From Pedococcus sp. 5OH_020 (GTDB lineage Bacteria > Actinomycetota > Actinomycetes > Actinomycetales > Dermatophilaceae), in the NCBI RefSeq assembly GCF_027812955.1, contig NZ_JAPYZV010000002.1, positions 186,001-250,000 of the forward strand: DNA of 64,000 nt, in the 5' to 3' direction. A program made the translations under genes and the position numbers. Shown piece after piece: positions 1 through 64,000 of the stretch. How positions within the stretch are numbered: position 1 is the first letter of the stretch; each line of letters starts with the position of its first letter. The notes below the pieces were generated by a model that saw only the letters and a list, made by a program, of their open reading frames with translations, was not told the DNA's origin and did no database searches.

Positions 1-835
1 CCTCGTAGGCACTCCCCCAAGCGAGCCTGTTCTCTGCTTGTCTCGCTCTGACTCGCCGCAGCACTTGGATGGTTCGCGGATCGAGCGCGATCGACCGAAA
101 TCCGCTGCGTGTCTTGGGCGCTCCCTCCTCGAGCAGTCGCCCACGCTGGGTGATCTGCCGTCGTATCGATACTCGGCCAGCGTCAAGGTCAACGTCTGAC
201 CAGCGCAACCCAACGGCCTCGCCTCTACGAACGCCGGTCATACCCACGAAGAGATAGACCGGATAGAGCGGATCGTCGGTAACTGCGTCGAGGAAGGTCC
301 GCAACTCGGTGCCTGACCACACGACGATGTCTGGCTTTCGGGGTACTTCGAGTTTCAATCCGACGGCCGGGTTGCGGAGGATGAGGTCGTCAGCGAGTGC
401 CGCGTTGAGTGCTACTCGGACTGTCGCGTGCACCCGTCGCAGGGTCGAAGCAGATAACGGCTTTCGGACCCCGTGTCCGGCGAGGGTAGCGAACATGGTC
501 CTGAGATCCCCCCGCGAGAGTCGTTGGAGCAGAACATGACCTACGTGCGGGATCAGGTAGATGTTGACGTGGCTCTCATACGCCCGCTTGGTGCTGGGCC
601 TGACGGTCAGCGAGGGCAGCCATTGTTCTGTGAGGTACTCCCCAACGGTCGTCCGATCGGGCTGGACGTAAGCGTTCTTCTGAAGCGCGGCCAGGACGTC
701 GGTCAGGTGGGACTGCGCCTCTCGGCGGGTCGTGAAGCCGCCCTTCTTTCGTTGCCTGCGCTTGCCGTCTGCGCCACGCGGCTCGTCCCACATGACGGCC
801 CATGTGTTGCCTCGCTTGTGAACGTGACCTCTCAC
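1..835 (-). CDS. Tyrosine integrase, C-terminus beyond the window edge
   Basis: Phage-type site-specific recombinase that would catalyse integration and excision of the island at tRNA-Lys. The GTG start at 835 follows a strong GGAGGTG site. 278 residues are visible. The N-terminus (GHVHKRGNTWAV, about 5-35) looks like an Arm/AP2-like DNA-binding head. A SAM-like core-binding domain follows (about 63-160), then the start of the catalytic domain with the first catalytic Arg in TGVRRGE (about R203) and the beta-hairpin Lys in PKTRSGFR (K241). The H-x-x-R box and the nucleophilic Tyr would lie past position 1, so the gene cannot be judged complete. It lies downstream of the Rep-like gene on the same strand. 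Confidence 0.9.
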   Translation of the reverse strand, partial: MRGHVHKRGNTWAVMWDEPRGADGKRRQRKKGGFTTRREAQSHLTDVLAALQKNAYVQPDRTTVGEYLTEQWLPSLTVRPSTKRAYESHVNIYLIPHVGHVLLQRLSRGDLRTMFATLAGHGVRKPLSASTLRRVHATVRVALNAALADDLILRNPAVGLKLEVPRKPDIVVWSGTELRTFLDAVTDDPLYPVYLFVGMTGVRRGEAVGLRWSDVDLDAGRVSIRRQITQRGRLLEEGAPKTRSGFRSIALDPRTIQVLRRVRARQAENRLAWGSAYE

Positions 836-1069
836 GCCCTCACCTCCAGTCCATCGATGTATCAACTACTTCTGGCGTGCATTTGACAGCTACAAATCCG
901 GAACTTCACGCCACACAGTTGCTCCTTCGCCTTTCCGGCCTCTCGAAACGGCGACCGGTGGTGGCACACGGCGACATCGGTTGGCATGTCGGCAGCCGTA
1001 GTAGTTACTCATTGCACCAGTCAGCCCTGACAGGCTCGGTCGGGCGCGTATTCATGATCGACCTAGGCT

Positions 1070-2035
1070 TTAGGCAGTGGCCTGAATGGCAGCCGAGGCG
1101 GCTACCGCTTCGCGTGCAAAGTAGGCGTCAGCGTCGCGGTAGAACAAGGCCCCGGGGTTCCGCATGCTGTCGTCCTCTTGGCGGTCCGCAAACCACTGCG
1201 TCACTGCCGCGACTACCACTCGCCTGCCAAGTCGCTCCGCTCCGTGGTGCATGACCCCGGCCAGCAATGAGATGTCGACGGGGACGGTCTCCGGCAGCGA
1301 GTGTGCGGCCTTTAGGGCGAAGATAGACGCAGCCTTCAGGCTCCAGTCCGTCGTCAGGGAATCGGAGCCCGCATCTGGATAGGCGGCCGCGAGCTCCTCA
1401 ACCGTGGTCTCCTGGGTCACGGTGAGGACCGGCCGCAGAGTACGTGCATTGCTAGTCTTCCGCGCCCCAGCATCCATGGTGGTGTGTTCGTTAGAGACGT
1501 TCAAACCGTTGGTTACGTTAGTAGGACATCCGGGGGACGCAGACATCTCCTTCGGGCCTCCGCCGGCCTCGCCGACTTTCTGCGCTGCGAGGGCCCTGGC
1601 CAGAGGACCAGCAACGCTCGAGGACTGGATCTGCCAACCACCGGCGGCCGGAGAGGGTTGGCGGATCAGGTTGTAGTCGATCGAGTAGTTGTTCGCTCGG
1701 CCCCCGGGACGCGGCGTGATCAACATCCCCTGCGCGTTGCGCGGCGCGCTGGCCAGCCGGTCGACTCTGATCAAACCCATCGTCTCTAGCTCGCCGACGG
1801 CCCGCTGAACGGTCTTGGCCGAACGTCCGATCTCCTTGCCGATCTTCTCGCAGCCCCAAAACGAGGCCCCGGTTTCGTAGTTCTGCCAACGGGAGATGTG
1901 GCGGAGGACTTTCTGCTGGGATGGCTTGGGCAGCACCGGACACCAGTGGTCGAGCCAATCATTCTTCATCTCAACGAACTGCTCCTTGGACAGCTCCGCC
2001 CACGGGGTGACGACCTCCGAACCGTGCCGCGCCAT
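1070..2035 (-). CDS. Replication-initiator-like winged-helix protein
   Basis: 321 residues starting at ATG 2035, behind an AAAGGAGAG site. An upstream in-frame extension to 2599 crosses the excisionase gene and reads as non-coding. Residues about 30-100 form a helix-turn-helix of the HTH_36 type: conserved tryptophans, then FWGCEKIGKEIGRSAKTVQR and a wing with GLIRVDRL. Proteins of this shape occur in actinobacterial plasmids and integrative elements as replication or transcription factors. The middle is low-complexity, and the C-terminus (about 215-315) is a separate helical domain. Its place between the excisionase-like gene and the integrase fits an element maintenance role. An actual replication function is inference. 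Confidence 0.65.
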   Translation of the reverse strand: MARHGSEVVTPWAELSKEQFVEMKNDWLDHWCPVLPKPSQQKVLRHISRWQNYETGASFWGCEKIGKEIGRSAKTVQRAVGELETMGLIRVDRLASAPRNAQGMLITPRPGGRANNYSIDYNLIRQPSPAAGGWQIQSSSVAGPLARALAAQKVGEAGGGPKEMSASPGCPTNVTNGLNVSNEHTTMDAGARKTSNARTLRPVLTVTQETTVEELAAAYPDAGSDSLTTDWSLKAASIFALKAAHSLPETVPVDISLLAGVMHHGAERLGRRVVVAAVTQWFADRQEDDSMRNPGALFYRDADAYFAREAVAASAAIQATA

Positions 2036-2208
2036 GCTGCTCTCTCCTTTCAAGGGTGATGCGTGCTGTGACTGCCTGCCTCGGCCTTCGACCTGGTTCG
2101 ACTGGGCTTGGGCAATGCCTGACCGGGGCCTCGGTGGCGGCCCTGCCCTGCCCCACCCGTCATGTTGTTCAGGGTTGGGGCAGGGGCAAGGCGGCCGTCC
2201 GCCCACTT

Positions 2209-2466
2209 CTAGAGGGATCGGGTTCCCGGCGCTATGGGTGGGAGTCGCTTGCTTGACGTCGCGGCCTGTTCGAGGAGGGCTTCTAGTGAGGCGGCCGGCA
2301 CAACGATGCGTCTGCCAAGCCGAAGGCTCGGCAGGTGGCCTTGCCGCACCATCTCGTACGCGAGCCCGCGGCCAATGCCTAACGCCTCCGCGGCCTCGAT
2401 CACGGTGAAGGTCAGCCGGTGACGCGCGCGGGCGCCCTGCTCGGCGGCCGCGGTGGAGGCGCTCAT
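2209..2466 (-). CDS. Excisionase-like MerR/HTH_17 DNA-binding protein
   Basis: 85 residues. A single helix-turn-helix spans about 18-60: FTVIEAAEALGIGRGLAYEM, followed by a wing with LPSLRLGRRIVVP. This is the excisionase (HTH_17) pattern. Such proteins bend attachment-site DNA and bias the integrase toward excision. The ATG at 2466 overlaps the stop of the upstream 105-residue gene (ATGA), so the two are translationally coupled. The gene lies between that small gene and the Rep-like gene, in the order expected for an element recombination module. Confidence 0.8.
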   Translation of the reverse strand: MSASTAAAEQGARARHRLTFTVIEAAEALGIGRGLAYEMVRQGHLPSLRLGRRIVVPAASLEALLEQAATSSKRLPPIAPGTRSL

Positions 2467-2780
2467 CCCTTAGCCCCGACCGCGTCGGCCGTGTGATCCG
2501 CCGCGGCCGCTTCTTCCCTGGCGGCTCGGCTCTGCGCTCGCTGGGCCAGCCTCTCCGCATAGGTGCTGGTGGGTGAGAGTTCGACCTGGAGATCGTCAAT
2601 CTCCTGCGCCTGGTCGTCGAGGATGTCCTCCAACCACGCCACCTGACGCAGCAGGATCTCTACTGCTCCCCACGCATCGTCTGCCGGGATCGGGTCATCA
2701 GGCAGTGGCCCGAATTCGTGTAGCGCGTTCAGCGTGACCATCTTGACGCCGTCAACCATGCGTTCCATTTCAAACTTCAT
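2463..2780 (-). CDS. Hypothetical acidic protein of the island
   Basis: 105 residues, no family recognised. The N-terminus (MKFEMERMVDGVKMVTLNAL) is followed by an acidic segment (about 24-60) and a predicted amphipathic helix WLEDILDDQAQEIDDLQVEL that could form a coiled coil. The tail is Ala/Arg-rich. The start at 2780 has an AAAAGGATG site. As first gene of a leftward operon with the excisionase-like gene (4-bp overlap), it may be a small regulator or accessory factor; that role is inference. Confidence 0.7.
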   Translation of the reverse strand: MKFEMERMVDGVKMVTLNALHEFGPLPDDPIPADDAWGAVEILLRQVAWLEDILDDQAQEIDDLQVELSPTSTYAERLAQRAQSRAAREEAAAADHTADAVGAKG

Positions 2781-3197
2781 CGGTCATCCTTTTCTAGTTC
2801 ACCTTGTGACGACGACTGCCGCCAGGGTGAAGTAAAGAGGAAATGTCGAATGTCAACCAACACAGCTGAAATGCTTGTCACTGCCATTTAGTTGCTACTT
2901 CAAAATCAAAGAAAATCGTCAATAATGCCAAAAATTGGCAATCGAACCCAAACGGCCACGCAGAGACTCGCTAGATGTGACCTGTATCACGTTGCCGGAT
3001 CGCGCCTCCGTCCCCGGCTGTGCACCGTAGGATTGGGGTAGCTCACGAGCGGCAGCGACAAGCACCTGGCTAGCTGTCCAGCAACCTCCTCCGCGGAGGT
3101 GCTCCAGGGGAAGAGCAGACCGCACCCATCAGAGCGCGGTAAAGGCGGATCTCCACGGGCGACCGAGGGGTCCAAGGACCCTCGAGGAGCACTTCCT
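2781..3197. promoter_or_regulatory. AT-rich divergent control region
   Basis: About 417 bp between the leftward hypothetical/xis/rep operon and the rightward second recombinase. The part from about 2830 to 2950 is strikingly AT-rich against the surrounding high-GC DNA and holds a perfect inverted repeat at 2926-2940. This is the expected place for both promoters and an operator, and possibly an origin for the Rep-like protein. No protein-coding frame is convincing. Confidence 0.5.
2926..2940. repeat. Perfect inverted repeat TGCCAA-N3-TTGGCA
   Basis: Six-base arms around an AAA centre in the AT-rich divergent region. The size and symmetry suit an operator for a dimeric repressor, perhaps controlling the switch between the xis/rep operon and the second recombinase. 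Only one copy was seen. Confidence 0.45.
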
Positions 3198-4223
3198 ATG
3201 CCCACCAAGAACACCCTCAGCCGCACTCGAGCCACGCAGACCGCGTCCGGGAGGCGAGCCTCACCCCATAACGGGGACTATGGGAGCTACGGGGTGGTGC
3301 TGGCCTTCCCCGCCCGCCTGCCCAATCCGGGCACCCGGGCCCAGTCGCTGGTAGCCGACTTCCTGACCTGCCACCGCGGCAACACCGCAGCCGCCTACCG
3401 GCGCGACCTGGCCGACTACCTGGCCTACTGCCACCGGCACGCCCTGGACCCGCTGCGCGCTCGCCGCGTCGACCTTGCCCGCTACCTGCAGGACTGTGAG
3501 GACCGGCCCTTGGCCCCGGCGACCATCGCCCGTCGCCTGACCGCGGTCAAGGGGTTCTACCTCTACTGCCACGACGAGGACCTGATTCCCGCCCCACCGG
3601 CGGCCCGGCTGACCTACAGACGTCAGCGCTCGCAAACCCGGATCCACGCCCTGACCGCCGCTGAGCTGTCCACCCTGCTGACCGCCGCGGACCAGCATTG
3701 CCCCCGCACCTCCGCCCTGACCTGGCTGCTGGCCACCACCGGCCTGCGAATCAGCGAAGCCTGCAGCGCACGCCTCGAAAACTTGCGGCACACCTCCGAC
3801 GGCACCTGGCTGGACGTCACCTGTAAGGGCGGGGTGCGCCGCAGTGTCCCCGTGCTTGCCCCTGCACTGCAGCGGATCCAGCTCTGGACACGTGAGGCTC
3901 CAAGCGGACCAGTCTTCGCCACCCGCACCGGCACCCCCCTGGACCGGCACGCCGCTGCCCGGACCCTGCGAGCCGTGGCTGCGGCCGTCGGGATCGCCCC
4001 GTTCAGCCCCCACGTGCTGCGCCACACCTTCGTCACCTTGGCCCGAGCCAACGGGTGCGCCCTCGAGGACGTCCAAGACGCCGCCGGCCACGCAGACCCA
4101 GCCACCACCCGCCGCTACGACCGGACCGTAGCCGGGACCGCCAGGCACCCAGGTCTGCCACTGCTGGCCACCCTCACGGACCACGGCCGGAACGGCACTT
4201 CTGACCTCGCCGACCACGACTGA
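3198..4223 (+). CDS. Second tyrosine recombinase (XerC/D-like)
   Basis: 341 residues. The start is ATG 3198 with GAGGAG 8 nt upstream; an earlier in-frame ATG at 3099 gives a poor N-terminus. The N-terminal SAM-like core-binding domain covers about 46-140 (VADFLTCHRGNTAAAYRRDL). The catalytic domain (about 148-325) has a full set of active-site residues: R184 in TGLRISEA, K210 in VTCKGG, H272-x-x-R275 in PHVLRHTF, H298 in AAGHAD and the nucleophile Y307 in RRYD. It is short like XerC/XerD and lacks an Arm-binding head, unlike the integrase at the left edge. It is transcribed away from the xis/rep operon. It may resolve multimers, move a nested element, or drive a second integration specificity. 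Confidence 0.9.
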   Translation: MPTKNTLSRTRATQTASGRRASPHNGDYGSYGVVLAFPARLPNPGTRAQSLVADFLTCHRGNTAAAYRRDLADYLAYCHRHALDPLRARRVDLARYLQDCEDRPLAPATIARRLTAVKGFYLYCHDEDLIPAPPAARLTYRRQRSQTRIHALTAAELSTLLTAADQHCPRTSALTWLLATTGLRISEACSARLENLRHTSDGTWLDVTCKGGVRRSVPVLAPALQRIQLWTREAPSGPVFATRTGTPLDRHAAARTLRAVAAAVGIAPFSPHVLRHTFVTLARANGCALEDVQDAAGHADPATTRRYDRTVAGTARHPGLPLLATLTDHGRNGTSDLADHD

Positions 4224-4760
4224 CTAGCTCAACAAGGGGGCACCCTTAAGCGCTCGCTCCCGTAAACCGGTCCCCCGCCCACTCGAACGCCACTCCCTCA
4301 GCGGCCGCCGGACAGTGGCCGTTGCCCACACCAGCACAGACCTCACCCTGCGACCCGAAAAGGAACTCGATGCATGACACCGTCACCGCACCCCCACATC
4401 CACTCCCGGCGAGGTCGGACACGCTGTGGGGGGTGGACGCCGAACGGCCGCTGGCCAACGAGGACTCCTGCACCGGGCGGCCCAGTCACCACGCCCAACT
4501 CGTGCACAGACCGCCGCCGCAGCGGTCCACTGAACACCGCCTCCCGGCCAGGAGCACTCTCGCCAGGACGTCCGCAACCGGCCGGGTACGCTTGACCTTC
4601 CATCCGACGTCAACTCGGGCTCAGTCGGATACGCCTGACACACCCGCGCGACACCGGCACCCCGCCTGCCTCTCAACGCCGCCCATCGCGTTGACGGCGA
4701 CAACGACGAGCAGCGGGCTGTTCAGGGCCCCGCTTCCCACGAGCGGGCCGAGGCGCGCCC
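4224..4760. other. Gene-free stretch after the second recombinase
   Basis: About 537 bp. Several short frames exist on both strands, but none has a convincing start, domain or protein-like composition. No RNA gene or strong repeat was recognised. It may be decayed coding sequence. Confidence 0.4.
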
Positions 4761-5212
4761 ATGAGCGCTGAGCCGTCGACCGGCCACGAGGACATGCTGG
4801 CGCTCGCCGGTGTCGTTGCCCGCAACGCCCAGTCCGTGCTCGGCAATATCGAAGGCGGGGATCTGCTCATGGCGCACGGTCACACCATCATCCTGACCAG
4901 GCAACTCACGGAACTGGTGAAATCCCTGGACGAACAGGTCGACCAGCTTCCTCCCCCACTTCGTGGTGGCCACGACAGCAACCCCTACACCGACCCACTC
5001 GAGGGTCGCTTCGGAGACCCAGGCGCCTTGCGTAGCGCGCTCACCGCAGCGCAGCTGTGCGAGCACGCCGGGTTCTGGAACTGGCCTACTACCGGCAGAA
5101 GGACGGCCACGGGCGCTGGTGGTGCTCCAAAATCATCTCCGCAACCCAGCGCGAACTCGCCGATCGCGGTGAGGATCCACAGTCTTGGCACACGGGGAAG
5201 GAGCAACGATGA
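4761..5212 (+). pseudogene. Hypothetical gene split by an apparent frameshift
   Basis: The frame from ATG 4761 (MSAEPSTGHEDMLALAGVVA...) reads well for about 100 residues and contains a helical stretch around HGHTIILTRQLTELVKSL. From about 5078 the protein-like signal moves to another frame (VLELAYYRQKDGHGRWWCSK, then IISATQRELADRGEDPQSW), ending at TGA 5210-5212. A stop at 5033 blocks the second frame upstream, so the shift must fall between about 5036 and 5078. The end overlaps the next start (ATGA), suggesting the original gene led an operon with the two downstream genes. Without a shift the first frame runs to 5255. A sequencing error, real decay or programmed shift cannot be distinguished here. 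Confidence 0.4.
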
Positions 5213-5295
5213 GGCACTCGCGACTCAGTTCGACCCTCGGTCACCGCGGTGCTAAACGGGACCCACGACTGTTCGACCGCGCACGGCCGCAATGA
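5209..5295 (+). CDS. 28-residue micro-ORF coupled on both sides
   Basis: MRHSRLSSTLGHRGAKRDPR followed by eight more residues. Support is positional. An excellent GGAAGGAG site lies just before ATG 5209. That ATG overlaps the stop of the upstream frame (ATGA), and the TGA at 5293-5295 overlaps the ATG of the receiver-domain gene at 5292. It is Arg-rich and resembles no known family. It may be a leader that couples translation rather than a functional protein. Confidence 0.35.
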   Translation: MRHSRLSSTLGHRGAKRDPRLFDRARPQ

Positions 5296-5747
5296 CGTCG
5301 GCCAGCGAGTCTTCTCTGACCGTGCTGATAGATGACGCCCGGAACTTCAAGGATGGCCGACCGGTCATGACGGCCCGAACCTCGGCGAATGCGATCACCC
5401 TCCTCGCATCCCTTCAAGGCAGCCGGATCGGTGACCTGTGGTTGGACAACGACCTCATCGGCGGAGACACCGTGCAACCCGTCCTCGACCCCCTACTGGC
5501 CCTCGCCACGATGGGTACCCCCTTGGACGTGGTCAGGATCCATGTCCACAGCTCCAACATCCGCGAAGGCCACCGGGTATGTGCGGAGCTGGTCCAAGCC
5601 GGATACCCGGCCCGACGCAGCTACGCCGCGAACATGTGGGTCAGGGCACGCTTTCCGTCACCGCCGCGAGGCACTTCGTTGCCACGGCCGCACCGGGACG
5701 ACCAGCCAGTGCGCACGGCGTCGCCGACCAGGGTGTTCCATGACTAG
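5292..5747 (+). CDS. Cyclic-phosphate-processing receiver-domain (cREC) protein
   Basis: 151 residues. Residues about 9-115 match the cREC_REC family: an N-terminal acidic pair in LTVLIDDARNF, an ARTSANA segment, the LWLDNDLIGGDTVQPVLD motif and the IHVHSSN segment near 83-89. This is a receiver-like fold predicted from comparative genomics to process cyclic phosphates, and it is frequent in mobile and conflict-related loci. The tail after about 115 is Pro/Arg-rich and reads poorly. An in-frame protein-like segment continues past the TAG at about 5745 (HHFQVILADEAKANG), hinting that the C-terminus may have been altered. The gene is coupled to the micro-ORF by an ATGA overlap. Confidence 0.65.
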   Translation: MTSASESSLTVLIDDARNFKDGRPVMTARTSANAITLLASLQGSRIGDLWLDNDLIGGDTVQPVLDPLLALATMGTPLDVVRIHVHSSNIREGHRVCAELVQAGYPARRSYAANMWVRARFPSPPRGTSLPRPHRDDQPVRTASPTRVFHD

Positions 5748-5824
5748 CACCACTTCCAGGTGATCTTGGCTGATGAGGCGAAGGCGAACGGACTCCTCGC
5801 AGAGGGCACGCGCAGCGGCCCCAA

Positions 5825-6532
5825 TCAGCCGCGGCCCCGGTTGCTCATGTAGTCCCAGATGGCGGCATCCAATGCCCCCACGTCCCAGGTCCGTTGTTTC
5901 GCAACCGCCGCCAGCACACCCTGCAACTGGTCATAGCGCAGGCCTTGCACGCCGGCCTCTTCGCCGAAACGACGAAGGTGGATGTCGATTGCCGCCTGGT
6001 CCGTCAGGCCCACCAAGATCCCCAGGTAGTCGAGGGTCTTGGGGCCGACTCCCTTGACTTGACTTAGCCGAGACACCGTCGCCTCTAGGGTGCCCTGATT
6101 CGTGAGGCGAGCCTTAAGGTCGTCGACTGTCTCGACCCGCAGGTCCTGCATCGCGTCTACGAGCCCCAATAGAGTCACCAGCTTCTTTCCACGCCAACGG
6201 AGGACTACAGCGACATCCTCGTTTAACAATCTACTGGCCATCCCCGAGGTGGTGTTGGCATCGGGCCACGCGCTCATGAGGTGGACTACCCGAGGGCGCA
6301 CCGTGGTGCGGTATCCGACGCCTGCCTGAAGCGAAGCGTCAACCAGGACCGCCCCCATATGCGGCCACCCTCGAGCCACTGCCACCGGCCGCAGACGGAG
6401 GGCGTCGATGTGGTGGGCAAGCTTCCGCACTTCATCAGGGTCAGGCACACCGCCAGTATGTCGCCCGGCGCCCCGCGCGCTCAGGTGCGGTGTGTCGGCC
6501 GGCACTGACACGCTTCTCGAATGCACAAACAC
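5825..6532 (-). CDS. Helix-hairpin-helix protein resembling an endonuclease III-type glycosylase
   Basis: 235 residues from ATG 6532; a GTG at 6448 (VPDPDEVRKLAHH) is an equally plausible start. The C-terminal half has a helix-hairpin-helix, SQVKGVGPKTLDYLGILVG (about 157-175), followed by AIDIHLRRFGEE (about 181-192). In endonuclease III the matching positions are the catalytic Lys of the hairpin and the catalytic Asp of the PVDTHVxR motif; here they would be K165 and D183. The iron-sulfur cysteines of that family are absent. This suggests a base-excision or DNA-lesion recognition enzyme. Target and activity are unknown. It stands alone on the minus strand among defence-type genes. Confidence 0.6.
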   Translation of the reverse strand: MFVHSRSVSVPADTPHLSARGAGRHTGGVPDPDEVRKLAHHIDALRLRPVAVARGWPHMGAVLVDASLQAGVGYRTTVRPRVVHLMSAWPDANTTSGMASRLLNEDVAVVLRWRGKKLVTLLGLVDAMQDLRVETVDDLKARLTNQGTLEATVSRLSQVKGVGPKTLDYLGILVGLTDQAAIDIHLRRFGEEAGVQGLRYDQLQGVLAAVAKQRTWDVGALDAAIWDYMSNRGRG

Positions 6533-7426
6533 CTAGCTGATCAGGTGGCGCGATGACGCAAGCCCCGTGGCAGCAGATACCGGAAGGTTGGCCAGTACTG
6601 CACCCCCAGATGCGCGCGAGCGCCCGGACAGTGGCCGCTGCGCTGCTGGGCGAGCGCGAGGGTGCGGTGGCTGCCTAAGTGTTGATCAAATGGCTGCAGC
6701 CCTGAGACGGCGCGCGGGCCTGTCCTGTCTACCCTCCTTCCTATCGATCCGCATGACCTCACGGCGGTCGACGTGCTTGGGGTCAACATGGCGGGTGTGT
6801 CGATCCCGGCTCGTGCCGCGCTAGCACTCCTAACCCTGGCCGTCCTCGCCGCCGAGCACTGGAAGCGCTTGCAAGCGTTTCCAGTGACGGTGAACTGCAT
6901 GTTGCCGACTCCTCGACCTCATCCTGATGGACGAGGCCCACCTCACCCTTCGCGAGACGCCTACTGCATCTGGTGATCAGCAGCCCTGGGTTTCGGTCCT
7001 GTTTGCCCGCAAGCGTCCAGACCTTTCCCATTCTTGGACGGAACGCTCCAACTACTCACGGGCAGCGGAACCACATTGCCTGCCACGAGCCAGCGGTTGC
7101 TCTGCCGGGACCTGCTCGGCGATCCCCTGGTGGCCAATGCCCTAGAGAACGCGGTCAATCGCTCCCGGCAGATCTGCGGCAAGCGGCTTCACCTCGGGCC
7201 GTCCCGATTGCGCATCCTTCATACGGTTCTAGAGCGACTCGTCGGCTTGATCATCCTCGCTAGGCCCATGGAGACGCAGTCTGCTGACGTGACTGAGTGA
7301 CACGCAACCGAGGAGCACCGCCCGTGCGCCTGCCGCCAGGGACTCCGGTCCACGCGAAGTCGGCCATTTGGGGTGCCGGTCGATCCCTGAACGGATACCG
7401 TCGCCGAATGTCCGCTGAGGTGCGAT
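6533..7426. other. Gene-free stretch with a long palindrome
   Basis: Nearly 900 bp with only short, unconvincing frames on both strands. Its main structural feature is the 30-bp near-perfect palindrome at 6857-6886. The last 100 bp should contain the promoter of the nuclease pair starting at 7427. Weak protein-like signal around 7034-7300 (plus strand) could be a decayed gene. Confidence 0.4.
6857..6886. repeat. 30-bp near-perfect palindrome
   Basis: The arms begin CACTGGAA and end TTCCAGTG around a CTTGCAAG core. A single G/T pair breaks perfect symmetry over 30 bp. There is no unpaired loop and no T-run, so it is not a standard terminator. It could be an operator or a recombination site. 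Confidence 0.5.
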
Positions 7427-8635
7427 TTGCCTAACCTGTCCGAGCTCACCGACCCGCGTGCAGTGAGACGTGCCGCTGAGGAGTTCAGGGACCTCGGGCG
7501 CGATGCCTTCCTGGCCAAGTACGAACTCACGCGGTCTACGGACTACTACGCCCTTATTGAAGGGCAGCTCATCGACTCCAAGCCTCTACTCGCGGTTGCC
7601 TACAGCAATCAGTATCCCGATCGAGGCCTGCTTCCCGTTGCCCGCTTCAGCGGTGGCACGGGGGGCGCGGTCCGGGCTCTCACGCGCCTGGGATTCGCAA
7701 CGACGACACGCGCCCTCCAGCAGCCTCCAGAGCTGGGCGATGAGTATCGAGACCGCACGGCCATCCAGGATGCGTACGGCGGTGACAGGGTTGCGGGCAT
7801 CATCCGCTTCCCCGGTGACGCTGTCGTGAATGTCTTCTCTGACGCCAGCGGTCCCTACGCCGATGACTCCCCATCGCTCCTGACTCCTTTCGGGTATCGC
7901 GGCGAAGGGCTCAGCGGGCCGCAACGCCTGGACCGAGGCGGCAACGCCCGCCTCGACGCGGCATTCCAAGCCGCGGTGCCTGTCCGGTTCTGGTACCGGC
8001 CAAAGGGCGAGCCGTTTCGGTTTCTTACGTGGGTGGTAGTGCTAGGTCGGGCGTGGGTGGCCGGCACTGGCCAGGATGGGCTGGACCGACCCGAGATTGA
8101 GTGGGAACTGGAGGCGGTTCCGGGCCCTGACTCGCACACGTGGCCCACGAAGGTGCACGAATCGCTAATTGACGCTCGAGAAACGACGGACAACAACCCT
8201 CAAGCCCCCGAGTCGCGGAGTCACACCTCATATGCTGACCTGGTAGATCGAGTAGACCAGCGGGGGCAAGGGCGGAGGTCAACCGGCGTGGTTCGTACCG
8301 ACTACGCGCGGAGTGCTGCTGCTCGACGAGCGGTCCTCGACCGGAGTGGCGGAGTCTGCGAAAGCGCAAGGTGCACGGGGATGCCTGCGGAGCTCAATCG
8401 ACAGGGGCGGGCAATCCTTGATGTTGACCACATAAAGGACCTAGCACTCGGCGGTGAAGACCATCCGCTGAACATGGTCGCCCTATGCCCCAACTGTCAC
8501 GCGTGCAAGACACGCGCCAAGAACGCCGTCGGCTGGCGCAAGGAGCTTCTTGCACACGCGCGGCAGGCACACACAAGGGCCCTAGCCGATAACGGTGCTG
8601 CAAACAACAACCCCCACCCCGGACAGCAGCTATGA
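7427..8635 (+). CDS. SRA-like/HNH endonuclease, type IV (McrA-like) restriction enzyme
   Basis: 402 residues. A TTG start at 7427 follows GAGG by about 7 nt. Residues 1-95 resemble the N-terminal head domain of ScoMcrA-like enzymes. Residues about 105-230 (AYGGDRVAGIIRF, FGYRGEGLSGPQRL, VPVRFWYR) look like an SRA-type modified-DNA reader. The C-terminal HNH nuclease (about 300-370) has DVDHIKDLALGGED with H335, N349, and LCPNCHACK with a zinc-type Cys pair; CESARC upstream supplies a second pair. Family members cut DNA carrying modified bases or phosphorothioates. The stop overlaps the next start (ATGA at 8632), tying it to the PD-(D/E)XK protein. The modification recognised cannot be told from sequence. 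Confidence 0.8.
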   Translation: MPNLSELTDPRAVRRAAEEFRDLGRDAFLAKYELTRSTDYYALIEGQLIDSKPLLAVAYSNQYPDRGLLPVARFSGGTGGAVRALTRLGFATTTRALQQPPELGDEYRDRTAIQDAYGGDRVAGIIRFPGDAVVNVFSDASGPYADDSPSLLTPFGYRGEGLSGPQRLDRGGNARLDAAFQAAVPVRFWYRPKGEPFRFLTWVVVLGRAWVAGTGQDGLDRPEIEWELEAVPGPDSHTWPTKVHESLIDARETTDNNPQAPESRSHTSYADLVDRVDQRGQGRRSTGVVRTDYARSAAARRAVLDRSGGVCESARCTGMPAELNRQGRAILDVDHIKDLALGGEDHPLNMVALCPNCHACKTRAKNAVGWRKELLAHARQAHTRALADNGAANNNPHPGQQL

Positions 8636-10188
8636 TCTCCCTGCCGGCGTTCCGCGGCTACGTGCTCGAGGAAGCCCTTGCCTACCTCCTCCAAAACAGC
8701 GGATACCGCCTGCTGGTGACTGCGAGCCAGGATCCCGATGCCTTATGTGCCGCCAGTAGTGGACTACGCGTGCGTGGCAGAGGGGCGGACCATCAGGTTG
8801 ATGTGCTGGGCGAATTGCTTGTCCCCACACCATTCTCACTACCGATGCGCATGTTCGCGGAGGCCAAGTGCGTCAGCGATCCGGTTGGACTGGCCACGAT
8901 ACGGAATGCGCATGGCGTGATTCATGACGTTAACGAGCAATTTGCCACAAGCAACGTCGCGGCGCGAGCAGTACCGCTACGCCGACATCACTACCGGTAC
9001 TCCCTGTTTTCCACCTCGGGCTTCACCGCTCCCGCACAGTCTTACGCCATGGCTCACCAGATCACCCTCGTCGATCTTTCTGGACCCGCATTCGCCACCC
9101 TTATCAGCACGGTCTTCCGCACGGCCGCGGACATCATGAACCTCATTCATGGTTCGGGCGTCCAGACCTTCCCAACCGCCGAGGTTCGGTCCCTGTTGCG
9201 CCTTGCCCTTGGCACGTGGACCGATGTGGACACTCACTCTTGGCTGGCCGACCTGCCGAAAGACAACGGGGAACTCCTCGAGGCTGTCGACGCCACCACA
9301 CCCATGAGTGGACTTCTCCCATGGGAAGACCTCGCAACTTTGGCCCTGCGCCTTCGCAAACGGTTGGGTCAAGACCTACTGTTTGGATTCCCCCAAGCGC
9401 CCTTCAGCCTCGTACTTCGCCCGGACAACTTGAAGGACTTTCTCAGGGCGATCGGCCGACGAGACGAAGTCCCTGTCAACATCCGCTTCGCCCGTCGGGG
9501 GGACGTAAGCGGGGACTGGGTACTGGTCCCAAGCGACGGCAGCGCTTCGTTCGTCCTGAGGTTCGGGATACCGGCCGTACTTGAGACCTGGCTACTGTCA
9601 GGCGGGTCTGGGGATACACCTGCATCTGCAACCCGATTGGCTCGAGCTGCAAAGTCTCAACTGCTAGGCGACATCGCGGTCTTCCATCACCAGCGCGTTG
9701 TCCACTTGAAATACGCACCGACCGAGTACGAACGCCCTCTGGACGAACAGCCCACGGAGTCACAAGCCGACGACTCGCAGCTGCGTAGGGCCCTTAGAGA
9801 TGAAGATCTCGGCCTCCCCCTGCCCGATGGACGACCGACCGCAAAGTGGTCCCCGGACTCAATACGCGAGCTCATGGCCAGACTTCGAACCCAACGCGCA
9901 CCGCAAGCCGATGTCATCCAGGCAGCCGCGAGGGCAGGCGGCGCACTGTCCCGCTCACAGGTCCTTGAGATCTGCGGCCCCGACATGGACCAACGATCAC
10001 TCACGTCATTCACGAAGCCCGTGAGTCGAGTAACCCGTCTACTTATTGCGCTCGGATCCGTACCGTCGCACGTCGAGCCGGCGTTGACTCCTCGGCCGGG
10101 ATTCACGCAAAAGTCCGCAGCGTTCGAGGTCCCGCCTGAGTTCATCCACGTCTTGGGCTTGGGGCACGATGACGAGCCCACCAGTTAG
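8632..10188 (+). CDS. PD-(D/E)XK nuclease-like protein coupled to the HNH enzyme
   Basis: 518 residues, translationally coupled to the HNH gene. The N-terminal domain (about 5-130) has a restriction-nuclease core: a helix with EEALAYLLQNSGY, D57 in HQVDVLGE, then E77 and K79 in MFAEAKC, a D-x19-E-x-K arrangement, followed by a helix with IRNAHGVIHDVNEQF. This is the Mrr-like layout. The remaining 380 residues match nothing I recognise; there is a beta-rich stretch around 275-330 (NIRFARRGDVSGDWVLVP) and a C-terminal helical segment (about 420-500). With its neighbour it would form a two-nuclease restriction module. The function is inferred from motif and operon. Confidence 0.65.
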   Translation: MISLPAFRGYVLEEALAYLLQNSGYRLLVTASQDPDALCAASSGLRVRGRGADHQVDVLGELLVPTPFSLPMRMFAEAKCVSDPVGLATIRNAHGVIHDVNEQFATSNVAARAVPLRRHHYRYSLFSTSGFTAPAQSYAMAHQITLVDLSGPAFATLISTVFRTAADIMNLIHGSGVQTFPTAEVRSLLRLALGTWTDVDTHSWLADLPKDNGELLEAVDATTPMSGLLPWEDLATLALRLRKRLGQDLLFGFPQAPFSLVLRPDNLKDFLRAIGRRDEVPVNIRFARRGDVSGDWVLVPSDGSASFVLRFGIPAVLETWLLSGGSGDTPASATRLARAAKSQLLGDIAVFHHQRVVHLKYAPTEYERPLDEQPTESQADDSQLRRALRDEDLGLPLPDGRPTAKWSPDSIRELMARLRTQRAPQADVIQAAARAGGALSRSQVLEICGPDMDQRSLTSFTKPVSRVTRLLIALGSVPSHVEPALTPRPGFTQKSAAFEVPPEFIHVLGLGHDDEPTS

Positions 10189-10238
10189 ACACTCCCTGCC
10201 GGACCGGCAGACACGCGGGGCCACAGAGCGGCACGAAG

Positions 10239-10883
10239 TCACCTTGGCCGAGCCTCGACAGGGCAGGCGACGATTGCGGCGCTACCGGTCAGGTTCAAGT
10301 CGGTCCCTGTCACGCCGACAACTGAGCCGGACGGAAGCTTAAAGCAAACACTCTCCCCAGTCGGCTTGGGCTCCGCCATAACCCCCACAGCAACAACAAC
10401 CAGAATGATCAGCAGCGCCGCGTAAAGCCACGTAAACAGACGGGTAAGAGACCTGCGCAGGGTCGACGGCCACCGCAAGTTGCGAAGATTCCTGGACATG
10501 CCGAATTCAAACGCATCCAGGTTCTTGAGTAGGCGCTCCTGAGCCTCGCCAGCCAGAGGTCCGTTAGCTTCCAAAGACCAGCTCACGCGACTTTGAAGAA
10601 TTCGCTCCAGCTTTACTGAACGCCCGTGTGCGATATCGCGAATAAAGCTGTTCCGAGTATCGATAAGGAAACCAACAACAATGATTGGGATGCCGGCTAG
10701 GGCCAGTTCCCAGCTGTGACTCGTGGCCGCCAGACCGGCCAATGCGGAAGCGAGAGGGATGACAACCGCCCGCGCCGCGGTTTCAATGTTGATCATGCGT
10801 GCGATGAACTCTGTGGTGCTTCGATAGTCTGCTTCGACGAGCCGTAGAACTTCCTCTACATTCTCATGAGCCTCGCTCATCAT
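10239..10883 (-). CDS. Membrane protein ending the KAP operon
   Basis: 214 residues, no known family. The N-terminal 35 residues are acidic and soluble. Two adjacent hydrophobic stretches at about 38-72 (VIPLASALAGLAA; LALAGIPIIVVGFLI) give one or two membrane segments. A helical soluble domain (about 75-150) precedes a clear transmembrane helix at about 152-170 (LYAALLIILVVVAVGVM). The last 45 residues would lie across the membrane with two Cys that could pair. Its ATG at 10883 shares bases with the TAA of the upstream gene (TAATG), so it is coupled. A membrane effector would suit an abortive-infection-type system; that is inference. Confidence 0.7.
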   Translation of the reverse strand: MMSEAHENVEEVLRLVEADYRSTTEFIARMINIETAARAVVIPLASALAGLAATSHSWELALAGIPIIVVGFLIDTRNSFIRDIAHGRSVKLERILQSRVSWSLEANGPLAGEAQERLLKNLDAFEFGMSRNLRNLRWPSTLRRSLTRLFTWLYAALLIILVVVAVGVMAEPKPTGESVCFKLPSGSVVGVTGTDLNLTGSAAIVACPVEARPR

Positions 10884-11350
10884 TACAGCCCCATGGCTTT
10901 CTCGTAGACGCGCAGCGACTCCTCCGCTGCCGCCAACGCGGCCGCCTCGGACTCCTCCTCACTGAGCCAATCGACAATCTTCTGCAGCAGTTCATGGAAA
11001 TACTCCAGGCGAAACGCTTGAGCGTCGTCCTCAGAATTCCCATAACTCAATTCTGGAACCAAACTAAAGAGCGGTTCCAAGTGAAACATTAGCGATTGCG
11101 CTTTGAGGGAACGCGGCGACTTCTGCAACTTTCGCCGTGCACTAGTCATTTCCACCTTTGACCGCGAGGTGAATCCTACGATATCGCGGCGAAGAAAATT
11201 CTTGGAGAACTGAGCAACGAAGTTCTCGGCGAAGATTAGAAGAACGTCGTCGCCGCGTATGGCGTCAGAGACGTTTACACGACTGGCCTCAATGTCGGCT
11301 GCGTATTCAGTAATGTAATCGAAGAGGGTGGCCTCGATGAGACTCGCCAT
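10883..11350 (-). CDS. Helical hypothetical protein of the KAP operon
   Basis: 155 residues, no family recognised. Predicted mostly alpha-helical, with a basic middle (TSRSKVEMTSARRKLQKSPR, about 61-80) and an acidic, Ala-rich C-terminal helix (WLSEEESEAAALAAAEESL). It starts 6 bp after the nucleotidyltransferase stop and overlaps the membrane-protein start. The tight packing with both neighbours suggests a complex partner or an antitoxin-like modulator. Base composition is noticeably less GC-rich than in the flanking chromosome, as in the rest of this operon. Confidence 0.7.
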   Translation of the reverse strand: MASLIEATLFDYITEYAADIEASRVNVSDAIRGDDVLLIFAENFVAQFSKNFLRRDIVGFTSRSKVEMTSARRKLQKSPRSLKAQSLMFHLEPLFSLVPELSYGNSEDDAQAFRLEYFHELLQKIVDWLSEEESEAAALAAAEESLRVYEKAMGL

Positions 11351-11356
11351 GCGCTA

Positions 11357-12124
11357 CTAGCTCCTGGCAACCTTGACGACGGCATCCATAGCCGACTCAA
11401 CCGCAGCGCGATCCGCCCTTCGACGATCCGGCGCAGACGCTCCCCGGTCGTGCACAAATTCATAGTATCCACGCAGATTCTTCAACGTAGCGATTTCACC
11501 GGCAAGGGAGGGCTCGATTTTCGAGTACGCGTCGAAGACTTCACCCCAATCGTACTTACGTACGCCCCGCTGCATAAGCTTTACGATAATCACGGAGCGA
11601 GCCAGCGTATAGAGCTGAGACAGTGTTGGTAAGAACTCGCCATTCATCCGCTCGAGATGACCCAATTTTTCGAGCAACCTAGTTCTGTCTTGCAATTCCT
11701 CTTCGAGGGCGCGCTGGTTCAATGGCGTAAGTGCCTCCATCTGCTCGTCCAACGCATCGAGCGCAGGCGTTCGATAGAGCACCACCCCCTCGTCGGCAAG
11801 ATGACCGCCGAAGGACGGCCTCGCCGCCAGTTCTCTTGAAAGGGAGGATGGCGTGAAGTAGATGGGGGTGAGTTTGTTCGCCAGAGGGGTGTCTGCCGAT
11901 GCCTTACGCAACACGCTGCTGATGGGACCTCTGTCCGTACCCTCTGCGAGGAGAACGATCAGGTCGACATCGCTGGAGGGTGTATCGCTACCTCTCGCCA
12001 ATGATCCGAAGACGATCACGCCCAACACGTCCTTTGACGCACCCAACCTTGCGGCTAGGGCTTCGAGGATCGTCCAGTACTCGGGTCGGCGTCGGGTCGC
12101 AGCGTTTGGGTCTATCTCGTTCAT
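11357..12124 (-). CDS. Nucleotidyltransferase with HEPN-like C-terminal domain
   Basis: 255 residues from ATG 12124, behind GGGGGTG. A longer frame to 12283 exists, but its extra 53 residues look non-coding. The N-terminal domain has the pol-beta/MNT motif VFGSLARGS...SDVDLIVLL (G40, S41, D52, D54). The third catalytic acid usually found in the next strand is not evident (LTPIYFTPSS). The C-terminal 140 residues are helical and contain R218-x6-H225 (RGYYEFVH), the spacing of a HEPN ribonuclease motif. In MNT-HEPN modules the transferase modifies and silences the HEPN toxin; here both may be fused. The gene sits in the KAP operon, 155 bp after the NTPase. Confidence 0.75.
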   Translation of the reverse strand: MNEIDPNAATRRRPEYWTILEALAARLGASKDVLGVIVFGSLARGSDTPSSDVDLIVLLAEGTDRGPISSVLRKASADTPLANKLTPIYFTPSSLSRELAARPSFGGHLADEGVVLYRTPALDALDEQMEALTPLNQRALEEELQDRTRLLEKLGHLERMNGEFLPTLSQLYTLARSVIIVKLMQRGVRKYDWGEVFDAYSKIEPSLAGEIATLKNLRGYYEFVHDRGASAPDRRRADRAAVESAMDAVVKVARS

Positions 12125-12279
12125 TCCAACACCCCCGCGTCTGCGAGTCCGGTTGCGTGGTGGCGCATGCCGTGAGCCTAACGGAGAGACCCGACAGGCA
12201 GATGAGGTCCGCTCAGAGGACGGAGGCAAGTCAGCGCTACCGGGGTGCGGGCGCGGTCGGTGAGCGTCTCGGACGCCTC

Positions 12280-15200
12280 TCATCCTTGGTGGTTCAAAAG
12301 ATCAGTCAGAGCCCCCTCAAAATCACGGTAGCCAGCCCTCAGGAGCCAGTCCGACAGTACGCCCACCGATACTTCCTCGGGCGACGGCGAGAAGCTAAAG
12401 GTGCCCTCTCCAAGGGATCTGATCTCCAGGGAGATTGCCGTCCCGAAGTCAGCCCTGGCGGAAGTCCCCAGGCGGCGTGCGTGGCGCAAGTCCACAGCAG
12501 CCCCTAATCCCCTCGGGGACTCAACGGCGATGTCGACGAGGGCCGCTGAAGCGCATTGCACCTGCGGCTGGGCCACAGCCAGGATTCGGATCGCGTCGCT
12601 CGCCGCTGCAATCATTGCCGCCAGCAGGTTAGTCGCTTCCCTCAGCGTTAGGGCCGCAGGAAACGGGGACTCGGCGGAGCGGGCATCCGATGGCCGTCGG
12701 TCTGGTCCGAGCTCCGCCATCCACAGTCCTACAGCAAGGGTGTACACCACAGGTGCGTTCTCCAGTTCACTCAATCGATGCGGTTCGGGAACCAGCACCT
12801 GAGCTCCGATACGTAGGGGCGGTTGTCGCGGGGAAGGGGACGCCTGGTCGCCAATTGCGCTCGTTCCCAGTTGGGCCTCGAGACGGCGGCCTGGATCTGC
12901 GTCTTTGAGCTCCCAAGACCCGGGTCGCACGTGCCACGAGGGGGCCGTAGAGCGCAACCAGCGTGCTACAGGGCTGTTGCTCAGGACGTCTTTGATCTGC
13001 CGTTCGACTCCCTGCCATCCGACCGGTGTGAATGGCTGACTTGCCACTTCGTTGGAACCTGGCTCTGTCGACACTTGCACGGCCACTCGGACAAGGAGGT
13101 CCGGCGCCTGCCCAGGGGCACGCATCAAATCCGGCCTATGGTTCAGTAAAGCCTGGCCGCGAGCCATAGGCTCGAGAGTCGGAAGTGATTGCCCGACGAG
13201 CGGGTCGTCCTGAAGGGTGCGGACGATGCCGGCAATGGCAATGAGCCGGCGATTCTTCCAACTCACATTATTCTCGTCATGCCCGCCCTCTGGCCGCTGT
13301 GCCGCCAGGGCCTCTTGGACGCCAGAATCGCTTCGGACTCTTTCCAGTCCCACACGTGTAGCAAAAGCGGTCGGGTCGAAACCCATAAGGGTTTCGTTTT
13401 GACCCGAAAGATCGGTCGCGGTCTCGACGAACCGTGCAGCAAGGTGCGGGACCTCAACCCCCATCTCCAGGGCCGCGCGGAGGCGACGGTCAATCTCCGC
13501 GCGCCCCACGGACCCCTCAAGCCAGTTCAGATACATCCCGGCTGGCTCTTCAGGTGCTTCATCGCCGGCACGGACGTTTTCCAAGAAGCGTAGCCAAACC
13601 AGAGATACCGTGGCGTCGACCATCCGCGCATACCAGCTGGGTCCCACCGGGACCGCGTCACGGCCGCTCTGACCATCGTCACGAGTTAGTCGGATCGCGC
13701 GAAGTAGGTGAGGCAGGGGAGACGCGACTCCAGGAGGCTTCGTGAATACCTGCAGCAGGTCGGCCGGCTCTGGCCCGTCAGCAATCGCAAGGAGCCTAGA
13801 GACCCAGGCCACCAAAGCACCCTCGAGGCCTACAGCGCCCCCTCCTAGACCAGACTTGTTCGGCAGAAGGCCAACAACGACCCGCAGCAAGTGAGCGGCT
13901 TGAGGTGGGGACAACTGGTCAGTGCGTGAGGACGCGCGGCGCACAATGATCGCAGCCGCGTCACACGCGCCCGCATCGCCCAGATCCGGCGTGAGCATTC
14001 TTCGCACGGCAAGCGCGTCCGCGCTTTCAACTTCATCTCCCACTGTCCACTCGTCCAAGACTGCGAGCAGAGTGGCGTCTGGGAGGTCGCCGCTTATGGG
14101 GCCAAGAGCGAAGTAGCGCGCCACAGTGTCCGGATCGCTGACCCTGCGATCACGCCGTCGGCGATCTTCTTCATAGACGTACTGGCTGTGCCCCTCCCCG
14201 CCAAGCAACGGAAACAACCTCACGAGCGCGGCCCGCACCTTCGCTTGGTCGGCCAAGGGCACGCTGAGATCAGTCAAGGTCACCTCCGTCAGCAAGGCGC
14301 TTCGGAACTCCTGGCCTTCCTTTTGGTGACGCCGCACAAGCAGCATTCGCCGCGCCGTCAGCCTTCTGTACAGCGCGGGGTAGGTCGTCCGGAGCAGTGT
14401 GACGACAAGAAAGTCGACGATGTCGATTTCGGAGTGGCCAATGAGCGGTAAATAGATGCGGAGTTGGGAAAGGAATCGTCGGATGGTACGCGGCTCGGTG
14501 AGGGCACTGTTGAGTAGCTGCTCGCGCTCCTCCGCGATGCGCTCTTGCTGGTCTTCGGTGAGAGCCGCGTGGCCAGTCAGTCGGAGCACTTCAGTCAGCC
14601 CATTCTCGAAGAGGCTTTGTGCTTGCTCCGGTCGGGTGGGCGGCTGTTCAAGGGGCAGCGCGACGATCTTCTCGAGAAATGACAACGGTCGCGACGTGTC
14701 GCGTGCGGCGAGAGCCGTGCTGGACAACACGTCCAGGAGCGTCTGCTGGTCGTAGGCCAAGAGGTAGTGCACGTACGGCAGCCTTCCCAGCACACGGACG
14801 GCCTTGAAGAGTGCTAAGAGTTCGTCGGGCTGCAGGCGGTCGACGTCATCGACAATGAGGAGAATCGGCTGGGCAAGGTCCGTCAACGCTTCTGCAAGGT
14901 CCCGCGTCCGTTCATGAACGGTTCCTTCGCCTGACACTCGCTGCAAAACAGCATCGGTAAGGCCTTTGGCCGCAGCGCCGGCGAAGGGAATGGCAAGCAG
15001 TGCGGGAGAAACGAGCGAGCCATACTTCTTTAGGGCTTTTTGCGCAGCTTCGCCCCGACTTCCGGTCTTGGGTATGGCAGCCGATATGGCAGCCAGGAGT
15101 TCAGCAATGATGGCGTCCGGCCCGGAGACGGCCCATGGAGTCAGGTGCTTGACCCGCCAACGGCTCGTCTCTAGACCCTCGACGATCATGTTTACCGAGC

Positions 15201-15402
15201 TGGTCTTGCCGCTACCCCAAGGGCCCACCACTCCAATTACTGTGCTGTCCGACGTCGAGGCGATCTCATTCAACAGCTCACGGGCCCTGCTGATGAAGGC
15301 TTTACGGCCCAGACCGTCCTCGGCGGACCTCTCAAGTGCGGTGTCAACCAGCCAGCTTCTGCCAGGCCCAGCGTGGGCGTCCACGGAGTGTGTCTCAGCC
15401 AT
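12280..15402 (-). CDS. KAP-family P-loop NTPase
   Basis: 1,040 residues from ATG 15402, preceded by GGGAAGG; a GTG two codons earlier is possible. The Walker A is GPWGSGKT (60-67) and the Walker B LLIVDDVDRL (181-190), with PFLEK-like sensor text further on (SFLEKIVALPLEQPP). A hydrophobic segment lies between them at about 129-150 (LVSPALLAIPFAGAAAKGL), where KAP NTPases carry membrane inserts, although it is weaker than in classic members. The remaining 700 residues are a large helical region of unknown fold. KAP NTPases include PifA of plasmid F, which blocks phage T7, and are usually encoded on mobile DNA. As first gene of a four-gene operon it is probably the sensor/motor of a defence module; that is inference. 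Confidence 0.85.
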   Translation of the reverse strand: MAETHSVDAHAGPGRSWLVDTALERSAEDGLGRKAFISRARELLNEIASTSDSTVIGVVGPWGSGKTSSVNMIVEGLETSRWRVKHLTPWAVSGPDAIIAELLAAISAAIPKTGSRGEAAQKALKKYGSLVSPALLAIPFAGAAAKGLTDAVLQRVSGEGTVHERTRDLAEALTDLAQPILLIVDDVDRLQPDELLALFKAVRVLGRLPYVHYLLAYDQQTLLDVLSSTALAARDTSRPLSFLEKIVALPLEQPPTRPEQAQSLFENGLTEVLRLTGHAALTEDQQERIAEEREQLLNSALTEPRTIRRFLSQLRIYLPLIGHSEIDIVDFLVVTLLRTTYPALYRRLTARRMLLVRRHQKEGQEFRSALLTEVTLTDLSVPLADQAKVRAALVRLFPLLGGEGHSQYVYEEDRRRRDRRVSDPDTVARYFALGPISGDLPDATLLAVLDEWTVGDEVESADALAVRRMLTPDLGDAGACDAAAIIVRRASSRTDQLSPPQAAHLLRVVVGLLPNKSGLGGGAVGLEGALVAWVSRLLAIADGPEPADLLQVFTKPPGVASPLPHLLRAIRLTRDDGQSGRDAVPVGPSWYARMVDATVSLVWLRFLENVRAGDEAPEEPAGMYLNWLEGSVGRAEIDRRLRAALEMGVEVPHLAARFVETATDLSGQNETLMGFDPTAFATRVGLERVRSDSGVQEALAAQRPEGGHDENNVSWKNRRLIAIAGIVRTLQDDPLVGQSLPTLEPMARGQALLNHRPDLMRAPGQAPDLLVRVAVQVSTEPGSNEVASQPFTPVGWQGVERQIKDVLSNSPVARWLRSTAPSWHVRPGSWELKDADPGRRLEAQLGTSAIGDQASPSPRQPPLRIGAQVLVPEPHRLSELENAPVVYTLAVGLWMAELGPDRRPSDARSAESPFPAALTLREATNLLAAMIAAASDAIRILAVAQPQVQCASAALVDIAVESPRGLGAAVDLRHARRLGTSARADFGTAISLEIRSLGEGTFSFSPSPEEVSVGVLSDWLLRAGYRDFEGALTDLLNHQG

Positions 15403-15631
15403 GATCACCTTCCCTGACGATTCGAGCCTGAAGCACCGAAGCCACGATTCAGCGGCGCGATAGGGAAGCAGGGTAACCGCAGCGGCTGGGCAGCGAGAGG
15501 AAGACGTGCATTTCGGATCGCCGCACTAAACGGCTCGTGCGTCAGACGAGTCGTATTCAGCCTCGGGCGCCCAGGCCGCAGTAGAACAGAATGGATTTTC
15601 GCGGAGCCAGGTGTTGCCTGGTTCGAGTTGC

Positions 15632-16567
15632 CTAGGGAAAGCTGGTACGGCCTGCAATCCTGTGCACCCGGCGCTTGGCGGCCGAAACATCCGCCCAGTC
15701 CTTGTAGAGGGCGGCCCGCTCAACTGCCCTGTTGCGCGCTACGACATTGAGGCGGTAGCCCACAAGTAGCACAAGTATGCCACCTGTGACCCAGTATGGC
15801 GGGGCTGCCAGGGTGCCGACGAATGCGTGAGGAACCCTAAGTAGGTTTGCGCCCACGATCACGGAGCCAAGGGTCATCAGAATCTGTCCCATTGCCCCAA
15901 GACTCACCGACGCTTCCTCGCACAGCCGTGCGTAGTGCCTCGCCGCCGCAGGGGTCATGCGCGGCCCCGGTTGCGGCCAGCGACCTCCAAAAAGCGACGT
16001 GTGAACGACACCCTCATGTTCCACTTCCTGCCATGCATCCAGTGCTGGTCTGCCTCGGTGGCTCAACTGATCTCGGGCCGCGCGAAGAGCAAACACTGCC
16101 GTGGCGAGGATGAAGCCGCATGCTCTCCCGAGGCTCAAACCGGCAATCATGGCAACGGCCAACGCAACCAGGGCACTTCGCAAGGTTGCGAGGTCCGCCA
16201 AGCGCATCATGAGAAGCAGAGTGACGAAACAGGTGAGGCGAAAGGCCCATCGCTCTAGCCGTCGGGGCCAGCCCGTTCCCACGGGTGATCGCCACTGATC
16301 GTCAGAAGCAAGAACTACGAGGAAGGCGCAGAGCACGAGAGTCAGAGCCCATCCCGTGACACCGGTCTGCAGGTCGCGCACGGCTAGCCCAAGCCAACCA
16401 AGCAATACAGATGGCACTCCTGCAGAAGCCACAAGAAGTCTCGCCCCCGCATCGGCTAGCGCTGAGATCCGATAGACGGGTGGGAGCGGCGCGCCCACGG
16501 GTCGGCGCGCGATCATGAGTCGGGGGCCCTTTGGTGGATGCATAACCGAGTGAACCTCCCCCTTCAC
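15632..16567 (-). CDS. Multi-pass membrane protein, unknown family
   Basis: 311 residues from GTG 16567, whose bases overlap the stop of the 108-residue gene upstream (GTGA). Hydrophobic segments at about 42-62, 72-90, 108-127, 130-155, 230-250 and 255-278 make about six membrane helices. A soluble loop lies at about 160-225 (SHRGRPALDAWQEVEHEGVV). No known family was recognised. It lies next to the attachment site at the distal end of the island and is coupled to a small soluble partner. Together they could be a toxin/immunity or membrane-effector pair, but nothing in the sequence proves it. Confidence 0.65.
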   Translation of the reverse strand: MKGEVHSVMHPPKGPRLMIARRPVGAPLPPVYRISALADAGARLLVASAGVPSVLLGWLGLAVRDLQTGVTGWALTLVLCAFLVVLASDDQWRSPVGTGWPRRLERWAFRLTCFVTLLLMMRLADLATLRSALVALAVAMIAGLSLGRACGFILATAVFALRAARDQLSHRGRPALDAWQEVEHEGVVHTSLFGGRWPQPGPRMTPAAARHYARLCEEASVSLGAMGQILMTLGSVIVGANLLRVPHAFVGTLAAPPYWVTGGILVLLVGYRLNVVARNRAVERAALYKDWADVSAAKRRVHRIAGRTSFP

Positions 16568-16890
16568 GCCTGGACCCTAATGTGGTCCCCCTCTATGGCC
16601 AAGTCGAATCGCCGGGTGCCTTCAACGGAGGCCAGGTCGGGCTCGTCTTCTGTGGTTCCGCACAGCCGCCTGAAACGTCTTGGGAGAGCGGGTCGAGCCT
16701 CGAGCTGTTCCAAGTGCGCGCTCGCCCCCAAAGCCTGTGCCGAGCGTTCAGGCCGATCGACGGTACAAGCCCAGTGGGCCGCCTCTTGGTAACGCATATG
16801 GTAACCAAGCCAGCGGAACGTGCCGTCAGCCCGCGACATCCCCAGCCCCTGTTGCTGCACCCATCGTGCTTGCCGGGCAGCGAGCGACAC
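16564..16890 (-). CDS. Small protein coupled to the membrane protein
   Basis: 108 residues from GTG 16890; a stop lies just upstream in frame. No Shine-Dalgarno site is obvious, and the start is only about 20 bp from the tRNA-Lys scar, so the N-terminus could have been cut by integration. The C-terminal part reads like a folded protein (LCGTTEDEPDLASVEGTRRF). The GTGA overlap with the 311-residue membrane protein supports real translation. Confidence 0.5.
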   Translation of the reverse strand: MSLAARQARWVQQQGLGMSRADGTFRWLGYHMRYQEAAHWACTVDRPERSAQALGASAHLEQLEARPALPRRFRRLCGTTEDEPDLASVEGTRRFDLAIEGDHIRVQA

Positions 16891-16912
16891 TGCACATCAT
16901 GGTTCATTAGGC

Positions 16913-16958
16913 ACTTTTAATCCGTAGGTTGTCGGTTCGAATCCGACGGGGCCCACCA
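16913..16958 (+). repeat. Displaced 3' half of tRNA-Lys(TTT): attachment site
   Basis: The sequence from the anticodon loop (ACTTTTAA) through the TCCGT stem, a perfect T-arm (GTCGG TTCGAAT CCGAC), acceptor strand GGGGCCC and ACCA is intact, but no D-arm or 5' acceptor strand (GGGCCCC) lies upstream. The bases before it (TAGGC) do not pair properly with the anticodon stem. This is what remains when an element supplies a new 3' end to the tRNA at its other junction. It marks the right end of the island and predicts the intact tRNA-Lys beyond the left window edge, on the plus strand. Confidence 0.8.
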
Positions 16959-17161
16959 ACGCGCCGGTGGGCACTCCTCGGCGCCCCCCGCTGTGGCGCA
17001 CCCACCGCTGCACATCAGCGCGGGCGTGACTCTCGCGAGACGGCGGCGGGTCGCTGGCCAGACGCTGCAGCCGCCGCCGCACTACCTGCCTGACTCCTTC
17101 GCAGGTTGCCGGGCGCCCGGACCCTGGCTGGTGAGTGAGCGCCGGGATGAGAGACGCCGCA

Positions 17162-17965
17162 TCACGCGAGCACGACCGCCGCAACGTCTGCCGGGTGGGT
17201 GAACGGGTTGTTGTGCGAGCCGGGGAGCACTGCGATCCGCGCGTCCCCACGGCTTGCAGCCGCGAGCGTCTCCAGCCAGGCCAGGGAGGCGAACCCGTCG
17301 TTCACCCCGGCCGTGAGGGTGAGCGGTACCGACAGCCCGGCAAGCCGTTCCTCCGGACGGTGTCGGCGCGCAGAGTCGGTCAGCCGTACGACGTCCAGAC
17401 GCGCCTTCGCGAGGTCGCGCAGCACTGCGAGCTCCCGCGGCGAGTCCTGCCGGTACGCGGTCAGCGCGGCCCGCGCCATCGCCGGCCAGGACCGGTGGGC
17501 CGGTTGGAAGGTCGGGCCCGCCATCACCAGCGACAGCCCCTTTCCCTGCGCCAGAGCCAGGACAGCCTCGAGCCCGACCTGGGCTCCCGTGGAATGACCG
17601 AAGACGGTCAACGGCGCCGGACCCTGTGCCTGGGGTGCTGGTGCCACTCCAGCAATCGTCAGCGCCTGGGCGCAGGCGACACCCATCGCCTCCATGCTGG
17701 GCTGGACGCGCGGCCGCGGCCCGCGCCACGCCAACAGGTCTACGAGCAGCACCCGGCTCCCCGCGTGCGACAGAGCGTGCGCGAGGTGGAGCAGGTACCG
17801 CGGAAAAGCGAGCCCTGGCGTGATGGCCACCGTCGGCGCTCCAGGCTCTGCGCTCCACTCCAGCAGACGCACCCATCCGCCAGGGCAGCGCACCCACTCT
17901 TCCTGCGGCTCGCGAGAGGCAGCCTGCTCGAGCTGACCGCTGAGCCCGCCACGGAGGTTCGTCAC
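17162..17965 (-). CDS. Alpha/beta hydrolase
   Basis: 267 residues from GTG 17965; the start overlaps the stop of the upstream gene (GTGA). The nucleophile elbow is FGHSTGAQ with S125. An acidic residue in GVNDGFAS and a His in PGSHNNPF near the C-terminus complete a plausible catalytic triad. No signal peptide, so cytoplasmic. Substrate unknown. It is coupled to the 253-residue gene and so probably works on the same small molecule or regulates it. Confidence 0.8.
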   Translation of the reverse strand: MTNLRGGLSGQLEQAASREPQEEWVRCPGGWVRLLEWSAEPGAPTVAITPGLAFPRYLLHLAHALSHAGSRVLLVDLLAWRGPRPRVQPSMEAMGVACAQALTIAGVAPAPQAQGPAPLTVFGHSTGAQVGLEAVLALAQGKGLSLVMAGPTFQPAHRSWPAMARAALTAYRQDSPRELAVLRDLAKARLDVVRLTDSARRHRPEERLAGLSVPLTLTAGVNDGFASLAWLETLAAASRGDARIAVLPGSHNNPFTHPADVAAVVLA

Positions 17966-18723
17966 GGGGCCGTGCGTCTCGAGCGGGGGCGGACCGCGCG
18001 GGCTGCTCGGTAGGCCGGCTCACGTAAACGACTCACGACCGCATACTGCTCGGTGCCCGGTAACTGGTGCAGCACGGGGTCATGTCGCTCCTGCTCGGTC
18101 TCCGGGCCCTGTAGCGCCCCGACCACCACGTCCCCGACATCCCGCCAAGGTCCGGTGCCGTGGGCGTACGACAGCACCAGCGCAGCCGGCATGGACAGCT
18201 CTTCCACCGGCGAGGCAGTAGCGGCTACGAGGCGCAGGACCAACGGACCCTTCGGCGACCGCACCGGCAGCAGTGTTGTCAGCGGCCCCGCCTCCACGCC
18301 CGGCCGCAGCCGCAGGACGAACCGTCCACCGGCAGAGTCGCCGGTGCTCGCGAAGAGCAGGTCGAACGGTCCAGAACCGGGAAGGTCGACCCGTAGAGCG
18401 ACGCCGTAGATGTCGGGCAGACTCAGCGGCAGCCCCATCGCACGGGACACGCGCAGCACCGCGTCGTACCACCCTGGTTCGTCGAGCCAGGGCACGGCGC
18501 TGCGGGCCTTTCCGGACATGGTCACCCGCGCCGCGTAGGTGGCGCCCTGCGGATGCAGCGGCCGGCCGCCGCGGACCCGGGCCACCGCGCCGAAGGCCCC
18601 ACCGAGGACCCGCCCGCCGACGGAGGCCGCCGCCGTCACGACGCGCGAGCCCGTTGTCGTCTCGGTGTCCGGAGTGTGCTCCTCCTGGTGCGCGGCCACA
18701 AGCGCCCCTCCTTCGTTCGGCAT
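17962..18723 (-). CDS. Hypothetical protein upstream of the hydrolase
   Basis: 253 residues from ATG 18723, with a GTAGAGG site upstream. A longer frame to 19470 overlaps the divergent membrane gene and was not used. The segment about 75-215 (WLDEPGWYDAVLRVSRAMGL, then LPDIYGVALRV and GPFDLLFASTG) is a compact domain common in actinobacterial proteins of unknown function; I do not assign an activity. The stop overlaps the hydrolase start. Confidence 0.7.
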   Translation of the reverse strand: MPNEGGALVAAHQEEHTPDTETTTGSRVVTAAASVGGRVLGGAFGAVARVRGGRPLHPQGATYAARVTMSGKARSAVPWLDEPGWYDAVLRVSRAMGLPLSLPDIYGVALRVDLPGSGPFDLLFASTGDSAGGRFVLRLRPGVEAGPLTTLLPVRSPKGPLVLRLVAATASPVEELSMPAALVLSYAHGTGPWRDVGDVVVGALQGPETEQERHDPVLHQLPGTEQYAVVSRLREPAYRAARAVRPRSRRTAP

Positions 18724-18792
18724 CGCCTCTACCCTGCCACCGGTCCCGGGTCCGCGCTGTTTGCGAGCCTGGGCCGGGGGTATCGGCCCGGT

Positions 18793-19533
18793 ATGCAACG
18801 GACTGACCAGCAGGGCCCGTCGACGGTGCCGAAGGTGGACTCGACGAGCGGTCAGGACGGCGCTAGGCGAGAGCTCGCGGGCCGCGTGTCGGTCACGCTC
18901 AGACCGGTCGCATCGCCCACCAGCCTGGGCCTGTTCGGCCTGGCAGCAGCGACTTTCACGTTGTCCGGGCTCCAGCTGGGGTGGGTCCCGCCGTCGGAGG
19001 GCCGCCACGTCGCCCTGGTCCTCGTGGGGTTCGCCGCAGTAGCGCAGCTCATCGCTTCGCTCGCCGCGTTCACCGCCCGTGACGGCACGGTCGCGACGGT
19101 CATGGGTGTGCTGGCCCTCACCTGGCTCTCCGTCGGCCTGGTGATGTTGTCCTCGCCTCCGGGGAGCCACTCTCCAGCTCTCGGACTGCTGCTCCTCTTC
19201 AGTGGGGTGGCGGTGGGTCTCACCGGCGTGACCGCCCTGCTGACCAAGCTCGGAGCGGCAGTCGTCTTCCTCACCGCAGGGCTGCGGCTGCTCCTGACAG
19301 GCGTCTTCCACCTCACCGGCTCGGCCGGCGTCAAGGACACCGCGGGCGTCGTCGGCCTCGTCCTCTTCCTGTTGGCCATGTACGTCGCGTGGGCCTCCGA
19401 GCTCGAGGATGCGACCGGTCGCACCGTCCTCCCGGTGGGCCGCAAGGGCAAAGGGCTGACCGCGATGCACGGAAGCCTGCTGGAGCAGACGAAGGACCTT
19501 GCCACGGAGCCCGGGGTGCGCACGCGGCTCTGA
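18793..19533 (+). CDS. GPR1/FUN34/YaaH (AceTr)-like membrane protein
   Basis: 246 residues. After a 35-residue hydrophilic N-terminus, SPTSLGLFGLAAATFTLSG (about 41-59) resembles the NPAPLGL signature that opens the acetate/succinate uptake family. Six hydrophobic helices follow (about 45-65, 75-95, 100-120, 125-145, 150-170, 178-198). The last 45 residues are charged and cytoplasmic. The signature Asn-Pro is not conserved, so the substrate may differ. It is divergent from the hydrolase pair, with only 69 bp between them. Confidence 0.7.
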   Translation: MQRTDQQGPSTVPKVDSTSGQDGARRELAGRVSVTLRPVASPTSLGLFGLAAATFTLSGLQLGWVPPSEGRHVALVLVGFAAVAQLIASLAAFTARDGTVATVMGVLALTWLSVGLVMLSSPPGSHSPALGLLLLFSGVAVGLTGVTALLTKLGAAVVFLTAGLRLLLTGVFHLTGSAGVKDTAGVVGLVLFLLAMYVAWASELEDATGRTVLPVGRKGKGLTAMHGSLLEQTKDLATEPGVRTRL

Positions 19534-19600
19534 CGGGGGCCGGCGCTACCAGGGGAATGTGGACTCGTCCAGCGACACGTGAGTCAGATCAGGAGGAGTG

Positions 19601-21937
19601 ATGGAAGCTGAACGCGTGAGGGATGTCTGGGGCCGTCGAACGCCGCATGGCGCAGATGGCAGCTGGCCGAGCCGGGTGGACCAGCAGCTGCTCGACGGCG
19701 TGGACGCGGCGATGGTGACCTGGCACCAGTCGGCCTGTGTCCTGTGCTCCAACGGGTGCGGCCTCGACATCGGCGTCGTGGACGGACGGATGGTGGGAGT
19801 ACGCGGACGCGCCGACGACCGGGTCAACCGCGGCCGGCTCGGCCCCAAGGGAAGCTATGGCTGGCAGGCGAACCTGAGCCCGGACCGCCTGACCACGCCA
19901 CTCGTACGCCGCGAAGGTCAGCTCCAGCCGGCGACCTGGGACGAGGCCATGGAGCTCGTCGTGGCACGCAGCCGAGACGTGCTGAACCGTCGAGGTCCGC
20001 TCGGGATGGGGTTCTACACCAGCGGACAGCTGTTCCTCGAGGACTACTACACCCTCGGCGTCCTCGTCCGCGGCGGCATCGGCACGCCGCATCTCGACGG
20101 CAACACGAGGCTGTGCACCGCAACCTCCGACTTCGCACTGAAGGAGTCGTTCGGGAGCGACGGCGCACCCGGCTCGCTGACCGACTTCGACCTCTGCGAC
20201 ACCATCTTCGCGGTGGGCCACAACATCCCGGAGACGCACACGGTGCTGTGGGCCCGCATCCTCGACCGGCTCGACGGTGGCGACCCACCCCGCCTCGTCG
20301 TGGTGGACCCCCGGAGCACCCGCATCGCGCAGGCCGCCACGGTCCACCTCCCGATCCGTCCGGGCACGAACGTGGCTCTGCTCAACGGCATCCAGCACGA
20401 GCTCGTCGCCAGAGGGTTCGTGGATGAGACGTTCGTGCAGGAGCACACCATCGGGCTCGAGCGGCTCCAGAAGACTGTGGCGGAGTACTCACCTGACCTC
20501 GTCTCGACGATCTGCGGGGTGCCGGCGGCCGACATCAGCGCTGCCGCAGAGGTCCTTGGCCAGTCGCAGCGCCTGGTCTCGACCTGCCTCCAAGGCGTGT
20601 ACCAGTCGAACCAGGCGACCGCCGCGGCGTGCCAGGTCAACAACATCACGTTGCTGCGAGGCATGATCGGGCGTCCCGGCTGCACGGTCTTCCAGATGAA
20701 CGGCCAGCCCACCGCCCAGAACACCCGCGAGACGGGTGCGGACGGTGACTTCGTGGGAATGCGCAACTGGCAGAACCCCGACCATGTCGCCGAGCTGGCG
20801 CAGCTGTGGAACGTCGAGCAGTCGCAGATCCCCAGCTGGGCGCCGCCGACGCACGTCATGCAGATGTTCCGGTACGCCGAGGAAGGCTCGCTGGAGTTCC
20901 TCTGGATCACCGCGACCAACCCGGCCGTCTCACTGCCGGAACTCCACCGGATCCGCTCGATCCTGTCCCAGGACAGGGTCTTCGTCGTCGTCAACGACGC
21001 CTTCCCCACCGAGACGACGCAGCTCGCCGACGTGGTCCTGCCGGCAGCCCTCTGGGGTGAGAAGCTCGGGACGTTCACCAACCACGACCGGACCGTCCAC
21101 CTCTCGGAGAAGGCCGTCGAGCCTCCCGGCGAGGCACGCGCCGACCTCGACATCTTCCTCGACTACGCCGCACGGATGGAGCTGCAGGACAAGGACGGCA
21201 AGCCGCTGCTGCACTGGCGAACACCGCAGGAGTGCTTCGATGCCTTCAAGGAGGTGACGCGGGGGCGGCCGTGTGACTACAGCGGCCTGAGCTACGAGGT
21301 GCTGCGCGGCAGTCCCGGGATCCAGTGGCCTGCGACCCCTGAGAACCCTTCCGGCACGGAGCGGCTGTACACCGATCACCACTTCCACACCGAGACGGAC
21401 TACACCGAGGACTACGGGCACGACCTCGCCACGGGCGCGAGCCGGGAGCGGAAGGACCACGTCGCCCTCGGCGCGGACGGGCGCGCCATGCTTCTCGCCG
21501 CGGCATACGAGCCGGCCAACGAACAGCCCGACGAGGAACGGCCCCTGCTGTTCACCAGCGGTCGAACCGTCCACCACTTCCACACGCGGACCAAGACCGG
21601 CCGCACGCCGGAGCTCGAGATGGCCGCCCCGGAGCCGTGGGTCGAGCTGTCCCCCGCCGACGCCGACGCGCACGGGATCGAGGAGGGAGACCTGGTCAGC
21701 GTGGAGTCGGCCAGGGGCAGGATCGAGGCGCCCGCGCGGATCTGCGGGAACCGGGAGGGCGTCGTGTTCGCGCCGTTCCACTACGGCTACTGGGACAGCT
21801 CCGCAAGCCTCGACGGTAGCGGCCCAGGAGACCGTCCCACCGCCGCGAACGAGCTGACGATGACGTCCTGGGATCCCGTCTCCAAACAGCCCACCCTCAA
21901 GCTGGCCGCCGTCAGCATCGCCAAGGTCTCGCCATGA
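19601..21937 (+). CDS. Molybdopterin oxidoreductase (nitrate reductase/formate dehydrogenase-like)
   Basis: 778 residues. ATG 19601 follows AGGAGG by 4 nt; the preceding GTG is also possible. The N-terminal iron-sulfur motif is C46-x2-C49-x3-C53 (CVLCSNGCG), but the fourth Cys position reads RLGPKG (G81) instead of RLCPKG. The Mo-bis-MGD ligand is probably C172 in GNTRLCTATSD. The C-terminal MopB-binding beta domain covers about 640-760. It is soluble, with no Tat signal seen, so a cytoplasmic enzyme. Similar actinobacterial proteins share the Cys-to-Gly change, as far as I recall. Substrate not determinable. It overlaps the next gene (ATGA). Confidence 0.85.
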   Translation: MEAERVRDVWGRRTPHGADGSWPSRVDQQLLDGVDAAMVTWHQSACVLCSNGCGLDIGVVDGRMVGVRGRADDRVNRGRLGPKGSYGWQANLSPDRLTTPLVRREGQLQPATWDEAMELVVARSRDVLNRRGPLGMGFYTSGQLFLEDYYTLGVLVRGGIGTPHLDGNTRLCTATSDFALKESFGSDGAPGSLTDFDLCDTIFAVGHNIPETHTVLWARILDRLDGGDPPRLVVVDPRSTRIAQAATVHLPIRPGTNVALLNGIQHELVARGFVDETFVQEHTIGLERLQKTVAEYSPDLVSTICGVPAADISAAAEVLGQSQRLVSTCLQGVYQSNQATAAACQVNNITLLRGMIGRPGCTVFQMNGQPTAQNTRETGADGDFVGMRNWQNPDHVAELAQLWNVEQSQIPSWAPPTHVMQMFRYAEEGSLEFLWITATNPAVSLPELHRIRSILSQDRVFVVVNDAFPTETTQLADVVLPAALWGEKLGTFTNHDRTVHLSEKAVEPPGEARADLDIFLDYAARMELQDKDGKPLLHWRTPQECFDAFKEVTRGRPCDYSGLSYEVLRGSPGIQWPATPENPSGTERLYTDHHFHTETDYTEDYGHDLATGASRERKDHVALGADGRAMLLAAAYEPANEQPDEERPLLFTSGRTVHHFHTRTKTGRTPELEMAAPEPWVELSPADADAHGIEEGDLVSVESARGRIEAPARICGNREGVVFAPFHYGYWDSSASLDGSGPGDRPTAANELTMTSWDPVSKQPTLKLAAVSIAKVSP

Positions 21938-22419
21938 AGATCGACCACGCCATCAACACCGTGACCGAAGCGGAGCAGGACCTGGCCGACCAGCTCGAAC
22001 GGGTCGCCGGACGGCACGGCGCCGAGCACGACGTCTACCACCTGGGTCACAAGCAGGCCGTCAAGGCGGCGGCCAGGGCACGCAGCCTGACCGACTTCGC
22101 GCAGAAGTACGGCGCCGACGCTCCGAGGCAGTCCGACCCCGACCCCGGTGTCATGGACACCTTGCGGCGCCAGACCAGCGAACTCCTCGGCCGGGCACAG
22201 GCGCCGGGGCTCATTCTCCTGAGGGACCTTCAGGAGACGTACCTCCAGGCCCAGCGCGCGGAGATCGCCTGGGTGGTTCTGCAGCAGGGTGCCAAGGCGT
22301 GCCGTGACCTCGAGCTCGTGGAGGCGGTCACCTCGGCACACGAGGAGTGCGAGACGACCGCGAAGTGGCTGCGGACCCGCCTCAAGGTCGCGGCGCCTCA
22401 GGTCCTGGCAGTCGGCTGA
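21934..22419 (+). CDS. Small helical partner of the molybdopterin enzyme
   Basis: 161 residues, start overlapping the oxidoreductase stop. Predicted as a helical bundle with a ferritin-like look: EAEQDLADQLERVAGRHGAEHDVYH (split at about 11-36), LRDLQETYLQAQRAEIAW and EECETTAKWLRTRL, giving Glu and His spaced along helices. No firm family. The tight coupling suggests a dedicated accessory or maturation factor for the oxidoreductase. Confidence 0.75.
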   Translation: MKIDHAINTVTEAEQDLADQLERVAGRHGAEHDVYHLGHKQAVKAAARARSLTDFAQKYGADAPRQSDPDPGVMDTLRRQTSELLGRAQAPGLILLRDLQETYLQAQRAEIAWVVLQQGAKACRDLELVEAVTSAHEECETTAKWLRTRLKVAAPQVLAVG

Positions 22420-22521
22420 CCGGAGGGCCCGGCTGACAAACTGTGCTGACCGACTGTGCTGACCCCAACCGACTCGCCTGACGGCACCCGCTCGCTGTCG
22501 CCCCGGTGCGACACTTGACGC

Positions 22522-23514
22522 ATGAGCAACGGTGAGCTGCAGCCACTGGAGCAGGTGTGTGCGCCCACTGCCTCAGCCGCTGGACCGCTGGAGGTCCTTG
22601 AGCCCCGCGACGTACCGCTGGGCGGTCCCCGCGCCATGACGGTCCGGCGGACCCTGCCGCAGCGGCAGCGCTCGCTCATCGGCGCCTGGTGCTTCGCGGA
22701 CCACTACGGTCCCGACGACGTGAGCCGCTCGGGCGGCATGGACGTGCCACCCCACCCGCATACCGGACTGCAGACCGTCAGCTGGCTCTTCGCCGGCGAG
22801 ATCGAGCACCGCGACAGCCTCGGCTCGCACGCCACGGTGCGCCCCGGCGAGCTCAACCTCATGACCGGCGGCTACGGGATCGCGCATTCCGAGGTTTCGA
22901 CGCCCGCGACCACCACCTTGCACGGCGCCCAGCTCTGGGTGGCTCTGCCGGATGAGCATCGCAACGCTCCCAGGCACTTCGAGCACTACGCACCCACGCC
23001 GTCCAGGCTGGGCCAGGCGACCGTCGCGGTCTTCCTGGGGTCTCTGGCGGGACAGTCGTCCCCGGTGCAGACCTTCACGCCGCTGCTCGGGGCGGAGGTC
23101 GTGGTGGACGCCGGCGCGAGCGTCGACCTGCCGCTTGACGCGGTGTTCGAGCACGGTGTCCTGGCCGACGACGCCGGCCTCCTGGCCAACGGCACCCCCC
23201 TGGCTCGTGGCTCGCTGGGCTACCTTCCCGTAGCCAGGCCGGAGCTCACGCTGGCCAACCTCGCCGAGGAGCCGGCCCGGCTCCTGCTGCTGGGTGGCCC
23301 TCCGTTCGAGGAGGAGATCGTCATGTGGTGGAACTTCGTCGGGCGCAGCCACGAGGACGTGGCACAAGCGCGCGAGGAGTGGATGAGCCACTCTGCCCGT
23401 TTCGGGGACGTCGAGGGGTATGCCGGACCGGTCCAGCACCTGCCCGCGCCCCTCCTGCCGCCTGTGCGGATCCGCCCGCGCAGCAACGCTGCCCGGTCGG
23501 CGCGTGATGCCTGA
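22522..23514 (+). CDS. Pirin-family bicupin
   Basis: 330 residues. The N-terminal cupin carries the pirin metal ligands: H78 and H80 in PPHPHTGLQT, H122 and E124 in GIAHSE. The C-terminal cupin (about 180-290) ends with GGPPFEEEIVMWWNFVGR, a pirin hallmark. Pirins act as iron-dependent regulators or quercetinase-like dioxygenases; which applies here is unknown. It is probably transcribed alone. Confidence 0.9.
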   Translation: MSNGELQPLEQVCAPTASAAGPLEVLEPRDVPLGGPRAMTVRRTLPQRQRSLIGAWCFADHYGPDDVSRSGGMDVPPHPHTGLQTVSWLFAGEIEHRDSLGSHATVRPGELNLMTGGYGIAHSEVSTPATTTLHGAQLWVALPDEHRNAPRHFEHYAPTPSRLGQATVAVFLGSLAGQSSPVQTFTPLLGAEVVVDAGASVDLPLDAVFEHGVLADDAGLLANGTPLARGSLGYLPVARPELTLANLAEEPARLLLLGGPPFEEEIVMWWNFVGRSHEDVAQAREEWMSHSARFGDVEGYAGPVQHLPAPLLPPVRIRPRSNAARSARDA

Positions 23515-23607
23515 CGAGCGACGTCGTGGGCAACCGCGGCGCCCGATGCCGCCGATGCTGCCGGCACGTCCGAGCGGCCTGACCGCCACGTACGGCAGAC
23601 TGGCGCC

Positions 23608-23934
23608 ATGAGCCCTACTCCAGGAGGGCCACCGGGACAGCGGTCGGCCGCCGCAGCCTTCGGGCCGATCGTCGTCGCGGTGTGTGCGATCGTCCTGGTG
23701 CGCGAGGGGCTGGGGGCCCTGGCACCGCGGTTGAGCACGTGGGTGGTGTTCGTCGTTGCCCTCGCCGTCGGCTGGCTGGCGTACACAACGGTCGAGCGCT
23801 ACTACACGCGCCGCGAAGGGCCTCGTGCCGCGCGGGCGCCCCGGACACCAGAAAGGCCCGGAACAGCCGGACAACGCCGGAACCGCCGTAAACCGCAAGG
23901 ACCCGGAGAGCCTCGACCGAAGGACGACCAGTGA
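23608..23934 (+). CDS. Small membrane protein upstream of the dehydrogenase
   Basis: 108 residues with two hydrophobic helices (about 16-36, FGPIVVAVCAIVLV; about 42-62, STWVVFVVALAVGWLAY), then a 45-residue Arg/Pro-rich cytoplasmic tail. A CAGACT box six bases before ATG 23608 suggests a leaderless transcript. The stop overlaps the GTG of the short-chain dehydrogenase. Confidence 0.65.
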   Translation: MSPTPGGPPGQRSAAAAFGPIVVAVCAIVLVREGLGALAPRLSTWVVFVVALAVGWLAYTTVERYYTRREGPRAARAPRTPERPGTAGQRRNRRKPQGPGEPRPKDDQ

Positions 23935-24767
23935 GCGGTAGCCCGACCGGCCCCATCCTCGTCACGGGGTGCTCCTCGGGCATCGGCGCCGCCATCGCGG
24001 ACCTGCTGCTGAAGGCCGGCCACACCGTGTACGCGACGGCGAGACGCGTGCAGACCCTGGAGGCCCTGCGGGTCGCGGGCGCGCGGACGCTCGAGCTCGA
24101 CGTGGCCTCGGAGGCGTCCATGGCCGCTGCGGTGGACGCCATCCAGGCCGAGCACGGCCGCGTCGGCGTACTCGTCAACAACGCCGGGTACGGGGAGTAC
24201 GGCACGATCGAGGAGACTGACCTCGACAAGGTCCGGCAGATGTTCGAGACCAACGTCTTCGGCCTGGCGCGGCTCATCCAGCTCGTGCTCCCCGCCATGC
24301 GGACTGCACGCGCGGGCCGCATCGTCAACATCGGCTCCATGGGGGGCCGCATCACCTTCCCCGTCGGTGGCTACTACCACGCGTCCAAGTACGCCGTCGA
24401 AGCCATCACCGACGCCCTGCGCAACGAGGTCCGGCCGTTCGGCATCAAAGTCAGCCTCGTCGAGCCCGGTCTCATCCGGACCCGGTTCGGCGAGACCGTG
24501 CTCACCTCCGAGGGCGCCTCCCTCCACGACCGCTCCCCCTACGCACCGCTGCTGGCCTCCAGTGCGAGCAGCACGTCCGGCGGCTACGCCAGCCCGATCC
24601 TCAGCGCCGGACCGGAGACCGTCGCCGCCGTTGTCCTGAAGGCCGTGGAGTCGCCGGCGCCCAGGTCGCGGTACGTCGTCACGCCGGCGGCCCGGGCCAT
24701 GATCACAGCCCGCACGCTCGGCGGCGACCGCGTGTGGGACCAGATCGTGCGCCACCAGTTCCGGCAC

Positions 24768-24770
<3 letters not shown>
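23931..24770 (+). CDS. Short-chain dehydrogenase/reductase
   Basis: 279 residues, GTG start overlapping the upstream stop (GTGA). Classical SDR layout: cofactor motif TGCSSGIG (12-19), LVNNAG near 81, a catalytic Ser in NIGSMGGRI, and YYHASKYAVE giving Y-x3-K. An Arg pair after beta-2 (TARRVQTL) favours NADP(H). Similar actinobacterial enzymes are oxidoreductases of unknown substrate. Confidence 0.9.
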
Positions 24771-26245
<1,475 letters not shown>

Positions 26246-26248
26246 GGG

Positions 26249-27310
26249 GTGGTACGCCGCGTGGTCACCTCCGTCGAGCCGCTGCAGGCACCCGTCGAGC
26301 CTGATGAGGCGCTGCGCAGGATCGCGTTCCTGCTGGAACGGGAGAGAGCGGGCTCGTACCGGGTGGAGGCCTTCCGCAGAGCCGTCGTGACGGTGCGCGA
26401 GACGCCGGCCGAGGAGCTCGCGAGCCGGCACGAGGACGGCACCCTCCAGCAGCTCGCAGGCATCGGGAAGTCGACCGCCTCGGTGGTCGGCGAGGCACTC
26501 TCCGGTGAGCTCCCGGCATACCTCCAGACGTTGCAGGACAAGGCGAGACCGCTGGTGAGGGGCGGTGAGGAGCTGTTCGCCCACCTCAAGGGGGACTGTC
26601 ACTCCCACTCCAGCTGGTCTGACGGCGGAAGCCCCATAGAGGAGATGGTGCTGACGGCGGTCGAGCTCGGACACGAGTGGCTGGTCCTCACGGACCATTC
26701 CCCTCAGCTGCGCGTCGCGAACGGTCTGACGGCGGAGCGGCTCACCCAGCAGCTGCGGATCGTCGACAGGGTGAACGCGTCGCTCGGCGACACGTTCACC
26801 CTGCTCAAGGGCATCGAGGTCGACATCCTCGACGACGGGTCACTCGACCAGACCCCCGCGATGCTCGCCAAGCTGGACGTCGTCACGGCCAGCGTGCACT
26901 CCAAGCTGCGCATGAACGCCGCGCCGATGACCCGTCGCATGGTGGCGGCCGTGTCGAACCCCAGGGTGAACGTGCTCGGCCACTGCACCGGCCGTCTCGT
27001 CACGGGGTCCCGGGGGACGAGGCCTCCCTCGGAGTTCGACGCCCGGGCCGTCTTCGAGGCCTGTGCCCAGCATGGGACGGCGGTGGAGATCAACAGCCGT
27101 CCGGAGCGGTGTGACCCGCCGGACGAGCTCGTGAGGCTGGCCCTCGACCTCGGCTGCCTGTTCGCCGTCGACTCCGACGCGCACGCCCCCGGACAGCTCG
27201 AGATGAAGGCGTACGGGTGTGAACGCGCCGAGCGGCTGGGCATCCCCGAGGACCGCATCGTCACGACATGGGATGTCGAGAGGCTCACCGAGTGGGCCCG
27301 GCCGGCCTGA
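26249..27310 (+). CDS. PHP-domain phosphoesterase with N-terminal HhH (PolX-C-like)
   Basis: 353 residues from GTG 26249; GTG 26261 is an alternative. The N-terminal 100 residues hold a helix-hairpin-helix (LQQLAGIGKSTASVVGEALS). The PHP domain (about 110-350) shows its metal motifs in order: KGDCHSHSSWSDGG, LVLTDHSPQLRVANG, KGIEVDILDDGSL, VTASVHSK, LGHCTGRL and FAVDSDAHAP. This is the C-terminal module of PolX polymerases without the polymerase domain. Likely a DNA-end phosphoesterase or exonuclease. Directly downstream of guaB1. Confidence 0.85.
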   Translation: MVRRVVTSVEPLQAPVEPDEALRRIAFLLERERAGSYRVEAFRRAVVTVRETPAEELASRHEDGTLQQLAGIGKSTASVVGEALSGELPAYLQTLQDKARPLVRGGEELFAHLKGDCHSHSSWSDGGSPIEEMVLTAVELGHEWLVLTDHSPQLRVANGLTAERLTQQLRIVDRVNASLGDTFTLLKGIEVDILDDGSLDQTPAMLAKLDVVTASVHSKLRMNAAPMTRRMVAAVSNPRVNVLGHCTGRLVTGSRGTRPPSEFDARAVFEACAQHGTAVEINSRPERCDPPDELVRLALDLGCLFAVDSDAHAPGQLEMKAYGCERAERLGIPEDRIVTTWDVERLTEWARPA

Positions 27311-27423
27311 CGCCGACTCAGCCAACTCGCCGTTTTGGTCATCCGGCCCTGCACCCCGTATGCTTTCGCGAGTCCTCGACGGATCCGAGCGCTGCTCGCT
27401 GGCGGCGGGGGATCGGTCGAACG

Positions 27424-27496
27424 GTCCCCATCGTCTAGCGGCCTAGGACCCCGCCCTTTCACGGCGGTAGCACGGGTTCGAATCCCGTTGGGGATA
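27424..27496 (+). tRNA. tRNA-Glu (TTC)
   Basis: Acceptor GTCCCCA pairs with TGGGGAT. The anticodon arm is CCGCC-CTTTCAC-GGCGG with anticodon TTC, and the T-arm is ACGGG-TTCGAAT-CCCGT. CCA is not encoded. Confidence 0.95.
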
Positions 27497-27516
27497 CGCA
27501 CCACCAGCACCATCAA

Positions 27517-27590
27517 GGCCCCGTAGCGCAGTTGGTTAGCGCGCCGCCCTGTCACGGCGGAGGTCGCCGGTTCGAGCCCGGTCGGGGTCG
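27517..27590 (+). tRNA. tRNA-Asp (GTC)
   Basis: Acceptor GGCCCCG pairs with CGGGGTC. The anticodon arm is CCGCC-CTGTCAC-GGCGG with anticodon GTC, and the T-arm is GCCGG-TTCGAGC-CCGGT. It lies 20 bp after tRNA-Glu, so the two are probably co-transcribed. Confidence 0.95.
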
Positions 27591-27600
27591 CTCTCTCCAC

Positions 27601-27632
27601 GAAGAGGCCCGCACGCGAGTGCGGGCCTCTTC
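27601..27632 (+). terminator. Strong terminator hairpin after the tRNA pair
   Basis: A perfect 14-bp stem (GAAGAGGCCCGCAC / GTGCGGGCCTCTTC) with a GCGA tetraloop, 10 bp after tRNA-Asp. The following sequence is only weakly T-rich, as is usual in actinobacteria. Confidence 0.85.
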
Positions 27633-27780
27633 GTCGTCCCGAGCCATCCTCGCCGTCCCAGGCCGTCTTCGTCGTGGCCGGCGGGCGGACTGCCGGGGTC
27701 CGCTGAGAAGGGCGCCCGGTTCAGGCCGCTGGGCCTGTGGGATGTACCGTCGACCGACCATCGACCTGGTCGGCCGGCCC

Positions 27781-29040
27781 TTACGCCAGCCAGGCCAATG
27801 CGGCAACCACCAAGGCGCTCGTGCCCGTGTCGAGAGTCGGCTGGAGGACCGGCGCGAAGAGCGGCGAGTGGTTGACTGGGATGTCCTGCGCCACTCGGCC
27901 ACCGGCGGCAGCTGTGCGATAGGCCTCAGCGTCGACGCCGCCGATGCCCCAGTAGCTGTAGGGCACGCCCAAAGCGTGGGGTATGTCGCTGAAGTCCTCA
28001 CTCGCGCTCTGCAGCTCGAGCTCCTGAGCATCGGGACCGAAGTAGTCGGCGAACGCCGCCCGCACGCGTGCGGTGGTGGCGGGGTCGTTGACCGTCGGCG
28101 GGAACCGGTCGAAGAGCTCGAACTCCGGCTCGCTTGGTGACCCGGACGCCTGACACTCGGCCGTGACGATCCGCCTGACGGCGTCCAGGACGGTGGACCG
28201 GGTGCCCTCGTCGTAGCTGCGCACATTGAGCTCGAGCACCGCGTGGTCATCGATGACGTTGCTCTTGCTGCCCGCCCGAATGCTGCCGACGGTGAGGACC
28301 GCGGGGCTGGTCGGTGCCACCTCACGAGACACGACGGTCTGGAGCCGGACGACGATCATCGCGGCCAGCACGACGGGGTCGACGGAGGCCTGAGGCATCG
28401 ACCCGTGCGACCCGCGACCGTGCACGGTCACCCGCATACTGTCGGCGGCGGAGAGGACCGCCCCGCTGCGTGTTCCGACGGTCCCTGACGGCATCGGGAG
28501 AACGTGCTGCGCAAAGGCCACGTCCACCGGTCCGACCAGCCGCACCAGGGAGTCCTCCACCATCCGCCGCGCACCGTCTCCGAGCTCCTCTGCAGGCTGG
28601 AACAGGACGACGAGCGTGCCGGTCCACTGGTCCTGGTGGTTGGCCAACAGTGCCGCGGCGCCGAGCAGGCAGGTGACGTGGACGTCGTGCCCGCACGCGT
28701 GCATGACCGGCACCTCGGCACCGCTCAGGTCCGTCGCCGTCACGGTGCTCGCGTACGGCAGGCCAGTGGCCTCCTCCACGGGCAGGGCGTCCATATCGGC
28801 GCGCAACAGCACCGACGCCCCGACACCGTTGCGCAGCATGCCGACCACTCCGGTCCCGCCCACGCCATCCGTCACCTCGTATCCAGCGTCGCGCAGCCGC
28901 TGCGCGACAGCACCGGCCGTGCGGTGCTCCTGGTGTGACAGCTCGGGGTGCTGGTGGAGGTCCTCGTAGAAGCTCTCCTGCCAGGCCCGCGTCCCCTCCA
29001 GGTCGGCGAGGACGTCCAGTGGGGCTGAGCGAGCTGTCAT
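27781..29040 (-). CDS. M20-family amidohydrolase (peptidase/aminoacylase)
   Basis: 419 residues from ATG 29040, which overlaps the stop of the TRIC-like gene; the long upstream frame was discarded. Metal-site motifs are present: ADMDALPVEE (D82), HACGHDVH (C116, H118), PAEELGDG (Glu pair near 152) and the C-terminal HSPLFAP. The dimerisation domain covers about 195-300. The HACGHD and PAEE forms are typical of the amidohydrolase branch (hippurate, IAA-amino acid or N-acetyl-diaminopimelate hydrolases). Cytoplasmic. Substrate not determinable. Confidence 0.9.
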   Translation of the reverse strand: MTARSAPLDVLADLEGTRAWQESFYEDLHQHPELSHQEHRTAGAVAQRLRDAGYEVTDGVGGTGVVGMLRNGVGASVLLRADMDALPVEEATGLPYASTVTATDLSGAEVPVMHACGHDVHVTCLLGAAALLANHQDQWTGTLVVLFQPAEELGDGARRMVEDSLVRLVGPVDVAFAQHVLPMPSGTVGTRSGAVLSAADSMRVTVHGRGSHGSMPQASVDPVVLAAMIVVRLQTVVSREVAPTSPAVLTVGSIRAGSKSNVIDDHAVLELNVRSYDEGTRSTVLDAVRRIVTAECQASGSPSEPEFELFDRFPPTVNDPATTARVRAAFADYFGPDAQELELQSASEDFSDIPHALGVPYSYWGIGGVDAEAYRTAAAGGRVAQDIPVNHSPLFAPVLQPTLDTGTSALVVAALAWLA

Positions 29041-29825
29041 GACTGCTCCGGAGGGCTGGTGGAGTCGGTGGTCGGGTGGGAGCGCGGCCGGTCGGTCGGC
29101 GTACGGTCGGCGTTGCGCCGCATCCGCCTTCTGCGGCGGGCATGGACGACGTGTCCGCCGAGTCGCCTGCGGTAGCGGATCGGGACGACGTTGGCGGGTG
29201 ACCAGGCATCCGCACTCGGCAGGATCCAGCCACGCCACCGAGCGACGAGGCACAGTCCAGCGCCGACGACGAGCCCGCTGACCGAGCCTTCCGTGGGGTG
29301 CCCAGCGTTGTTCACCACCACGAAGGCGCCGGCGCCAGCCAGGGCTGCCGTGGCGTACAGGGTGTTGCCTCCCAGAACGCCCGGAACGCGCCGCAGGACG
29401 ACGTCTCGGACGGCACCTCCGCCGACCGCGGTGACCACGCCGAGGAGCACCGCGGGAAGCCAGCCGAGCCCGACGGCGAGGGTCTTCGTGGCGCCCGCGG
29501 TGGCCCAACATCCCAATGCGATGGCGTCGACCACGGGCCAGATCCGGTCCCACACCGGTCCTTGCACGTCCGCGAGGTAGCTGGCGGCCGCGCCGGCGAA
29601 CGCCGTCAAGAGGTAGGCATAGTCCGTGAGCGCCATCGGCGTCCCGTGCTGAAGCAGGACATCGCGGATCAACCCTCCCCCGAGTCCGGAGAGCACTGCG
29701 AGCGTTGCGAACCCGATCGGGTCGAGCCTCTCCCTGCGGGCGATGACGCCACCGAGCAGGGCGTTGGCGAAGACCCCGCCGAGGTCCAGCAACCGAAAGG
29801 CGTCGCTCAGACCATCGATCGGCAC
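29037..29825 (-). CDS. TRIC/UPF0126-type membrane channel protein
   Basis: 262 residues from GTG 29825, behind GGAGGAG. The first 200 residues give about seven helices in two homologous halves, each with a Gly-rich turn: LSGLGGGLIRDVLL (about 45-58) and VTAVGGGAVRDVVLRRVP (about 130-147). These duplicated GGGxxRD motifs define the TRIC cation-channel (UPF0126) family. The tail of about 55 residues is Arg/His-rich. First gene of a coupled pair with the amidohydrolase. Confidence 0.85.
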   Translation of the reverse strand: MPIDGLSDAFRLLDLGGVFANALLGGVIARRERLDPIGFATLAVLSGLGGGLIRDVLLQHGTPMALTDYAYLLTAFAGAAASYLADVQGPVWDRIWPVVDAIALGCWATAGATKTLAVGLGWLPAVLLGVVTAVGGGAVRDVVLRRVPGVLGGNTLYATAALAGAGAFVVVNNAGHPTEGSVSGLVVGAGLCLVARWRGWILPSADAWSPANVVPIRYRRRLGGHVVHARRRRRMRRNADRTPTDRPRSHPTTDSTSPPEQS

Positions 29826-29956
29826 GACGCTCCTCCGTCATCTCGCGCTCGGTCACCCGTGGACCGGTCTGGACGCTGTCCAGCATCCTCCCCGCCTGAG
29901 TGCCGTGCGCGCTGAGGGGTCGCGATGACTGCCACGCCAGACTCCATCGCGGCGTC

Positions 29957-29984
29957 TGGGACAGGTCAGGGCATGCGCTAGGAT
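29957..29984 (+). promoter_or_regulatory. Candidate promoter of tRNA-Phe
   Basis: A TGGGAC -35-like box, 16-bp spacer and TAGGAT -10 box (29979-29984) about 75 bp before tRNA-Phe. It would give a short 5' leader. Sequence match only. Confidence 0.35.
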
Positions 29985-30059
29985 GGTGCCGCCGCGACAG
30001 GCCTACCTGAGGTGACAATGCAGGTCAGACCCGTCGCGGATGCATGTCAACACCACCAC

Positions 30060-30136
30060 GGCCAGGTAGCTCAGTTGGTACGAGCGTCCGACTGAAAATC
30101 GGAAGGTCGGCGGTTCGACCCCGCCCCTGGCCACCA
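30060..30136 (+). tRNA. tRNA-Phe (GAA)
   Basis: Acceptor GGCCAGG pairs with CCTGGCC. The anticodon arm CCGA-CTGAAAA-TCGG carries GAA, and the T-arm is GGCGG-TTCGACC-CCGCC. CCA is encoded at 30134-30136. Confidence 0.95.
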
Positions 30137-30219
30137 CCCGAAGCCGCAGATCGGGGACCCCCTGACGTGCCGCTTTGCGCGTCTCTCGTCGTTCCTTGTT
30201 GGAGGGACGGCTCGCCACA

Positions 30220-30335
30220 ATGACGGCGAGTGACTGTTGTGCCGGGAGCTGGCTGTGCGAGCTGCGGTATTGGGCGGTGTTGGAGGTGCTGGACGGCGCG
30301 TCGGTGACCGAGCTCACCCGCCGGTTCTGGGCTCC
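30220..30335 (+). pseudogene. Transposase fragment (IS481/IS3-like N-terminus)
   Basis: From ATG 30220 the frame contains ELRYWAVLEVLDGASVTELTRRF, split here into ELRYWAVLEVLDGA and SVTELTRRF. This is the start of the helix-turn-helix found at the N-terminus of IS481-type transposases. Identity then ends, the frame loses protein character, and no DDE domain follows. It is a remnant just past tRNA-Phe. The rest of the stretch to the amidase stop at 30584 shows no gene. Confidence 0.55.
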
Positions 30336-30583
30336 TCCGAGCTCGTGCCGAGTCGCGACGACGGCCGCCGGCCTGCCGTCGCCCAGCCTGTCCTCACACT
30401 CGGTGTCACCTCAGCCTCCAGCATCGTGCCGATCGTCCAGTACCGCCGTCCTGAGGGCGGTGGACTCGCGGGCGGTGACGCCCCTTCTGTTGTGGATCAT
30501 GTCCCGCCCGACGCAAGACTGTCCGACCTGGCAACGCGACAAGGCCGTGCGGCGGTCGAGTCATGGCCGGCGGTTTCCTCCGC

Positions 30584-31939
30584 TCATTCGGGTTCGTTGT
30601 AGCCGCCGATGACGCGTTCGATGTGGCGGGCGACGTCGATGGCGGTGCGGTCTTCGAGGTAGGGGGCAATGACCTGCACGCCGACGGGCAGTCCGCCGGT
30701 CGTCCGGCCGACGGGTGCGACGGCTGCCGGTAGGTAGGAGGCTCCGGCCAGGCCGGTCCAGATCGACTGGTCCACGTAGGGTCGGGCTTGCCCGTTGACG
30801 GTGATCGTGCGAGTGTCCGGGGTGCCCGCGTGGTCGTGCTCGATCGCGGTGACCGGCGAGACCGGCGTGAGGATCACGTCGAACGAGCGGAAGAACGCCT
30901 GCCATTGCGCCCGCAGCTGCTCGCGGCGTTCGTTGGTGTGGTTCCAGTCCGCGGCACCGGGCGACACCGCGGCCTGGAACAGCTTGTCGAAGGTCGCGTT
31001 CGACTCGGCCAGATCGACCGGTCGGGCGTCGTCGTTGATGTGCGCGCCCGCGTGCCGCAGCTCCTGAACTGCCGAGGCGAGCACGCGCAGGACGGTTGAG
31101 TCGACGGGCGCCGCGGCGTCGTCCAGCCATACCGCGATGCGGTAGTCGCTCAGTGATCGACCGCGGGGCGCGGGCAGGCGCAGGCGCCACGCGGTCGCCA
31201 TGGCGGCGTCCGGTCCGGCGAGCACGTCGAGTGCGAGGTCCAGGTCATCGGCGCTGCGAGCCAGCGGGCCCACGACGGCCAGGTCCGGTGAGCTGAGGGT
31301 GCCGGGTGGCCCGGGGATATGGCCGCGGACCGGGACGAGGCCGAAGCTCGGTTTGAGCGTGAAGATGCCGGTGTTGTGGGCGGGTTGCCGCAGGGAGCCG
31401 CGGATGTCGCTGCCGAGCTCAAGGCCGGTCAGTGCGGCGGCGATGGCGGCGGCGGCGCCGCCGGATGAGCCGCCAGGCGTGCGGGCCAGGTCCCACGGGT
31501 TGTTGGTCGTCCCGAAGACCGGGTTGTACGTCTGCCAGTCCATGGCGAAGGTCGGAAGGTTGGTCTTGCCGAAGATGACCGCCCCGGCGGCGCGCAGACG
31601 CGCCACCGCATCGGCGTCGCGGGCGGGGACATAGCCGGCGAGGTCGGGGGCGCCGGACGTGGTGCGCATCCCCGTCGTCTCGAGTGAGTCCTTGATGGTG
31701 ATCGGCAGGCCGTGCAGAGCGCCGAGGTCATGGCCTCGGGCGGTGGCCTGGTCGGCGGCGGCGGCAGTGGCGCGGGCGCCCTCGACGTCGAGGGTGACGA
31801 CCGCGTTGAGCGCAGGGTTGCGTTCCTCAATGCGGGCCAGGTACTGCTCGAGGAGTTCCCGGCTGCTGATCTCCCGCCGTCGCAGAGCACGCATGAGGTG
31901 GGTTGCCGGGGCGGCGGTGATCGTGGTGGTGGCGGTCAT
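30584..31939 (-). CDS. Amidase (amidase-signature family)
   Basis: 451 residues from ATG 31939 with AAAGGA upstream. The Ser-cisSer-Lys triad is visible: K83 in LPITIKDS, S158 in GGSSGG, and the nucleophile S182 in GSDIRGSLR, where most family members have GSDIGGS. Hydrolyses carboxamides; the substrate is unknown. No signal peptide. It is divergent from the LuxR-type regulator at 32058, which is its likely controller. Confidence 0.9.
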   Translation of the reverse strand: MTATTTITAAPATHLMRALRRREISSRELLEQYLARIEERNPALNAVVTLDVEGARATAAAADQATARGHDLGALHGLPITIKDSLETTGMRTTSGAPDLAGYVPARDADAVARLRAAGAVIFGKTNLPTFAMDWQTYNPVFGTTNNPWDLARTPGGSSGGAAAAIAAALTGLELGSDIRGSLRQPAHNTGIFTLKPSFGLVPVRGHIPGPPGTLSSPDLAVVGPLARSADDLDLALDVLAGPDAAMATAWRLRLPAPRGRSLSDYRIAVWLDDAAAPVDSTVLRVLASAVQELRHAGAHINDDARPVDLAESNATFDKLFQAAVSPGAADWNHTNERREQLRAQWQAFFRSFDVILTPVSPVTAIEHDHAGTPDTRTITVNGQARPYVDQSIWTGLAGASYLPAAVAPVGRTTGGLPVGVQVIAPYLEDRTAIDVARHIERVIGGYNEPE

Positions 31940-32045
31940 CGGAGTGTCCTTTCGAGGTTCGGGTACCCCACACGGTGACGGCGTCCGGCCCCCGGCCACA
32001 TCGGTGAACCCCCTCGATCAACCCCCTAGGTGACGCGGCAATCCG

Positions 32046-32057
32046 TAGGATTTCCGT
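32046..32057 (+). promoter_or_regulatory. Leaderless-type -10 box of the LuxR-type regulator
   Basis: TAGGAT at 32046-32051 ends six bases before the GTG at 32058, and no Shine-Dalgarno site is present. A CCCCCTAGG motif about 25 bp upstream lies in the shared region with the amidase. Confidence 0.45.
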
Positions 32058-33617
32058 GTGTCGTCGGAGCCGATCGACCCGGTCACTGCCGGTGGCCTGG
32101 CGTATGTCGATGACCGGATGGACGAGGCTCGCGCTCACTGGGAGAGGGCGTTCCTCGAGCTGCGGGACGCCGGCCAGATCGCCGTCGCTGCCCGTGTCGC
32201 TGCCCTTCTCGGCGAGCTGCACTGGAGCGGTCTGGGTAATCCGTCCATCGGGCGGGGCTGGCTGGAACGGGGTCGCCGGTTGCTTGACCAGGCCGGTCCC
32301 TGCGTGGAATGGGGCTATTGGGAGCTTGCTCGATTGGCCTGCGACCGTCCGAACACCGCTGAGGTGGAGCGCAGCGCGCGGCGTGCGCTCGAGATCGCCG
32401 CCGAGTACGGCGACACCGCCTTGCACACGCGTGCGCTGGCCGACCTCGGCTTCGCCTTGGTGTCGCAGGGGCTGCTCGATGCCGGATTCGTTCATCTCGA
32501 GGAGGCGCTGGCCTGCGTGAGCAGCGGCGAGCTGCGAGACCCGTGGGCTCTGAGCACGACCTGCTGCTCGTTGCTGTCAGCCTGTGACCGCGCCGGCGAT
32601 CTTGAGCGGGCCACCGAATGGCTGCGGATCATCCGTGAGTCGGTTCTCATGCCAGCCGGGGGTCGGCCCCTGATGCTCGGCGTGCACTGCCAGCTGGCAC
32701 TCGGCGGCGTGTTGTGCACCGTTGGGGAGTGGTCGGAGGCCGAGGCGGCCGTACGCATGACCCTCGACCGGACGATGGGCGCGACCGCGTCACAGCGCAC
32801 TCAGGCAAGCGCGCGGCTGGCAGAACTGAAAATCCACCACGGCCTTGTCGAGGAGGCGGCCGAGCTTCTCGCGCCGATCGAGGACACCGTGGAGGCGGCC
32901 GGGCCGCTCGCCGGACTGCACCTGGCCCGGGGCGAACCAGGGCTTGCCCTCGCTGTCCTGCTGCGGGCCATCCCCGTCTTGGGCAACGACGTTCTGCGCC
33001 GCGCCGAGCTGCTTGCCCGCACTACCGAGGCGGGCCTGGCCGGCGGCTCATCCGAGCAGGCAGCTCTCGCAGCGCGCCAGCTGCGTGCTCTGGCGACCCA
33101 GAGCGATGCAGGGGTGGTGGACGGGTTGGCCGACCTGGCCGACGGGCTCCTCGCCGCATCAGACGGCCGCATCCACGACGCCGGCCGCCATCTGGAATCG
33201 GCGCGAAGCGCCTTCACTCGAACGGCGCGACCGCTGCTGGCGGCGCGAGCCTGGCTGGCATTCGCCGACATCACCAGCTCCAGCGACGAGGCAATCGCTG
33301 CCGCGCGGGCTGCCCACGCGATCGCGCTCCGGCTCGGGGCTGGGTCCCTCCGCGACCGCAGCGCGGCGATCCTGCGGCGACACGGTGCGAGCTCTCCCCG
33401 CTCGGCACTGCCCCGCACGCTACCCGAACTGACGGCCCGCGAGTCAGACATACTCGCCGGTCTGCGACGCGGCGACACCAACGCCCAGATCGCCGCCCGG
33501 CTGTTCCTCGCACCCAAGACCGTCGAACACCACGTGAGCCGCGTGCTCACGAAGCTGGGAGTGCGAACGCGCGCCGAAGCGGCAGCCGCGGCCGCTGCCG
33601 CCGAGTCGCATCGGTAG
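32058..33617 (+). CDS. LuxR-family transcriptional regulator with TPR-like sensor
   Basis: 519 residues from GTG 32058. Residues 1-440 are tandem helical TPR-like repeats, like the C-terminal part of large LuxR (MalT/LAL) regulators but without their NTPase. The C-terminal LuxR/GerE helix-turn-helix (about 452-510) reads LTARESDILAGLRRGDTNAQ, IAARLFLAPKTVEHHVSRVL and TKLGVRTRAEA. It probably binds a ligand or partner through the repeats and controls the divergent amidase gene. Confidence 0.85.
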   Translation: MSSEPIDPVTAGGLAYVDDRMDEARAHWERAFLELRDAGQIAVAARVAALLGELHWSGLGNPSIGRGWLERGRRLLDQAGPCVEWGYWELARLACDRPNTAEVERSARRALEIAAEYGDTALHTRALADLGFALVSQGLLDAGFVHLEEALACVSSGELRDPWALSTTCCSLLSACDRAGDLERATEWLRIIRESVLMPAGGRPLMLGVHCQLALGGVLCTVGEWSEAEAAVRMTLDRTMGATASQRTQASARLAELKIHHGLVEEAAELLAPIEDTVEAAGPLAGLHLARGEPGLALAVLLRAIPVLGNDVLRRAELLARTTEAGLAGGSSEQAALAARQLRALATQSDAGVVDGLADLADGLLAASDGRIHDAGRHLESARSAFTRTARPLLAARAWLAFADITSSSDEAIAAARAAHAIALRLGAGSLRDRSAAILRRHGASSPRSALPRTLPELTARESDILAGLRRGDTNAQIAARLFLAPKTVEHHVSRVLTKLGVRTRAEAAAAAAAAESHR

Positions 33618-33961
33618 CTCCATCGCCCGATAGCCTGCGAACCACTCCGACGGCGCGGTGCCGGCGTCTCTCTGCGGCGGACGCGCCATCGCGTAGCGCA
33701 AGTGCGCAAGAGCGTAGAGCGCCGTGCCAGTCAGGATCGACGCGATGAGCCACAGCGCCAAGCCGATGGCCATGACGCGGGACGTCCGGCGTGGCCGCCT
33801 ATGAGGGCCAAGGTCGCTGCCAGCGTGGCGAGACCGGCAATGAGAAAGGGGTCAAGCCCGGCCAGGAGGAAGAAGACGCCGATGGACAAGAGGACGCCCG
33901 CCGGCCCGTAGGCCGGGCAGATCCGGGTGGTGGCCCTCACCGCCGACTTCACCTCGGTCAT
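33618..33961 (-). pseudogene. Small membrane protein read in two frames
   Basis: From ATG 33961 one frame gives MTEVKSAVRATTRICPAYGP and two hydrophobic helices (VLLSIGVFFLLAG; FLIAGLATLAATLALIGG), then degrades after about 33780. A second frame opens at 33773 with another helix (MAIGLALWLIASILTGTALY) and a charged tail ending near PMRL by 33618. A one-base shift near 33775 would join them into a three- or four-helix protein. The second frame could also run on antisense into the LuxR gene as far as 33444. Either a frameshifted gene or two overlapping small genes. Confidence 0.35.
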
Positions 33962-34048
33962 GACGTGGTGGACCAGCGGAGGCGTCCGCCGGTTGCACCA
34001 GTGGGCGAGGTCGCCGACGACCAACACCCACGCAGCGTGCCACTGTGC

Positions 34049-34372
34049 CTACCGGCTCAGAACAGTCCAGAGCGCGCCCCCCACCAGAGCCGAGTACGCC
34101 GCCAAGAATCCCCACGCTGGCCCTGGCAGGCCGCTCGTGGGCCTGCCCTCGGCGCCGGTCACGATTGCACGTTCACGCAGCCGGAGCATCATGGCGCCGA
34201 GCCCCTCTGCTCGCTGGGCCTGCCCGGGGTTGCCGTGCGGCGCGTGGAACGCGCCTGTACCCGAGCGCAGGATGACCCAGGTGCACTGCAGCACCACGAG
34301 CACAGCAGCGGGAACTGGAGCGCGCGGACGCCACGACGGCGAGCGTCCGCGCCGGGGCATCTTCGTCAGCAC
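34049..34372 (-). CDS. Small membrane protein
   Basis: 107 residues from GTG 34372 (ATG 34360 possible). Two hydrophobic stretches, at about 21-36 (AAVLVVLQCTWVIL) and about 86-106 (AWGFLAAYSALVGGALWTVL), flank a basic loop. No family recognised. Just upstream of the split membrane frame and on the same strand, so possibly an operon of small membrane proteins. Confidence 0.45.
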   Translation of the reverse strand: MLTKMPRRGRSPSWRPRAPVPAAVLVVLQCTWVILRSGTGAFHAPHGNPGQAQRAEGLGAMMLRLRERAIVTGAEGRPTSGLPGPAWGFLAAYSALVGGALWTVLSR

Positions 34373-34460
34373 GCGCAGCGCTCTGACACGGACGACCGCG
34401 CTAGTGTGGGGCGCAGCCTCACTTCGGGGCCCATGCCCTCTCGCCCGCGAGGGGAGTTAG

Positions 34461-34709
34461 TTGGAATGTTGGATGCACGCCCAATCAGACTCCAAGACCG
34501 ACTCTGGCCCAAGCGCGAACGACGTATCTGAGCTCCACAACGCGTCCGTCGACGAGGGCGCTGCGCGGCAGGGTGCTTGCGCGCAGGTGCACCTGCCCAC
34601 TGGCGCGATGTGCACCCTGCGACACGGCCACGAGGGGTCATGCCAGTTCAGCCCGGCTGGACAGGTGGACACCCTCCTTGCCAGGCGCAAGACCGCCGAG
34701 CGGTGGTGA
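34461..34709 (+). CDS. Small Cys/His protein (HLPTG...CTLRHGHEGSC)
   Basis: 82 residues from TTG 34461, preceded by GGGGAG; ATG 34473 is the alternative. The conserved-looking core is CAQVHLPTGAMCTLRHGHEG followed by SC, with Cys and His spaced like a small metal site. A similar short motif recurs in actinobacterial hypotheticals, as far as I recall. Function unknown. Confidence 0.55.
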   Translation: MECWMHAQSDSKTDSGPSANDVSELHNASVDEGAARQGACAQVHLPTGAMCTLRHGHEGSCQFSPAGQVDTLLARRKTAERW

Positions 34710-35074
34710 CCTGAACCGCCTTCGTGGGAAGCGTCTGAACCTGCCCTCAGCGGGTGAACCACGAGCACGAGCTGAGTGGCGCGGCGCACCAGCCCGGGGT
34801 TCACCTTCCCGCCCGGGGCTGTGGAGGTTGTCCATCGTCTGCTTCGGTGGCCGGCCTCAGACGTCTTGGAACTCTCAGCAAGTGGGCCGTCGCCTCGCGG
34901 CGGTGCGCGCCCGAAGAGGCACAACACAAGACCCCAGCACGGCGGGGACGTCAGCCCGCCCCACGTTGCGGAGCCGCCATGACGTCCTTGCGCCGGATTG
35001 CCCAACGTTGCACACCTAGGGCCACCCGGGAGGGGCTATCAGTGCGGGCACCGGCCCATCCGGGCTCTCGACGG
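34710..35074. other. Gene-free stretch
   Basis: About 365 bp with no convincing frame. A loose inverted repeat (GGTGAACC near 34753 and GGTTCACC near 34797) with a long loop is the only structure seen. Confidence 0.35.
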
Positions 35075-35416
35075 TCAGGACGCCGGGGACGGGCCCTTGA
35101 GTACGGCTCGGGCGGCGTCGACCTCCGTGATGCCCGCCTCGGCTGCTGCGGCTCTGAGCACGCTGCGAGCCCGCGCCATGTCAAGGCCGCGCGTTTCGGC
35201 GATGTAGCCGGTGGCTCGCTCGATCAGGGCGTTTTCGCCCAGTCGGCCGCGAACATCATCCGCTCGTTCACGCAGGCCCAGGGCTTCGTCGACCTCCGCC
35301 TGGGTCAGTGCCCGCGCGGCGATCGCGGCGGTCGCCATGAGCTCGCCCAGCAGCGCGATCTCGTCGGCAAGCGCCTCGTCGGTGAGTTCTTGGGTGTGGT
35401 GATCCTGAGAGTCCAT
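35075..35416 (-). CDS. Standalone ANTAR-domain protein
   Basis: 113 residues. The N-terminal half (about 8-50) is an acidic helix likely to form a coiled coil. The C-terminal 60 residues match ANTAR: NALIERATGYIAETRGLDMA, then RARSVLRAAAAEAGITEVDA. ANTAR domains bind paired RNA hairpins and act as antiterminators. Most are fused to GAF, PAS or receiver domains; this one has no sensor, so it must take its signal from a partner. Confidence 0.75.
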   Translation of the reverse strand: MDSQDHHTQELTDEALADEIALLGELMATAAIAARALTQAEVDEALGLRERADDVRGRLGENALIERATGYIAETRGLDMARARSVLRAAAAEAGITEVDAARAVLKGPSPAS

Positions 35417-35664
35417 GGTGCTGCACCTCGCTTCGCCCAGTGCATCTGCTGACGTCGTCCGTGGCCGCGCTGTTGCACCACGTCCGCCGGTGCCGATACA
35501 CCCCTACCCAGCCACCCGCCCGGCAATTCATCCGGGAGGTAGCCCCGTCGGGCACCCATTGCCTTGATGCTGCCGCCGCCGACCAGGCCGCGCCATAGCC
35601 CTCCGGAGCCATCTTCGAGGCCCACCGGCGTGCACGTGGCATCGGGCTGCGGCGAGCGCGAGCC

Positions 35665-37263
35665 TTACGGAAGCCGACCGCTGCTCACGCATGGGTTGTC
35701 GGTCAACACCTGCCGAAAGTTGCCCACGGTAGTGCCCTCGGGGAACTCTGGATCGCCTGGGTAGTAGGTCGCCAGCTCGGGGCCGTACTCGGCGCTCGAG
35801 TTGCCGCCGAACGTATTGGTCGTGCCGGGAATGAAGGTCCCCCCTTCCTGCCATGCGCATCCGCCGCTCGCGCCCGACCGAGTGGAGTAGATGGGGTAGA
35901 ACTTGGCGCCCGGTGGTGGGTTGACACATCCGTTTCCGTCCAACGCGCAGACTGACAGCGGCTCGATGGCCGGCATATCGGCCTCGAACGCCATCCGGTT
36001 GTAGTTACGGCCGTTGGTCTGCGGGCTGGTGAGCTGGAACGACTGCGAGTGCAGCAGCCGGTCGCGGGCGGGGTCGGCCAGCGTGCCGGACCAGTGCGGC
36101 TGATAGGACGTCCCATCGAAGTCACTGTCGGTCGCGATGCAGCCACCGACCGGCGCAAGCAGGGAGGCGCTGGCGTTGAAGCAGTCCGCGTCGTCCGCAT
36201 CCTTCTTCGCCTCACCGACTCCCGGATCGACGCAGCTGCCCCGCACGTTGGCATCGTCGCAGTATTCGAAGTGGCCGATCTCGTCGGAGAAGGACACGTT
36301 GTACGTGTGCACCGTCCACGGCACGATCGTGTGTTCGCTCGAGGTGGCGTACATCGGGTGGAACGCGTACGGCTCCTCGGTGCACGTGGCCGCTGCCGGC
36401 TGGAACAGCGGGTGCCTGAAACCGTTCGCGACGCTGGCGGTCATCAAACCGCTCTGCCCGCTCGTCAGGTCAGTGATCGAGTTCACGAGCCCGGACGGCG
36501 AGTCGTGGATCGAAACCTGCAGGGTGTCGCCGGCGTCCATGAGCAACACGTGCGCCGGGTCGGGAGTGACAGAGGCCGAGGTGGCGTTCAGCGGGTCTGG
36601 CGGCCCTTGCGGGACCCCGCTCTTGGTGATGAAGGCGAAGTTCGCCCACTCCTCACCGGCGCGGTTCAGGCAGTCGGCGTTGTTCACCTGGGTGCGGGTC
36701 GCGGACAGACCGAACACCACCATCGCCGCGCACCACCTGGTCGGGTCGCACGAGACGCTGGATACCCAGCCCGGTGGGTAGAACTGCAGCTCCAGGAAGC
36801 CTGACCCCACATGGTTGCCCATCCAGTCTGGTGAGGTGTGGTCGCTGCTGTCCTTGATGTTCGTGTCCGAGTCCGGCGTGCACGGAACGCCCGGGTTCGG
36901 GTAGCTCTGCGTTTCGCACAGATCCATGCCGAACCAGAACGCAATGCTGCGCTGGAAGTTCCAGGTCCCGCCGGTGCCGTCCTGCTTCGGCACCGTCGGC
37001 GCCTCGCGCGGAAGCCGCAGCTGCCACGTGTTCGAGTTCCCAGACCCGGCCCTGTTGGAGTAGAAGAGCAATGCCGGCTCGTCGTGGCCCACGTAGTCGC
37101 CTTCGTAGTTCTGTCGGGAACTCGGATCCGGACACAATGTCGGATGCCGCTCGCACAACGGATCCAGCGACCCCGGTGCGCTCCCGGACGAAGCCTGCGG
37201 AATCGCGAGGACGGCGGCCGCCATCAGCAGCCCGGACGACAACAGCGCACGGGATCGCTTCAT
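35665..37263 (-). CDS. Large secreted protein of unknown function
   Basis: 532 residues with a Sec signal peptide (MKRSRALLSSGLLMAAAVLA...SSGSAPG, cleavage near 27-31). The mature part is rich in Trp, Tyr, Asp and paired Cys (for example GMDLCETQ, SCDPTRWCAAM, CDDANVRGSCVD), as in extracellular beta-rich proteins with disulfides. EEWANFAFITKSGVPQGP resembles stretches of surface or carbohydrate-active proteins, but I recognise no domain. It lies downstream of the PL11 lyase on the same strand, with a terminator between them. Confidence 0.75.
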   Translation of the reverse strand: MKRSRALLSSGLLMAAAVLAIPQASSGSAPGSLDPLCERHPTLCPDPSSRQNYEGDYVGHDEPALLFYSNRAGSGNSNTWQLRLPREAPTVPKQDGTGGTWNFQRSIAFWFGMDLCETQSYPNPGVPCTPDSDTNIKDSSDHTSPDWMGNHVGSGFLELQFYPPGWVSSVSCDPTRWCAAMVVFGLSATRTQVNNADCLNRAGEEWANFAFITKSGVPQGPPDPLNATSASVTPDPAHVLLMDAGDTLQVSIHDSPSGLVNSITDLTSGQSGLMTASVANGFRHPLFQPAAATCTEEPYAFHPMYATSSEHTIVPWTVHTYNVSFSDEIGHFEYCDDANVRGSCVDPGVGEAKKDADDADCFNASASLLAPVGGCIATDSDFDGTSYQPHWSGTLADPARDRLLHSQSFQLTSPQTNGRNYNRMAFEADMPAIEPLSVCALDGNGCVNPPPGAKFYPIYSTRSGASGGCAWQEGGTFIPGTTNTFGGNSSAEYGPELATYYPGDPEFPEGTTVGNFRQVLTDNPCVSSGRLP

Positions 37264-37537
37264 CTTCTGCCTCCGGCCGCTCGCTCTTCATCGCTGCACT
37301 CGCATCAGCGGCACCGCATTCTGCGTCGTACACGCGCTTCCACACTCCGCCTCATGCCTCCGCATGCACATCGTCACAATGGACGGCCTGGCTCATGACA
37401 GATGTCATATGAGCCGGCAGCGCGGAGCTCTCGCATACACTGATCGGGGCGCCGAGGCGACACCGGCTCTCAGCCCGGCCCTCGTCCGCGCGCATCGGCC
37501 CCAGCACGATAACGACGGCAGCCAGTGCGTGACGCAA

Positions 37538-37571
37538 CAGCGCCCGGTCCCCAGAATGGGGCCGGGCGCTG
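37538..37571 (-). terminator. Terminator of the PL11 lyase gene
   Basis: A 14-bp hairpin (CAGCGCCCGG-T-CCCC / GGGG-CCGGGCGCTG, one bulged T, AGAAT loop) about 11 bp after the lyase stop on the minus strand. Confidence 0.75.
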
Positions 37572-37581
37572 TGGCGTCGAG

Positions 37582-40500
37582 TCAGCGGGTCTTCACGTAG
37601 GCGGTGGTGGAGGTACCGTCGGCGGCCGTCGCGGTCATCGCGTAGCAGGTGCCAGCGGTGCTGGGGGTCTTCCAGGTGTAGACGAACTGCCCACTTGCCT
37701 CGTCGTACCGGAGTGCCGTGTTACCGCTTGCCGTCAGCTCGACCTCGTCGGTGGGTGCCGAGGTGCTGCACGAGACCGCCTCGGCGGAGACCTTCACCTC
37801 GGCAGGTGCGGTGATCTCCCGGTCGCCGGCGAAGACCTCGAACTTCAGCGGGATGGTGTTCCCAGCCTTGACGGTGTTGACGACACCATCCATGTCGATG
37901 GGTGCGTAGAAGCCCTTCACGGTCCACGGGACCACCGTCGGGGCGGGGCCTGGCTCGGTGCCGGTGTAGGCGATGGCCGGAGCGGGCGGGGTGGTCATGC
38001 CCTGGCCGAGGAAGTAGGAGGTGTGCGGCGGCTGGTTGTAGCCGGTGTTCTGCCACGCCACGCCCAGTCGGTAGACCGGGTCGGACTGCAGCGTGCGCAG
38101 CCGGTGGTCGGTGAGGTCCACGGTGGTGGCGATCCGCAGCGCGGTGGAGTCGGCGGTGCGGGTGACGATCTCCTCACGCCAGTCGCCGAACAGGTCCGCC
38201 TGCAGCGACGGGTTGCCCTTGGTGCCGTTGTTGGACAGCGTCCCCTCGGCCCGGTACAGCTCGACGGACTTCTTCGCCTGCCAGTCCCACTTCGAGATGG
38301 TCGGCACACCTGCTCCCGTGGCGGGGTCGAAGTCGTGGTCGCCGATCTCCCGCAGGAGGTCGCCATCCCACCACGTGAGGAAGTTGGCCGCCGGGATGTC
38401 GGTGCTCAGCAGCTCGCCGGAGGAGGCGCGCAGCTCGCCGACCGGGGAGTTGTACGAGGCGTCACCGCCGACCGCCCAGCCTTCGGCACCGGGGTGTGTG
38501 GGGTCGATGTCGCCCATCACGGCCCGGCCCGTGTCCCGCGTCGCGGGCATCGACCAGATGATCTCGCCGGTCTCGGCGTCGCGGTAGGTCGCCCCCCGGT
38601 TGCCGGACTGGGCCATCTCCTCGTGGGCCGCGAAGACCTCCAGCCCCGGGCGGCTGGGGTCGAAATCCGACACGTGCAGGGTGTCGCCGTGCCCGAGCCC
38701 GGTGTTGTTGAGCACCGTGCCGTCGTCATCGAGGGTCAAGGAACCAAGGACGAGCTCGTCCTTCTGGTCACCGTCGACGTCCGCCACCGACAGGTTGTGG
38801 TTCCCGTTGTCGCCGTACTGCTTGCCGGCCACGTCACTGTCGAACACCCAGCGTCGGGTCAGCTTCGTGCCGTCGAAGTCATAGGCCGCGACGACTGAGC
38901 GTGTGTAGTACCCCCGCGTCATGATGAGGCTCGGGTGCTGTCCGTCGAGGTACGCCGTGCCGGCCCTGAAGCGGTCGACACGGTTGCCGTAGTCGTCACC
39001 CCAGGCGGCGACGTCTCCCCGAGCAGGGGTGTAGGGCACCGTGTCGACGGCCTTGCCGGTCGCCCCCTCGAACATGGTGAGGTACTCGGGGCCGGACAGG
39101 ATGTAGCCGGTCGACTTGCCGGTGGTGATGCGGTAGTCCTTCGAGCCGTCGCCGATGACGGTACCGGCGCCGTCCGTCGTGCCGTCGGCCGTCTTCATCG
39201 CGACCTCGGCGCGGCCGTCGCCGTTGTAGTGGAAGACCTGGAACTGGGTGTAGTGCGCCCCCGCGCGGATGTTCTTGCCGAGGTCGATGCGCCACAGCTG
39301 GGTGCCGTCCAGCTCATACGCGTCGACGTAGACGTTGCCGGTGTAGCCGGTCAGTGAGTTGTCCTTGGAGTTGGACGGGTCCCACTTCAGGATGATCTCG
39401 TACTGGCCGTCACCGTCCACGTCACCGATCGAGGCGTCGTTCGCGCGGTAGTCGTAGGCGACGCCGTCCGGAGTGGTCCCGCCGGCCGGCTTGTTCAGCG
39501 GTACGTCCAGGGTCTGGTCGTCCCAGACGGTGAACTCCTTGGTCGCCCAGCGCTCGACGCCCCCCACCACGGTGGCGATCCGGTAGACCGACGTGGCCTT
39601 CCCCTGAGGATCCAGGCGGTTGGTGGCCCCGGTGACGGGCGAGTCGGTGATGCGCTGCCCGTCCCGGTACACGTTGAAGGCCAGGTTCTGGGGGTCCAGA
39701 CCCAGCAGGCGCCAGCCGACGTACACGCCGCCGTCCGTCGCTACGGCGACCGGCGCGCGGTCGAGGCGCTCGGCCTGGCGCACCAGGGTTGCGGTGTGGG
39801 CGACCTCGACAGGAGCGGACAGGTCCGAGCGGCCACCCGGGGCCACGGCGGCGACCCGGTAGACATAGTCGGCGGACCGCTGCGCGGCGGTGTCCGTCCA
39901 CGTGGTGGCCTGCACCCGGATGACCCGGACCGGCTGGCGGTCGGGCCGGGACCGGTACACGTCATACGCCACGGCACCCGGCGTCGCGGTCCAGGACAGC
40001 GCGACACCGCCGTCCCGCCAGGCCCCGCTCAGGCCGGTCGGCGTGGCCGGCCGGGGGGCGGACGGGTCCACCACGGTGACCCTCAGCGGTTCGGTCCGCT
40101 CGCTCTCGAGGCCACGCGAGCTCAGGCTCGCGACCTGGTAGGTGTAGTCGTCGGCCAGCTGGACGTCGGCGTCGGTCCATGACGGGCTCGCGCCCGGTGC
40201 AACGTCGGACACCGCCACCGGCGCCGCACCAGCGGTCGACCTGAAGACCCGGTATCCGGCCGCGTTGCCGACCGCGTCCCACGCCAGCGTGACCGAGGCG
40301 CTGTCCGGGCGGGCGACCACGGTCGACGTCACGGCCTTCGGGGCCGCGACCGGCCGCAGGATCTGGATGGAGTTGACCCGGATCGAGCTGCCGGAGAAGC
40401 GCACCTCGAGCTGTCCGCCGGTGACCTGCACGTCATCGACGACACGCTCGTCGATCGCCCCCTTCGTGGTGCTTCTCGCGGGCACCGTGATGCCACCCAC

Positions 40501-40899
40501 CACGAAGCCGGAGTTGCTCGTGTTCTCCGCGTCGCCGGACCGGATGACGACGGTGTAGGTACCGTCGGGTACCGAGGCACGGAACACCGACGCCGTCGTC
40601 GGCAGCACGAAGTCCTGCAGCGCAGGGTCCGCCGTGCCGGTAAGGCGGTTGCGGCACGCCGTCGACGCCAAAGGCGTGTCGAAGCCGAACCCGCCGGCCG
40701 ACCAGGCGGTCGTCGGCAGCACCGCGGTGTAGCCCTGGGCCGTCGGGTTGCCCGCGCACTGGAAGTCGAACAACAGGTCCTGGGCGGCGGTGGCGGCCCC
40801 TGCGGTGACGCCTGGACCGACCACTAGAGCGGTAGCCGTCACGGCCAGACCGAGCGCCCGAAGGCACCGCGAACCACGCAGCGAGATCCGTGAAGACAC
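37582..40899 (-). CDS. Secreted rhamnogalacturonan lyase, PL11, multidomain
   Basis: 1,105 residues from GTG 40899, behind AAAGGTG. A Sec signal peptide (about 1-38) is followed by a malectin/CBM-like domain (about 40-190, AAQDLLFDFQCAGNPTA), two fibronectin type III domains (about 195-285 and 290-370), and a PL11 catalytic beta-propeller (about 385-990). The propeller carries repeated Ca-type motifs such as SIGDVDGDGQYEIILKWDPS and VADVDGDQKDELVLGS. A PxKD domain ends it (about 1000-1105, GFYAPIDMDGVVNTVKAG). PL11 enzymes (YesW/YesX) cleave rhamnogalacturonan I by beta-elimination. No neighbouring uptake genes were seen. Candidate LacI-type operators lie upstream. Confidence 0.9.
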   Translation of the reverse strand: MSSRISLRGSRCLRALGLAVTATALVVGPGVTAGAATAAQDLLFDFQCAGNPTAQGYTAVLPTTAWSAGGFGFDTPLASTACRNRLTGTADPALQDFVLPTTASVFRASVPDGTYTVVIRSGDAENTSNSGFVVGGITVPARSTTKGAIDERVVDDVQVTGGQLEVRFSGSSIRVNSIQILRPVAAPKAVTSTVVARPDSASVTLAWDAVGNAAGYRVFRSTAGAAPVAVSDVAPGASPSWTDADVQLADDYTYQVASLSSRGLESERTEPLRVTVVDPSAPRPATPTGLSGAWRDGGVALSWTATPGAVAYDVYRSRPDRQPVRVIRVQATTWTDTAAQRSADYVYRVAAVAPGGRSDLSAPVEVAHTATLVRQAERLDRAPVAVATDGGVYVGWRLLGLDPQNLAFNVYRDGQRITDSPVTGATNRLDPQGKATSVYRIATVVGGVERWATKEFTVWDDQTLDVPLNKPAGGTTPDGVAYDYRANDASIGDVDGDGQYEIILKWDPSNSKDNSLTGYTGNVYVDAYELDGTQLWRIDLGKNIRAGAHYTQFQVFHYNGDGRAEVAMKTADGTTDGAGTVIGDGSKDYRITTGKSTGYILSGPEYLTMFEGATGKAVDTVPYTPARGDVAAWGDDYGNRVDRFRAGTAYLDGQHPSLIMTRGYYTRSVVAAYDFDGTKLTRRWVFDSDVAGKQYGDNGNHNLSVADVDGDQKDELVLGSLTLDDDGTVLNNTGLGHGDTLHVSDFDPSRPGLEVFAAHEEMAQSGNRGATYRDAETGEIIWSMPATRDTGRAVMGDIDPTHPGAEGWAVGGDASYNSPVGELRASSGELLSTDIPAANFLTWWDGDLLREIGDHDFDPATGAGVPTISKWDWQAKKSVELYRAEGTLSNNGTKGNPSLQADLFGDWREEIVTRTADSTALRIATTVDLTDHRLRTLQSDPVYRLGVAWQNTGYNQPPHTSYFLGQGMTTPPAPAIAYTGTEPGPAPTVVPWTVKGFYAPIDMDGVVNTVKAGNTIPLKFEVFAGDREITAPAEVKVSAEAVSCSTSAPTDEVELTASGNTALRYDEASGQFVYTWKTPSTAGTCYAMTATAADGTSTTAYVKTR

Positions 40900-41048
40900 G
40901 TGAACACCTTTGTCTCGTCGTTGAGCAACAGAACACTCGCACCTCGGGAGAGGCACTGCCCCGGCGTCGGTGGAACGTCGTGACGCCATTGCAACTAGCC
41001 CGCTGGGCCAGTGCGGTAAGCCGATGATGCGGGCCAGGACCCCATCGC

Positions 41049-41083
41049 GGCAAGCGCTATCCCACGATGCGGGCAACCGCTTT
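41049..41083. promoter_or_regulatory. Two direct copies of a LacI-type operator-like motif
   Basis: GGCAAGCGCTAT (41049-41060) and GGCAACCGCTTT (41072-41083) fit GGCAAnCGCTnT and are spaced 23 bp, about two helical turns. On the minus strand they read as AGCGnTTGCC, close to the half-symmetric sites bound by LacI/GalR repressors of sugar genes. They lie 150-185 bp upstream of the PL11 start and 120-155 bp before the divergent serine hydrolase. Confidence 0.45.
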
Positions 41084-41204
41084 CCATTGCAAGCAGGTGC
41101 GCTGCCCGGCTCATGGCCGAGCTCAGGCGAGTGATCTCGGCCGAAGGCCGCGGCCGGTGAACCGCCGTACCCCGTGACCAAGGACGCGCGGGCGGCGACG
41201 CACG

Positions 41205-42407
41205 TTGGCCCAGGGCGCCGAGCAGCGCTTGACTGGTGTCATGCACGTAGCGGAGGGGTTCGGAGCAGTCGCTGACGCCTTCCGGCGCAACTTCGTCGAC
41301 CCGGGCGAGGACGCCGCAGCAGTCACCGTCCTCCACCGCGGAACCAGGGTGGTCGACCTGTGGGGCGGCACCGACGTGGTGAACCAGCGGCCTATGCCCG
41401 AGGACGCGCTGATGATGGTCGCGTCCTGCAGCAAGGGTGTCACCGCCACAGTCCTGGCCATGCTGGCCGAGAGAGGCGTGCTGGACCCGGAGCAGCGGGT
41501 CGCCGCCTACTGGCCCGAGTTCGCCGCCGCGGGAAAGGACCGCGTCACGGTCGCCATGGTGGCCTCGCACACCGCCGGCTTGCCGTACCCACCGGTCGGC
41601 ACGGGCCTGCGCGGGCTGGACCTGCACCGCGGGCCGGGCGTCACGGCGGCCCTCGCGGCCGCCGCGCCCCTCTGGGAGCCCGGCACGGCCATGGCGTACC
41701 ACCCGGTCACCTACGGCACGCTCCTGGACGAGATCGTCCGGCGGGCCTCCGGTCACAGCATCAGCCATCACGTCCGACAGCTCATCGCCGAGCCGCTGGG
41801 TGTCGACCTGTGGATCGGCCTGCCGGAGCAGCACATCCACCGTGTGGTTCCCGGCCTGTGGCATGAGGCGGACCCGATGCAGCCGAACGAGGAGGCTCCG
41901 GCGCCGGGCAGCTACGCCGCACTTCGCCAACAGTTCCTTCGTGAGAACCCGCCGATGGACCCGGACTTCGACGACCCTGTCGAGACCCGGGAGCACTATG
42001 CCGCGGAACGGCCCGGCATCGGTGCGATCACCGATGCACGGGCCCTGGCCACGATGTACGCGGCGCTCCTGGCTCCCGTGGACGGCGTACGGCTGATCGG
42101 CGAAGACACCCGCACGGCCGCCACTGCTCCCCACACCGACCACGTCGAGACCCTGGTCGAGAGCGGCACGACCGGCCCCGACATCCGCTTCGGCCTCGGC
42201 TACCAGCTGGCTTCGCCGAGCATGCCCGGGTTCGGACCCGCATCCTTCGGCCACACGGGGGCGGGCGGACGCCTGGGTATCGCGGACCCCGACTACGAGG
42301 TGGCGTTGGCCTATCTGTGCAGCCGCATGCGCAACATCGGTCCTCAGGGAGATCCGCGCTGGAGGACGCTCCTCGACGCCGTCAAGCAGTGCCTGGAAAC
42401 GTCCTAG
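41205..42407 (+). CDS. Serine hydrolase of the beta-lactamase (class C/EstB) family
   Basis: 400 residues from TTG 41205; ATG 41241 is the alternative, but the residues before it resemble the usual family N-terminus. S-x-x-K is SCSK (S74, K77), the YxN-equivalent is MAYHPVTYG, and GHTGAGG is the third motif. No signal peptide, so an intracellular esterase or peptidase rather than a resistance enzyme. Divergent from the PL11 lyase. Confidence 0.85.
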   Translation: MAQGAEQRLTGVMHVAEGFGAVADAFRRNFVDPGEDAAAVTVLHRGTRVVDLWGGTDVVNQRPMPEDALMMVASCSKGVTATVLAMLAERGVLDPEQRVAAYWPEFAAAGKDRVTVAMVASHTAGLPYPPVGTGLRGLDLHRGPGVTAALAAAAPLWEPGTAMAYHPVTYGTLLDEIVRRASGHSISHHVRQLIAEPLGVDLWIGLPEQHIHRVVPGLWHEADPMQPNEEAPAPGSYAALRQQFLRENPPMDPDFDDPVETREHYAAERPGIGAITDARALATMYAALLAPVDGVRLIGEDTRTAATAPHTDHVETLVESGTTGPDIRFGLGYQLASPSMPGFGPASFGHTGAGGRLGIADPDYEVALAYLCSRMRNIGPQGDPRWRTLLDAVKQCLETS

Positions 42408-42473
42408 AGGTTCGAGCCCCAGACCGCCGAGCCCGAGTGGACCGGGCCCCGGACGACCCGGCCCAGTGCGGCC

Positions 42474-42914
42474 CTAGTGCCAGTTGCTGATCCTCACGTC
42501 GTGCGGCGCCGGCTGCCCCTTGCCCGTCTCCAGCACGCTCTTGAGGCTCATCAGGAAGGTCGCCCACTTGGTGCTGCAGTGGTACATGAAGTCCACCGGC
42601 CCCTTCCAGCCTCCGTGCCGGAACTTCAGGATCGTGAAACCGTCCTGCTGGGCGAGGTCGAAGCGGATCTCTGTGCCCACCCACTCCTGCGGCCCGTCGA
42701 CGACCTCCCACCGGACGAGCTCAGCGGGCTGGGCCTCCAGCACCTTCATGTCGAAGCCACCGGGCTCGAAACGGAACCTCACCAGCCCTCCGACACTGCC
42801 GTCGCCTCCCGTGTCCTCGGTCCACCAGCTCGCCAGGCCTTCCACCGTCGTCAAGGCCGCGTACACGTCGTCGGGAGACGCCGTCACTCCGATCCTGTGC
42901 AGGATATCGACCAT
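42474..42914 (-). CDS. SRPBCC (AHSA1-type) protein
   Basis: 146 residues from ATG 42914, with GAAAGAGG upstream. START-like fold: DILHRIGVTASPDDVYAALT, ASWWTEDTGGD, and the C-terminal helix MYHCSTKWATFLMSLKSVLE. A hydrophobic cavity of this fold binds lipids or aromatics. It follows an ArsR gene and a second SRPBCC gene on the same strand, the common ArsR/SRPBCC arrangement, but its 95-bp gap suggests separate initiation. Confidence 0.85.
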   Translation of the reverse strand: MVDILHRIGVTASPDDVYAALTTVEGLASWWTEDTGGDGSVGGLVRFRFEPGGFDMKVLEAQPAELVRWEVVDGPQEWVGTEIRFDLAQQDGFTILKFRHGGWKGPVDFMYHCSTKWATFLMSLKSVLETGKGQPAPHDVRISNWH

Positions 42915-43009
42915 CTCGGTACCTCTTTCTCGTGTGACTTCCGCACTCCGGCATTCGGGCGCGGACCATCGAGCCGCCACGGGGGTGGCGACGTCGTTCT
43001 TCGTGAGCG

Positions 43010-43342
43010 TCAGCCCTCCCGGCTGCGCTGGACCCGCTCGGCGATGCGCTTGATCCGGTCCAGCCGGGCGTCCCAGGCGGCTCCGACCGACGAGAGCTGC
43101 GCGACCGCACGCGCCAGCTGTGCCTGGTCCACCTCGTAGAGGCGCTCGCGCCCGGACGGGGTCACATGCACCAGACCCACCCTGTCCAGTACGCCGAGGT
43201 GCTTGGCGACCGCCTGCCTCGTGACCGGCAGCTGCTGGCTCAACGTGGTGGCCGTACCGCCCGCGGACAACAGGAGGTCGAGCATCCTGCGCCTGGTCGG
43301 GTCCCCCACCGCCGACCAGAGCTCGTCGTCGACCACGTTCAT
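43010..43342 (-). CDS. ArsR-family regulator
   Basis: 110 residues from ATG 43342, which overlaps the stop of the upstream SRPBCC gene (ATGA). Winged helix with AVGDPTRRRMLDLLL and the recognition helix LPVTRQAVAKHLGVL, wing VHVTPSGRERLYEV. No Cys metal site of the ArsR/SmtB type is present, so it fits the subgroup paired with SRPBCC proteins that does not sense metals. Probably autoregulates the promoter at 43,821-43,880. Confidence 0.9.
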   Translation of the reverse strand: MNVVDDELWSAVGDPTRRRMLDLLLSAGGTATTLSQQLPVTRQAVAKHLGVLDRVGLVHVTPSGRERLYEVDQAQLARAVAQLSSVGAAWDARLDRIKRIAERVQRSREG

Positions 43343-43803
43343 GACGCCGACACCAGCCGGGCAACGTAGGGGACGAGGCGGGGCAGGAAGTGGTCCCAAC
43401 CGGCGACGTGCTCGCGGAACTGCTCCTCGAGCACCGCGGCCTCCCAGCCCTTCTCGTGGAACCCGGCCTCAGTGAAGCGCAGCAGGGTGCCCGCACCCGA
43501 GGGGACGAGCTCGAAGGTGACCAGGAGCGAGTTGGTCGGCGTCGCCACCTGCCCCTCGTCGTACACCCACCGGAAGGAGAACCGCCGCGGCGGGTCGGCC
43601 TCCACGACGGTCAGGGGCGCCACCTTCACGTCCCCCGACGACGCGTCACCGAACGAGACCGCTCCCGTGGCGCCAGGCACCGGTTGGAGGTCGGCCGAGT
43701 CCGGCCACCACTCCTGAAGGTGTTCCGGCGTGCTGACCACCTCGTAGACGACGGACGGTGCCGCGTCGACGTGGATCTCACGGTGGATGCTTCCGTACTC
43801 CAT
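43339..43803 (-). CDS. SRPBCC-domain protein, first gene of the ArsR cassette
   Basis: 154 residues from ATG 43803, with GGAGAAGG upstream. START-like fold: SIHREIHVDAAPSVVYEVVS, LQEWWPDSADL, and the C-terminal helix EEQFREHVAGWDHFLPRL. It is translationally coupled to the ArsR gene. The pair, together with the separate SRPBCC protein at 42474, probably responds to a shared hydrophobic signal. Confidence 0.88.
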   Translation of the reverse strand: MEYGSIHREIHVDAAPSVVYEVVSTPEHLQEWWPDSADLQPVPGATGAVSFGDASSGDVKVAPLTVVEADPPRRFSFRWVYDEGQVATPTNSLLVTFELVPSGAGTLLRFTEAGFHEKGWEAAVLEEQFREHVAGWDHFLPRLVPYVARLVSAS

Positions 43804-43820
43804 CGGGCCTTCTCCATTCT

Positions 43821-43880
43821 GCAACCTTTGGTTGCACGTCACTCTAGGACCTGGACGCGGCAAGCGCAACCATGGGTTGC
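43821..43880 (-). promoter_or_regulatory. Promoter bracketed by two identical-class palindromes (ArsR operators)
   Basis: GCAACC-N3-GGTTGC occurs twice as a perfect inverted repeat, at 43821-43835 and 43866-43880, 45 bp apart. Between them on the minus strand lie a TTGCGC -35 box (43869-43864), a 17-bp spacer and a TAGAGT -10 box (43846-43841). The distal palindrome covers the -35 and the proximal one covers the predicted start, so binding at either should repress. The sites sit just upstream of the SRPBCC-ArsR operon. Confidence 0.75.
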
Positions 43881-43976
43881 CTGTGGTTTTGGTGACCACC
43901 CACGCAGGACGAGCCGACCTCGCCGGACTGCTCCTGCACCTCCTCGGCGAAGAGCTGCGGCCCCTTGCCGTGACGC

Positions 43977-45101
43977 TCAGCGAGGCGGTCGAGGAACCGT
44001 GACGTGAAAGGCCGCTCCGGGGGCCGCGTCGGTGACCCAGATCCGACCGCCCATGGTGTCCATCAGTCGACGAGCGATGTGCAGCCCGAGCCCCGTTCCG
44101 GCCGTGGGGCCGCGCTCCAGGCGGCTGAACGGCTCGAACACCGTCTCCGCCAGCTCGGCCGGGACCCCGGGACCGAAGTCGCGTACGACGATCTCCACCA
44201 GGTCGCCGGTCCCCTTGGCCGACACCTGCACGGGGCTGCCCGGGCCCGCGTACTGGTCCGCGTTCCTGAGGAGGTTGGTGAGCACCTGGCGCAGCCGCAC
44301 AGGGTCACACACGGCAGTACCGACGTCGTCATCGCCCAGCCACTCGAACGTCCGCACGTTCGCCGGCCCCAGACCGTCGAGCGCACGCCTCACCACCCGA
44401 GCGACGTCCGCCTCTTGCAGCGTGACGCTGAAGTTCGTCTCGCCGATGCCTGAGGCGGCGGTGAGGAGGTCGTCGAGCAGGTGCTGGATGAGGTCCGCCT
44501 CGGAGAGCATGACGCGGTAGAACTCGGCCCGCTGCTCGCTGTCGATCGCCTCGCCGCGGGAGAGAAGGATCTGCAGGTATCCCTTGATCGGGGTCAGGGG
44601 TGTCCGCAGCTCGTGGGTCACCGTGGCGATGAAGTCGTCCTTGGTCTGTTCGAGCCTCCGCTCACTGGCCCAGAGGGCCTCCTCCGCCTGCTCCCGGGCA
44701 ACCAGGGCGGCGTCGAGGATCTCCTGCTGCTCGCTCAGCACGTGGTTCCTGAGCGCGGTCGTGTATCCCTCGGCGAGGGCCGCGACGACCTGTCGCCACC
44801 GCTGCGGCATCTCGTCCGTGGGCGCACCCAAGTGGTCGGAGAGCCCCAGCAGCACGACGAGCGTTCTCGACAGGCTGCGCGGCTGGGTGAAGTGCGCCTC
44901 GACGAGCCGCGCGCCGACCCGCAGCGCGGACTCGGGACTGAACGGTCGGCTGACCAGCGCGACCTCCAGCTCTCGGACGAGCTCGGCCAGCAGAGCCCTG
45001 GCCTCCTCCCCGCTGAGGGAGACGTAGCTGGTGCCCAGGACGGCCCGCGCCCATACGTCGGCGGCCTCCGCCGGGAGGCGCCGAAGCTGCTGGTCAGGCA
45101 C
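43977..45101 (-). CDS. Soluble sensor histidine kinase
   Basis: 374 residues from GTG 45101. Residues 1-135 are a helical sensor region of unknown type with no membrane helix. The HisKA domain carries H163 in TVTHELRTPLTPIKGYLQ, and the HATPase domain has LTNLLRNADQYAGPG (N box), DFGPGVP and TGLGLHIARRL. No response regulator is adjacent, so it is an orphan here. It starts 23 bp after the methyltransferase stop, in the same direction. Confidence 0.88.
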   Translation of the reverse strand: MPDQQLRRLPAEAADVWARAVLGTSYVSLSGEEARALLAELVRELEVALVSRPFSPESALRVGARLVEAHFTQPRSLSRTLVVLLGLSDHLGAPTDEMPQRWRQVVAALAEGYTTALRNHVLSEQQEILDAALVAREQAEEALWASERRLEQTKDDFIATVTHELRTPLTPIKGYLQILLSRGEAIDSEQRAEFYRVMLSEADLIQHLLDDLLTAASGIGETNFSVTLQEADVARVVRRALDGLGPANVRTFEWLGDDDVGTAVCDPVRLRQVLTNLLRNADQYAGPGSPVQVSAKGTGDLVEIVVRDFGPGVPAELAETVFEPFSRLERGPTAGTGLGLHIARRLMDTMGGRIWVTDAAPGAAFHVTVPRPPR

Positions 45102-45124
45102 GGTCGCTCTCGTCTACGGCGGGG

Positions 45125-45928
45125 TCACGTCTTGGCGCCGACTCCGGCGTACCCGACCATGCGCTCACCGGCCACGTCGACGGGGTCGTCGTCGGGTCGC
45201 CACCGCGGGATCGGCACCAGGCCGGGTGGGACGAGCTGCAGCCCGGAGAAGAACGTCGCGATCTGTTCCCCGGTCCGCATCGTCATCGGCGTAGGGGTCC
45301 GCTGGTAGAGCAGCTGGTGGGTGGCCGCCAGGTCGGGCTGGCCATCCGAGCTGGCATGCGAGATGGCCACGTGGCTGCCCGGTGGCAGCGGTTCGCAGAG
45401 GCGCCGCACCGCCGACTGCGGATCGTCCTGGTCCGGGACGAAGTGCAGCACGGCCACGAGCAGCAAGGCGACCGGAGCCCCGAAGTCCACCAGCGACTTC
45501 ACGGCCGGGTCCTCGAAGATCTGCTCGGGCTGACGAAGGTCGGCCTCCACCACGGTCGACCCGCGGGTGTCGGCCAGGATCGCCCGGCTGTGCGCCACGG
45601 CGACAGGGTCGTTGTCCACGTACACGACTCGTGCTTCAGGGTTGACCCGCTGGGCGATCTCGTGGACGTTGCCCGCCGTGGGGATCCCAGAGCCCACATC
45701 CACGAACTGGCTGATCCCCTGACCGGCGAGGTAGTGCACCGACCGGCGCAGGAAGCTCCTGTTCGCCTGCATGATGTGCGGCAGCTCGGGCCACAGCCGG
45801 ATCGCCTCGTCGGCCATCTTCCGGTCCACAGCGAAGTTGTGCGAGCCGCCGAGGTAGTAGTCGTACACCCTGGCCGCGCTGGGACGTGACACGTCGATGC
45901 CCGCGGGCGCCCACTGAGGTCGGTTCAT
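45125..45928 (-). CDS. SAM-dependent methyltransferase, DUF574 family
   Basis: 267 residues from ATG 45928, with GGGGAGG upstream. The family signature is clear: PSAARVYDYYLGGSHNFAVD near 16-35, QANRSFLRRSVHYLAGQGI, then the SAM site FVDVGSGIPTAGNVHEIAQ and VYVDNDPVAVAHSRAIL. This family is expanded in actinobacteria; targets are mostly unknown. It is upstream of the histidine kinase and probably co-transcribed with it. Confidence 0.9.
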   Translation of the reverse strand: MNRPQWAPAGIDVSRPSAARVYDYYLGGSHNFAVDRKMADEAIRLWPELPHIMQANRSFLRRSVHYLAGQGISQFVDVGSGIPTAGNVHEIAQRVNPEARVVYVDNDPVAVAHSRAILADTRGSTVVEADLRQPEQIFEDPAVKSLVDFGAPVALLLVAVLHFVPDQDDPQSAVRRLCEPLPPGSHVAISHASSDGQPDLAATHQLLYQRTPTPMTMRTGEQIATFFSGLQLVPPGLVPIPRWRPDDDPVDVAGERMVGYAGVGAKT

Positions 45929-46130
45929 GGATCCTCCCCACGCCGGTCGCGGAGCCTCTAAAACAGAGACCCGCGAAGGTTCGCTCCCCACACCGGACCC
46001 GACGACAGCGCACGCAACACGCCGCAAAACGCACTCGGTCGCCAAGCCACACCGCTAGACGCACTCAACGTACCTCTCGCGGCCCTTCCCCGCAGGCAGC
46101 CAGAGAAATCCCGTCGGCACTGCCCGGACG

Positions 46131-47738
46131 TCACGCCTGAAGCACGTGCTCCTGACGGTACCCCGTTGTCAGGTCGGTCAGGGCCACGGAGATGATCCCC
46201 GCCGGGTCCACCGTGTACCGCTCCTCGATGGTCGGACCGTTGTCCTGCCGCACGACCGGTATGTCGTGCAGCCCGTTGGAGGGGGAGTCGGAGGCCGAGT
46301 CGAGGCCGCCTCCAGCGTGCAGCCGCTGCAGCTTCGGCTCGAACGGGAAGGAGATGTCCGCGACCGGTACGAGGTCGCCGCGAGGCTCGCCGTACTCGTC
46401 GACCGACGAGTACTCGACGAACCGGAACCAGCCTACGTTGTGGGCCGCCTGGTAGCGCCGGGTGACGACGACGGGTTCCGCGGGTGACTCGACACCGACC
46501 ACCTCCGCAGTGACGAGCGAGCGGTCCAGCACCGGGTCGAACGACAGGGACGCGCCACCTTCGCGCTCACGGAAGACTCCGAAGCCGCGGGACAGGCGGT
46601 CGCGCAGCGAGAAGCCCGCATCCCGGTCCGCCGCGATGGCCAGGCCCACGGCAGTCGAGGCGCTGGGCATCGGTGAGCGGTGCACCCTCCGACCGAAACG
46701 GGCTCTGAGCACGCGCGGCACGAGTGGGAGGCCACTGGCCCCACCGACGATGTAGATGCCCGCCACACCCTCCAGGTCGGTGCTGTCCTCCGCCTGGGAG
46801 CTGAGGTGCCGGACGAGAGGTTCCATGGCGTCGACCGTCGCCTCCACGAGGGGAGCGGCGGCGGCGTAGTAGTCGTCCACCCCCACGTTCACGACGGTGC
46901 CTTCGTCGCCTTCTTCGTCGCGGCGCGCCAAAGGGACCTCCACGGCGACTCTGCGGGACTGCGGGGTGAGCCGCTCCTTCGCGTCGCGGCACTCGTCGAG
47001 CAGCGCCTCCCAGGACTCTGGCGCCAGCTCCTGCCGGCTGCGTCCCGCCACGCGGAGAGCGGTCTCGGCCAGGACCTCGTCGAAGTCGTCACCGCCGAGG
47101 CGGTTCACTCCGAAGGAGGCGAGGACCTCGTGCGCGGTGCCGGACAGCTCCAGCAGAGACGCGTCGAAGGTGCCGCCACCGAGGTCGTAGACGATCACGA
47201 GGTTGCGCCGGGACGTGATCGAGCGGGCCTGCCGGTGGGCGAACTCGAAGCTGGCGGCCGACGGCTCGTTGACCATACCGACGACCTCGAAGCCCGCGCG
47301 GCGGCACGCCTCCAGGGTGAGGAACCGCTGAGCGCTGTCCGCGTGTGCCGGCACGCCCAGCACGGTGCGTGGGGCGTCCTCGCCCAGAGCGCCCTCGACG
47401 CTCGAGTCGCCCCGCAGCGCCTCCAACAGGGCCTCGAAGAAGCCCGTCAGCACCTCGAGCAGCGGCACCCGGCGCTCACCGAGGCGCATCGTCGTCTCCG
47501 CGGTGACGCGCGGCTCGGCCAGGACGCGCTTGAAGGAGCGGACGAAGGGCGCACCTCGGCGCGCCGCCTCGAGGGCCGCGAAACCGTAGACGACCTTTCC
47601 GCCGTCGTCCGCCGCGACGGTGGGGAAGTGGCCGTGCGCGTCACCGTCCTGGTCGAGGAAGGTCACCACGGGGTAGTTGCCCCTGTCCGCATGGGCGATG
47701 ACGGTGTGTGTCGTGCCGAAGTCGAGGCCCAGATCCAT
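46131..47738 (-). CDS. Hsp70-family ATPase without a typical substrate-binding domain
   Basis: 535 residues from ATG 47738. The actin-like ATPase shows GLDFGTTHTVIAHADRG (phosphate 1), IVYDLGGGTFDASLLEL (phosphate 2), NEPSAASFEFA and the C-terminal adenosine site YIVGGASGLPLVPRVL. The last 140 residues are beta-rich but do not match DnaK's peptide-binding domain or lid, and no GrpE or DnaJ gene is nearby. A TACCCT box ends six bases before the start, suggesting a leaderless transcript. Specialised chaperone-like role unknown. Confidence 0.85.
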   Translation of the reverse strand: MDLGLDFGTTHTVIAHADRGNYPVVTFLDQDGDAHGHFPTVAADDGGKVVYGFAALEAARRGAPFVRSFKRVLAEPRVTAETTMRLGERRVPLLEVLTGFFEALLEALRGDSSVEGALGEDAPRTVLGVPAHADSAQRFLTLEACRRAGFEVVGMVNEPSAASFEFAHRQARSITSRRNLVIVYDLGGGTFDASLLELSGTAHEVLASFGVNRLGGDDFDEVLAETALRVAGRSRQELAPESWEALLDECRDAKERLTPQSRRVAVEVPLARRDEEGDEGTVVNVGVDDYYAAAAPLVEATVDAMEPLVRHLSSQAEDSTDLEGVAGIYIVGGASGLPLVPRVLRARFGRRVHRSPMPSASTAVGLAIAADRDAGFSLRDRLSRGFGVFREREGGASLSFDPVLDRSLVTAEVVGVESPAEPVVVTRRYQAAHNVGWFRFVEYSSVDEYGEPRGDLVPVADISFPFEPKLQRLHAGGGLDSASDSPSNGLHDIPVVRQDNGPTIEERYTVDPAGIISVALTDLTTGYRQEHVLQA

Positions 47739-47816
47739 GCCCCAAGGGTAGGCGGAGTGCCCCGACGGTCCTGAGCGTGCCCGCGATGCGTCCTGCGGGA
47801 CGTCCGGACGGGAACG

Positions 47817-48263
47817 TCAGCCGGTCCGGGTCAGCTCCGCCAGCGGTATGGTGCGCCGCCCTTTGACCTCGTACTGCGCGAAGCTGGGGGCACGGGCAAG
47901 GACGACGTCCCGCCATACCCGGTCGCGCTCCTCGCCCTCGAGCACCCTCACGCTCGCGGCGAACGTCTCCCGCCCGACCTGCACTTGGGCGCTCTCCGCG
48001 TGCCGAAGGTTCTTGAACCACTGCGGCTCCTGGGGCAGGCCGCCCGCGGACCCCACGACGATGTGACCCTCACCGTGCGGGAACCAGCTGACCGCCGCGG
48101 TGCGCGGCTGCCCGCTCTTGCGGCCGGCAACCGTGAGCAGCACGACCTGCAGGCCCCTGACCCGACCGCCGACCCGTCCGCCGGACTTCCGGTACAGCCA
48201 CACCATCGTCGTCGAGCCGAACCGCCACAGCGTCTTCTGCACGCGGCTCCCGAGACTGCTCAC
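47817..48263 (-). CDS. Deazaflavin (F420)-dependent nitroreductase-family protein
   Basis: 148 residues from GTG 48263, behind AGGAGGAC. Family text: LLTVAGRKSGQPRTAAVSWF, VVGSAGGLPQEPQWFKNLRH, and the tail PSFAQYEVKGRRTIPLAEL. Members bind F420 or similar in a split-barrel fold. Sits between the Hsp70-like gene and the divergent azoreductase-like gene. Confidence 0.88.
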   Translation of the reverse strand: MSSLGSRVQKTLWRFGSTTMVWLYRKSGGRVGGRVRGLQVVLLTVAGRKSGQPRTAAVSWFPHGEGHIVVGSAGGLPQEPQWFKNLRHAESAQVQVGRETFAASVRVLEGEERDRVWRDVVLARAPSFAQYEVKGRRTIPLAELTRTG

Positions 48264-48548
48264 GTGTCCTCCTAGGGACAAGCCTGCCGGTCCTACGATG
48301 GCCGGTGCAGCCGATCCTCCCACCGCGGACCGTCTGCGTCGACGCCCGAACGTACGGTGCGGTGACCAGGCTGGATGACGTGGCGACCACGCGAGAGGGC
48401 GTCGTGCCGGTGCCTGCCTGAGCGCGCGCTTGACCGCCTCTACGTCAATCAGGCCTTGCTCGCAGGCGGTCCAGCGAGAAGAGTGCGGTCGAGGACGCAT
48501 CGGTCCTCGACCGTGCAGGGACATCTCTGGCTCGAGGAGGCCACCCCG

Positions 48549-49265
48549 ATGAAGCTCCTGCACGTCATCGCGTCGCCACGCGACAAGAACTCCAACACCC
48601 TTCGGGTGTCCCACGCGTTGATCGACGAGCTGAGGGCCGCCCATGCCGACCTCGTCGTCGACGTCGTGGACCTCTATCGTCACGACCTGCCGGCCATTGC
48701 CGGCCACAACATCAAGGCGAAGTACACGATCATGATGGGCCAGCCCGTCAGCAAGGCCCACGTCGAGTCGTGGCGAGAGATCGAGCGGGCGATCGAGCGC
48801 TTCCTGTCCGCGGACCTGTACGTGATCTCCACGCCCATGTGGAACTTCAGCATCCCGTACGCCCTGAAGTACTACATTGACTGCATCGTCCAGCCGGGAT
48901 ATGTGTTCACCTACAACGACCTCGGCCAGGCGGTCCCTCTGGTGCACGGACGGAAGATGATCTGTGTCACCTCGCGAGGTGGGGACTACGGTCCCCTCAG
49001 CCCGATGCACGCGTACGACTTCCAGGAGCCCTACCTGCGGACGATCTTCGGGTTCATCGGCATCACGGACGTCGAGTTCGTCAACTCCCAGCCCATGGAT
49101 GTCACTCCGGCCCTCCGGGAGATGGCGCAGCAGGCCGCGATGGAGCAGGTCCACACGCTCGCAGCCGCGCGCGACTGGGCAGCGGTGTCGAACGAGCCGG
49201 CCGAGGCCAGCCCTCTTGGGCTCAAGCCTCAGCCGCTCGCCACGGCAGCCGACCAGGTGTACTGA
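48549..49265 (+). CDS. FMN-dependent NADH:quinone/azo oxidoreductase (AzoR-like)
   Basis: 238 residues from ATG 48549, with GAGGAGG upstream; a longer frame from 48375 was rejected. Flavodoxin-like fold: LHVIASPRDKNSNTLRVSHA (FMN phosphate loop), PMWNFSIPYALKYYIDCIV (the conserved WNF/PxxLK segment) and VTSRGGDYGP. Reduces quinones or azo compounds by two electrons. It converges with the GH38 gene, leaving only 8 bp between the stops. Confidence 0.88.
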   Translation: MKLLHVIASPRDKNSNTLRVSHALIDELRAAHADLVVDVVDLYRHDLPAIAGHNIKAKYTIMMGQPVSKAHVESWREIERAIERFLSADLYVISTPMWNFSIPYALKYYIDCIVQPGYVFTYNDLGQAVPLVHGRKMICVTSRGGDYGPLSPMHAYDFQEPYLRTIFGFIGITDVEFVNSQPMDVTPALREMAQQAAMEQVHTLAAARDWAAVSNEPAEASPLGLKPQPLATAADQVY

Positions 49266-49273
49266 GAAGTAGG

Positions 49274-52200
49274 TCAACGCCGGGTGACGCGCATCGTGAC
49301 GACCTCGAAGGCCCCCAGCCTCACCTCGACGACCCCGTGGGCAACCTCCAGGGCAGCCTCGTTCAGCGGTTCCTCGATCAGGTTCGTCAGGACCACTCGC
49401 TCCCCCGGGAAGGCCAGGTGGACCGTTCCGGAGGTACGCCCGCCGAGGCACTCGTACAGCCTCACGACGAGGTCGCCGGACCGGTCCGCCGACTCCTTGA
49501 CGCTCGAGAGCACGAGTCCCTCGCCGTGGACGCTGACGAGCGGCTCGAACCCATGGTCACCGGAGCTGTGACGTGCCGGCACGTTGAGGAGAGCGCCTTC
49601 CGCCGTGGCCGACGCCACGTCGGCCCCGACGACCAGACCGTACCGGTGCACGTGCAGCCCCTGGTCGGTCTCCGGGTCGGGGAAGCGCGGCGCCCGCAGC
49701 AACGACAGCCGCACGCAGGTCACGATGCCCTCGTCCCCCGGCTCGCGCGCGACGTCGAAGCCGTACGTGGAGTCGTTGACCAAGGCGACGCCGAAGCCAG
49801 GTTCCTGCACGAGCAGGAACCGGTGCATCGAGGTCTCGAACCTCGCCGCCTCCCAGCTGGTGTTCCTGTGGGTCACCCGCTGGTAGTGCCCGAACTGCGT
49901 CTCCGCGACCGTGTGCTGCGCCCGCACGTCGAGGGGGAAGGCCACCTTGAGCAGCTTCTCCGTCTCGTGCCAGTCCGTGACCTGCTCGACCTGCAGAACC
50001 CGCGCGCCGGCCGCGAGCGAGATCACCTGGCGGACGGTGGAGTGAGGCGTGATGGCTCGCTCGACCACGACGTGCGCGCCGCCAGCCTCGATCCGCGCGT
50101 CAAGCCTTGACACGTCCCGCAGATCCGTGACGCGGTTGCGGTAGAACGAGTCGACGTCCCAGGCGTCCCACCGGTTCGGGAAGTCCTGGTGGAGCTGAAG
50201 GAGGTTCGCCTCACGGCCGGGAGCGACCGACTCTCGGCCCGTGGCAAGATCCACGGCCGAGGTGACGAGCCCCTGCGCCGAGATGGCGACGCGGACCACG
50301 CCGTTGTCCAGGACATAGCCGCCGCCCTCATGGTGGAGCCGGACGGCGGCGACCGCGCAGGGGCGCGGTTCGGCAGCACGCCCTGCACGGGCCTCAGGGT
50401 CCGCGACGACCCTCCCGCCCCCAGCCGGTATGCCGTGTCGCACGAACGGTGCAGGGTTCGCCTCGACCTCCCGGTCGCCCTCGCCGACGAGCGCGGCGAG
50501 CGCCCGAGCCACCAGGGCCTCCGCCTCACGTGTGACCCGCTCGTACTGCGCGACCGCCTCACGATGGACCCACGCGATCGACGTGCCGGGGAGGATGTCG
50601 TGGAACTGTTGCAGCAGCACCTGCTTCCACAGGGAGTCGAGCTCGTCGTGCGGGTACTCGACGCCCGCGCGCACGGCCGCGGTGGCCGCCCAGAGCTCTG
50701 CCTCCACGAGGAGGTGCTCGGTCCGGCGGTTGCCCTGCTTGGTCCGGTGCTGCGACGTCAGGGTCGCCCGGTGCAGCTCGAGATAGAGCTCGCCCACCCA
50801 GACCGGGGGGTCCCGCAGCTCCAGCTCGCCGTGCGCTCGCTCGAAGAAGTCGTCGGGATGCTCCCATTGGACCGTCGGGCTCCCTTCGAGGGCGGCCAGC
50901 CGGCTTGCCTTGCCCGTCATCTCACGCGTGGTACCGCCGCCCCCGTCGCCCCACCCGACCGGCGCGACGGACCCGGTCGCCACGCGGCTCTCGGCGAACT
51001 GACGGGAGGCCTTGGCCAGCTCCATACCCGACAGCTGGGAGTTGTAGGTGTCCATCGGGGGGAAGTGCGTCAGGACGCGAGAGCCGTCGATGCCCTCCCA
51101 CAGGAAGGTGTGGTGCGGGAACCGGTTGACCTGGTTCCACGAGATCTTCTGAGTGAAGAACCAGTCGAACCCGGCCCGCCTGACGAGCTGAGGCAGCGCC
51201 GGGGAGTACCCGAAGCTGTCCGGCAACCACACGCCCCGGCACCGCACGCCGAGCTCCTGCTCGAAGAACCGCTGCCCGTAGAGGAACTGCCGGACCAGAG
51301 ACTCTCCAGAAGGCATCACCGTGTCGCTCTCCACCCACATCCCGCCCAGCGGCACGAACCGTCCGGACGCGACTGCTTTGGTGACGCGCTCGTAGACCTC
51401 GGGACGGTGCTCCTTGAGCCAGGCGTACTGCTGCGCACTGGACATCCCGTACAGGAAGTCGTCGGTCTCCTCGATGAGCGCGACCATGGACGACGTCGTG
51501 CGGGCGACCTTGCGGACCGTCTCGCGCACCGGCCACAGCCAGGCCGAGTCGATGTGCGCGTGCCCGATGGCCGAGATCCTGTGGACGGTGGTGCTGGCCG
51601 GCTTGGCCAGCACCCTGGCCAGCGCTTGTCGGCACTCCCCCGCAGTGCCGCTGATGCCCTGGAGGTCGAGCCGGTCCAGCGCGTCGTCGAGAGCCTGGAG
51701 GACCTGCATCCGACGTGGCCCCTGCGGTAGCTCCGCCTGGAGCTCGAGCAGCACCTCGAGGTCGAGAGCCAGCTCCCAGACCTCGCGGTCGAACAGGGCG
51801 AGGTCCATCCGGCGCGATCGGTACAGCTTCGTGCCGGAGGCCGTCGTGAGGTCGCCCTCACGCGTCGGCGCGAAGGGGTGGTGGGGGTCGAGCAGGAGGG
51901 GGTTGGAGGCCGCCTCGACGAACAGCTCGACGTGCTGTCCCGCCTGCGCCGCCTCGGACACCAGGACCCACTGGCTACGGGGGTTGACCCCCTTCAGCGG
52001 GACACCGTCGCGGCGGTACACCAGACCCTCGCACTGGAACCCGGGCAGCTCGGCGTCGAACCCCAGGTCGACGAGGGCCTCGACCCTGCTGCCGGCCCAC
52101 TGCGACGGCACCGTTCCGCTCAGCCGGAACCAGGTGGTGCCCCACGGCGCTCCCCACGGCGTCCCGACGGCATACGGCCCATAGTCCAGCGCGAGGCCCT

Positions 52201-52339
52201 CCACCGGCGGCACCGGTTCGCCGGGCAGCTCACACCATTCGACGGTGAGCGGCACCGAGGTCGCGTGGACCGCCGGCCGCACGCGTTCGGCCAGGACGCG
52301 GGCCGCCCGTCCGATGGTCAGCTGGACGTCGTCGTGCAT
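49274..52339 (-). CDS. Alpha-mannosidase, GH38
   Basis: 1,021 residues from ATG 52339. An N-terminal beta region precedes the catalytic barrel with the zinc motif GHAHIDSAWLWP (H262, D264), the catalytic nucleophile D374 in WLPDSFGYSP, and GGMWVESDTVMPSGESLVRQ. HDILPGTS carries a further zinc His. The C-terminal beta-sandwich domains run from about 620. No signal peptide, so a cytoplasmic exo-mannosidase. It follows the SpoIIE-type phosphatase by 28 bp on the same strand, with no obvious functional link. Confidence 0.92.
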   Translation of the reverse strand: MHDDVQLTIGRAARVLAERVRPAVHATSVPLTVEWCELPGEPVPPVEGLALDYGPYAVGTPWGAPWGTTWFRLSGTVPSQWAGSRVEALVDLGFDAELPGFQCEGLVYRRDGVPLKGVNPRSQWVLVSEAAQAGQHVELFVEAASNPLLLDPHHPFAPTREGDLTTASGTKLYRSRRMDLALFDREVWELALDLEVLLELQAELPQGPRRMQVLQALDDALDRLDLQGISGTAGECRQALARVLAKPASTTVHRISAIGHAHIDSAWLWPVRETVRKVARTTSSMVALIEETDDFLYGMSSAQQYAWLKEHRPEVYERVTKAVASGRFVPLGGMWVESDTVMPSGESLVRQFLYGQRFFEQELGVRCRGVWLPDSFGYSPALPQLVRRAGFDWFFTQKISWNQVNRFPHHTFLWEGIDGSRVLTHFPPMDTYNSQLSGMELAKASRQFAESRVATGSVAPVGWGDGGGGTTREMTGKASRLAALEGSPTVQWEHPDDFFERAHGELELRDPPVWVGELYLELHRATLTSQHRTKQGNRRTEHLLVEAELWAATAAVRAGVEYPHDELDSLWKQVLLQQFHDILPGTSIAWVHREAVAQYERVTREAEALVARALAALVGEGDREVEANPAPFVRHGIPAGGGRVVADPEARAGRAAEPRPCAVAAVRLHHEGGGYVLDNGVVRVAISAQGLVTSAVDLATGRESVAPGREANLLQLHQDFPNRWDAWDVDSFYRNRVTDLRDVSRLDARIEAGGAHVVVERAITPHSTVRQVISLAAGARVLQVEQVTDWHETEKLLKVAFPLDVRAQHTVAETQFGHYQRVTHRNTSWEAARFETSMHRFLLVQEPGFGVALVNDSTYGFDVAREPGDEGIVTCVRLSLLRAPRFPDPETDQGLHVHRYGLVVGADVASATAEGALLNVPARHSSGDHGFEPLVSVHGEGLVLSSVKESADRSGDLVVRLYECLGGRTSGTVHLAFPGERVVLTNLIEEPLNEAALEVAHGVVEVRLGAFEVVTMRVTRR

Positions 52340-52367
52340 CGCTGCCTGCCGGGGTCCGTACTCGTCG

Positions 52368-53768
52368 TCACGCCCGCACGACGACCAGCGCGACGTCGTC
52401 CCGCAGGGCCTCTCCGGGGACCAGCTCCGCGAGAAGGCGGTCGGCCAGGTCCTCCACCGGGAGGCCGCGGTGACGCGTGAGGGCATCCTCGAGTCGCTGG
52501 ATCCCCGCGTCGATGTCCTCGTCGCGGCGCTCGACCAGGCCGTCGGTGTACATGACCAGCACGTCGCCCGGGCGGACCGCCGCGGTCGCGAGGGGGCGGG
52601 GCATGATCTCTGGGGCGGCGGCCAGCGGCGGTCCCAGCGCCTGGTCGAGGTGCTCCACCTCGCCGTCGAGGTGTGCGAGCAGCGGTGGCAGGTGACCGGC
52701 GCTGCTGTAGACGGCGATGTGCTGGGCCGGGTCGAGGACGACCTTGATGGCGGTGGAGGCGGTGGCGTCGGGGTTCGTGCCCGCGATGCGGTCCAGAGCG
52801 CGGAGCGCGTTCGCGGGACCCACGTCCGCGACGGTGAGGGCGCTCAGCGCCGTACGCAGCTGTCCCATGACCGACGCCGCACCGACCCCGTGGCCGACGA
52901 CGTCACCGACCGCGAGCGCCACCCTGCCGTCGCCGATGTCAGCCACGTCGTACCAGTCACCGCCCACCCCGAGCGCCTCGGTGGCAGGCCGGTACCGCAC
53001 CGCGACCGCGACCCGCTCCGTCACGGCGTCGGGCACGAGCTGGGGCAGCATGAGCGCCTGGACCGCGACGCCGAGCTGGCGCCCCGCCTCCAGCTCGGCG
53101 TCGAAGAGGCGGCTCTGGTCCGCGACCGCGGCGGCCGCACGGACCGCGTCCTCCACGGACAGAGCGGTCGCGCCGGCCTCGGCGCCTCCAGGCAGGTGCG
53201 CAGCGAGGGCACTGACGTCGTGGATGGCGTACAGCAGCCAACGGAGCTTCGTGAGCGAATCGCTGAGTGGCACCACCGTGCTGGCCCAGAAACGGGCGGC
53301 CTTATGGCCCTCCGGCAGCTGGAGGTCGTAGCGATGGACTCCCAAGGCGGCCGGGCGGCCGGTGGCCAGGGCCGTCAGCAGAGCACGGCGTACGGAGTCG
53401 GCCGCGGGTACCCCGGCGTCCGTCACGTCCGGGAAGGCGTCGAACAGCCGGCGACCGAGGAGCTCGGTGGGACAGCGCCCGACCACCTCGAGATAGGCCC
53501 GGTTGCAGTCTCGGATCACCAGCTCGCCGTCGAGGAGGACACAGGGGCTGGGCAGCAGCTCGAACAGCGTGCGGTAGTCCAGGCTGCTGATCCTGGACGT
53601 CGGGTCGGCCTCGGGCGCGAGGGGCCCCAGGTAGCCTTCCAGCCGCGCGGCGGCCCGGTCAGGCACGGCGGTCCGCCCTGTCGAGGAGGCGACCCCACCG
53701 TTCGGTGCCGTGGACCCACGCCATGGCAGCACCTTAGAGCCTGGACGGGATCGGTTGGCGGGGAACAC
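52368..53768 (-). CDS. PAS-SpoIIE (PP2C-type) phosphatase
   Basis: Up to 466 residues. The start is uncertain: GTG 53768 gives the longest frame, GTG 53732 and GTG 53666 (VPDRAAARLEGYLGP) are equally possible. A PAS domain (about 64-190) starts at YRTLFELLPSPCVLLDGELV. A helical linker follows, then the SpoIIE phosphatase (about 245-466) with GGDWYDVADIGDG, VGDVVGHGVGAA, YSSAGHLPPLL and YTDGLVERR. Such proteins dephosphorylate anti-sigma-factor antagonists in stress control. It starts about 30 bp after the AI-2E-type gene. Confidence 0.85.
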   Translation of the reverse strand: MFPANRSRPGSKVLPWRGSTAPNGGVASSTGRTAVPDRAAARLEGYLGPLAPEADPTSRISSLDYRTLFELLPSPCVLLDGELVIRDCNRAYLEVVGRCPTELLGRRLFDAFPDVTDAGVPAADSVRRALLTALATGRPAALGVHRYDLQLPEGHKAARFWASTVVPLSDSLTKLRWLLYAIHDVSALAAHLPGGAEAGATALSVEDAVRAAAAVADQSRLFDAELEAGRQLGVAVQALMLPQLVPDAVTERVAVAVRYRPATEALGVGGDWYDVADIGDGRVALAVGDVVGHGVGAASVMGQLRTALSALTVADVGPANALRALDRIAGTNPDATASTAIKVVLDPAQHIAVYSSAGHLPPLLAHLDGEVEHLDQALGPPLAAAPEIMPRPLATAAVRPGDVLVMYTDGLVERRDEDIDAGIQRLEDALTRHRGLPVEDLADRLLAELVPGEALRDDVALVVVRA

Positions 53769-53798
53769 CAGAACGGACGTTCGTCGCGAAGGGGGCGG

Positions 53799-54884
53799 TC
53801 ACGATGCCTCCGGTTCCGGTGGAGGTGGCGAGTCCACTCCGAGCTGGGGGACCGTGTCGTCGCCCACGTAGTACCGGATGACGCTGTTCGCCATCGCCAG
53901 CACGGGCACGGCGAACAGCGCTCCGACGATACCGAGGAGGAAGGAGCCGATCGCCACGGCGGCGATGACGGCCAGGGGGTGGAGGGCCACCGCGCGCCCC
54001 ATCAGGAACGGTTGCAGCACATGGGTTTCCAGCTGTTGCACGATGATGACCACAGCGAGCATGACGAGGGCGGCAGTGGGCCCCTTGGCGACCAGCGCGA
54101 CGAGGACCGCGACGGCGCCGGAGACGATGGCACCGACGATCGGGACGAACGAGGAGAGGAAGACCAGCAAGGTCAGCGGGACGACGAACGGCAGCCTCAG
54201 CACCAGTGCGCCGAGTCCGATCCCGACGGCGTCGACGCCCGCGACGATGACCTGCGTACGCGCGTAGTGGCCCACGCTCACCCAGCCCCGGCGGAACGCC
54301 TCGAAGGTCGGCTGCTGCGCCGCCTGCGGCAGCATGCGGACGAAGAACCGCCAGATCTGCCCGCCCTCGGCGAGGAAGAAGAACGTCGCGATGAGACAGA
54401 TGAGGAACCCCGCGACGAAGTGCCCGGCAGAGGTCCCCGCGCTGAGCAGCCCCGAGGTCAGCGCGTGGGAGTTGCCCTTGAGCGACTGCTGCGCCTTGGC
54501 GAGGTACTCGCCCAGCTGGGCGCTGGTCAGGTGCAGCGGACCCGTGCGCAGCCAGTCCGCGACCTGCGTGACTCCCTGCTCGGCACTGGCGCGCATGCTG
54601 CCCGCTCCACTGGCGAGCTGGGACCCGGCCAGGGCGAGCAGCCCGAACACCACCACGACGGTCAGCAGGAGGACGACTCCGGACGCCGCGCCGCGACGCA
54701 GCGGGGTGCGGGTCGTCACCGTTCCCACCACGGGCGACAGGAGGGCCGCGAAGAGGACCGCGACGGCCAGGGGGACGACGATGAGGCTGGTGGCCCGCAG
54801 GGCGACGACGAGGAGCGCGAGCGCCCCGGCGATGACCAGCAGCCGCCAGGCCCACGCCGCCGCCACGACGAGCGCCCTCGGCAC
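53799..54884 (-). CDS. AI-2E-family permease
   Basis: 361 residues from GTG 54884. About eight helices, with the family loop region (about 90-150) and the C-terminal TM pair LAVIAAVAIGSFLLGIVGAL. The start is doubtful: an acidic protein-like segment continues upstream in frame (DDSLPAEQRPSLRGPARDQV ... VLPEPEALVDLDDED) to a stop at about 55049 without ATG, GTG or TTG. An ATG with a good GAGAGGG site at 55043 lies in another frame. A one-base shift next to that ATG would give a protein some 53 residues longer. Confidence 0.8.
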   Translation of the reverse strand: MPRALVVAAAWAWRLLVIAGALALLVVALRATSLIVVPLAVAVLFAALLSPVVGTVTTRTPLRRGAASGVVLLLTVVVVFGLLALAGSQLASGAGSMRASAEQGVTQVADWLRTGPLHLTSAQLGEYLAKAQQSLKGNSHALTSGLLSAGTSAGHFVAGFLICLIATFFFLAEGGQIWRFFVRMLPQAAQQPTFEAFRRGWVSVGHYARTQVIVAGVDAVGIGLGALVLRLPFVVPLTLLVFLSSFVPIVGAIVSGAVAVLVALVAKGPTAALVMLAVVIIVQQLETHVLQPFLMGRAVALHPLAVIAAVAIGSFLLGIVGALFAVPVLAMANSVIRYYVGDDTVPQLGVDSPPPPEPEAS

Positions 54885-55114
54885 CGGGTCCTCGTCGTCA
54901 AGGTCGACCAGTGCCTCAGGCTCGGGGAGTACTGGCTCAGCTGCCGGCGGTCCCAGGTCCCCCTCACGCAGTACCGCCTCGACTTGGTCGCGGGCAGGGC
55001 CCCGGAGGCTCGGTCGCTGCTCTGCCGGGAGGGAGTCGTCATGCGCCTACCCTCTCCCGAAGTCAGCCGGCACGCGACGGCAGGACTGCGCACGGCCGCT
55101 AGGGGTACTGGCAC

Positions 55115-55510
55115 CTAGGCGGACTGAGTGCCTGACTGCGCCGTCCAGGGCTGGACGGCCACGCTGGTGGGGTAGCCGCCCATCCGGGCGCCGAGCGCGA
55201 GGCGGCGGCGCATCTCACGGATCAGCTCGTCGTTCGACGCGAGGAGCACCGTCTCCGTGGTGCTCAGCGCGGACGTCACGTGGAGGCCGTTCGCCTCCGC
55301 CGACCGGAGCACGACCTCACGGACCGGCACGGAGAACACCCGGGCCAACGCCAGGATCGTCTGGTTGTCAGGCCACTCGGCAAGCACCGGCGCGTCCAGG
55401 ATCGCCTCGAGCGTCCACTCGTCCAGGCACGCTCGCTGAGCCAGCATGTCGCGGCTCCAGCCGAAGTGGGACATCTGCTCCTGCACGAACAGACCGAGGC
55501 TATTGGTCAA
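55115..55510 (-). CDS. XRE-like helix-turn-helix protein
   Basis: 131 residues from TTG 55510, with GGGAG upstream; a longer frame to 55615 reads poorly. The N-terminal domain (about 5-70) looks like an HTH_XRE: LFVQEQMSHFGWSRDMLAQR, ACLDEWTLEAILDAP, ILALARVFSVPVREVVLRSA. The C-terminal part holds a helix with LIREMRRRLALGARMGG. Function unknown; possibly regulates the operon-like run that follows it on the minus strand. Confidence 0.65.
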   Translation of the reverse strand: MTNSLGLFVQEQMSHFGWSRDMLAQRACLDEWTLEAILDAPVLAEWPDNQTILALARVFSVPVREVVLRSAEANGLHVTSALSTTETVLLASNDELIREMRRRLALGARMGGYPTSVAVQPWTAQSGTQSA

Positions 55511-55702
55511 CGCGGGCTCCCAAGGTCGTGGTGACTTCCATCGACTCGTGATGCAACACGGTCCGCGCACCGGCGAGCGGCGACTTTGCCAAGCCTTGAC
55601 CATTCGCTCCCCCATTCGGTTGAGCAGCCTCCATCCGAACGTGGACCCTTCGCACTGCGTACGGACGCGCCATGGTGCGCGGCGTGGCGTGCGGGACTGC
55701 GG

Positions 55703-55730
55703 TTGCAGTGGGGCACCCAGCGCCTACAGT
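55703..55730 (+). promoter_or_regulatory. Leaderless-type promoter of the lipoprotein gene
   Basis: TTGCAG (55703-55708), 16-bp spacer and TACAGT (55725-55730) end 7 nt before GTG 55738; no Shine-Dalgarno site. Confidence 0.65.
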
Positions 55731-55737
55731 GCCATGC

Positions 55738-56145
55738 GTGTCCACGACCCTGACCTCGCGGTATGCCGTGGTGGCCCTCGGCGTCGTACTGCTCTCGGGG
55801 TGTGGGGCGGCGGGCCGTTCGCAGCAGGGTGCCGCCTCCGCGGCCGCACTGTCCTTCGAGCGGTCGGTCGCCGACGACCCCGGCAAGGCGTGCCGCCTCC
55901 TCGCGCCCAAGACACGCCAGGACCTCGAGTCGGACGGGCCCTGTCCACAGTCCCTGCGGGAGCAGGACCTCCCCCAGGCGCACGCCGTGCGGCGGACCCA
56001 GGTCTTCGGCACCGACGCCATGGCGGAGCTGGACGGCGACACCCTCTTCCTGGCCCTGTTCCCGGACGGCTGGCGGGTCACCGCGGCGGGCTGCAAGCCG
56101 CAGGCCACCGACCGGCCCTACGACTGCACCGTGAAGGGGACCTAG
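55738..56145 (+). CDS. Lipoprotein of unknown function
   Basis: 135 residues from GTG 55738. Lipoprotein signal peptide with YAVVALGVVLLSGCG (lipobox LSGC, Cys near 22). The mature part (about 115 residues) includes ADDPGKACRLLAPKTRQDLE and ends VTAAGCKPQATDRPYDCTVK, with two to four Cys. Similar small lipoproteins with a nuclear-transport-factor-like look are common in actinobacteria; this is unproven. Followed immediately by the 27-residue ORF. Confidence 0.8.
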   Translation: MSTTLTSRYAVVALGVVLLSGCGAAGRSQQGAASAAALSFERSVADDPGKACRLLAPKTRQDLESDGPCPQSLREQDLPQAHAVRRTQVFGTDAMAELDGDTLFLALFPDGWRVTAAGCKPQATDRPYDCTVKGT

Positions 56146-56229
56146 ATGCGTACGGTCTTCGTGTCCTACCTGGTCTTCGTCACGGCGGGCCTCGCCTTCT
56201 GCTTCGTCATAGCGGTGCTGCACCGATGA
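56146..56229 (+). CDS. 27-residue single-pass membrane peptide
   Basis: MRTVFVSYLVFVTAGLAFCF followed by VIAVLHR, one transmembrane helix. ATG 56146 directly abuts the lipoprotein stop, and its TGA (56227-56229) overlaps the ATG of the DUF6766 gene, so translation should be coupled on both sides. Peptides this short are often missed by gene callers. Confidence 0.65.
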   Translation: MRTVFVSYLVFVTAGLAFCFVIAVLHR

Positions 56230-56897
56230 GGTGGCTGCGGGAGCAGGGACTCACGCTGGCCTTCACAGTCCTTCTGCTCGGCGCTCTGGCTGGCCAGGCG
56301 GTCAGCGGGCTGGCGCAGGTCAACGAGCAAGCGGCGGATGCAGGGCTGGCGATGATGTCGATGGCGCAGTACCTGACCTCGTCGAGCTTCGCGGTGGACG
56401 TTGCCGAGAACTGGCAGTCCGAGTACCTGCAGTTCCTGCTCTACATCGTCCTGACCGTCTGGCTGCTCCAACGCGGCTCACCGGAGTCCAAGCCGTTGGA
56501 CTCCGCGGGACGGGAGAGCGACGAGAAGCAGAAGGTCGGGCAGTATGCCGCCCCTGGGGCCGCGGCCTGGGCCAAGGTGGGGGGGTGGCGCCGAAGCGTC
56601 TACTCGCACTCCCTCGGCGTGGTCATGGGAGTGGCCTTCCTCGGCTCGTGGAGCGCCCAGTTCGTCGCGGGCCGCAGCGCCTACAACTCCGAGCAGATCC
56701 AGGACCTCCAGGCGCCGGCAGGCTGGCTCGAGTACGCGAAGGCGCCGGACTTCTGGAACCGCACCCTGCAGAACTGGCAGTCGGAGTTCCTGGCGGTCGC
56801 CAGCATGGTGGTGTTCAGCATCTACCTGCGTGAGCGCGGGTCACCGGAGTCCAAACCGGTCGGTGAGCCGCACGGGTCGACCGGGATCGAGGGATGA
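56226..56897 (+). CDS. DUF6766 membrane protein with internal duplication
   Basis: 223 residues from ATG 56226. Four hydrophobic helices in two similar halves. Each half has an N-terminal helix (LREQGLTLAFTVLLLGALAG; SHSLGVVMGVAFLGSWSAQF), a linker, the motif NWQSEYLQFLLYIVLTVW or NWQSEFLAVASMVVFSIY, then the shared boundary sequence RGSPESKP. This matches DUF6766, whose role is unknown. It may act with the small peptide and lipoprotein encoded just upstream. Confidence 0.8.
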   Translation: MRWLREQGLTLAFTVLLLGALAGQAVSGLAQVNEQAADAGLAMMSMAQYLTSSSFAVDVAENWQSEYLQFLLYIVLTVWLLQRGSPESKPLDSAGRESDEKQKVGQYAAPGAAAWAKVGGWRRSVYSHSLGVVMGVAFLGSWSAQFVAGRSAYNSEQIQDLQAPAGWLEYAKAPDFWNRTLQNWQSEFLAVASMVVFSIYLRERGSPESKPVGEPHGSTGIEG

Positions 56898-56943
56898 GCG
56901 GACGGTCCGGGCCCTGCACCCGGGTCGTCGAGGCGGGCGAGGC

Positions 56944-57132
56944 TCAGAGGACGTCGGACAGCAGCGCCCGGACCTCAGCCTCTCGGTAGCGGCGGTGTCC
57001 GCCGAGTGTGCGGATGGAGTTGAGCTTTCCTGCCTTCGCCCAACGAGTCACTGTCTTGGGGTCGACCCGGAACAGCGACGCCACCTCCGCAGGTGTGAGC
57101 AGCTTCTCGACCTCGGTGGTGCGAGCAACCAT
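56944..57132 (-). CDS. bldC: BldC-type MerR-like regulator
   Basis: 62 residues. MVARTTEVEKLLTPAEVASL followed by FRVDPKTVTRWAKAGKLNSI and RTLGGHRRYREAEV is nearly the whole protein: a MerR-like winged helix without effector domain, as in Streptomyces BldC, which binds DNA cooperatively at direct repeats. The neighbouring Val/Leu-type dehydrogenase, DUF3073 and purM reproduce the conserved actinobacterial neighbourhood. Confidence 0.93.
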   Translation of the reverse strand: MVARTTEVEKLLTPAEVASLFRVDPKTVTRWAKAGKLNSIRTLGGHRRYREAEVRALLSDVL

Positions 57133-57323
57133 GACTTCTCCTCGTGCAGGGAACGTCTGTTAATAATCGGACAACCGCGACCCTTTGGGAACATTCCGTA
57201 CGGGTGGTCCGGCATGGCCCGTTCGGACTAGTCACAGGTCCAGCCCGTGAGCGGGATTACGCTGGGCTCGGCGCGTGACCCGCGCCGGCCGGCCGATACA
57301 CCCGAGCTCAAGGAGTCACCACC

Positions 57324-58415
57324 GTGACCACGTCCTCGCCGCCCCCGCCCACCACCTCCCAGCACGAACAGGTGGTCTTCTGCCACGACAGGACCACCGG
57401 TCTGAGGGCCATCATCGGGATCTACAGCACGGCGCTGGGGCCGGCGCTGGGCGGGACGAGGTTCTACCCGTATGCCACCGAGGAGGCCGCGCTGAGCGAC
57501 GTGCTGCGGCTGTCCAAAGGTATGGCCTACAAGAACGCGGTAGCGGGGCTCGACCTCGGCGGTGGCAAGGCTGTCATCATCGGCGACCCCGCTACGGACA
57601 AGACCCCTGAGCTGCTGCGCGCGTACGGGCGGTTCGTGGAGAGCCTTGGCGGCCGGTACGTCACCGCGTGCGATGTCGGGACGTACGTGGCGGACATGGA
57701 TGTCGTCAGCGAGACGACCCGCTTCGCCACCGGCCGTTCCGAGGCGAACGGGGGCGCTGGGGACTCCTCGGTGCTCACCGCGTACGGCGTCTTCCAGGGC
57801 ATGCGGGCCTGCGCCCAGCACCTCTGGGGCCGGCCCACCCTCTCGGGGCGCACAGTGGGGATCGCGGGCGTCGGCAAGGTGGGACGCATCCTCGCCGGGC
57901 ATCTGCTGGAGGACGGCGCCGACGTGGTTGTCACCGACGTCGACCAGCGCGCGGTCGCGGCGCTGCTAGCCGCCCACCCGCAGGTCCGCGTCGTTCCGAA
58001 CACCGGGGCCTTGGTGCGGGAGGACATCGACGTCTATGCGCCCTGTGCGCTCGGCGGGGCGCTCGATGACGAGACGGTGTCCGTGCTGCGTGCCACGGTG
58101 GTGTGCGGCGGTGCCAACAACCAGCTCGTCGTCGAGGGGGTCGGGGGGACGGCGGACCGGCTGAAGGCACGCGGGATCACCTACGCCCCCGACTTCCTCG
58201 TCAACGCCGGCGGAGTGATCCAGGTCAGCGACGAGCTGCACGGTTTCGACTTCGAACGGGCCAAGAAGGGCGCCACGGCGATCTTCGACCACACCCTCGA
58301 GGTGCTCGAGACGGCTGCCGAGCGGGACATCACTCCGGCGGCGGCAGCGGACCACATCGCCGAGGAGCGGATGGCCGCCAAGCAGTCCGGCGGCATCTGG
58401 CTGCCCGGGCGCTGA
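57324..58415 (+). CDS. Leucine/valine-type amino acid dehydrogenase
   Basis: 363 residues from GTG 57324, with AAGGAG upstream. The catalytic lysines are visible in [20 protein letters not shown] (K70 and K82 by comparison with leucine dehydrogenase). The NAD site is [20 protein letters not shown] with an Asp-ended strand (VVVTDVD), favouring NAD. The C-terminal helix is typical. Reversible oxidative deamination of branched-chain amino acids; Val versus Leu specificity not decided. The context beside bldC and DUF3073 matches the Streptomyces vdh locus. Confidence 0.92.
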
Positions 58416-58595
58416 GGCGCCAGCGGCCCTGAGCCTCCACCAGCCGGTAGTCCTGCCGCCAAACTTGCATCGCTCCTGTAGCGTTGTCCCCACGACATAT
58501 ACACGATTCCCGGGACCGCTCCGTTGAGCCGAGGCGCCTACACGGTGGCTCGACCAGGCGATGCCGTCCCGGCAGACGCATGAGGGGGTCACGCC

Positions 58596-58793
58596 ATGGG
58601 GCGCGGCCGGGCCAAGGCCAAGCAGACGAAGGTCGCTCGGGAGCTGAAGTACTTCTCCCCGAACACCGACTTGAGTGCGCTTGAGCGAGAACTGCACGGG
58701 TCCTCCTACGCGGAGCCGGAGCGCGTCTCCGACGACTCCGCCGGCGAGGACGAGTACGACGAGTACGGAAAGTGGGCCTCAGGTCAGCAATGA
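58596..58793 (+). CDS. DUF3073 protein
   Basis: 65 residues from ATG 58596. MGRGRAKAKQTKVARELKYF followed by SPNTDLSALERELHG is the DUF3073 signature, then an acidic tail (DDSAGEDEYDEYGKW). Highly conserved small actinobacterial protein, almost always near purM. Function unknown; the basic head and acidic tail suggest nucleic-acid or protein binding. Confidence 0.93.
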   Translation: MGRGRAKAKQTKVARELKYFSPNTDLSALERELHGSSYAEPERVSDDSAGEDEYDEYGKWASGQQ

Positions 58794-58910
58794 CCTGATC
58801 TCCACGACCTGACACCTCATGCGCGGGCCTCGGCTCGTGTGTCACCCCGCACCACGGGCGCAGCGCCATATAGGCCTGCCCAGGTGCGAGGTGAGGAGCG
58901 CGCAGCGGTC

Positions 58911-58922
58911 TACGCTCCGGTC
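58911..58922 (+). promoter_or_regulatory. Leaderless-type -10 box of the NCS1 permease
   Basis: TACGCT (58911-58916) ends six bases before ATG 58923. No clear Shine-Dalgarno site; a GAGGAG at 58893-58898 is too distant for this start. Confidence 0.45.
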
Positions 58923-60416
58923 ATGAGCACTGCCACGCGCGCTGACCCTCGGCGCCTCGGGGTCGAGACCACCGGCATCGAGATCGTCGACGAGGCGGAG
59001 CGCACCGCGCGGCCTCGTGACCTGTTCTGGCCGTGGTTCGCCGCCAACGTGTCGGTGTTCGGGATCAGCTACGCGGGCTTCGTCCTCGGCTTCGGCGTCT
59101 CGTTCTGGCAGGCCGTCGTCGTCACCGTGGTGGGCGTCGTGGCGTCCTTCCTGCTCTGCGGGGTCATCGCCATCGCGGGCAAGCGGGGCTCGGCTCCGAC
59201 GATGGTCCTGTCTCGCGCCGCCTTCGGCGTGAAGGGGCAGCGCGTCCCGGGGGTCATCTCGTGGCTGACCTCCATCGGCTGGGAGACCTTCCTGGCCATC
59301 CTGGCCACGCTCGCCACAGCCACGATCTTCAGGCAGCTGGGCTGGGGCGGCGGCACGCGCACCAAGATCGTGGCGTGCGTGGTCACGGCCGCGCTGATCG
59401 TGGTGGCGTCGGTTGCCGGGTACCACGTCATCATGCGGCTGCAGTCGTGGCTCACATGGGTCACGGGCATCGCGACCGTCGTCTACGTCGCCCTGACGCT
59501 CGGGCACGTCGACTGGCACGCGGTGAGCAGTATGAAGGCCGGGTCGGGGCAGCAGATGGTCGGCGCACTGGTCCTGGTCATGACGGGGTTCGGCCTGGGC
59601 TGGATCAACATCGCGGCCGACTGGTCCCGGTACCAGCACCGGGGCGCGGCCGGCTCCTCGATCGTCTTCTGGAACACGTTCGGCGGCGCTCTGGCTCCGG
59701 CCCTGCTCGTGATCTACGGCCTGGCGCTCGCCGGCTCCGATGCCAAGCTCCGAGAGGGCATCGCCGCCGACCCGATCGGCACGCTCGCCACCATCCTGCC
59801 GACCTGGTTCCTGCTGCCCTTCCTGGCCGCTGCCATCCTGGCGCTCGTCAGCGGCGCCGTGCTGGGGATCTACTCGTCGGGGCTGACGCTCCTCTCCCTG
59901 GGTGTGCGCATCCCCCGCCCGCGAGCCGCGTTCATCGACGGGGTGATCCTCACCGCCGGCACCATCTACGTGGTGTTCTTCGCCCAGAGCTTCATCAACC
60001 CGTTCCAGTCCTTCCTCATCACCCTCGGCGTACCCCTCGCCGCCTGGGCGGGCATCATGATCGCGGACGTCGTCCTGCGCCGTCGTGACTACGACGAGGA
60101 CGCCCTGTTCGACGCGCGGGGCCGGTACGGGGGCTGGGACTGGGTGTCGGTCGGAACGATGGCCGCGACGTCTCTGCTCGGCTGGGGACTGGTGGTGAAC
60201 AACTTCGCCGACGACGCCGCCTGGAACAACTGGCAGGGGTTCCTGCTGCACCCGGTCGGCCTGGGCACGTATACGACCGCGCAGGACGGCTCGCACTACT
60301 GGGAGGGCAGCTGGGCGTACGCGAACCTCGGCGTCCTCGTGGCCCTCCTCCTGTCGTTCCTGCTGACGCTTCTGCTTCGCCGTGGCACCGTCCGGCGTCA
60401 GGAGTCGGCCGCGTGA
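58923..60416 (+). CDS. NCS1-family cytosine/purine permease
   Basis: 497 residues from ATG 58923. About 12 helices. N-terminal family text ERTARPRDLFWPWFAANVSV is followed by FGISYAGFVLGFGVSFWQAV and the SAPTMVLSRAAFGVKG loop near 98-113, then DWSRYQHRGA in the middle. Imports purines, pyrimidines or related heterocycles with a cation. Located between DUF3073 and purM, so a role in nucleobase supply is plausible. Confidence 0.9.
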   Translation: MSTATRADPRRLGVETTGIEIVDEAERTARPRDLFWPWFAANVSVFGISYAGFVLGFGVSFWQAVVVTVVGVVASFLLCGVIAIAGKRGSAPTMVLSRAAFGVKGQRVPGVISWLTSIGWETFLAILATLATATIFRQLGWGGGTRTKIVACVVTAALIVVASVAGYHVIMRLQSWLTWVTGIATVVYVALTLGHVDWHAVSSMKAGSGQQMVGALVLVMTGFGLGWINIAADWSRYQHRGAAGSSIVFWNTFGGALAPALLVIYGLALAGSDAKLREGIAADPIGTLATILPTWFLLPFLAAAILALVSGAVLGIYSSGLTLLSLGVRIPRPRAAFIDGVILTAGTIYVVFFAQSFINPFQSFLITLGVPLAAWAGIMIADVVLRRRDYDEDALFDARGRYGGWDWVSVGTMAATSLLGWGLVVNNFADDAAWNNWQGFLLHPVGLGTYTTAQDGSHYWEGSWAYANLGVLVALLLSFLLTLLLRRGTVRRQESAA

Positions 60417-60420
60417 GGGA

Positions 60421-60456
60421 GCCCGCCTGGCTGGTCTCGCTGGACCTCCAGCGGGC
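60421..60456. terminator. Hairpin between convergent permease and repeat-domain genes
   Basis: GCCCGC-c-TGG pairs with CCAGCGGGC across a 17-base loop, 4 bp after the permease stop. No T-run. A second hairpin (GCCCCTG / CAGGGGC, 60474-60500) follows. Either may end transcription from both sides. Confidence 0.4.
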
Positions 60457-60537
60457 CTTCGGTGACCCCACCAGCCCCTGGTCCGCGCCCCGGCAGGGGC
60501 AGGTTAAGGTGCCGCCGCCGAAACCGTCGTAGCCACG

Positions 60538-61374
60538 CTACGTACCGTCTCGTCCCCGTGACTGCAGCCCCGTGTGCCAGTCCTCGCCGTAGGCGCTGTC
60601 GTCGTGCTCCTGCGGCCGGGGCGGGTTCCGGCCGTCCCACGCGGCGTACCCGCCGAACAGCCCGAACGCCGCCTCGCTGTCGATGACCGCCTGAGCCAGC
60701 ACCTTCAGGGGAGCCGGCGGCATGGCCTCCGTGAGCGCGCCCGGGTCACGGCGCTCGCCCAGGCAGACCAGGCGCGCCAACGGCTCCACGTCCTCCACGC
60801 CGAGATGGGCGCCCGTGACCAGCTGCGTCTGCACGGTACGCAGCACCACGGCGCGGTCGCCGGGGTCGACCTTGGAAAGGGCCTCGCGGTGCGCCGCCTC
60901 CAGCGCGTCGAGCGGGGCGGTCCGCAGGAGGTAGCGGTACTGCCGCACCACGACGTCCTCACCCGGCGGCAGGAGCGGCCTGTCTGACCCGTCCCACGAG
61001 TCGTACCCGGTGAGGAAGGGCGCGCTTGTGGGGTCCGCCAGGACGAGATGTGCCAGCCGGCCGAGCGCCATCTCGTTGTAGCCCGTCACCAGGAGTCCGG
61101 GCCTGCGCTGCTCCGCCTCGGTGATCACCCGGGCCAGTATGTCGGTGTCCTCGATGGTCAGGTCGGCCGGCGCCCTGGAGCGCTCCTGTGCGGTGCGGAG
61201 CAGGTTGGCGCGGACGCCGGGGTCGAGGACGGACAGGGCGCGCGCGTGAAGCTTCTCCAGCACCTGAGGAGGCGCGGCGCGCAGCAGATAGCGGTAGCGA
61301 CGCACCTCCGGGCGCTCCACCGGGGGTGGCGGCTCATGGTGCTCCTGGCGCCGGAGCAGGTGGCGCAGACCCAC
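60538..61374 (-). CDS. Protein with two copies of a YRYLLR repeat domain
   Basis: About 278 residues from GTG 61374; no clear Shine-Dalgarno site, so the start is approximate. Two homologous domains: the first begins RRYRYLLRAAPPQVLEKLHA, the second VRQYRYLLRTAPLDALEAAH. Both continue with LDPG/VDPGxRA..LLRT/VLRT, a middle helix and a Gly-rich GYxxWDG element (GYDSWDG; GGYAAWDG). Helical, cytoplasmic. No family recognised. The next gene upstream on this strand encodes a third copy. Confidence 0.75.
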   Translation of the reverse strand: MGLRHLLRRQEHHEPPPPVERPEVRRYRYLLRAAPPQVLEKLHARALSVLDPGVRANLLRTAQERSRAPADLTIEDTDILARVITEAEQRRPGLLVTGYNEMALGRLAHLVLADPTSAPFLTGYDSWDGSDRPLLPPGEDVVVRQYRYLLRTAPLDALEAAHREALSKVDPGDRAVVLRTVQTQLVTGAHLGVEDVEPLARLVCLGERRDPGALTEAMPPAPLKVLAQAVIDSEAAFGLFGGYAAWDGRNPPRPQEHDDSAYGEDWHTGLQSRGRDGT

Positions 61375-61545
61375 TCTTCGGAGGCTAGGCACGCCAGCAG
61401 GGCAAGGGCACCCACGAACGGCGCCCCGGTGCTCCACCAAATGAGGGACGTTCGGGGGCCCGAACACTTCTCGACGGCCGGGTTTGACTGCGGACGCCCC
61501 GGGCACCGCGAGTCACCGTGACTCCCGCGTCGCGCGTGAGGGCCT

Positions 61546-62034
61546 TCAGTGCCCGCCGAAAGCGGCGTCCGGCGAGCTCGGGCCACCGACGAAGTTGCGA
61601 TAGACGACCCGGGTGACGAGCGAGTCGTGCCAAGGCTCACCGAACCCCGCGTCGGTCCACCGCTCCGCCAGCGTGACCGGCTCGGCACCGTCCCAGGCGG
61701 CATACCCCCCGAAGAGGCCGAACGCCGCCTCGGCCAGCACGACCCGCTCGGCAAGGGCGCGCAGCGTGTGCGGCTCGAGGGTGGACATGACCGCCCCAGG
61801 GGTCCGGCGCTCTCCGAGGGTCAGGAGGTGGCCCAGCTCACGTATCTGGTGGCACTGCAGCCGCAGACCCGCCACGAGCCCGGTCTGGACCGCCCTGAGC
61901 ACGGCCGCCCGGGACTCGACCCCCAGGCCGTCGAGGGCCTCGGCATGAGCGGCCTCGAGCGCGTCCACGGGCGCCGTGCGCAGGAGGAACCGGTACTGCC
62001 GGACGACGACATCCTCGTCCTCGGGATGGTCCAC
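61546..62034 (-). CDS. Single-copy YRFLLR repeat-domain protein
   Basis: 162 residues from GTG 62034; longer frames upstream are Gly/Arg-rich noise. The sequence VRQYRFLLRTAPVDALEAAH is nearly identical to the second domain of the downstream protein, and FGLFGGYAAWDGAEPV repeats the Gly-rich end. The extra C-terminal tail (RVVYRNFVGGPSSPDAAFGG) is unique. A paralogue of the adjacent gene. Between it and purM are 53 bp. Confidence 0.75.
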   Translation of the reverse strand: MDHPEDEDVVVRQYRFLLRTAPVDALEAAHAEALDGLGVESRAAVLRAVQTGLVAGLRLQCHQIRELGHLLTLGERRTPGAVMSTLEPHTLRALAERVVLAEAAFGLFGGYAAWDGAEPVTLAERWTDAGFGEPWHDSLVTRVVYRNFVGGPSSPDAAFGGH

Positions 62035-62087
62035 GACTCGACGGTACGTCGCCGCGGCACGGACAGGAAGGTGCCCGGGCGCAGCGC

Positions 62088-63200
62088 TCAGGCCGGGTGC
62101 TCGCCGACCACCTGGACCGAGCCACCCTCGACCCCCTTGGCCCCGTGGACGACCTCGGCGCCCTCCTCGACCGTCGCCTGCGCCGCGACCACGACCTCCC
62201 CGGCCACCCACGCCCGGATGCCGCGGCGCTCCAGGACCCCGGCCGCCGCGTCGGCCTGGTCGCGAGGAAGGATCGCGAGGAAGCCGACGCCCATGTTGAG
62301 GGTGCGTTCGAGGTCCACCCGCGGGACCTGACCCAGGTCGCCGATGGTCGAGAAGACAGCAGGCGGCGTCCAGGTGGACCGGTCCAGGTGGGCGAACATG
62401 CCAGACGGCAGGACGCGGGCGAGGTTCGCCGCGAGCCCTCCTCCGGTCACGTGCGAGAGAGCGTGGACGTCAAGCCCGTCGGTCCGCACGAGCTCCAGGA
62501 GGTCGGCCGCATACACCTGCGTGGGCCTCAGCAGCTCCTCCCCCAGCGTGCAGCCGAGGTCCTCGACGTGTCGGTCCAGGGCCCAGCCCGCGTCGCGGAC
62601 CACCTTGCGCACGAGCGAGTAGCCGTTGGAGTGCAGTCCGCTGGAAGCCAGCGCCAGCACCACGTCCCCGCTGGCCACTCGACCCGGTCCGAGCAGCTCG
62701 TCATACTCCACGACCCCGGTTGCAGCCCCGGCGACGTCGTACTCGTCCGCGGCCAGCAGGCCCGGGTGCTCGGCCGTCTCCCCTCCGACGAGCGCCACGC
62801 CAGCCTGCGCGCACGCCGCCGCGATCCCGGAGACGATGGACGCGACCCGGTCCGGCACGACCTTTCCCGTCGCGATGTAGTCGGTCATGAACAGCGGCTC
62901 GGCGCCGCATACGACGATGTCGTCGACCACCATGCCCACGAGGTCGTAGCCGATCGTGTCGTGCTTGTCCAACGCCTGGGCGATCGCGACCTTGGTGCCG
63001 ACACCGTCGGTCGAGGTGGCCAGCACGGGCCGCGACATGGCCCGGAGGGCACTGGCGTCGAAGAGGCCGGCGAAGCCTCCGAGGTCCCCGAGCACCTCGG
63101 GTCTGGTCGCCCGGCGGACGGACGCCTTCATCAGCTCGACGGCACGGTCACCGGCCTCGACGTCGACGCCGGCGGAGGCATAGGTGATCGGCTCGCTCAC
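62088..63200 (-). CDS. purM: Phosphoribosylformylglycinamidine cyclo-ligase
   Basis: 370 residues from GTG 63200. Hallmarks: ITYASAGVDVEAGDRAVELM at the N-terminus, STDGVGTKVAIAQALDKHDT (ATP site), ALVGGETAEHPG, SSGLHSNGYSLVRKV and ALSHVTGGGLAANLARVLP. Catalyses ATP-dependent ring closure to AIR, step five of purine synthesis. A TAGGGT box ends 7 nt before the GTG (63213-63208 on the minus strand), suggesting a leaderless transcript. Confidence 0.97.
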   Translation of the reverse strand: MSEPITYASAGVDVEAGDRAVELMKASVRRATRPEVLGDLGGFAGLFDASALRAMSRPVLATSTDGVGTKVAIAQALDKHDTIGYDLVGMVVDDIVVCGAEPLFMTDYIATGKVVPDRVASIVSGIAAACAQAGVALVGGETAEHPGLLAADEYDVAGAATGVVEYDELLGPGRVASGDVVLALASSGLHSNGYSLVRKVVRDAGWALDRHVEDLGCTLGEELLRPTQVYAADLLELVRTDGLDVHALSHVTGGGLAANLARVLPSGMFAHLDRSTWTPPAVFSTIGDLGQVPRVDLERTLNMGVGFLAILPRDQADAAAGVLERRGIRAWVAGEVVVAAQATVEEGAEVVHGAKGVEGGSVQVVGEHPA

Positions 63201-63296
63201 GCCGCCCACCCTAGACCGGTACGAACGGCGGACCCGCTCCTGTCCCGCGATGGCAGACACTGGCAAGCACAGGCATCCGCACGGGAAAGGGCCGCC

Positions 63297-64000
63297 ATGC
63301 CCAGTACGAGCAGCTACCAGTTCGACCTCCTGCGCACCTACCGCTACCTCCGGCTGGCCATGGTGCTGCTGGTCCTCCTCCTGGGGACCTCGGTCGGCAT
63401 CGAGGTCGTGTCGCAGGGCCATCTGCTCCAGTCAGTCAGCGCGTCGTACTACACGCCGGTGCGGTCGGTCTTCGTCGCCAGCCTCTGCGCCGTTGGCGCC
63501 TGCCTGATCGTCTACCAGGGCAACACCGACGTCGAGGACGTCCTGCTCAACGGCTCAGGGTTCTTCGCATTCATCGTCGCGTTCGTGCCGACGCGCCCCG
63601 AGGACCACTGCGTCGCCTCGGGGATCGCTCCAGACGTGCGAGCCGCCATCACCAACAACGTCTCCGCCCTGCTCGTCCTGGCCACCATCGCGTTCCTCGT
63701 CGTCATGGGCATCGAGGTGTTCGCCACGCCGCCGAGCGAGCGAGCGCTGTCCCCCGACAGTGGCATCGCCATCCTCGTGTCGGTCCTCGCCTTCCTCGGG
63801 CTGGCGGCGTACTTCCTGTTCGACCGCGACGGCTTCATGTGCCATGGCCACACGACCTCGGCCCTGCTGCTCTTCCTCGGCATCGTCGCCGTGGTGCTGG
63901 TCAACGGCCTCGGTCTGGCGCGCTCGCAGGCACGTGAGGACGGGCATCCGTGGCGCGAGCACCTGTGGAACCGCTACTTCTGGGGCTTCGTCCTCATGGT
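63297..64000 (+). CDS. Multi-pass membrane protein, cut by the right window edge
   Basis: From ATG 63297 with GGGAAAGGG upstream; 234 residues visible without a stop. Hydrophobic helices at about 19-37, 57-76, 85-100, 120-140, 155-175 and 185-203. A loop PTRPEDHCVASGIAPDVRAA and Cys/His in DGFMCHGHTTS could bind a metal or form a disulfide. No family named with confidence. Divergent from purM. Confidence 0.8.
   Translation, partial: MPSTSSYQFDLLRTYRYLRLAMVLLVLLLGTSVGIEVVSQGHLLQSVSASYYTPVRSVFVASLCAVGACLIVYQGNTDVEDVLLNGSGFFAFIVAFVPTRPEDHCVASGIAPDVRAAITNNVSALLVLATIAFLVVMGIEVFATPPSERALSPDSGIAILVSVLAFLGLAAYFLFDRDGFMCHGHTTSALLLFLGIVAVVLVNGLGLARSQAREDGHPWREHLWNRYFWGFVLM

Follow-up and report, generated by a model that had tools for sequence, protein, structure and literature searches.

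A rare three-gene cassette with a probably HalB-like nucleotidyltransferase and a predicted membrane protein, next to a PifA-like KAP NTPase gene on a BREX-bearing element of Pedococcus sp. 5OH_020

The window analysed is a stretch of 64,000 nucleotides of the Pedococcus sp. 5OH_020 genome (contig NZ_JAPYZV010000002.1, positions 186,001 to 250,000), and the four genes under study are all located on its minus strand. The first of them, KAP (12280..15402), encodes a PifA-like KAP NTPase of 1040 aa, as indicated by Pfam, PADLOC and motifs. It is followed by NT (11357..12124), whose 255-aa product is a two-domain nucleotidyltransferase with a helical C-terminal domain, probably HalB-like according to sequence, profile and fold. 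MID (10883..11350), of 155 aa, separates NT from MEM in every copy found and was recognised by position and identity, and MEM (10239..10883) encodes a 214-aa protein, predicted from its hydrophobic segments to be a membrane protein and presumed to be the effector. KAP and NT are separated by 155 bp (12125..12279), NT and MID by 6 bp, and MID and MEM overlap in the sequence TAATG; the strand, the coordinates and the junctions are those given in a first-pass annotation of this DNA. The start of KAP was placed at the ATG at 15402, with an alternative GTG at 15408, and the start codon of NT is the one chosen in that annotation. A promoter scan of positions 10100-15700 gave no sigma-70 consensus site (1.1 expected by chance). 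Nevertheless, NT, MID and MEM, hereafter the cassette, may have a promoter of their own, given the 155-bp gap and the 214-bp gap found upstream of NT in Phycicoccus sp. HDW14, where the cassette is placed behind an unrelated gene encoding a D12 class DNA adenine methylase. A break in base composition across the KAP/cassette boundary was also considered (total GC 0.53-0.58 versus 0.625; third-position GC 0.63-0.66 versus 0.68) and was not used as an argument because the third-position values were not clearly different. Upstream of KAP and on the same strand, positions 15632-16567 encode a 311-aa protein with several hydrophobic segments and without a family match in Pfam, PADLOC or NCBIfam.

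The KAP protein matched Pfam KAP_NTPase at 1.5e-40 and PADLOC PifA at 1.5e-52, the latter covering residues 22-511. The Walker A motif GPWGSGKTS and PILLIVDDVDRL were present in the protein, and Walker A and B could both be read as intact, in agreement with the first-pass annotation. The protein thus resembles the PifA-type KAP NTPases in its domain, in both motifs and in the PADLOC match, and differs from them in its length, with a long C-terminal half left unmatched. It differs as well in its surroundings, as the relatives read elsewhere do not adjoin an NT-MID-MEM cassette.

The genes are located on a mobile element limited by a tRNA-Lys repeat. A 44-bp sequence identical to the 3' end of a tRNA-Lys gene was identified on the plus strand at window positions 16913..16956, where it marks the right end of the element, and the other copy is found to the left of the window (G000:C22:170862-170905), inside a complete tRNA gene. 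Both repeats bound an element of 32,095 bp, which carries six type 1 BREX genes (brxA, brxB, brxC, pglX, pglZ and brxL) at G000:C22:171197-184516 (L071:3197-16516), left of the window. A phage-integrase-family gene adjoins the BREX genes, and a second tyrosine recombinase is encoded at window positions 3099-4223. Because this tRNA-Lys element carries BREX genes, the defence-island setting assumed earlier is supported. Every one of the other ten genomes of this genus gave a match to the tRNA region. In four genomes (G072, G098, G124 and G1223) the right-hand flank was found on the same contig at 5.1-22.6 kb from the same tRNA-Lys, with a further partial repeat between them in three of the four; these distances and repeats point to a hotspot-like site, and therefore the tRNA-Lys gene is probably an integration hotspot with changing cargo. 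Blastn over 12 loci, each about 3 kb long, from the tRNA-Lys regions of the genus gave no clean empty integration site: four loci contained the left flank and none the right flank.

Two other features of the element were recorded. At window positions 7427-10188, an HNH gene (PADLOC mREase_IV, 7.5e-59) overlaps an Mrr_cat gene, both convergent with the cassette, and this pair is perhaps a two-gene restriction system. Positions 5825-6532 encode a protein of 235 aa whose helix-hairpin-helix matches are weak and below the cut-off; it is perhaps a relative of DNA glycosylases.

Beyond the window, NT, MID and MEM were found in the same order and on one strand in three further copies, one in Phycicoccus sp. 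HDW14 and two in G684, a genome of another family of the phylum. The HDW14 proteins are 46% (NT), 46% (MID) and 45% (MEM) identical to those of the window over nearly their full length, and therefore the three are real genes. Gaps are of 4 and 2 bp in the HDW14 cassette and, wherever the copies could be read, of a few bases or replaced by overlaps. On G684 contig C15, NT (tblastn 5e-31) precedes a partly masked middle gene and a 210-aa MEM (tblastn 0.002), with a Mutator-transposase-like ORF upstream (Pfam 0.0042, below cut-off) and a phage-integrase-family gene downstream. On G684 contig C84, the end of NT is followed by MID (tblastn 8e-11) and a 173-aa MEM, and the upstream side is the contig end; this MEM gave no tblastn match at 0.01 and was assigned by its position and by an alignable N-terminal part (22% identity). 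G684 thereby harbours two diverged copies (L037 and L038), in one of which MEM is devoid of the Cys tail described below. The preserved order across these copies makes it almost certain that NT-MID-MEM is a conserved unit.

The cassette is rare in the genomes sampled, with only four copies in all; G684 holds two of these, one of which is cut. Four overlapping genome sets were searched with NT or MEM. In the family set (n=149), NT matched 12 genomes at 1e-3, nearly full-length only in its own genome (5e-165) and in HDW14 (G146; 1.5e-67), whereas its only match at 1e-8 in the order set (n=396) was its own genome. The NT profile at 1e-6 matched 28 genomes of the phylum set (n=396); beyond its own genome, a nearly full-length NT was present only in G684 (1.6e-39), together with the second copy cut by the contig end, and the other 26 genomes were matched in part. 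The MEM profile at 1e-4 matched only its own genome in the class set (n=394), and among 16 genomes of the order of G684 a match at 1e-7 was restricted to G684. A first scan of genome contigs yielded no cassette relative and a profile scan yielded one locus, that of HDW14. Additionally, no relatives were detected in plasmids by tblastn with NT, MID, MEM and the C15 NT of G684, in phages by a search with NT, or in viral contigs by a KAP scan and four scans with cassette profiles.

The first-pass annotation had suggested that the four genes form one composite system and had proposed a search for the same four-gene order. The search recovered NT-MID-MEM in order, whereas KAP was absent from the loci of the other copies: tblastn at 0.01 gave no KAP match within contig reach of the three (L036, 16.7 kb; L015, 20 kb; L037, 6.7 kb; L038, 5.5 kb; both G684 contigs being short), with upstream sequence readable in two of them and the third beginning at a contig end inside NT. 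From the opposite side, KAP relatives at 1e-30 were present in 11 of 148 family genomes, namely its own and ten others, and only one of these ten, HDW14, bears the cassette, at a distance of 333 kb from its KAP relative. There are twelve other KAP locations, and seven of them, each in a different genome, were read over 3.4-6.0 kb on either side, except for one that ended after 0.8 kb at a contig end; these neighbourhoods gave no match to NT, MID or MEM (blastp and tblastn, 1e-3). Since KAP is missing at the other cassette loci, its relatives mostly lack the cassette, and both are far apart in HDW14, one four-gene system was not supported. KAP very probably does not form part of the conserved cassette, and is probably a separate PifA-like gene residing in the same island. 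The relatives compared were 28-37% identical to KAP and most of them matched over its first half only, which leaves room for a closer ortholog associated with the cassette. The KAP relative of HDW14 (L063:3411-5579) is short (343 aa), abuts transposase genes and is probably truncated.

The four-gene composite, an abortive-infection system made of a KAP NTPase, a nucleotidyltransferase-HEPN RNase, MID and MEM, agrees with the adjacency of the genes on one strand, with the 155-bp gap and with the similar third-position GC of all four (0.63-0.68). It is nonetheless very improbable, as it is opposed by the distribution of KAP just described and by the tail of NT. Residues R218 and H225 of the window NT do have the R-x6-H spacing noted earlier, and the HEPN catalytic motif is defined as R-x4-6-H. 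However, the motif is kept in only two of the four copies, those of the window and HDW14; the corresponding positions are Arg and Ile in G684 C15 and Ala and Thr in G684 C84. As both G684 copies are devoid of the His and one of them of the Arg, a HEPN RNase was ruled out as a conserved feature, and the earlier reading of the tail along these lines was not supported. We assume that the helical domain could well fall within the broad HEPN/KNTase-C group.

The GS-x10-DxD motif of an MNT-type transferase is present at residues 40-54 of NT, as had been described, and NT matched Pfam NTP_transf_2 at 1.3e-7. When a profile of the four NT copies was compared with all PDB chains, HalB of the Hailong system ranked first and second (whole-sequence E values of 3.9e-6 and 4.8e-6; 165 profile positions), followed by a minimal nucleotidyltransferase (1.5e-4) and by aminoglycoside and Mnt enzymes at 0.007 and worse; by best domain HalB was weaker (7.8e-5), with the minimal enzyme next at 1.9e-4. 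For a HalB-family set, 21 plasmid records were matched by a HalB piece, six of which were taken and their nucleotidyltransferases aligned; of two scanned against the HalB cut-off, one was over it (220.8 bits) and one far below (53.3 bits). A single hhalign comparison of the NT copies with the six proteins gave a probability of 96 and an E value of 4.2e-9 over 144 columns. Structure prediction, proposed at the outset, was successful for NT, with a usable AlphaFold2 model from two sequences (pLDDT 80), but not for MID, whose model was unusable (pLDDT 46). Using the NT model, Foldseek placed HalB (9dbj) at rank 1 (E 7.7e-6), AAD(9) at rank 2 (1.1e-5) and AadA at 2.0e-5, with MNT-HEPN entries from rank 28 on. 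By query TM-score and rmsd, the aminoglycoside enzymes AAD(9) and AadA were slightly better (0.46-0.49, about 8 A) than HalB (0.42-0.45, 10-11 A).

When the three complete cassette NTs were aligned with the HalB piece and with five of the six plasmid nucleotidyltransferases, residues G40, S41, R44, G45, S51, D52, D54, L95, F105, H108, E112 and R176 were invariant. The motif F-x2-H-x3-E after DxD, which was picked after viewing the alignment, was found in all three complete cassette NTs, in all six plasmid HalB-family proteins and in none of 25 other nucleotidyltransferases, these controls coming from 29 scanned loci (four without a GS..DxD protein) and including no aminoglycoside enzymes. Homology to HalB, as seen by profile, hhalign, fold and motif, reaches in this way beyond the catalytic core, with the aminoglycoside enzymes also close by fold, and NT is very likely HalB-like. 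NT was nevertheless well below the curated cut-offs. Against NCBIfam HalB (NF051895, cut-off 190 bits), the NTs of the window, HDW14 and G684 C15 scored 18.3, 26.4 and 23.5 bits, and against MntA (NF047752, cut-off 60 bits) the window, HDW14 and G684 NTs scored 30.0 (E 3.7e-7), 32.4 and 21.2 bits, so that MntA is ranked over HalB for the first two and HalB over MntA for G684. That a third acid was not evident, as previously remarked, was also confirmed. The third acid of HalB is a Glu, presumed as such from the motif given in the part of PMC12265719 dealing with it; it aligns with T86 of the window NT, and is Thr in HDW14, Ser in G684 C15 and Ser too in the five aligned plasmid HalB-family proteins. 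NT may therefore be inactive or yield a different product.

MID gave no match in Pfam, PADLOC or PHROGs (noise only in the latter), and its best values in NCBIfam (0.012) and PDB (1.4) were at noise level; as judged from its sequence, it is of no known family. MEM presents hydrophobic segments at residues 35-54, 56-76 and 145-176, which fits its earlier description as a membrane protein. The HDW14 protein also has three such segments, and in G684 two stretches exceed the threshold in one copy and a single stretch in the other; by position, a membrane protein gene stands beside NT in the four copies, with weaker segments in both of G684. Two Cys in the C-terminal tail of MEM are common to three of the four copies, as the C84 protein ends before the tail. 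No Pfam family was matched by the window MEM, PADLOC gave only a 4TM effector at 0.032, and HalA (NF051894) was matched by neither the window nor the HDW14 protein in NCBIfam. One MEM copy out of four weakly matched DUF2270, below the cut-off (20 versus 25 bits), and MEM is at most a candidate for that family.

Defence systems in which the product of a nucleotidyltransferase keeps an effector inactive have only lately been described; the relevant sections of PMC12265719 and PMC12657230 present as such Hailong, MISS/Panoptes and, in part, Clover. According to those sections, the negative regulator in Hailong is oligodeoxyadenylate (PMC12265719), and ssDNA oligomers made by the nucleotidyltransferase suppress the effector until a phage exonuclease lifts the suppression (PMC12657230); the components they name are HalA and HalB, with no third gene. 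The cassette shares with Hailong the relationship of NT to HalB by profile, profile-profile, fold search and motif, as well as a MEM gene beside NT in an operon, as HalA is beside HalB. It differs in that MEM has no HalA match, MID is inserted between NT and MEM, the NTs lie far below the HalB cut-off (18-26 versus 190 bits across copies) and the presumed third acid is Thr or Ser. The system had been considered unrecognised, which must be amended as far as NT is a relative of HalB and holds for the remainder, which has no known match. On sequence grounds, it is a candidate nucleotidyltransferase-controlled membrane module related to Hailong and outside its definition, for lack of HalA, for an NT below the cut-off and for the extra gene.

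Our preferred explanation, to which we give a probability of about 0.5, is a Hailong-like, NT-controlled membrane effector with an additional component, located beside an independent PifA-like KAP gene. In a healthy cell, MEM would be kept silent by the NT product, either a nucleotide or a nucleic acid, or by a nucleotidylated partner, and MID would link NT and MEM as adaptor, acceptor or sensor. Phage infection would remove the NT product, after which MEM would open or break the membrane and the cell would die before phage release. An antiphage role of the cassette is likely by analogy, and the inhibitory direction of this control, a guard logic also borrowed from Hailong, has a chance close to even, if somewhat lower. 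It is rather doubtful that the cassette represents a distinct class, in which a HalB-like enzyme lacking the typical third acid, a new acceptor or sensor (MID) and a new membrane protein with a disulfide-capable tail would carry out inhibitory signalling around a non-HalA effector.

Other functions were weighed against a Hailong-like control. MntA adenylylates HepT, and the cassette could similarly be a toxin-antitoxin unit in which MEM or MID would be the toxin, NT an MNT-type antitoxin adenylylating it, and phage defence a by-product. Among the curated NCBIfam models, the window NT indeed scores best with MntA (30 versus 18 bits for HalB), the same being true of HDW14 (32.4 versus 26.4), small partner genes adjoin NT, Foldseek lists the MNT-HEPN entries mentioned above, and MID, whose fold has no usable model, could be a HEPN-like toxin. 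As in the MNT-HEPN and MntA-HepT type VII systems, a minimal GS..DxD core precedes a helical domain in NT; unlike in them, both domains are in one protein of the window and the partner is a membrane protein, R-x6-H is found in half of the copies and NT falls short of the 60-bit MntA cut-off. Moreover, PDB profile and fold searches place HalB above MntA, the G684 NT scores higher with HalB (23.5 versus 21.2 bits) and no adjoining gene was recognised as a HEPN toxin in Pfam, PADLOC or NCBIfam, which makes this explanation unlikely, although it is the one we would consider after a Hailong-like control.

Some CBASS operons likewise pair a nucleotidyltransferase with a membrane effector in their layout, and MEM could instead be switched on by a nucleotide messenger made by NT upon infection. 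Apart from that layout, this activation is suggested by PADLOC matches to a CBASS-type cyclase (CD-NTase; 0.014 for NT) and to the 4TM effector (0.032), but both are at noise level and NT is related to HalB, whose product represses its effector, so that we consider it improbable. Finally, the closeness in fold of AAD(9) and AadA to NT would agree with a role outside defence, in which NT would adenylylate small molecules and MEM would be its transport-like partner. This is the least probable of the readings, given the HalB-like F-x2-H-x3-E signature, the maintenance of the three genes together, the location of the window copy on a BREX island and of a G684 copy near an integrase gene, and the few membrane segments of MEM.

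If a Hailong-like control of MEM is true, a HalB relative working with a third protein and a different membrane partner would reveal that the enzyme is a reusable control module, and the uncharacterised families MID and MEM would gain a testable role.

Some loci containing HalB-family genes were also observed during the comparisons. In Rhizobium sp. N324 (L046:2108-3675), a pentapeptide-repeat membrane protein and a nucleotidyltransferase gave HalA and HalB matches that fall far short of the cut-offs; in the weakly HalA-like protein, two hydrophobic segments come after the pentapeptide repeats, and both genes are perhaps a divergent Hailong-like pair. On the rhizobial plasmids L041-L045, at about 2000-3680, HalB-family nucleotidyltransferase genes are placed directly behind a WYL regulator gene and no HalA gene is annotated beside them. 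The WYL regulator of L041, the one searched, matches CapW, and in L045 the HalB-family nucleotidyltransferase gene adjoins CBASS-annotated genes.
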